The notes beneath the pieces were generated by a model. The model was not told the origin of the DNA. It worked only from the letters and a program-made list of their open reading frames with translations, and did not search any database. Made by a program: the position numbers and the translations under genes. This document shows positions 1-33,017 of a stretch of DNA of 33,017 bases, piece by piece. The DNA comes from Candidatus Thioglobus pontius. Its GTDB lineage: Bacteria > Pseudomonadota > Gammaproteobacteria > PS1 > Pseudothioglobaceae. Numbering within the stretch: position 1 is the stretch's first letter; every line of letters begins with the position of its first letter. The DNA is taken from positions 1-33,017 of the forward strand of contig JACNGB010000033.1 of the NCBI GenBank assembly GCA_014384345.1, given 5' to 3'.

Positions 1-422
1 AAAAGCATAATACCATTATCATCACATTCTATCAATTAATTTATATTACTCTGTTGAGTGTCTCTTTGAAATATTTAAAGCTATTTTTATATCTAATTCA
101 TGTTATCCACCAGTATCTATATTTTTAGACTTAACTATTGTTTAACACCCGCCTTTTGATAACATTACAAATGTAAAAATTACAAAATAAGACCTAAAAT
201 TAAATAGTCGTTGCGATTCCGTTGCGACTTTAAATCTTGAGAAAACTAAAAACAAGTCTTAAACCTCCTAAAAAGGCCAAAACCACACTAACCGACTATC
301 GGACTCAAATCCGCACCAACAAAACGTCAAAAAACCGCCATACAAAAGAATTGCATGAAGTTTGTTTTTAGAGGTTTTTGAGGGGTTTAAGTGGTTTTAA
401 GGAATTAAAACATTAAATAATA

Positions 423-498
423 TGGTGGGGCGTGAGCGATTTGAACGCTCGACCAGCGGATTAAAAGTCCGATGCTCTACCAACTGAGCTAACGCCCC
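423..498 (-). tRNA. tRNA-Lys (anticodon TTT)
   Basis: Reverse complement GGGGCGTTAGCTCAGTTGGTAGAGCATCGGACTTTTAATCCGCTGGTCGAGCGTTCAAATCGCTCACGCCCCACCA folds as a cloverleaf. It has a 7-bp acceptor stem (GGGGCGT/ACGCCCC), anticodon TTT, a GTTCAAATC T-loop and an encoded CCA. Confidence 0.97.
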
Positions 499-567
499 CT
501 ATTGGTTTTTCAACACTTTGTGCGAAAAGTGAAATTATACATTATCCCAATTTAAAAACAACAAAAA

Positions 568-846
568 TTAGCCTTTATTTACCATTTCTTTTAAGCTTTT
601 TCCTGGCTTAAAAAACGGCACATATTTCTCACCAACCTGCGTTCTTTCACTGGTTTTCGGATTAATTCCCTGGCGTGCTTTTCGATGTTTCTTTATAAAG
701 CCGCCAAAGCCTCTAATTTCAACCCCTTCACCCGAAACAATCGATTGAGTGATTCGCTCCAATATTAAATCCACCGCCAGTTTTGCATCTGATTTTGCTA
801 GATTTGAATTGTCGGTTAAGCGTTGAATTAGATCTGTTTTTTTCAT
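568..846 (-). CDS. ihfB: Integration host factor subunit beta (HU/IHF family)
   Basis: 92 aa; MKKTDLIQRL...VEIRGFGGF...R.GINPKT...PFFKPGKSLKEMVN is typical of IHF-beta; located directly downstream of rpsA as in other gammaproteobacteria. Confidence 0.95.
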   Translation of the reverse strand: MKKTDLIQRLTDNSNLAKSDAKLAVDLILERITQSIVSGEGVEIRGFGGFIKKHRKARQGINPKTSERTQVGEKYVPFFKPGKSLKEMVNKG

Positions 847-860
847 CTTTTCACCATAAA

Positions 861-896
861 AAAAGGCCGCTTCGTATTACTACTTAGCGGCCTTTT
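861..896 (-). terminator. Rho-independent terminator-like hairpin between rpsA and ihfB
   Basis: AAAAGGCCGC (861-870) ... GCGGCCTTTT (887-896): perfect 10-bp stem ending in a T run in either direction, just after the rpsA stop. Confidence 0.75.
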
Positions 897-909
897 GATT
901 AACGATTAG

Positions 910-2586
910 TTACTTATCTTTAGCTTGCTTAAGTAAGTCACCCAATGTTGAACCAGCTGCTTCTTCAGAAGACTGCTTATTGTAGTCTGCCATAGCCGCT
1001 TGCTCCTCAACTGAATCTTTAGCTTTTATACTAACAGAAACGTTGCGAGATCTTCTATCAACATTCATAATAACAACTTCAATTTCTTGACCTGTTTTTA
1101 GGACTGTTGTTGCATCTTCAACACGCTCTTGTGAAATCTCACCCGCTTTTAAGTAACCAGTAATATCTTCAGCTAGGCTGATAACTGCACCACGTGGATC
1201 AACTTCCATGATAGTACCTTTAACAATAGTACCCTTCTTGTTAGCAGACGCGTATTGCATAAAGTCGTCTTCAGCTAATTGCTTAATACCTAATGAAATG
1301 CGTTCTTTCTCAGCATCGATATTTAGAATAACAACTTCTAATTCTTGACCTTTAGAATAGTTAGCAACTAACTCTTCAGAAGACTGCTTATCCCAAGAAA
1401 TATCAGCTAAGTGAATTAGACCATCGATACCGCCTTGTAAGCCAACAAATAAACCAAAGTCAGTAATAGACTTAACGTTTACGATAATCTTGTCGCCTTT
1501 GTTTTGAGTTGCTTCAAACGCTTCCCAAGGGTTTTCTAATGCTTGCTTCATTGATAATGAAATACGGTGCTTAGACTCTTGAACATCTAATACGACTACA
1601 TCAACTTCCTGACCTAGTTTAACAATCTTAGAAGGACGTGCATTTGCATTTGTCCAGTCCATTTCAGATACGTGAACCAAACCTTCAACACCGTCTTCAA
1701 TACGTACAAACGCACCGTAATCAGTAAGGTTAGAAACTGTACCAGTCACTTTCTTACCGATAGGAAGACGATCTGAAATATTATCCCAAGGGCTAGCAGT
1801 AAGCTGCTTAAGGCCTAGTGATACACGCATCTTCTCTTTATCGTAGTTAAGTACTTTAACCTTAATCTTGTCACCAATTGTAAGCTTTTCAGATGGGTGG
1901 TTAACACGCGTCCAAGAGATATCTGTAATGTGTAGCAAACCATCAACGCCACCAAGATCAACGAATGCACCATAGTCTGCAAGGTTCTTAACGATACCTT
2001 CGATTTCTTTGCCTTCTTCAAGTGTTTCAAGTAATGCTTCACGATCAGCTGAGTTAGCTTCTTGCATAACCGCTTTTCTAGAAATAACGATGTTGTTTCT
2101 AACTTCGTCCATCTTGATAACGATTGCTTCAATTTCTTGACCAGTTAGGTAAGAGAAATCTTTAACAGGGCGAACATCAACTAATGAGCCTGGTAAGAAT
2201 GCCTTAACTACGCCAATATCAACTGTCAGACCACCTTTAACAGCACCGGTAACAATACCAGTAACTGTTTCTTTAGAATTCATTGCTAATTCTAATGACT
2301 GCCACAACTTGATGCGTTTCGCATCAGCATGTGACAAGAGTGTATTACCCAGGCCATCGTCGATTGATTTTAAAGCAACTTCTACTACGTCGCCTTCTGC
2401 AACTTCTAATTCACCTTTTGGGTTTTTAAATTCGTCTAGAGAGATGAAACCCTCTGATTTTAGTCCAACGTTTACAATCGCTTTTTCACGATTAAGACTA
2501 ACTACTGTACCCATTAATAAGGCACCTACTTTTACGTTTTGTTGTTCTACACTGTTTTCAAACAGTTCAGCAAATGATTCTGACAT
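910..2586 (-). CDS. rpsA: 30S ribosomal protein S1
   Basis: 558 aa with six S1 RNA-binding repeats (e.g. GIVKNLADYGAFVDLGGVDGLLHITDISW); between cmk and ihfB. Confidence 0.97.
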   Translation of the reverse strand: MSESFAELFENSVEQQNVKVGALLMGTVVSLNREKAIVNVGLKSEGFISLDEFKNPKGELEVAEGDVVEVALKSIDDGLGNTLLSHADAKRIKLWQSLELAMNSKETVTGIVTGAVKGGLTVDIGVVKAFLPGSLVDVRPVKDFSYLTGQEIEAIVIKMDEVRNNIVISRKAVMQEANSADREALLETLEEGKEIEGIVKNLADYGAFVDLGGVDGLLHITDISWTRVNHPSEKLTIGDKIKVKVLNYDKEKMRVSLGLKQLTASPWDNISDRLPIGKKVTGTVSNLTDYGAFVRIEDGVEGLVHVSEMDWTNANARPSKIVKLGQEVDVVVLDVQESKHRISLSMKQALENPWEAFEATQNKGDKIIVNVKSITDFGLFVGLQGGIDGLIHLADISWDKQSSEELVANYSKGQELEVVILNIDAEKERISLGIKQLAEDDFMQYASANKKGTIVKGTIMEVDPRGAVISLAEDITGYLKAGEISQERVEDATTVLKTGQEIEVVIMNVDRRSRNVSVSIKAKDSVEEQAAMADYNKQSSEEAAGSTLGDLLKQAKDK

Positions 2587-2617
2587 ATATTTCTTCTTTG
2601 ATATTGACCGGTAATTG

Positions 2618-2643
2618 TTAGGCTAGTTACGGTGTACGCCTAA
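2618..2643 (-). promoter_or_regulatory. Candidate rpsA 5'-leader stem-loop
   Basis: Minus strand TTAGGC-GTACACCGTAACTA-GCCTAA, a perfect 6-bp stem in the about 94-nt rpsA leader. Confidence 0.35.
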
Positions 2644-2666
2644 TGCATATCGGGTTAGTTTATTTA

Positions 2667-2690
2667 TAAAGCTTAACCGCTTAAGCTTTA
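2667..2690 (-). terminator. Perfect stem-loop overlapping the cmk stop codon (terminator or processing hairpin)
   Basis: taaagcttaa-ccgc-ttaagcttta: 10-bp perfect inverted repeat with a 4-nt loop, but no clear U tract follows it. Confidence 0.4.
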
Positions 2691-3349
2691 ACCAATTCGC
2701 TCACTTGAGCGATAACCTCATCAAGTGATAGCTCAGTAGTATCAATGACAAGGGCATCTTTTGCAGGTTTTAAAGGTGAGTGTTTACGTGATGAATCACG
2801 CGCATCTCTTGCCTCTACCTCTGCTAAGATCTGCGATATTATACCCTCTGATCCTTGTGCTTGCAATTGTTTTAAGCGTCTATTAGCACGCTCCTCAGCG
2901 CTTGCTGTTAAGTAAACTTTAAAAGCTGCTTTTTCAAAAACCACCGTACCCATATCACGCCCATCTGCCACCAAACCAGGAGAGATGGCAAAATCTTGCT
3001 GACGCTTTAACAAAGCTGCACGAACCACACCGATTGATGCAATTTTAGAAGCCATTTCCCCAGTTTGCTCAGTACGCAATACTTTGGATACATCTTGGTC
3101 ATCTAAATAAACACTCACCAGTTCACTGTCTTTATGCGTCTTAAAACTTAAATCTAGATTTTTAGCTATCTCTTCCAAGGCGGCTTCGTTGCTAATATCA
3201 ATACTTCTACTATCAACTGCCAAGGCAAAAGCACGATAAATAGCGCCAGAATCAAGCAGGTGCCAACCTTGTTGCTGAGCAATTACTCGTGCAACAGTAC
3301 CTTTGCCAACACCACTTGGACCATCAATGGTTAAAACTGGTACACTCAT
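2681..3349 (-). CDS. cmk: Cytidylate kinase
   Basis: 222 aa; [25 protein letters not shown]-loop, [25 protein letters not shown]. Confidence 0.96.
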
Positions 3350-4836
3350 TTAACTTCTGACCTCATGTGAGGAAACAACAGTACATCACGAATTGATGGC
3401 GAATCAGTAAACAACATCACCAAACGATCAATACCAATCCCCTCTCCCGCTGTTGGTGGCATGCCGTATTCTAGGGCACGAATATAATCTGCATCATAAT
3501 GCATGGCTTCATCGTCACCCGCATCTTTTTCAGCCACTTGCGCTTTAAATCGCTCAGCTTGATCTTGGGCGTCGTTAAGCTCAGAAAAGCCATTAGCAAT
3601 TTCACGACCACCAATAAATAACTCAAAGCGATCTGTGATAAATGGATTGTTATCATTACGACGTGCCAATGGCGACACTTCAGTTGGGTACTCAGTGATA
3701 AAGGTCGGCTGCATAAGTTTTTCTTCAACCGTAGCTTCAAAAATCTCAATTTGGATCTTACCCAAACCCCAATTATCTTTAACCTGAATTCCGAGCTTTT
3801 CAGCAGTTGCTTTAGCGTTATCCTCATTTAAATCTTGCGGCGTCAATGTTGGGTTATATTCCAAGATTGAATCGAACACGCTGATACGATTGAACGCTTT
3901 AGAGAAATCAAACTCATCACCTTGATAATGAATAGTTGTATTGCCACATACATCAACCGCAATACCTCTAAATAGATTTTCGGTTAAATCCATTAGGTCA
4001 TGATACGTTGCATAGGCTTGGTAAAACTCAATCATGGTAAATTCAGGATTGTGACGCGTTGAAAGACCTTCATTTCTAAAATTACGATTAATTTCAAATA
4101 CTCGATCAAAACCACCAACCACCAAACGCTTTAGATAAAGCTCAGGCGCAATACGTAAAAACATTGGCATATCTAGCGCATTATGATGCGTTTCAAACGG
4201 CTTGGCTGTCGCACCGCCCGGAATGGTCTGCAACATTGGTGTTTCCACCTCCATAAAGTCAGCTTCATTAAAAAAGTTTCGAATATAGTTAACAATAGCA
4301 CTGCGGCGCTTAAAAGTATTACGCGCATCTTTATTGGTAATTAAATCAACATAGCGCTGGCGATAGCGAATTTCTTGATCAGATAAGCCGTGAAATTTTT
4401 CAGGCAAAGGGCGTAGTGATTTGGTTAATAATTTAATGCTGTCTACACGTACCGACAACTCACCCACATTAGTTTTAAATAAAGTACCTGTACAGCCTGC
4501 AATATCGCCAATATCCCACTTTTTAAACTGCTCATTATAAAAGCCCTCGGGTAATTCATCGCGTGTGACAAAAACTTGAATTTGAGCGCTAGAATCTTGC
4601 AAAGTGGCAAAGCTAGCCTTACCCATTACGCGCTTTAGCATAATGCGCCCTGCTACTGAAACTTGAATAGATTTTTCTTCTAAATCCTCTTTGGAAAACT
4701 GATCATACTCATTAATAATAGCTTGAGCTAAGTGCTGAGGTTTGAAATCATTCACAAAAGGGTTGCCCGCCTCTCTTAATTTATCCAGCTTTGATTTTCT
4801 TTCAGTGATTAGTTTGTTATCGTCTTGATCGCTCAT
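3346..4836 (-). CDS. lysS: Lysyl-tRNA synthetase, class II
   Basis: 496 aa; [71 protein letters not shown]. Confidence 0.97.
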
Positions 4837-4841
4837 AGGTA

Positions 4842-5507
4842 TTATTGCAGTGTTTTATGTTCTAATTCTTGCTGTGCAAGTGTCTTGGCTTTGATTAAAT
4901 CTTGTTCAGACTGAGTATGTTCACCCATGCGCTTAAGCAAAGTGCCACGATTATAATAGGCTTGATAGAAATTTGCATCCAATTCAATGGCTTTATTTAA
5001 GTCTGCCAAGGCCAATTCATCCTTGGCGATTTTAATGTAGGCGTTACCACGATTGTAAATGGCGGCAATATAATTATCATCTAAAGAGATAGCTTGAGTA
5101 TAAGCATTAATGGCATCGGCGCTTTTATCCAGGCGATCGTAGCAATTACCCAAATTATTAAACACTCCAGGATCGGTGTCATTAAGTGCAATTGCTTGTT
5201 CAAAATAACCAATAGCAGATTCAAAATTCTCTTGCTCTTGTTCCAAGTAAGCCAAACAAAAATAGGCCTCTGAACTATTGGGGTTGGCTTTAATTGCCTT
5301 TGACATGCTTTCAATGGCCAGCTCGTCATTACCCTGCAACTGATGCAAATTACCCAAGCTTAAATGTGCATTTGCGGTTAAGTTGTTATCAGCTTCTGGA
5401 TGTTTTATTAATTGATTCCAAGCTTGAATGGCTAACGATAAATCACCGTTTTTTTGGTGATTATAGGCCGCCACCATTAGATTGCTTAATTCTTGTTCGC
5501 TATTCAT
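4842..5507 (-). CDS. Tetratricopeptide-repeat protein
   Basis: 221 aa with successive TPR units ([41 protein letters not shown]...). Confidence 0.88.
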
Positions 5508-5905
5508 AACAGGGTGATGATTAATTTTCTCGCATTATTACCAGCACGATGTTCGTACAAAAATAAGCCTTGAGATTTACCCAAAGCTAATTGACCATCA
5601 ACAACAGGAATTGTTTTTGACTCACCCGTTAAGATCGATCTAATGTGTCCTGACATGTCAAAATCTCCTTCATTGTTATGTCGATATTCAGGCTTAGCAT
5701 CTTTAACACTCATCTGAAAATAATCTTCAATATCTAATAAAACGTTTGGATCTTCATTGCCGGTAATCATCAGTGATGCGGAAGTATGGGTAACAAATAT
5801 ATGGCACAATTTCGCTGAGCTTTGTTTAATTAGATTGTTTACTTGGTCATTAATACTAACAGCGCCACGTCCGCTAGTATTAACCATTAACTCAAATTGG
5901 CTCAC
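5504..5905 (-). CDS. YjbQ/UPF0047 family protein (secondary thiamine-phosphate synthase type)
   Basis: 133 aa; CHIFVTHTSASLMITGNEDPNVLLDIEDYF, YRHNNEGDFDMSGHIRSILTGES, LALGKSQGLFLYEHR. Confidence 0.92.
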   Translation of the reverse strand: MSQFELMVNTSGRGAVSINDQVNNLIKQSSAKLCHIFVTHTSASLMITGNEDPNVLLDIEDYFQMSVKDAKPEYRHNNEGDFDMSGHIRSILTGESKTIPVVDGQLALGKSQGLFLYEHRAGNNARKLIITLL

Positions 5906-6369
5906 TTTAATAAATCCTTAGCTTCGCTGGTATCAATCACTTTAGAAATGTTAGAATTTTTTTTACCTAATGAACGAATAAAGAAAAACAAGCCTAATGC
6001 TAAAAACACAAAGGGGGCGTACCATAACAACAAGGTGTTTTGATTGACCGGCGGCTTAAACACCACAAAATCACCATATCGATCTGTCATATATTGGCGG
6101 ATGCTGTCGTCTGTTTGATTGTCAACAATGAGCTCGCGTACTTTTTCACGCAAATCTTTTGCCAAACCCGCATTAGAACCACCAATACTTTGTCCTTGAC
6201 ACACTGGGCAACGGATTTCATCAATCAAACTACGGTATCTTTGCTCGTGAGTTTCATTTGTAAAGCCACTTGCATCAATACTTTCACTCAAAGCTGGCTG
6301 AAAAGCTAATAATGCAATACATAGGGTAACTCTTTTCAATAGGGCTGTTGTTTGGGTAAAATTTCGCAT
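5902..6369 (-). CDS. ccmH: Cytochrome c-type biogenesis protein CcmH (CycL type)
   Basis: 155 aa; signal peptide, RCPVCQGQSIGGSNAGLAKDLREKVRELI, C-terminal TM helix. Confidence 0.93.
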   Translation of the reverse strand: MRNFTQTTALLKRVTLCIALLAFQPALSESIDASGFTNETHEQRYRSLIDEIRCPVCQGQSIGGSNAGLAKDLREKVRELIVDNQTDDSIRQYMTDRYGDFVVFKPPVNQNTLLLWYAPFVFLALGLFFFIRSLGKKNSNISKVIDTSEAKDLLK

Positions 6370-6432
6370 ACGCTATTTATTGAACACTAAAACCTAGATT
6401 TTACACTTCTCGACGGATGTAAAAGGAGACCC

Positions 6433-8295
6433 ATGCCATTAATTACACTTGATAAAATTTCTTTGAGTTTTTCAGATAAGCCCATACTCAATGAGGTTAG
6501 CTCTACCATTTTAAAAGGGGATAAAATCGCACTCATCGGTCGAAATGGCGAAGGAAAATCAACCTTTATGCGCATTTTGGCTGGCTCTATCGAACCGGAT
6601 GATGGCAAACTGAAAGTTAAAAATGGTATAAAAATTAGCTATTTGGAGCAAATGCCGCCTGAAGACAATGACAAAACGCTGTTTAATATTGTTTCTGAAG
6701 GCTTGGGTGAAATTGGCAATATTATCGCTCAATATCAATATTTTATACATATTGGCGATTTAGACAAAGCAGGTGATTTTCAACAAAAAATTGACCAACT
6801 TGATGGCTGGCAATACTTGCACAAAATCGAGGCAATTCTTAATCGATTTACCTTAAATCCACAAGCCTCGCTAGCTACTTTGTCAGGCGGCTGGCGACGA
6901 CGCGTTATGTTGGCAAGGGCTTTAATTCAGGAACCTGACGTACTGCTACTAGACGAGCCAACCAACCACATGGATATTACCGCCATTTTAGATTTAGAGC
7001 GAATGCTCAAGGAATATCATGGAACTTTGGTCATTATTAGTCATGACCGCTCATTTATTGCTGGCATTGTTAATAAAGTTTTTGACCTTGATCGAGGGCG
7101 CTTAAGTGTCTTTGAATGTGGCTACAAAGATTACGTCAAGCGTAAAGATGAGCAGCTTCATGCAGAAGAGATTGCCAATGCTCGCTTTGATAAAAAACTG
7201 GCTCAAGAAGAAGTTTGGATCCGCCAAGGTATTAAGGCTCGTCGCACCAGAAATGAAGGCAGAGTAAGAGCCTTAGAATCTATGCGCCAATCATTCACCG
7301 ATCGTCGTGCCAAAAAAGGCAATGTCAAAATTCATGCCCTGGAAGATGAAAATAGAGCCTCAAAGTTAGTCTTCGAGGTAAAGAAAATATCCTACGATAT
7401 TGCTGGATTACAGCTGGTTAAAGATTTCTCAATGCTGGTACTAAAAGGTGAAAAAATCGGCATTATTGGTGGCAATGGCAGTGGTAAATCTACATTCATC
7501 AAGCTACTATTGGACGAACTCCAACCTACTAAAGGCACGATACGACGCTCGAAAACTATTCAGCTTGCCTATTTTGACCAAATGCGTGACAATCTTGATC
7601 CAAATATGAAAGCCATGGATTTTGTCTCTGGTGGTCGAGAGCGAATAGAAGTTGGCGGCAAAAGTAAGCATATTATTGGTTATTTACGTCAATTTTTATT
7701 CACAGGCAAACAAGCCATGGCACCTATTAGAATGTTCTCAGGTGGTGAGAAAAATCGACTCATGCTCGCCAAAATTCTATCTCAGCCTGCCAATCTTCTG
7801 GTGCTTGACGAACCCACCAATGATCTAGATGTGGAAACTCTTGAACTCTTAGAAGAAATGCTGGTTGAATACAACGGTACGCTCATTCTTATTTCTCATG
7901 ACAGAACTTTCTTAAACAATGTTGTTGGTTCAACCGTGGTGCTAGATGGTGACGGTGTGATTAACCAATATGCAGGTGGTTATGATGATTATCTAATCCA
8001 AAAACAAGATAAGATTACTGACGAAAAACCCAAGTCAGTTAAAAAGTCAACCAACAGTGCAGCACCTACATCAAGTGCGGGACAAAAAAAGAAGCTTAGC
8101 TACAAACAGCAACAAGCCTTAAAAGACCTACCAGGAAAAATTGAAAAAACAGAAATTGAAATTGGAGAAATTCAATTGCAACTCTCAGACCCTGAATTTT
8201 TTCAAACTGACGAATCACAAGATGCGTTAATTCGTCTGGCCAGATTAGAAGCGGATTTAGAACGTTATTTTGACCAATGGGCGGAGCTAGAATGA
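6433..8295 (+). CDS. uup: ABC-F family ATPase, Uup-like
   Basis: 620 aa; two ABC cassettes (GRNGEGKST / LSGGWRRRV; GGNGSGKST / FSGGEKNRL) and a C-terminal coiled-coil extension. Confidence 0.88.
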   Translation: MPLITLDKISLSFSDKPILNEVSSTILKGDKIALIGRNGEGKSTFMRILAGSIEPDDGKLKVKNGIKISYLEQMPPEDNDKTLFNIVSEGLGEIGNIIAQYQYFIHIGDLDKAGDFQQKIDQLDGWQYLHKIEAILNRFTLNPQASLATLSGGWRRRVMLARALIQEPDVLLLDEPTNHMDITAILDLERMLKEYHGTLVIISHDRSFIAGIVNKVFDLDRGRLSVFECGYKDYVKRKDEQLHAEEIANARFDKKLAQEEVWIRQGIKARRTRNEGRVRALESMRQSFTDRRAKKGNVKIHALEDENRASKLVFEVKKISYDIAGLQLVKDFSMLVLKGEKIGIIGGNGSGKSTFIKLLLDELQPTKGTIRRSKTIQLAYFDQMRDNLDPNMKAMDFVSGGRERIEVGGKSKHIIGYLRQFLFTGKQAMAPIRMFSGGEKNRLMLAKILSQPANLLVLDEPTNDLDVETLELLEEMLVEYNGTLILISHDRTFLNNVVGSTVVLDGDGVINQYAGGYDDYLIQKQDKITDEKPKSVKKSTNSAAPTSSAGQKKKLSYKQQQALKDLPGKIEKTEIEIGEIQLQLSDPEFFQTDESQDALIRLARLEADLERYFDQWAELE

Positions 8296-8834
8296 ATCAA
8301 AAAATACCCCTAATTGTTGATCTTGACCACACCCTGATCAATACCGACTTGTTGTACGAATCGTCAATCGGCACATTAAAACAACAACCTTGGTTAATTT
8401 TGATTTACCCATTTTGGTTTTTTAAAGGCAAAGGCTACTTAAAAAGCCAATTGGTTAAGCGCTTTGAAATTGATGTCACTAAGCTCCCTTATTTGCAGCC
8501 AACTATTGACTACATTCATGAGAGGAAAAAACAAGGCTGTGACATTATCTTAGCAACTGCCTCTCACAAAGACTATGCTTTTGCTGTTGCCAAACACATT
8601 GATCTATTTGATGATGTTATGGCTAGCAATGCTGACTTCAACTTATCTTCTCATAATAAAGCAGATAAACTCATTGAACGCTTTGGTCACAAAAGATTTG
8701 ATTATATGGGTGATCACATGCGCGATATGCCCGTTTGGGAGGCTTCGAATTTGTCAATCTTAGTTAATGTTACCGATAAAATTATCAAGCGTACAGCGCA
8801 CTTGAATACACTACTTATTTCTAAAAAAGGCTAG
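8292..8834 (+). CDS. HAD-superfamily hydrolase resembling the N-terminal half of HAD-UbiA prenyltransferase fusions
   Basis: VDLDHTLINTDLLYESSIGTLKQQPWLILIYPFWFFKGKGYLKSQLVKRF and ILATASHKDYAFAVAKHIDLFDDVMAS; start set at the internal Met. Confidence 0.82.
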   Translation: MNQKIPLIVDLDHTLINTDLLYESSIGTLKQQPWLILIYPFWFFKGKGYLKSQLVKRFEIDVTKLPYLQPTIDYIHERKKQGCDIILATASHKDYAFAVAKHIDLFDDVMASNADFNLSSHNKADKLIERFGHKRFDYMGDHMRDMPVWEASNLSILVNVTDKIIKRTAHLNTLLISKKG

Positions 8835-9008
8835 CCTTCAAGCACGTAAGATAAACTACCTAATAGTAAATAAATCACTGTCGTAACCACCAATGTCGCG
8901 GCAATTACGCGTGCCATTTTCAGATTTTTACCCAATACTTTGTTGCTAACAAACCAAACACAGTAACCAATAACAACAGCGATAATTAAAAGACGAATTA
9001 AAAACATG
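8831..9008 (-). other. Possible small membrane-protein ORF (about 58 aa), reading frame interrupted at the start by a homopolymer
   Basis: Minus-strand frame ending at the stop in 8831-8833 reads FLIRLLIIAVVIGYCVWFVSNKVLGKNLKMARVIAATLVVTTVIYLLLGSLSYVLEG*. The obvious ATG (9008-9006) is out of frame by one base across a 6-T run. Not in the supplied ORF track. Confidence 0.45.
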
Positions 9009-9017
9009 GTGATTTAT

Positions 9018-10799
9018 TTATTGAAGAGATTCAACTATTTTAGTCGCTAATGCCAGATTAATACCTTTTACTTTTTGCATTTCATCAATAGAAGCATTTT
9101 TAATCTCTTGCAGGCCGCCAAAATAATTTAACAGCGCACTACGCCTTAATTTTCCAACACCTTTAATATTTTCTAGTGGCGAGGTGGTGCGTTTTTTTGC
9201 ACGCTTAAGACGATGATTTTTAATCGCGAAGCGATGGGACTCATCACGAATATGATTAATCAACATTAGCGCAGGATCGTGTGGCGGAAGATTGATTTTA
9301 TTGACTTTTTCATTATTAACAGTAATAAGTGTTTCCAGCCCCGCTTTGCGCTTTTCACCTTTGGCAACTCCGACCAATTGAACCTCATCAATACCGATAG
9401 AATCCATGACCATAATCGCCTGATTAAGCTGACCAAGCCCACCATCAATAAACACCACATCTGGCAATGGCTTATTATTTTTAAGCATTTGAGAATAACG
9501 CCTGAATATCACCTGATTCATGGCTGCATAATCATCACCAGGCGTTATATTTTTAATATCAAATTGTCTGTATTTACTCACTTTTGGCACGCCTTTTTCA
9601 AAGACCACACACGACGCTTTCGTTGCCTCGCCCATCATATGACTAATGTCAAAACACTCCATCACTTCCGGCAAGTTTTTTAGATTCAAAATACTTTGCA
9701 GATGCACTAAGGTGGTTTTTTTTCTATATCTAGCAAGCAAATTTTGTTTTAAATTCTCTTTTAACGTTAGGTTGGCAACATTAAGATAATGTTTTTTGTC
9801 TTTGTTGGGTGTGTCAATAATTTGAGTATTAAGCGCTCGTGCAATAATCTCTTTATCTACTAGCTTTTGACTAATTAACAATTGTTTTGGCGTGTTTTTA
9901 CCTAAATAATACAGGGGCAAAAAAGCCGACAAAACCACTTCAACTGACTGATGATTAGAGTTTTTTGGCAAGATAAAATCCTGCCCCACTTGTTTTCCAG
10001 CGCGAATAAATAACACTTCAATTGCATTCACCCCGTCTTGTTGGGTGACGGCAATCACGTCAAGATTAGCTATTGAGTTAGAGGCGTGCTGTTCTTGAAT
10101 TTTTCTCAAATCAATCAACTGATCACGCAATCTAGCTGCCAATTCAAATTCTTGCTCTTGGGCAGCCATTCGCATTTTTTGCGAAATTTTATCCAGCGTT
10201 TGCTTACCCTTTCCCGCTAAAAATAAAGACATCATATTTACATCTTGCTGATAATTTTGATCAGAAATATGCCCAACACAAGGCGCGCTGCATAGCCCTA
10301 TTTGATATTCTAAACAAGCTCTAGATCGGGATCTATAAATTGCATTTGTGCATTGCCTAACCTTAAATATTTTTTTCAATAAATTTAACGATTCACGAAC
10401 CACCTGAGCTGAAGGATAAGGGCCAAAATATTGATGCTTATCTTGCTTTTTTCCTCGAAAAAATCCTACTCTTGGATGTTTATCATTGCTAATAGAAATA
10501 TAAGGATAGCTCTTTGAATCCTTAAGCAAGATGTTATAACGTGGCAACTGTTGCTTAATCAACTCAGCTTCTAATAACAGCGCCTGGGTCTCGCTTGCCG
10601 TTACAATTACTTTAAAAGTGTCAATATTGGATACCAACACCCGGGTTTTATTGTCCTCATGCTGCTTGGCAAAGTAGCTGGTGACACGTTTTTTTAAATT
10701 TTTTGCCTTACCTACATAAATCACCAAACCTTGTTTATCTAACATTTGATAAACCCCGGGCTGCTGAGTTAGATTATTAAGTTTTTCTTTAATAGACAT
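9018..10799 (-). CDS. uvrC: Excinuclease ABC subunit C
   Basis: 593 aa; GIY-YIG start (PGVYQMLDKQGLVIYVGKAKNLKKRVTSYF), ECFDISHMMGE, PDVVFIDGGLGQL, HhH C-terminus. Confidence 0.97.
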   Translation of the reverse strand: MSIKEKLNNLTQQPGVYQMLDKQGLVIYVGKAKNLKKRVTSYFAKQHEDNKTRVLVSNIDTFKVIVTASETQALLLEAELIKQQLPRYNILLKDSKSYPYISISNDKHPRVGFFRGKKQDKHQYFGPYPSAQVVRESLNLLKKIFKVRQCTNAIYRSRSRACLEYQIGLCSAPCVGHISDQNYQQDVNMMSLFLAGKGKQTLDKISQKMRMAAQEQEFELAARLRDQLIDLRKIQEQHASNSIANLDVIAVTQQDGVNAIEVLFIRAGKQVGQDFILPKNSNHQSVEVVLSAFLPLYYLGKNTPKQLLISQKLVDKEIIARALNTQIIDTPNKDKKHYLNVANLTLKENLKQNLLARYRKKTTLVHLQSILNLKNLPEVMECFDISHMMGEATKASCVVFEKGVPKVSKYRQFDIKNITPGDDYAAMNQVIFRRYSQMLKNNKPLPDVVFIDGGLGQLNQAIMVMDSIGIDEVQLVGVAKGEKRKAGLETLITVNNEKVNKINLPPHDPALMLINHIRDESHRFAIKNHRLKRAKKRTTSPLENIKGVGKLRRSALLNYFGGLQEIKNASIDEMQKVKGINLALATKIVESLQ

Positions 10800-10845
10800 T
10801 TATGAAAAAGGTAAAATAAAAATAAGATTATTTCTTTTTAAAACA

Positions 10846-11505
10846 ATGATTAAAACCGCATTTATTATATTCGCTATTTTCTTTGGTGGCCAACCTTTAG
10901 CTGTAGCCAACACTCACAGCCAAGATAATACAGCCAAAGAGGTTGCTGACATTATTGATCCGCCGAGTTCTGCTGCATTAAACATAATGGTTAGTGCGCT
11001 AAGCTCACTTAAAGAGTTAAAGAAGCAAGGTAAAGATAGCAGGCAAAACGTTGAAACACTCATTCGCATGAAATTATTACCTAACTTAGCCATGGGTGTT
11101 GCAACTAAAATCGCCCTAGATAATCACTGGGAAGGTCTTAACATTCAACAAAAACAGTTTTTTCAATACTATATTTCTGAATCTTTAATCCAAGATTATG
11201 TAGGCATTTTGGCAAGCTACGATAAGCTTGATAGCGTACAAATTTCGGTTGATCCTAATATTCGTAGAAAAGACAACAAAGCCATTGTGAAACTTAATAT
11301 TACCATCAACGAGGGTGAAAAGCCTTTTGCTGTTTCGCTTAAAATGATTAGGCTTGACGCGTGGCATGTGTATGACGTGGTTTTTTCAGGGGTTAGTATT
11401 GTAAAAAATTACCAAGCACAATTCAATTCTTACATTAAGCGTAAAGGAGTTGATGCTTTGATCAAAAGATCTGAGCAAAAGCTAGAAAAGCTCAAAGCTA
11501 AGTAA
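10846..11505 (+). CDS. mlaC: MlaC/Ttg2D-type phospholipid-binding ABC substrate protein
   Basis: 219 aa with signal peptide; [56 protein letters not shown]; upstream of murA. Confidence 0.87.
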
Positions 11506-12764
11506 TGTACAAACTAGTCATCAAAGGTGGTGTGCCTCTATCAGGTACAATCAATATTGCCGGATCAAAGAATGCTGCTCTGCCTATTCTTTTTGCGTCA
11601 ATCCTGGCTGACGGCCCATTAAAACTTAACAATACGCCGCACTTGAGTGATGTTTCAACCACGTTGAGATTGTTAATGGATATGGGTGCTGAATTTATTC
11701 TTGAATCAGACAACTCCCTATTTATTAACAGTGCCAAATTAACCAAATTAACTGCTGAATACAATTTAGTTAAAACCATGCGCGCCTCCATTTTGACCTT
11801 AGGCCCCATGTTGGCTAAATACGGAGAAGCTAAAGTTTCCCTGCCAGGTGGTTGTGCCATTGGCACGCGACCTGTTAACCTACACTTAAAGGCACTAGAA
11901 GACTTAGGCGCCTCTATTGAGGTTAAGGGCGGCTATATTTACGCCAAAGCAAAACAGCTCATTGGTGCTAACGTACACTTTGAGCAAGTTAGTGTTACTG
12001 CGACAGAAAATATTCTCATGGCTGCCACACTTGCCCAAGGAACAACCACCATTCACAACGCTGCTCAAGAGCCCGAAATTGTTGATTTGGCCAACTGTTT
12101 GATTAATATGGGTGCAAACATTTCAGGCGCCGGTACTGCTGTTATTAACATTAAAGGTGTTAAAACACTTTCTGGTATTACTCATAGTGTCTGCCCTGAT
12201 CGAATTGAAGCAGGCACTTATTTGATCGCAGCTGCCATTACTGGAGGTAAAATAACGCTCAAGCATACTCGTTATCAATCTATGCGCGCGATTATTGACA
12301 AGCTAATTGAAGCTGGCGCTGAAATTGAATGTGACAAAAGCAGTATCACACTTGACATGAAAGGCCAACGGCCTAAAGCGGTTAATATTAGAACCAGCGC
12401 CTATCCTAATTTTCCAACTGATATGCAAGCTCAATTTTGCGCTCTAAATATCATTGCTGACGGCCAAGCAAGCATTACTGAAACCATTTTTGAAAACCGC
12501 TTTATGCACATTCCTGAGCTTTCACGAATGGGTGCTGATCTCACCCTAGAAGGTAACACGGTTATTGCCAAAGGTGTAAAATCCCTGACGGGCGCAAATC
12601 TAATGGCAACTGACTTGCGTGCTTCTGCCTCTTTGGTGTTAGCAGGTCTTGCGGCGCAAGGCACAACAACGATTGAACGAGTCTATCACCTAGACCGAGG
12701 CTATGAAACCATTGAAGAAAAATTAAAATTATTAGGCGCTAACATTGAGCGCATACAAGATTAG
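11505..12764 (+). CDS. murA: UDP-N-acetylglucosamine 1-carboxyvinyltransferase
   Basis: 419 aa; [53 protein letters not shown]. Confidence 0.97.
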
Positions 12765-12775
12765 AGACAATTATC

Positions 12776-13393
12776 ATGTTAACCATTGCATTATCAAAAG
12801 GTAGAATTCTAGAGCAAACACTGCCTTTATTAAAAAAAGCCGGACTCGAAATCGCCGATGATGAGCTAAACTCTCGCAAACTCATCCTAGACACCAATTT
12901 AGATGATGTTAAAGTTATTATTATTCGAGCTACTGATGTGCCGGTTTTTGTTCAACATGGCGCTGCTGACATGGGTATTGCTGGTAAAGATGTGCTATTA
13001 GAACATGGTGCTAATAATTTATTTGAAGTGCTGGATCTGGGCATTGCCAAATGCAAATTAATGGTTGCTGCCAAATCTAGCGATCACCTCAATGAAAACA
13101 CGTTAAAAGTAGCGACCAAATACGTTAATTCGGCCAAGCGTTACTTCGAAAAACAAGGTCAATCTTGTGAAATTATTAAACTCTATGGCGCCATGGAATT
13201 AGCACCTGTGGTTGGCCTGTCACACTGCATTGTTGATTTGGTTGATACTGGCAACACGCTAAAGGCCAATGGATTAATTCCACTAGACCACATTGAAGAC
13301 ATTAGCTCGCGCTTAGTGATTAATTCCGCCTCTTTCAAAACCAAAAATACCCAAATAAAAACTTGGATTAGCGCAATCGAGAACAACTTATGA
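12776..13393 (+). CDS. hisG: ATP phosphoribosyltransferase, short form
   Basis: 205 aa; [39 protein letters not shown]; no C-terminal regulatory domain. Confidence 0.96.
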
Positions 13394-14682
13394 TTACTAA
13401 ATTATCATCTACTCAATCTGATTTTCAAGCAAACCTTAGTCAATTATTAGCTTGGGAAAGTGTTTCTAACACGTCAGTTGCTAAAACCGTTGACGACATT
13501 ATTGCCAATATTCGCACATCTGGCGATCAAGCACTGGTTGATTACACCAATCAGTTTGACACAATGAATGCTGCAAATATGAGTGAGCTAACTATTAAAG
13601 TTGACGACTTAAAACAAGCATTTGACACACTAGATGATAAAGAAAAAAGCGCCCTAAAAACAGCGGCTGACCGTGTTCGCAGTTATCATAACAAACAAAA
13701 ACAAGACACCTGGACTTACACCGAAGATGACGGCACCATGCTTGGGCAAAAAGTAACGCCATTAGATCGTGTGGGTTTATATGTACCTGGTGGCAAGGCC
13801 GCCTACCCTTCATCGGTACTCATGAACGCCATCCCAGCTAAAGTAGCTGGCGTGGAAGAGTTGATCATGGTGGTACCTACACCAAATGGGGTAACTAACC
13901 AACTGGTGTTGGCTGCTGCTTATATTTCAGGGGTTGATACAGTATTTACGGTTGGCGGTGCACAAGCAGTTGCAGCGCTTGCGTATGGCACGCAAACCAT
14001 TCCAAAAGTTGACAAAATTGTTGGCCCAGGCAATATTTATGTAGCCACGGCCAAGCGTGTTGTTTTTGGCCAGGTAGGTATTGATATGATTGCTGGTCCT
14101 AGTGAAATCTTAATTATTTGTGATGGCAAAACCAACCCTGATTGGATCGCCATGGATTTATTCTCTCAAGCAGAGCATGATGAAGACGCACAATCAATTT
14201 TATTGTGTCCAGATGCGGATTTTATCGACCAAGTTGAAGCAAGCATTGCGAAGCTACTACCAACCATGGAGCGCAAAGAAATTATTGCAACAGCGCTTAA
14301 AGATCGTGGCGCTCTGATTTTAACCAAAGATATGGATGAGGCGATCTCATTATCAAACCAAATTGCCCCAGAACATTTAGAGCTATCTGTTGAGGATCCT
14401 CAAGCAATGCTAGACGGTATTAAACATGCGGGTGCTATCTTTATGGGGCGCCATACGTGTGAATCATTGGGTGATTACTGTGCCGGGCCAAATCACGTAT
14501 TGCCAACCTCTGGTACGGCAAGGTTTTCATCGCCACTAGGTGTGTATGATTTCCAAAAGAAATCTAGCTTAATCATGGTGTCTGATGAAGGCGCCAATGT
14601 TTTAGGTGATATTGCTGCAACACTAGCAGATGGCGAAGGCTTGCAAGCGCATGCGCAATCTGCCCGATACCGAATTAAATAA
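13390..14682 (+). CDS. hisD: Histidinol dehydrogenase
   Basis: 430 aa; [52 protein letters not shown]. Confidence 0.97.
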
Positions 14683-14810
14683 AAATAACAGCGTCTTTTC
14701 ACTTCCTTCTACGTTGGATTACTAAAAACACTCAATCACATAGCTTTTACTATGTTCAATCGTATTTTCAATAATCCGCCTTGAAGATAAGTAAAAAATA
14801 CTTGTTATTT
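14683..14810. repeat. About 128-bp imperfect palindrome (MITE-like or large bidirectional hairpin)
   Basis: Left arm AAATAACAGCGTCTTTTCACTTCCTTCTACGTTGGATTACTAAAAACACTCAATCACATAG aligns with the reverse complement of the right arm, AAATAACAAGTATTTTTTACTTATCTTCAAGGCGGATTATTGAAAATACGATTGAACATAG, around centre cttttac. Confidence 0.7.
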
Positions 14811-14934
14811 AGGTATGAAATTAGCCATTTCGGGAAGGTGAATTGGCTTTAGCTACCTTGGGGGAGTATTATTTAGCTTCTCTTGACCATCTCCGAAATT
14901 TTCACATCAATAACGTCGTAATTAGTTAGTTAAT

Positions 14935-15063
14935 TCACACGCTAGTAAAACAAACGGTAAATGTGGAACCAACACCCATTTGACTATCAATAGTTTGCTC
15001 GCCGTTATCCCTGTGAGCAATATGTTGCTCAGGGACCCCTTTACCAAAATCTTGAAGGGATTT
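14935..15063 (-). pseudogene. Remnant of a sensor histidine kinase C-terminus (PhoR-like), internally deleted
   Basis: Minus-strand frame KSLQDFGKGVPEQHIAHRDNGEQTIDSQMGVGSTFTVCFTSV* keeps a DxGxG (G1)-like box and the terminal I.SQ.GVGSTFTV.F motif of HATPase_c. The F box, G2 box and all upstream domains are missing. Confidence 0.72.
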
Positions 15064-15067
15064 TTGT

Positions 15068-15301
15068 TTAACTCGCTATCTCAGCTGGTGTTCTTGCTTT
15101 AATTGACAACGCATGAAGCTCACCTGAATCAATGTCCGCTCGTACAGCGGCTAATACCATTTTCTGTCTAGCCAGCAAGCCCATACCTTCAAATACTTCA
15201 GAGACGACTAAAGTTGAACAATTGCAACCATCACCTTCCATGGTAACGGTTGAACCCTCAACACCAGCCTCAAGTTTAGCTTGAATTTCATCTAAAGTCA
15301 T
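15068..15301 (-). CDS. BolA family protein, IbaG/YrbA-like
   Basis: MTLDEIQAKLEAGVEGSTVTMEGDGCNCSTLVVSEVFEGMGLLARQKMVLAAVRADIDSGELHALSIKARTPAEI. The start is set at the internal Met rather than the ORF-track start at 15340. Confidence 0.87.
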   Translation of the reverse strand: MTLDEIQAKLEAGVEGSTVTMEGDGCNCSTLVVSEVFEGMGLLARQKMVLAAVRADIDSGELHALSIKARTPAEIAS

Positions 15302-15302
15302 A

Positions 15303-15573
15303 TTAAGGACACCTTTAAAAACCTTGATAAAATTCTGCAAGCACTATTAGGCTTTTTTAACAAGGCATAATTTTGTAAGTAATAGTTATTCATATTGCTG
15401 AAAAATTTAACACAGTTAAAAAGCCTAATAGGCTTGCCTGAAAGGACTTAAGAAAATTACCCTATGCTTTATAAAATTATTTAACCTATAAATAACTAGG
15501 TTTTCAGAATTTAATTTTACATAGAACAATTTGCTATTGTCAGAAATTATCAGGGTTTTAAAGGTGTCCTTAA
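15303..15573. repeat. 271-bp segment with about 35-bp terminal inverted repeats and a nested inner inverted repeat
   Basis: TTAAGGACACCTTTAAAAACCTTGATAAAATTCTG (15303-15337) against the reverse complement of 15541-15573 (TTAAGGACACCTTTAAAACCCTGATAATTTCTG). The inner pair is CAAGCACTATTAGGCTTTTTTAAC (15338-15361) against GTTAAAAAGCCTAATAGGCTTG (15415-15436). Confidence 0.72.
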
Positions 15574-16838
15574 GCTCCAAACATACCTTTAAGCATAAAG
15601 AAGAAGATAATCGACATCAATGCGCCTGCTGGCAATGTTACCAACCATGATAAGAAAATCTTGTTAATCATGCGCGTATCAAGTGCAGCCATACCTCGTG
15701 CCAAACCAACACCGAGTACTGCACCTACTAATACTTGCGTGGTCGAAACTGGCAGGCCGGTTCCTGATGCAATAACCACCGTTGCGGCAGCGGCTAGTGT
15801 TGCTGCAAAGCCACGTGACGGGGTTAATTGAGTAATACCAGTACCAACAGTTGCAATCACCTTGTGGCCGTAAGTCACTAGACCAAATACAATACCACCA
15901 CCACCAACAAGTAGTACCCAAACAGGTAGAACACTCTTTGAACCAATAAGACCACCACTTTCAATAACGCCGTAAATTGCCGCCAATGGACCAATCGCAT
16001 TGGCCACGTCGTTAGAACCATGAGCAAATGCCATAGCAGCTGCAGTAATAATCATCAATACACCAAAAATTCTTTCCATTGAAGTAAAGTGAAAATCTTC
16101 ATTTTCATTGGGATCAAGCTGAATGCGTCTGATAATGATTGTACCAACAAGTGCAACCAATACACCGAAGCCAATTGCAAGCATATAACTGGTGCCTAGA
16201 TCAAAAGTTAACCCGACATGCTTAAGACCCTTAAAAATTGTTACCAAAGAAATCACAAAGCCCACTAAAAACATATAAAACGGCACGTATTTCTTAGCAT
16301 TATCAAATGGATTCTTTGTGTCAATAATCAGGCTTTGCAAACTTCTAAACAACACAAAAGCCAAAGATCCAGCTAAAATTGGCGAAACAATCCAACTCAT
16401 GGCAATTGAACCAACTTTACCCCAAGCCACCGCATCAACACCCACACCAACAGCACCAAAACCAACAATAGCACCCACAATTGAGTGTGTGGTTGATACT
16501 GGCCAGCCCAAACTAGAAGCAATCATTAACCACATGCCTGCAGCTAACAGTGAAGCCAACATACCGTAGACTAAAAGATGTGGACTGTCAGTGAATAATG
16601 CAGCATCCAAGATACCCTTACGAATAGTTGCGGTCACCTCTCCGCCAGCCAAGACGGCGCCAGCAAACTCGAAAATAACCGCAATAATAATTGCTTGTTT
16701 AATGGTAATTGCGCCAGAACCTACAGAAGTTCCCATGGCATTTGCCACATCGTTTGCACCCACACCCCAAGCCATAAACAGGCCGAATACAACCGCAAGC
16801 ACTAATAAAATATCACCGTAATTTGCAATAATTTCCAT
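15570..16838 (-). CDS. pit: Inorganic phosphate transporter, PiT family
   Basis: 422 aa; GANDVANAMGTSVGSGAIT, GWPVSTTHSIVGAIVGFG, AHGSNDVANAIGPLAAI, GTGLPVSTTQVLVGAVLGVG. Confidence 0.95.
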   Translation of the reverse strand: MEIIANYGDILLVLAVVFGLFMAWGVGANDVANAMGTSVGSGAITIKQAIIIAVIFEFAGAVLAGGEVTATIRKGILDAALFTDSPHLLVYGMLASLLAAGMWLMIASSLGWPVSTTHSIVGAIVGFGAVGVGVDAVAWGKVGSIAMSWIVSPILAGSLAFVLFRSLQSLIIDTKNPFDNAKKYVPFYMFLVGFVISLVTIFKGLKHVGLTFDLGTSYMLAIGFGVLVALVGTIIIRRIQLDPNENEDFHFTSMERIFGVLMIITAAAMAFAHGSNDVANAIGPLAAIYGVIESGGLIGSKSVLPVWVLLVGGGGIVFGLVTYGHKVIATVGTGITQLTPSRGFAATLAAAATVVIASGTGLPVSTTQVLVGAVLGVGLARGMAALDTRMINKIFLSWLVTLPAGALMSIIFFFMLKGMFGA

Positions 16839-16855
16839 GTCAGTCTCCTAATTGA

Positions 16856-17533
16856 TTATTTGGCTAACAATACTTCAAGTCGAGAGCCGACTTTTTGAGC
16901 AGAATCTGCCAACTCACCTAACCACTCTACTGCACGGTAATAAAACATAACGTCAACCGGTGGTAGCGTAGCTTCCAATGGAAACAACTTAGTACGAATA
17001 GTATGTTGAATTTTATCCGACTCACTTTCTAAATCATTAACTTTACTAATAATAGAGCCAACCACTTTACGCTCACGATTACCAAAAGCAGTTTCTAACA
17101 GCTCATCTAATTCATTAACTGCTTTTAGCGCCATTTCAGAGGTTTGAATGCAAACATTGGTTAATTCGATAATATCTTCAAAAATTTCATCCGGCAAAGT
17201 CATCTTACGATTAATCATTAGCCCTGATACGTCTTTAGTGACGTTGGCAATAGAGTCTTGTATCAACAACAAGTCTAATAAATCACGACGAGAAAATGGC
17301 ATCATGAAAGTAGATGGCAAACTTAGACGCAGCTTTTTCTTAAGCTTATCCGCCTCACCCTCTTTAGTGCCGATAACAGATTTAATACGCTCCGCCTCAT
17401 CCCAGTTTTGCGCATGAATCGCAACCATAAAACCGCTTAATTCACCAATACATGAGTGCACATGTGACATGTGCTGTTGTAGTGGGCTGATCGGAGATCT
17501 ACCAAAAAGACCATCAATAATACTTTTTGCCAT
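16856..17533 (-). CDS. DUF47 / TIGR00153-type PhoU-like protein, Pit partner
   Basis: 225 aa; GLFGRSPISPLQQHMSHVHSC..., PSTFMMPFSRRDLLDLLLIQDSIANVTKDVSGLM; co-oriented upstream of pit. Confidence 0.92.
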   Translation of the reverse strand: MAKSIIDGLFGRSPISPLQQHMSHVHSCIGELSGFMVAIHAQNWDEAERIKSVIGTKEGEADKLKKKLRLSLPSTFMMPFSRRDLLDLLLIQDSIANVTKDVSGLMINRKMTLPDEIFEDIIELTNVCIQTSEMALKAVNELDELLETAFGNRERKVVGSIISKVNDLESESDKIQHTIRTKLFPLEATLPPVDVMFYYRAVEWLGELADSAQKVGSRLEVLLAK

Positions 17534-17601
17534 CTTCTTTTCCTCTGTGATTAGATTGTTTTTTTTACTTTTCTACTGAAGCGAATTATCTATAAAGACA
17601 A

Positions 17602-17790
17602 TCAAGTGTCAACCCCATTGTTAGGATTTTTTTTTGGGGTATGAATTTCTTGATCTTCATCAAATAAAATACGTTGACCCTCACCCTCAAGATCATCAAA
17701 TTGACCTCGCTTAACCCCCATCATTAAAAGGATTACCAGCACAATACCAACAAAAATCATACTGGGAATTAACCAATAAATAACATCCAT
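17602..17790 (-). CDS. ccoS: cbb3-type cytochrome oxidase assembly protein CcoS
   Basis: 62 aa; N-terminal TM helix followed by RGQFDDLEGEGQRILFDED, the CcoS signature. Confidence 0.9.
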   Translation of the reverse strand: MDVIYWLIPSMIFVGIVLVILLMMGVKRGQFDDLEGEGQRILFDEDQEIHTPKKNPNNGVDT

Positions 17791-17821
17791 TTTTTATCCT
17801 TTTATTGCCTCAAATAGCATC

Positions 17822-18223
17822 TTAACACAATTTATTTTTAACGATTGGAATGAGTTTTTGACGAATTTCGGAGAAAGTCTGTAAAAAAGCTTCAAATTCT
17901 TGCCCATCAGGATCTTCAAATCCAACATGAATGAGCGACACTTTTCTAGGAAAAACTGGACAGGTTTCTTGTGCATTGCCACAGACAGTTACCACTAAGT
18001 CAAAGTCAATATCCATTACCTTTTCAATCACTTTAGAATGATATTCATCACGCCATAGATTGTTTTGCTCCAACACTCGCTTAGCATTTGGATTAACACG
18101 CCCACTCGCTGCCACGCCTGATGAATACGCCTGAACACACTCAGATAAGTCATGATTGATCAATGCCTCAGCAATGATTGAGCGGCAAGAATTACCGGTA
18201 CATAAAATTAATACTTTTTTCAT
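17822..18223 (-). CDS. arsC: Arsenate reductase, low-molecular-weight phosphatase/thioredoxin-coupled type
   Basis: 133 aa; CTGNSCRS P-loop, VVTVCGNAQETCPVFP, HVGFEDPDG. Confidence 0.92.
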   Translation of the reverse strand: MKKVLILCTGNSCRSIIAEALINHDLSECVQAYSSGVAASGRVNPNAKRVLEQNNLWRDEYHSKVIEKVMDIDFDLVVTVCGNAQETCPVFPRKVSLIHVGFEDPDGQEFEAFLQTFSEIRQKLIPIVKNKLC

Positions 18224-18226
18224 ACG

Positions 18227-18895
18227 TTACTCCGTACCTTTAATAAAATTGACATAAACTTTGGCAGCAAGCATAGCGCCTAAAGTAGTTGCAATAATGT
18301 AAATCCATAAATAATCAAAATTACCACTGGCCAGTGCTGGGCCGATTGAGCGCGCAGGATTCATGCTTGCGCCGGTAATAGGGCCGGCAAACATTGCCTC
18401 CAAGCCCACAGTAAAGCCAATCGCAATACCGGCAAAATCTTTAATCGCCTTACCATGTACAGCCGAGGCAGCAATCACCAGCATCAAAATAAACGTTAAA
18501 ATTAGCTCAAAGCCAAACGACTGCCACGCAGACCCATGCGGCAAAGTTGCACCTAAATAAGCCGCTTGCTGCATTGAGGTAATATCTTCTAGTAGCAAAA
18601 AATACAAACTATAACTAGCCAAAATAGCACCAACAACTTGCGCGGCAACATAAGGCAATACTTTGGATTTTTCAAACTCACCCATCACCCAAAATGCCAC
18701 ACTTACAGCGGGATTAAAATGTGCGCCTGATATATGTGCAAAGCTATAAATTAACGCCACAATCACAAAGCCAAAGGTAAGCGCTATGCCGGTATGTCCA
18801 GGCTCACCAGTAATGGCGCCAATAGCCATTGCGCCAGTACCTGCAAAGACTAATATATAAGTTCCTAATAATTCTGCGACTAAACTTTTTTGCAT
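18227..18895 (-). CDS. MIP-family aquaporin/aquaglyceroporin
   Basis: 222 aa with both NPA motifs (SGAHFNPAVS and GASMNPARSIGPAL). Confidence 0.94.
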   Translation of the reverse strand: MQKSLVAELLGTYILVFAGTGAMAIGAITGEPGHTGIALTFGFVIVALIYSFAHISGAHFNPAVSVAFWVMGEFEKSKVLPYVAAQVVGAILASYSLYFLLLEDITSMQQAAYLGATLPHGSAWQSFGFELILTFILMLVIAASAVHGKAIKDFAGIAIGFTVGLEAMFAGPITGASMNPARSIGPALASGNFDYLWIYIIATTLGAMLAAKVYVNFIKGTE

Positions 18896-18991
18896 TATTT
18901 AATGAATATATTTTTTCTTAAATTATTATAAACAAGCCTTAGTTATTTTAAGACGTAAATCTTTATGAGAAAATTTTTCAAATAGCGTGAT

Positions 18992-20416
18992 TTAGAATGG
19001 AAACTTATTGCCGCCACCTAGACCTGGCAACTTCATTTTAGATAGGTCTGGCATACTTGAAGGCATTTCACCACCACCCTGCATGCCGGCCATTTTGTCC
19101 ATCATTTTTTGCATTTTTCCGCCACCCATTTTTTTCATTTGTTTTTGCATTTTTTCAAATTGCTTTAACAATTTATTAACATCTTGTGGCGACGTACCTG
19201 AGCCGTTGGCAATACGATTTTTACGCGACCCCTTGATGAGTTTAATATGAGCGCGTTCTTTAGGGGTCATTGAATTAATAATAGCCACCATACGTTTTGT
19301 ATCAACACCACCCATCATTTGATTTTTAACACTTTGAGGAATTTGACCCATGCCTGGCATTTTATCCATCAGCGCTTCCATACCACCCATTTGCTCCATT
19401 TGCAATAATTGTTCGCGCATGTCACCCAAATCAAACTGACCTTTGGCCATTTTTTTAACAGATTTCTCTGCTTTTTTATGATCAACTTTGCGCGAAATTT
19501 CTTCAACCAAAGAAAGCACATCACCCATACCGAGTAAGCGCGACACCACGCGGTCTGGATGGAACGGCTCAAGTGCATCAATTTTTTCACCGACACCTAA
19601 AAACTTAATCGGCTTGCCGGTAATGTGACGAACAGACAGCGCTGCACCACCACGCGCATCACCATCGGTTTTGGTTAGAATAACACCGGTAAGTGGCAAG
19701 CTATCTGCAAATGCTTTAGCAGTATGCGCCGCATCTTGACCCGTCATAGAGTCAACCACAAACAAGGTTTCAATCGGGTTGACTTTTTGTTGAAGCGCTT
19801 GGATTTCATCCATCATCTCGCTATCAACATGCAAACGACCCGCGGTATCAACTAATAAAACATCATGGAATTGTTGCTGTGCTTGCTGTTTAGCAGCGGC
19901 CACAATTTTCTCAGGCTTTTGCTCAATGCTTGATGGAAAGAAATCAACACCGACTTGTTTGGCCAGTACTTCTAACTGTGCAATAGCTGCTGGACGATAA
20001 ACGTCCGCACTTACCACTAAGACTTTCTTGTTTTCACGCTCTTTTAAATAACGCGCTAATTTAGCAATAGAGGTGGTTTTACCCGCACCTTGCAAGCCTG
20101 CTACCATCACCACGGCTGGTGGCTGAGTTTTTAGGTCTAAGGTTTTGTTTTCACCACCAATAATGTCGGTTAATTCAGTTTCAACTAGCTTAATAAAAGC
20201 TTGAGAAGGATTTAACCCCTCGCTCACTTTTAGACCAATGGCTTTTTCTTGGACACGATCTAAAAAAGCTTTAATAACTTCTAGTGCAACATCTGCCTCC
20301 AATAAAGCGCGACGAACCTCACGAATGGCTTCTTTTATATTGGATTCAGAAAGCTTATTTTTACCTTGTAGTGCTTTAAAACTATTGGACAGGCGATCGG
20401 TTAAATTATCAAACAT
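18992..20416 (-). CDS. ffh: Signal recognition particle protein
   Basis: 474 aa; GLQGAGKTTSIAKLARYL, DTAGRLHVDSEMM, Met-rich C-terminal M domain. Confidence 0.97.
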   Translation of the reverse strand: MFDNLTDRLSNSFKALQGKNKLSESNIKEAIREVRRALLEADVALEVIKAFLDRVQEKAIGLKVSEGLNPSQAFIKLVETELTDIIGGENKTLDLKTQPPAVVMVAGLQGAGKTTSIAKLARYLKERENKKVLVVSADVYRPAAIAQLEVLAKQVGVDFFPSSIEQKPEKIVAAAKQQAQQQFHDVLLVDTAGRLHVDSEMMDEIQALQQKVNPIETLFVVDSMTGQDAAHTAKAFADSLPLTGVILTKTDGDARGGAALSVRHITGKPIKFLGVGEKIDALEPFHPDRVVSRLLGMGDVLSLVEEISRKVDHKKAEKSVKKMAKGQFDLGDMREQLLQMEQMGGMEALMDKMPGMGQIPQSVKNQMMGGVDTKRMVAIINSMTPKERAHIKLIKGSRKNRIANGSGTSPQDVNKLLKQFEKMQKQMKKMGGGKMQKMMDKMAGMQGGGEMPSSMPDLSKMKLPGLGGGNKFPF

Positions 20417-20479
20417 TATTACTATTATTGAATCAAAGTATCGTATTATAGTACCTTATATTAATTCAACAAGTTAGTT

Positions 20480-21265
20480 ATGTTTTTATCTTATTTTGCG
20501 ATTTCAGCCTACTTGATGGCAGCCCTATTACTGATGCGTTTTTTCAGCAAAAATGAACTCAAACATCCGCATCATCAAACCACCTCATTACTGATTAGTT
20601 TTGCCATTATCGCTCAAACCTTAACTTTTACGGACTTTTGGACAAATGAAGGTATTGTTTTTGGCCTGTCCAATAGCGCCTCTTTTGTTGCGTGGCTGAT
20701 TGCTATTTTGTTATTTTTATCTTCTATTTCTAAGCCGGTACATGCGCTAGGCATTTTGGTTTACCCATTAGCAGCCTTCTCACTTATGTTTGGCATTTTG
20801 TTTCCTGATACTAGTGACAAAGTTATTCCTTTGAGTATTGCCTCACATGTTTTCTTATCCATTACCGCTTACGCCCTTTTGGCGATTGCAGTTTGCCAAT
20901 CAGTGTTGTTGAAAATTCAAGAAAAACATCTGCATGCGCATAGCATTAATGCATTTATTAACAAATTACCGCCACTACAAACCATGGAAAGACTACTATT
21001 CCAAAGTTTAAGAATTGGCTTTTATTTACTCACTTTATCCTTAGTTAGTGGTTTTATTTTTATTGATGATTTTTTTGCCCAACATCTCATGCATAAAACC
21101 ACGCTATCCATTATTGCTTGGGTGATTTTTGCCACATTAGTATTTGGACGAAAAGTATTTGGCTGGCGCGGAAAGCAAGCTATTAGCGCAACGCAAGTTG
21201 GATTTGCCATTCTAGTCATTGCTTATTATGGCACTAAGTTTGTTTTAGAACGCTTGCTATCTTAA
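20480..21265 (+). CDS. CcsA/YpjD-like cytochrome c assembly family membrane protein
   Basis: 261 aa multi-TM protein, divergent from ffh as for ypjD; ASHVFLSITAYALLAIAVCQSVLL...LPPLQTMERLLF. Confidence 0.85.
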   Translation: MFLSYFAISAYLMAALLLMRFFSKNELKHPHHQTTSLLISFAIIAQTLTFTDFWTNEGIVFGLSNSASFVAWLIAILLFLSSISKPVHALGILVYPLAAFSLMFGILFPDTSDKVIPLSIASHVFLSITAYALLAIAVCQSVLLKIQEKHLHAHSINAFINKLPPLQTMERLLFQSLRIGFYLLTLSLVSGFIFIDDFFAQHLMHKTTLSIIAWVIFATLVFGRKVFGWRGKQAISATQVGFAILVIAYYGTKFVLERLLS

Positions 21266-21278
21266 ATAAATACGCTTA

Positions 21279-23066
21279 TTAATCGATGTGCAATACTGCT
21301 AAAAAGGCCTCTTGCGGTATATCTACGCGGCCAACACTGCGCATACGCTTCTTACCTTTCTTTTGCTTTTCTAATAACTTACGCTTACGAGATACATCAC
21401 CACCATAACATTTAGCGGTTACATTTTTTCTAAGTGCCTTAACATTGGCGCGTGAAATAATCTTAACACCAATACAAGCTTGAATGGCCACATCAAACAT
21501 TTGACGTGGAATGAGTTCTTTCATTTTTTCAGCCAGCTCTCTACCCTTGCGCACTGAATCATCACGATGAATAATTAGCGCCAAAGCATCTACTGGCTCT
21601 TGGTTAATCATGATATCTAGACGAATCAAATCAGACTCTTGGTAACGTTCAAATTGATAATCCATTGAGGCAAAACCACGAGAAACTGATTTTAATCGGT
21701 CAAAGAAATCCAACACCACTTCGTTGAGTGGCAACTCATAAACCAGTTGCACTTGTCTACCCATATAAGTGATGTTTTTTTGCACGCCACGTTTTTCAAC
21801 ACACAAACTAATAACATTACCAACGTACTCATCAGTAACCAAAATATTAGCGGTAATAATCGGCTCTCTAAATTCTGCAATTGATTGGTTTTCAGGCATT
21901 TTAGACGGACTGTCAACGTGGTGAATATTACCCTTGGTGTCAAGAATTTCATACACAACTGTTGGCGCTGTGGTAATTAGATCAAGATCGTATTCACGCT
22001 CTAAACGCTCTTGAATAATCTCCATGTGTAGTAGACCTAAAAAACCAATGCGAAAGCCAAAGCCTAATGCGTCAGAGTTCTCAGGTTCGTATTGTAGTGC
22101 AGCATCATTAAGTCTAAGTTTGGCCAGAGCATCCCTAAATTTTTCATAATCTTCACCAGAGATTGGAAAGATGCCGGCAAATACACGCGGCTGAACCGGC
22201 TTAAATCCCTCAAGCGGCTCAGAAACTGGGTCTTTAGCGCCAGTGATTGTATCACCCACAGGCGCACCATCAATGTTCTTAATACTGGCAATTAAATAAC
22301 CAACCTCACCCGCCTTAAGGCTTTCAGATTTTTCACGCTTAGGGGTAAAAATACCAACCTGATCAACCAAGTGCTCTTCGCCATTGGAAAATATTTTAAT
22401 TTTTGTTTTGGCTTTAATTTCACCATCGATCACACGAATCAAGGAAACCACGCCTAAATAATTATCAAACCAAGAGTCAATAATTAATGCTTTAATTGGG
22501 GCATCAACTTCACCTTTTGGTGCAGGAATTTTCTCAACAATCTGCTCTAAAATATCTTGAATACCAATGCCTGATTTTGCACTTGCATGAACCGCATCCA
22601 TCGCCTCAATACCAATAACATCTTCCACCTCTTCAATAACACGCTCAGGCTCTGCTGCTGGTAAATCAATCTTATTAAGCACGGTGACCACCTCTAGGCC
22701 ATAATCCAATGCTGTATAACAATTCGCCACCGTTTGCGCCTCTACACCTTGGGAAGCATCTACAATTAACAATGCACCTTCACAAGCCGATAAAGAGCGC
22801 GATACTTCGTAAGAAAAGTCCACGTGTCCGGGTGTATCAATAAAGTTCAATTGATAGGTTTCACCATTGTTTGCTTTGTAATCCAAAGTAACACTTTGAG
22901 ATTTAATGGTAATGCCACGCTCTTTTTCAATATCCATTGAATCTAATACTTGAGCAGACATTTCACGATCACTTAAACCGCCACAATACTGAATAAAACG
23001 ATCAGCAATGGTGGATTTTCCATGGTCAATATGGGCAATGATTGAAAAATTTCGGATGTTTTTCAT
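21279..23066 (-). CDS. lepA: Elongation factor 4
   Basis: 595 aa; [27 protein letters not shown]-terminal [25 protein letters not shown]-type signature. Confidence 0.98.
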
Positions 23067-23110
23067 GAGGGTGCTAAAATGAGGACTTTAAACGCATTAT
23101 TATACAAGCA

Positions 23111-23560
23111 ATGGATAAAGTTCAACCGATTACCTGTGAGGCCACCAGTAATTTAAAAGTTAACATTCCCGATACTCAAGGTCGCTATATTGTGCTGTAT
23201 TTCTACCCTAGAGATGCAACACCAGGCTGTACCACAGAGGGGCAAAACTTTAGAGATCAGCACCAAGCTTTCGTTGATGCAAATGCCGTTATCTATGGCG
23301 TATCTAAAGATGATCTGGCTAAGCATGAAAAATTTAAAGCCAAACAAACTTTTCCCTTTGAGCTGATTGCTGATATTGACGGATCTTTATGTGAGCAATT
23401 TGGCGTGTGGCAATTGAAAAAATTCATGGGTAGAGAGTTTATGGGTATTGTGCGTTCAACTTTTATCATTAGCCCTAGCGGAGAGATTGTTAATGCCTGG
23501 GAGAAGGTTCGTGTTAAAAATCATGTCGATGAGGTTTTAAAAGCCGTTCAATCTCTATGA
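23111..23560 (+). CDS. bcp: Peroxiredoxin, Bcp/PrxQ family (copy 1)
   Basis: 149 aa; [36 protein letters not shown]. Confidence 0.92.
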   Translation: MDKVQPITCEATSNLKVNIPDTQGRYIVLYFYPRDATPGCTTEGQNFRDQHQAFVDANAVIYGVSKDDLAKHEKFKAKQTFPFELIADIDGSLCEQFGVWQLKKFMGREFMGIVRSTFIISPSGEIVNAWEKVRVKNHVDEVLKAVQSL

Positions 23561-23604
23561 TAAAATTAAGCTTTTTAACTTAAGCAAGTACAGTGGCAAT
23601 TATT

Positions 23605-24039
23605 ATGAGCAAAATCCAAGCAACTAGCCAAGTAGACGTTCAAATTCCTGACGCTCAAGGACGCAATATCGTTTTATATTTTTATCCTAAAGATGCCACC
23701 TCGGGCTGCACGCTTGAAGGTCAGGACTTTAGAGATAATTACGATGCATTCACCGATACCAACACCGTGGTTTACGGCGTATCAAAAGACAGCTTAGAAA
23801 GCCATGAAAAATTTAAAAAAAATCAATCTTTTCCCTTTGAACTCATTGCTGATGTTGACGGGTCTTTGTGTGAGCAATTTGGCGCTTGGCAGCTGAAATC
23901 AAAGAATGGACAAGAAAAAATGGGCATTGTTCGCTCAACATTTATCATTAGCCCAACGGGCGATATTCTCAAGTCATGGGATAAGGTTGCCGTTGGCGGG
24001 CATGTTGATGAAGTATTAAAAGCGGTTCAATCATTATGA
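23605..24039 (+). CDS. bcp: Peroxiredoxin, Bcp/PrxQ family (copy 2)
   Basis: [36 protein letters not shown]. Clearly paralogous to copy 1; start set at the internal Met. Confidence 0.92.
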
Positions 24040-24737
24040 GCAATGTAGATTTTGACGAAGTTGATAAGTTTGCCCAACTAGCCTCACGCTGGTGGGATAA
24101 AAACTCTGAATTTAAGCCTTTGCATGATATCAACCCATTACGTTTAAATTATATTAAAGAACGCTGCAACAATACACTCAATAACAAAAAGATTTTAGAT
24201 GTTGGCTGTGGTGGCGGCATTCTAAGTGAGGCTTTAGCTGGTGAAGGTGCTATCGTAACTGGCATTGATATGGCAGAGGCCGGACTTGAAGTGGCTAAAT
24301 TACATTTGTTAGAATCTGGTCAACAGGTTGATTATCAAAAAATACCTGTTGAAGAGCTAGCCAAAACTCATGCCGGCCAGTTTGATGTGGTCACTTGTTT
24401 AGAAATGCTCGAACATGTACCTGACCCGAGCTCCATCATCAAAGCCTGTGCAGCGCTAGTTAAACCTGGTGGTCAGGTGTTTTTATCAACCATCAATCGC
24501 AATACAAAATCTTATTTGTTTGCTATTGTTGGTGCTGAATACATCTTAAAACTCCTGCCTCAAGGTACGCATGATTGGGATAAATTCATCCAACCTAGTG
24601 AGATGGATGAATATGCTAGATCTTCACAATTATCGCTTAAAGGCATGATTGGCATGACTTACAATCCTTTTACCAAAGTCTACAAGTTAGAAGATGACGT
24701 TAGCGTCAACTACCTTTGTCATTACACCAAAGATTAA
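24036..24737 (+). CDS. ubiG: 3-demethylubiquinone-9 3-O-methyltransferase
   Basis: 233 aa; [48 protein letters not shown]. Confidence 0.96.
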
Positions 24738-24816
24738 ATTAGTTGACCTAAATCATGGTTTTTGCTATATTTAGCGCTAAACTTTAAGTTAATCTCTAAT
24801 GATAATTAGCCAGACC

Positions 24817-25122
24817 ATGAAAAAAACACTTGCAACCATATTGTTGTTATTACACCTACCCACCCACAGCCTATCTCCCAATGAAATGTTAGTTATTATT
24901 GGTGCAGTTAAATATTACAACGAGAATTGTGCTGGCTTAACCCCTAAAGGCATGCATCAAATGAATAAAGGCTTAAAACGCTTTGATATGGACTCCACAC
25001 CATTGTTCATTTTGGAGCAGAACAAAATGGCCGTTTCAGGCTTTAAAACAGCAGAAAAGTTTGGCTGTAACGGCACACAACAGGAAGCTCAGAAAGCCGG
25101 ATACGGTCAATATATCAACTAA
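24817..25122 (+). CDS. Small secreted protein of unknown function
   Basis: About 101 aa from the internal Met; signal peptide MKKTLATILLLLHLPTHSLS, then a short mature domain with two Cys. Confidence 0.65.
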   Translation: MKKTLATILLLLHLPTHSLSPNEMLVIIGAVKYYNENCAGLTPKGMHQMNKGLKRFDMDSTPLFILEQNKMAVSGFKTAEKFGCNGTQQEAQKAGYGQYIN

Positions 25123-25541
25123 AAAGTTGTATTGTAGTCGTGGACTTCAGATTCTTTTTCTGAGCCAAGCTCTAACACCACAAAGGCAACGGCATTAAAT
25201 TTCTCATCTGACAAACTTAAGTGTGCTTGTTTGATATTGTGGCTTAACAAATATAAACGTAGCTTTTCACTGGGAATAAAATAAGGTTTACCGCTGTCAT
25301 TATTGCGAATGGTTAAATCTTGGAAGCTAACAATTTTTCCAATACCGGTTCCTAAGGCTTTTGCAAACGCCTCCTTTGCGGCAAAACGTTTGGCACAATA
25401 CGAGGCGCTATCACCCTTATTAGCAAACAGGGCTTGCTCATGTTCAGACAAAACACGCTTAACAAAGCCGTCACGATTTTTACTGAGAATATGCTCAACC
25501 CGCTCGATATTAATAATATCTGTACCTACACCGTAGATCAT
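25119..25541 (-). CDS. acpS: Holo-[acyl-carrier-protein] synthase
   Basis: 140 aa; [52 protein letters not shown]. Confidence 0.96.
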
Positions 25542-26263
25542 GCCCTAACCTCGAGCATTAAATCTTTCATCTCTTGTGTGGCTTGCGCAAGACCGACAAA
25601 TACCGCTCTAGCAATAATTGAATGGCCAATATTAAGCTCTACAATTTCAGGTAGCTCAGCAATAGCTGGTGTATTTTCTAGGGTTAAACCGTGTCCCGCA
25701 TTCACTTGCAAGCCAATTGAATGAGCGTAAGTAGCCATCGACTTAATGCGCTCAAACTCTTTTTCTTGTTCAACACCGATTGTATCTGCATAATGCCCAG
25801 TGTGTAATTCAATAACCGGTGCACCACATTCTTTAGCCGCATCAATTTGTGCTTTTTGAGCATCAATAAATAAAGACACAATAATGTTTGAATCAGCCAA
25901 TTGTGCACAAACATCCGTCATTCTTGAAATTTGACCAGCAACATCCAGACCACCTTCGGTGGTCAACTCTTCACGCTTTTCTGGCACCAAGCAACAATCC
26001 TCGGGCTTGATTTTGCCTGCAATGGCAATCATCTCATCGGTGGTTGCCATCTCTAGATTCATTTTAGTGGTTAGTTGCTCACGCAAAATTTCAACATCTG
26101 AATCTTGAATGTGTCGTCTGTCTTCACGCAGGTGCAGGGTGATACTGTCTGCGCCAGATTGCTCGCACAATAAAGCACCTTCAATCGGTGAAGGATAGTT
26201 AGTGCCACGCGCTTGTCTAATGGTAGCAATGTGGTCGATATTAACGCCTAAATAAATACTCAT
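25538..26263 (-). CDS. pdxJ: Pyridoxine 5'-phosphate synthase
   Basis: [52 protein letters not shown]; start set at the internal Met. Confidence 0.97.
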
Positions 26264-26270
26264 AATGTTG

Positions 26271-26960
26271 TTATTTACTAAAAAATAAGGATCGACTCTG
26301 CAAGGGCTTGTCACCCAATAGCGGTTTCAATCTAAGTCGATTTAAATCTCTACAAGCCCTTAGCTGTTGCATATCAGGCATATTATTAAGATCATCAGCC
26401 AATAATTGTCTGATTAATTTTCCTGATATTTTACCTGTAACACTAGCAGCAAACCCACCCTGATGTTGATATTCGTAAACACTGTTTTCTTGTATTTCTT
26501 CACCATTAATGTCGTATGAAAAATCAATACCATAACCCAATTCTTGCAGCAGATTATTTTCAAATAAACGCAATAACCAATGATGAAATTTCGCATCAAT
26601 CACGCTTAATTGTCCAACAAATTTTTTATAGATTTCAAATAATTCAGGATGAGGATCTTGCTCTTGCAGTAGTCTTGATATTAGCTCATTGACATACATA
26701 CCTAAAATTAAACATTCGCCCTTTAAGTGTCTAGGGGTGTCACTAACCTCCCAGTTATTCAGCCCCTTTAATTCGCCTCGTCCACTATAAGAAATTTTTA
26801 GCTGTTGAAATACTTGAATAGGTGTTTTTGACTTACGCAAACCTCGGCCAACCAAACGAATTTTTCCATGCTCTTGAGTAAAAAAGTCTAATAACAATGA
26901 AGAATCTTTAAACGCTCGACGATGAATTAAAAAAGCGGGTGTAAGATCAACTTTAGTCAT
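26271..26960 (-). CDS. recO: DNA repair protein RecO
   Basis: 229 aa; [33 protein letters not shown]; between era and pdxJ. Confidence 0.95.
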
Positions 26961-27837
26961 ACCCTAGTGAAGCAAGCGAACGCTTAGAATCAGACCAACC
27001 AGTTGAAACTTTGACCCATAGCTTCAAGAAAACTTTGCGATCTAAAAAACCTTCAATACTTTGACGTGACTCAGTGCCAATTATTTTTAACATTTCGCCT
27101 TTGTTGCCAATCACAATAGTTTTTTGCGATTCCTTTTCAACAAAAATTCTTGCTGCGATTCGCTGCATATTGCCATCTAACTCATACTGCTCAATCTCTA
27201 CCGTTAGATCATAAGGCAACTCATCTTCAAGATGACGCATCAGCTTTTCACGAATAAATTCTGCCACCACAAACTTTTCCGACCGATCAGTAATATAATC
27301 TGCATCAAAAATCATTGGCTGCTCAGGCAAATGTTTCAGCACCAAGGTTCTTAATGCATTAGTGTCTTTTTGTTTAAATGCAGACAGTGGGAACAAATCG
27401 GTTGGCTGATATTTTTGCGATATTTTTTCTAAAAATGGCAGTACTGCTTGCGCTGATGCCAATTTATCAATTTTATTAATACACATAACAACCGGCACAT
27501 CAATTTTACTCACGTGTTCTAAAACACGCGCATCTTCCTTGGTCCACTTGCCTGCTTCAACCAACCATAGAATCATGTCTACGTCTTTAATACTTGAGCT
27601 TGCCGCGCGATTCATGTAGGCGTTAATAGCTTTCTTATTGCCAATATGAACACCTGGTGTATCTACAAACACCATTTGGTAATCATCCGTTGTATCAATC
27701 GCATGAATACGGTGGCGCGTGGTTTGTGGTCGGTGTGAGGTAATAGAAAGTTTTTGCCCAATAAGCTCATTAACCAAAGTAGATTTACCTACATTTGGAC
27801 GACCAACAACTGCGATAAATCCTGCTTGAAATGCCAT
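26953..27837 (-). CDS. era: GTPase Era
   Basis: 294 aa; GFIAVVGRPNVGKSTLVNELIGQKLSITSHRPQTTRHRI, KH-domain end. Confidence 0.97.
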   Translation of the reverse strand: MAFQAGFIAVVGRPNVGKSTLVNELIGQKLSITSHRPQTTRHRIHAIDTTDDYQMVFVDTPGVHIGNKKAINAYMNRAASSSIKDVDMILWLVEAGKWTKEDARVLEHVSKIDVPVVMCINKIDKLASAQAVLPFLEKISQKYQPTDLFPLSAFKQKDTNALRTLVLKHLPEQPMIFDADYITDRSEKFVVAEFIREKLMRHLEDELPYDLTVEIEQYELDGNMQRIAARIFVEKESQKTIVIGNKGEMLKIIGTESRQSIEGFLDRKVFLKLWVKVSTGWSDSKRSLASLGYD

Positions 27838-28505
27838 TATTTTTTCTCCTTAAGCTTTTCCAGCAAAATTTGTGCACACGATTGCTCAGCGCGTTTAATA
27901 CTTTTAGCATCTTGATCAACTTGAATATTCTGATCAGCCAAGAAGCAATTAACGGTAAAAATGGCATTATGATCTTTACCTACGGTCTTGATAAGCTCGT
28001 ATTTTGGCAGGGCATTGTTGCGCTTTTGTAAATATTCTTGCAGTTGTGTTTTAGGATCTTTTAAAGAATCATTCGGATTGATTTCGTCAAGTAATTCTTT
28101 AAATAGATCCAAAATAACCGTATTGATCGTTTCTAAATCAGAGTCTAATAAAATAGCACCGAAAATCGCCTCAACCGCATCTGCTTGAATAGACTCACGT
28201 CGATAACCGCCACTCTTTAATTCTCCCGAACCTAAAATCAACACCTCGGATAAATTTAGCATAATGCCGAATTTTGCCAACGTTTGACCGCGCACTAGGT
28301 GTGATCTAAGGCGAGATAACTTTCCTTCTTCGACATAAGGAAAACGCTTGTACAATTCTCGAGAAATAACCAGACCTAAAATACTGTCACCCAAAAACTC
28401 AAGACGCTCATTATTTTTCTTACCCATGCTTCGATGCGTCAATGCAAGCGTTAACAGCGATAAATCTTTAAATTGATAGTTGAGTTTTTGTTGTAATTTT
28501 TCCAT
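27837..28505 (-). CDS. rnc: Ribonuclease III
   Basis: 222 aa; NERLEFLGDSILGLVIS, QADAVEAIFGAILLD, dsRBD at the C-terminus. Confidence 0.97.
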   Translation of the reverse strand: MEKLQQKLNYQFKDLSLLTLALTHRSMGKKNNERLEFLGDSILGLVISRELYKRFPYVEEGKLSRLRSHLVRGQTLAKFGIMLNLSEVLILGSGELKSGGYRRESIQADAVEAIFGAILLDSDLETINTVILDLFKELLDEINPNDSLKDPKTQLQEYLQKRNNALPKYELIKTVGKDHNAIFTVNCFLADQNIQVDQDAKSIKRAEQSCAQILLEKLKEKK

Positions 28506-28543
28506 CTATAATGACGCAATAATAATTTATTACTTAAGTTTGT

Positions 28544-29212
28544 ATGTTTTGGCAAGAAGACACTAAAGAAGAACATTTTACGCTTCCTGAGGCTATTCAA
28601 GAGGTTAGCTTTAAAATCCAGTCAAAAATACTGCCCATGGATCATCATTTTTTACTGGCTGAAGCACTACTAAAACACCTGCCCTGGCTAAGAGATGCTA
28701 ATGCCGGCATTCATGATATTAGTGTGGCAGATGGCAATGGCTGGGAGCAAAATAAAGAAGGTGGATTTTACTACCCTTCAAAACGCTCTAAACTGACTTT
28801 ACGCCTCCCTACTGAGCATATTGAAGCTGCTAAGGAGCTGAGTGGAAAAACACTAAATTTGGGTGACTATCAAATCAAAGTGGTTAAATACATTGGTACA
28901 AAGCTACTGAGCGATATGCCAGTTTTGTTCGCCAAACAAGTTGCTTGTGAATCAAACCTCAGTGAAGATGATTTTTTAAAATTGTGTTTCGAACAGTTGT
29001 CTAAATTAGGCATTCAAGTTAAAAAGATGATGGCCGGCTTAGAAAGTAATATTCAAACTGATATTGGCAAAATTCATACTCGCTCTTTAATGCTAGCCGA
29101 CCTTAAAAAAGATGAATCAGTACTATTACAAGAAAAAGGCCTTGGTGATTATCGCCTATTAGGTTGCGGGTTATTCGTTCCTCAAAAAAACATCGAAACC
29201 ATCGAAAGCTAA
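28544..29212 (+). CDS. Cas6-like protein resembling Cmx6 (subtype I-MYXAN Cas6), orphan
   Basis: 222 aa; N-terminal VSFKIQSKILPMDHHFLLAEALLKHLPWLRD...GIHDIS, middle SKLTLRLP..HIEAAKELSGKTLNLGDYQIKV, C-terminal glycine-rich loop VLLQEKGLGDYRLLGCGLFVP as in Cas6/RAMP proteins. Confidence 0.72.
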   Translation: MFWQEDTKEEHFTLPEAIQEVSFKIQSKILPMDHHFLLAEALLKHLPWLRDANAGIHDISVADGNGWEQNKEGGFYYPSKRSKLTLRLPTEHIEAAKELSGKTLNLGDYQIKVVKYIGTKLLSDMPVLFAKQVACESNLSEDDFLKLCFEQLSKLGIQVKKMMAGLESNIQTDIGKIHTRSLMLADLKKDESVLLQEKGLGDYRLLGCGLFVPQKNIETIES

Positions 29213-29249
29213 TTCTAGACTTGTGCTGATCAAGTTTTTAGACTAGAAT
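29212..29249 (+). other. Interrupted stem-loop between the Cas6-like gene and the thioredoxin-fold gene
   Basis: ATTCTAG-ACTTG-tgctgat-CAAGT-tttttaga-CTAGAAT: a 7-bp outer and a 5-bp inner stem with an asymmetric bulge. Confidence 0.4.
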
Positions 29250-29285
29250 CTTCAAATATCTACAAAAATACTCTGGGGAGAGGTT

Positions 29286-30317
29286 ATGCGCATACTGTTT
29301 GCTAGTTTTTTACTCTTGTTGTCAACTTATAATTTTGCACACGAACACGAGCCTTCGGGGGATTACCTAGGTGCCAAGATTGTTGATGAATTGCCTAATT
29401 GGTTCAAAGCTACTTTTATGGATTTTTCTGAAGATTTGGAAGAGGCCGCTGATGAAGGAAAGCATGTGATGATTTACTTTCATCAAGACGGCTGCCCCTA
29501 CTGCGCAAAATTAGTACAAGATAACTTTCATGATAAAAAGCTCGTTGCCAAACTACAAAAGAACTTTGACACCATTGAAACCAACATGTGGGGAGATCGC
29601 GAACTGGTTGATTGGCAAGGAAATGAATTAACAGAAAAAGAATTTTCAACACAAATGAAAATTCAATTCACCCCTACCCTAGTCTTCCTAAACCCTAAAG
29701 GTGAAACCCTACTCCGACTCAATGGCTATCAGTCTATTGAAAAAATGCATGCAACACTTGACTATATTGCTAATAAAACATACCTCAAGCAAACCTATGC
29801 TAGCTATCTAAACAACCTAAAGAAAAATAAAACAGGTACGCTAAATGCCCACCCTATTTTTGAATCTGGTCCGCACATGCTAGCCAGAAGCCAAACCATG
29901 CCGGCAGAAAAATATTTAGCTGTATTTTTTGAGGAGCCTAATTGCAAATCTTGTGATAATTTACACAAAGAACTCATGCCATTAAAAGACACTCAAGACT
30001 ATTTAAGTCAAATGCAAGTGGTGCGCTTTAACGCACTATCTGATGAAAAACTAATCACCCCTGCAGGTAAACAAACCACCGCCAAAGATTGGTATGACGA
30101 ACTCAATCTTACCTACAAGCCAGCGATTGTATTTTTTGATAAAACCGGCGAAGAAATCATCAGACGGGATGCGTTTTTCAAAGCGTATCACACCCACGGC
30201 ATCATGACTTATGTGCTCTCTGGTGCCTACAAAACTCAGCCAAACTTTCAGCGTTATTTAGAGGATAAATCAGACAAGTTACGCGAGCAAGGTATTACCG
30301 TAGATCTTTGGAAATAG
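29286..30317 (+). CDS. Secreted protein with two thioredoxin-fold domains (SoxW-like)
   Basis: 343 aa; signal peptide; domain 1 MIYFHQDGCPYCAKLVQDNF (CPYC) with FTPTLVFLNPKG; domain 2 AVFFEEPNCKSCDNLHKEL (CKSC) with YKPAIVFFDKTG. Confidence 0.88.
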   Translation: MRILFASFLLLLSTYNFAHEHEPSGDYLGAKIVDELPNWFKATFMDFSEDLEEAADEGKHVMIYFHQDGCPYCAKLVQDNFHDKKLVAKLQKNFDTIETNMWGDRELVDWQGNELTEKEFSTQMKIQFTPTLVFLNPKGETLLRLNGYQSIEKMHATLDYIANKTYLKQTYASYLNNLKKNKTGTLNAHPIFESGPHMLARSQTMPAEKYLAVFFEEPNCKSCDNLHKELMPLKDTQDYLSQMQVVRFNALSDEKLITPAGKQTTAKDWYDELNLTYKPAIVFFDKTGEEIIRRDAFFKAYHTHGIMTYVLSGAYKTQPNFQRYLEDKSDKLREQGITVDLWK

Positions 30318-32215
30318 ATCTAAAACTTCAACCCAACCTTAACCGCCAAGCTATCCGAGTATCCTGCATCAACTGCCTCAGTTCTTTCGTAGCTGATTGA
30401 GCTATCCCATTCATCTTTAGTGTATAGGTCTGCACCTAAGACAAACTTCCAGTTTGAATCGGCTTTGTTATCAAGCTCTAGCTGATAGTTAGTCGTCTCA
30501 TTGTTGTAATGCATATTAACCATTGATGAGCCTGAGACATCTGCACCATATTCAAACTTCATAAACGGTCTGATGTTGCCGTTTTGGATTGGGATTAAGT
30601 AGTCTGCATCAACGCCTGCTGATAGCACGGTTGAGTCAATCGTTTGCTCACCATAGGTGAGTGCGGTAGCACCGCCTGTTTCAGAGTAGCCATCATACCA
30701 AGTGCGTGAAGCGTACAATTTGCCATAAGGCGATAAAGAGAAGCTGCCTACGTTAACAGTCTTCTGCTTAAACATTAGCGAGGTAAAGAACTGATTAGCA
30801 TCGTGTGCACCTATTAAAGTATCTGAGCCATCGATACGAGTCTTATCTACGTTGATATGACCATAGCCCACTATTGCTTGTGCCAAATCCTTATCATTTT
30901 GTCTGATAACACCATAAGCAGAGAGTGAGTAGCTGTCTGCATCAACGGTAGAGTTATTGGTGGTATCAGCATCACTCTTACCAATACCTAACACTACACC
31001 AACAATATGCCCTGCATTGTCTGAGGATTGATTGTCATCTTTGATGATTCTATCAAAACCTAGAGAGATGTTCTGAGTCTCAGAGTCTTGTGCAGATGAG
31101 TTCGAAGTAGAATATGTTTTACCTACGGTAATACGCCCTTCAGTCCAAACGTTCCAGTCGCCCATTACTTTGGTATTGCTGGTGGCGTTAAGCACTTTAT
31201 CAATCGTGTCTTCGCGCACCTTGGCAAATTCATTATAAGCAACACTACTTAAGCCTTGTTTGGTGTCATCCGTTATGGCACTCACTTCTGGTGCTTCACC
31301 GTTTTTAATGTTGTTACGTATTAATTTAACAAACTCATTATTTAGCTCTAGCTTACCAGGTTTAACATAAGCGGTGTTCATTAGCTTATCTACCGTCGGG
31401 TTAGCAAAGTTAAGTCTAATACCTTGATGTGATAAATTACTACTACGAGCATTAACGCTTAGCCAACTCAATCTATTATCAACTGCATTAAGGCTCATCA
31501 TTACAGCGTCGATAGCAACGCCACTCATAGATTTAATACTTGTATTTACATCTATTTTGCTACCTGGATTTAATAAACAAATCCAAATAAATTGAGCGTC
31601 ATTTGTGTTGGCATTGTTTGACGAATCAGTAAACATTCCAGATTTCACACTAACTGTAGCTGTAACACCCTCTGTAATTGGCGTTAACGTTGCTGTGTAA
31701 ACGGTAGATGAGGTTGCACTAAAACTTGAGAGCGTTCCATTGCTTACCGTAATGTCATCAACAGCAAAGTTAGAAGTGGCTTTATTAGAGGTAAAAGTCA
31801 TTGTCAGTGTTGCATCGTCTGAGGTTGAGCCATTTGCAACACTACTAGCACCACTGGCAGTGATGGTCATTGTTGGTCCGGTTGAGTCGCCAGATAAAGT
31901 GGTAAAGTTAAGTGTGGTTGTGTCACTAATACCTGCATAAGAGTTTGATGAAGAATCATCAAAAGCAGTTGAAGCAATTTGTAAATAATAACCCGTTGAA
32001 TTGTCTAAATCAACTGCTGGGTTAATGGTGATGGTGGTCGAACCTGAACCTGATATATCTGAAGTTACATCAAAGGTTTCTACAGTTGAGTCATCAGAGG
32101 TTTTTTTAAGGGTAATGTTGCCGCTCTCAGCATCAACCGCTTCGCTAAAAGTTAGAGTAATGTTGCTACTGGCATTAAAGTTATTTGACCCATCAGCAGG
32201 TGAAGATGAGGATAG

Positions 32216-32382
32216 AGTTGGCGCATCTTCATCCAAATCAGTTACTGTGATGGTGATAGATTGAGTGCTAGCATTACCAGCAGTGTCGGTTGCTGTGGCG
32301 GTAAAGCTATAAGAGGATTTAGTCTCATAATCAGGGGCTGAGTCAAAAGTAACAACGCCTGTTGATGAATTAATACTAAAAG
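32216..32382 (-). repeat. 167-bp repeat, copy A (cadherin module junction)
   Basis: Identical by eye to 32798-32964, offset 582 bp (194 codons, in frame). Confidence 0.93.
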
Positions 32383-32797
32383 ATGCTGAGTCGCCACCAC
32401 TGATTGAATAAGTAATTGTATTGGTGTCTGTCGCGTTAATATCAATTGCAGTGGTTTGGTTTTCAGCAACGCTAGCTGTAGATGATGAAGATACGCTTGG
32501 TGAGGTGGTATCTCCAATAACGGTAAAGTTCGATGTTGCACTACTTACATTTCCAGAAGAGTCAGTTTCTTTAACGTTGAACTGATAAGTTGTTCCATTA
32601 GCAACAGTCGCTGTATAACTCCAAGAAGTTCCACTAATCGTTGCTGCTCCTAACGAGGATGCTGCGTTAAACACTTCAACGCTAGACCCAGATTCATTAG
32701 ATCCTGATAATACTAAAGCAGTATCATCTGTAGCATCTCCAGAACTAAGCGTGCCTGTAATGCTTCCCACATTATCTGTAGCAGCAGAGAACACGGC

Positions 32798-32964
32798 AGT
32801 TGGCGCATCTTCATCCAAATCAGTTACTGTGATGGTGATAGATTGAGTGCTAGCATTACCAGCAGTGTCGGTTGCTGTGGCGGTAAAGCTATAAGAGGAT
32901 TTAGTCTCATAATCAGGGGCTGAGTCAAAAGTAACAACGCCTGTTGATGAATTAATACTAAAAG
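32798..32964 (-). repeat. 167-bp repeat, copy B, ending abruptly at 32964
   Basis: Identical by eye to 32216-32382; the following sequence is unrelated to copy A's continuation. Confidence 0.93.
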
Positions 32965-33017
32965 TAAATTCGCATCATAAGTGCACAACTAAGTTTAATT
33001 AGCAATGGTGTATTTTG
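32965..33017. mobile_element. Possible edge of an insertion sequence (IS30-like terminal sequence suspected)
   Basis: Abrupt loss of homology to copy A plus TAAATTCGCATCATAAGTGCACAACT, which resembles IS30-family termini from memory. Only 53 bp are visible. Confidence 0.25.

Follow-up and report, generated by a model that had tools for sequence, protein, structure and literature searches.

A stand-alone Cas6 that co-occurs with the reverse-Dsr sulfur-oxidation genes of Gammaproteobacteria

Background

The closest described counterparts of the gene studied here are the Cas6 (Cmx6) proteins of type I-MYXAN CRISPR systems (TIGR02807, PF09559), such as that of the Gloeothece citriformis plasmid pP742402, whose profile and length it shares. 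The closest solved structure is the Cas6 of a Nostoc type I-B CAST (PDB 8fcj, 8fcu), to which the protein is matched by HMM comparison (8fcj_B, E 2.8e-19), and the same double ferredoxin-like fold is found in Pyrococcus furiosus Cas6 (3i4h, 3pkm) and in Cas6e (2y8w, 4tvx). Reuse of Cas proteins outside immunity, as in CASTs, HRAMP and solo Cas4, is reviewed in PMC8730458; where that review treats Cas6 and non-CRISPR uses, it lists no solitary Cas6 within a set of metabolic genes.

Reverse dissimilatory sulfite reductase (reverse Dsr) is one of the main means by which sulfur is oxidised in marine waters, sediments and symbioses with animals, and work on its genes goes back decades. Neither Cas6 nor CRISPR is mentioned in a survey from 2024 of how the Dsr genes evolved (PMC11406059), and no link between Cas6 and dsr was found in the literature searched, the coverage of which was incomplete, so that earlier notice elsewhere is possible. 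The tie was probably overlooked because of the automatic label "type I-MYXAN CRISPR-associated Cas6/Cmx6".

Here we analyse a stretch of 33,017 nucleotides (contig JACNGB010000033.1; hereafter the window) from a Thioglobus-type sulfur oxidiser with a genome of 1.25 Mb (1,249,309 bases, 99.8% complete), whose relatives include Candidatus Thioglobus and the thiotrophic symbionts of Bathymodiolus. We are highly confident that its Cas6 stands outside CRISPR. Our main reading, to which we give a probability of roughly 0.6, is that this Cas6 was recruited away from CRISPR immunity, became a fixed component of the gammaproteobacterial reverse-Dsr sulfur-oxidation gene set and serves as a hairpin-RNA-cutting component of the sulfur-oxidation programme.

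Results and discussion

Identity and conserved residues of the window Cas6

The window ORF (Table 1) contains DH, LPWL, KLTLRLP and GLGDYRLLGCGLFVP segments, from which the initial annotation had read a Cmx6-like Cas6 layout. Profile searches, where it had expected the idea to fail if wrong, and comparison of a structural model with known Cas6 structures both uphold that reading. The protein matches the Pfam Cas6 family (PF09559) at 157.6 bits over a cut-off of 26.7, NCBIfam TIGR02807 (cas6_cmx6) at 101 over a cut-off of 98.85, and PADLOC Cas6 with E = 7e-58. When the AF2 model (pLDDT 88.9) was compared with the PDB by Foldseek, the top 42 matches were Cas6 or Cascade entries; the best match to a solved Cas6 had E 1e-16 and a TM of about 0.8, and those to P. 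furiosus Cas6 and Cas6e ranged from E 1e-7 to 1e-5. The gene is almost certainly a true Cas6 homologue outside CRISPR. It is present in a single copy in the host genome, and stand-alone Cas6 is under strong purifying selection, with dN/dS among relatives of about 0.08-0.11.

Table 1. Coordinates of features in the window, and of related features and genomes elsewhere (window positions are numbered from its first base)
Feature	Location	Strand	Basis or remark
Stand-alone Cas6, dsr-associated subfamily, 222 aa	28544..29212	+	PF09559, TIGR02807, PADLOC Cas6; AF2 model
H34 codon, catalytic-histidine position of Cas6, start of helix 1	28643..28645	+	alignment
NGW motif, residues 65-67, stand-alone subfamily only	28736..28744	+	alignment
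R81 and R87, strand 2 region	28784..28804	+	each 80/80 in alignment A2
E141	28964..28966	+	81/81 stand-alone vs 0/6 CRISPR-linked
C-terminal glycine-rich loop of Cas6, GLGDYRLLGCGLFVP, residues 199-213	29138..29182	+	alignment
rnc (RNase III), divergent from Cas6; lineage-specific neighbour, era next	27837..28505	-	neighbourhood comparison
Divergent rnc/cas6 intergenic region, 38 bp	28506..28543	.	sequence
Secreted two-thioredoxin-domain protein, lineage-specific neighbour	29286..30317	+	Thioredoxin_2 E 1e-37, two stretches
Cys-less DsrC-like gene	L039:6781-7119, L042:2726-3067		host copy L124:7381 onward
c22 genes	L118:478-1086, L085:7077-7646		host copy L159:625-1290
Region of host with TauD-like gene and adjoining ubiU-, ubiV- and ubiT-like genes	L212:3414-6222		
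dsrC-dsrM intergenic hairpin of host	L089:6900-6985		
Promoter-like pair upstream of dsrA	L070, L094-L097, L099, L102, L105, L107		
Cas6/dsrA mismatches at contig edges	G096, G117, G146, G298, G130, G142, G221		
Cas6/dsrA mismatches with partial dsrA	G230, G269		

H34, at the position of the catalytic histidine of Cas6, is conserved in all 81 stand-alone proteins and in 6/6 CRISPR-linked Cmx6 (80/80 in alignment A2). R87 is likewise common to both groups, as are G199, G201, G207, C208, G209 and F211 of the C-terminal loop, which follows the pattern GLGxxRxLGCGLF of the Cas6 glycine-rich loop. Other positions set the stand-alone subfamily apart: R81 is specific to it, the NGW motif (N in 75/80, G in 79/80 and W in 77/80 sequences of A2) is missing from CRISPR-linked Cmx6, and the latter have proline at the position of E141. 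A catalytic residue retained in altered surroundings is the pattern to be expected if a nuclease has taken on a new substrate, and on this sequence evidence the stand-alone Cas6 probably cuts RNA.

Absence of CRISPR from the host

A scan of 1,248,568 of the 1,249,309 bases of the host genome (99.9%) found no CRISPR array, using a scanner that recovered 50 of 50 synthetic four-repeat arrays, and neither cas1 nor DevR/Cas7 was found in the host genome. The window Cas6 is not surrounded by a type I-MYXAN operon (cas3, cas8, cas7/DevR, cas5/DevS). The proposal that this Cas6 stands outside CRISPR is thus confirmed, and a functional I-MYXAN locus elsewhere in the genome, which the initial annotation had named as the finding that would speak against it, did not turn up. 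Viral homologues of the stand-alone Cas6 were found neither by sequence nor by fold.

Co-occurrence with dsrA

The distribution of the subfamily was determined in 276 genomes sampled evenly across the Gammaproteobacteria, using a Cas6 profile (A1) built from 16 sequences, TIGR02064 for dsrA and PF01867 for cas1; one extra Cas6 match at 19.6 bits was excluded from the counts. Cas6 was present in 92 genomes from 53 GTDB families, 51 of which also carry full dsrA. Both genes were found in 86 genomes, Cas6 only in six, dsrA only in three and neither in 181, giving an odds ratio of 865 and P = 6e-60 with kinship ignored, a value that overstates the certainty because the genomes are not independent samples. 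Seven of the nine mismatches are at the ends of contigs, just where the partner should be, and two have a partial dsrA; among single-contig genomes with Cas6, dsrA was present in 11/11. Within the host family, neither Cas6 nor dsrA is present in g9 or in genus g3, the latter represented by four genomes of which two are closed, and further mismatches occur in the draft genomes G016, G025, G028 and G032. Carriage of cas1 was not associated with Cas6 (42/92 carriers vs 69/184 other genomes, P = 0.20).

When a phylum sample of 299 genomes was searched, all four dsrA-bearing Gammaproteobacteria had Cas6, and the 32 genomes from other classes that carry dsrA yielded no stand-alone Cas6. Cas6 thus accompanies reverse Dsr in this class specifically, and the pathway does not mechanistically require it. 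That the two are functionally tied we consider very likely.

Organization of the dsr loci

Cas6 lies no more than 6 kb from dsrA in 64 of the 92 genomes. The first loci from outside the host family place it beside genes for a DsrC/TusE-superfamily protein, a TauD-like protein and other Fe(II)/2-oxoglutarate dioxygenases, next to the reverse-Dsr operon. About 40 loci share an order in which dsrKMCHFEBA runs one way and the TauD-like gene, Cas6 and the DsrC-like gene run divergently, often with PKHD-type and other Fe2OG genes, a DUF6866 gene and a gene designated c22 nearby; in three genomes that are more distantly related the order is dsrA / Cas6, DsrC-like, c22, TauD-like. The Cas6 and TauD-like distances are correlated (r = 0.74). 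The Cas6 frame is extended N-terminally in two of these three distant genomes, L117 and L118 (open frames of 401 and 322 aa), and the extension in L118 is a DUF6967 domain (PF22295).

The DsrC-like protein encoded beside Cas6 belongs to TIGR03342 (TusE/DsrC/DsvC) and PF04358, and ends in xRKGGY in 35/35 cases, the conserved C-terminal cysteine being missing, while the genuine dsrC of the same loci has a KPTGCV/I ending in 38/38. We presume that these Cys-less proteins may correspond to the RspA group. The c22 product is an all-helical protein of about 190 aa with a confident model (pLDDT 87.7) and no Pfam, NCBIfam or PDB-fold match.

Throughout Thioglobaceae, the window included, Cas6 is unlinked from dsrAB, and the host dsrA is on another contig. 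The host nevertheless still encodes the Cys-less DsrC-like (RspA-like), TauD-like and c22 proteins from scattered genes; relatives of the PKHD, Fe2OG and DUF6866 genes were not found in its genome. In closed relatives of the host the DsrC-like gene is co-oriented with Cas6 and follows it at a distance of about 8-9 kb. That this set of four outlives the break-up of the cluster favours function over hitch-hiking. The host copy of c22 adjoins a thioredoxin-type gene, and the host TauD-like gene stands beside ubiU-, ubiV- and ubiT-like genes, named by eye, which we take to be those of oxygen-independent ubiquinone synthesis.

The immediate neighbours in the window are of a different kind. The divergent rnc and the co-oriented gene 73 bp downstream, which encodes a protein with CPYC and CKSC motifs and a signal-peptide-like start, are exactly where the initial annotation had placed them. 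Most genomes of the host family have a Cas6 ortholog (55-91% identity), always adjoined by rnc, and the order era-rnc / cas6-trx2 is kept in most Thioglobaceae loci, so that linkage to the thioredoxin gene is conserved there; homologues of rnc and trx2 are not detectable near Cas6 in the other lineages examined. The Thioglobaceae neighbourhood says little, because the loci there are syntenic with core genes. The idea that the two genes are meaningful partners is consequently not supported, their proximity to Cas6 being confined to the host family among the lineages examined, and of the suggested role in sulfur or redox metabolism it is the direction towards sulfur, supported by the way Cas6 tracks dsrA, that survives. 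Towards the contig end lies a large repeat-rich adhesin/autotransporter-like ORF (window 30320-32818, minus strand).

Candidate RNA targets

The dsr transcripts are a plausible target in view of a passage of PMC3397948, citing Grimm et al. 2010, according to which dsrEFH and dsrC mRNA of A. vinosum far exceed dsrA mRNA; this imbalance is compatible with operon processing and also with other causes. The hairpin between dsrC and dsrM is stable, recurs in about 35 loci, nearly all dsr operons, and is the sole enriched one, with stems of at least 9 in 68%. It occurs with or without a T run. This hairpin, including the host copy, looks like an intrinsic terminator and is a candidate processing site. 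Hairpins in dsrA leaders were rejected as target evidence in spite of a mean z of -0.8 in 21 leaders, since counts of perfect stems were no higher than in shuffled sequence. Also rejected was a hairpin between Cas6 and trx2, which is present in the window and its nearest relative and is not conserved across Thioglobaceae. An Rfam scan of the dsr loci returned nothing but one tRNA.

A recurring promoter-like pair, roughly GGTAGGGT followed by CCTAGACTTC, is found upstream of dsrA (Table 1). It is not a standard sigma-70 pair and may be the mark of a dedicated regulator.

Proposed mechanism and alternatives

In the mechanism that we propose, Cas6 would bind a particular RNA hairpin, as CRISPR Cas6 does, and would cut it by general acid-base chemistry via H34 with no divalent metal. 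The target would probably be a sulfur-oxidation transcript or an RNA controlling that programme, and Cas6 would tune dsr expression post-transcriptionally, acting alongside the Cys-less DsrC-like protein, the TauD-like Fe(II)/2-oxoglutarate dioxygenase and c22. The narrower proposal that dsr RNA is the target is tentative, and we would bet somewhat against it. We put even odds on the generalization that all gammaproteobacterial reverse-Dsr oxidisers, former betaproteobacterial ones included, use a Cas6-type hairpin ribonuclease post-transcriptionally together with the Cys-less DsrC-like and TauD-like proteins.

Cas6 might instead be a regulator that binds RNA without cutting it and in this way governs how sulfur-oxidation transcripts are translated or how long they last, either holding a structured RNA or being sequestered by the Cys-less DsrC-like protein. 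Cas6 proteins commonly remain bound to their product RNA, a habit that suits binding alone; the subfamily-specific R81, E141 and NGW indicate a changed mode of binding, and the nearest solved relative, the I-B CAST Cas6, has Asn at the H34 position. We nevertheless judge such a role unlikely, as an H34 invariant in 80/80 sequences is hard to explain without catalysis, though it could be structural. Still less probable is a role in which Cas6 acts on a stable RNA, such as tRNA, where the sulfur relay meets tRNA thiolation, with the neighbouring DsrC/TusE-family protein linking RNA and sulfur trafficking. The placement of the adjacent gene in TIGR03342 and the established homology of DsrEFH/DsrC to TusBCD/TusE (PMC3397948) would agree with this, but the adjacent protein is without the sulfur-carrier cysteine, the conserved cluster contains no tRNA-modification gene, and Cas6 tracks dsrA-bearing genomes, not tRNA thiolation generally.

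The remaining explanations we regard as very improbable. An ordinary Cas6 serving a CRISPR system elsewhere, or a CRISPR relic, could be suspected from a score barely over the cut-off of TIGR02807, by which CRISPR genes are annotated automatically; however, the host has no array, cas1 or DevR, 50 of the 92 carriers are missing cas1 and no association with it is seen, the CRISPR-linked Cmx6, encoded in a cas3-cas8-cas7-cas5 operon, shares no more than 25-29% identity, and the gene is under strong purifying selection. Partnership with RNase III or the thioredoxin protein has just as little chance: the gene order kept in most Thioglobaceae loci would support it, but that synteny extends to core genes, neither gene is near Cas6 in other lineages examined, and the thioredoxin protein is exported while Cas6 is cytosolic. 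Scarcely better is the prospect that Cas6 is carried along in the dsr island, as a passenger or as a defence gene, with no part in sulfur oxidation. Unrelated genes can ride in gene islands, and phylogenetic relatedness links the genomes of the class-level sample; yet the host and its relatives retain Cas6 with dsr though the two are unlinked, both are missing together in g3 and g9, a streamlined 1.25-Mb genome retains the gene, and viral or mobile copies were not found.

Conclusions

If the proposed role for Cas6 is true, an enzyme family of CRISPR RNA processing has become fixed in core energy metabolism. The tie between Cas6 and dsrA suggests that a metabolism of global importance includes a step at the RNA level that has gone unrecognised. 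The dsr-associated Cas6 offers a practical way into the post-transcriptional control of dsr, and as a lone subfamily it lends itself to studying the domestication of a CRISPR nuclease.

Among accessory proteins of reverse Dsr, DsrR and DsrS (PMC11406059) resemble Cas6 in being lineage-restricted extras of sulfur oxidation, DsrR being regulatory, but none of them is a Cas6. P. furiosus Cas6 and Cas6e have the fold of the window protein and differ from it in sequence (10-16% identity) and in their CRISPR function, while the Nostoc I-B CAST Cas6 is part of a transposon Cascade and has Asn where H34 stands. The Cmx6 proteins of type I-MYXAN share D33-H34, R87 and the loop GxGxxRxxGCGxF with the stand-alone Cas6. 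R81, E141, NGW and an N-terminal MxWxE belong to the latter only, which, at 25-29% identity and unlike Cmx6, has no cas operon or array and is dsr-linked. The Cas6 fold family is known; its reverse-Dsr setting is new.
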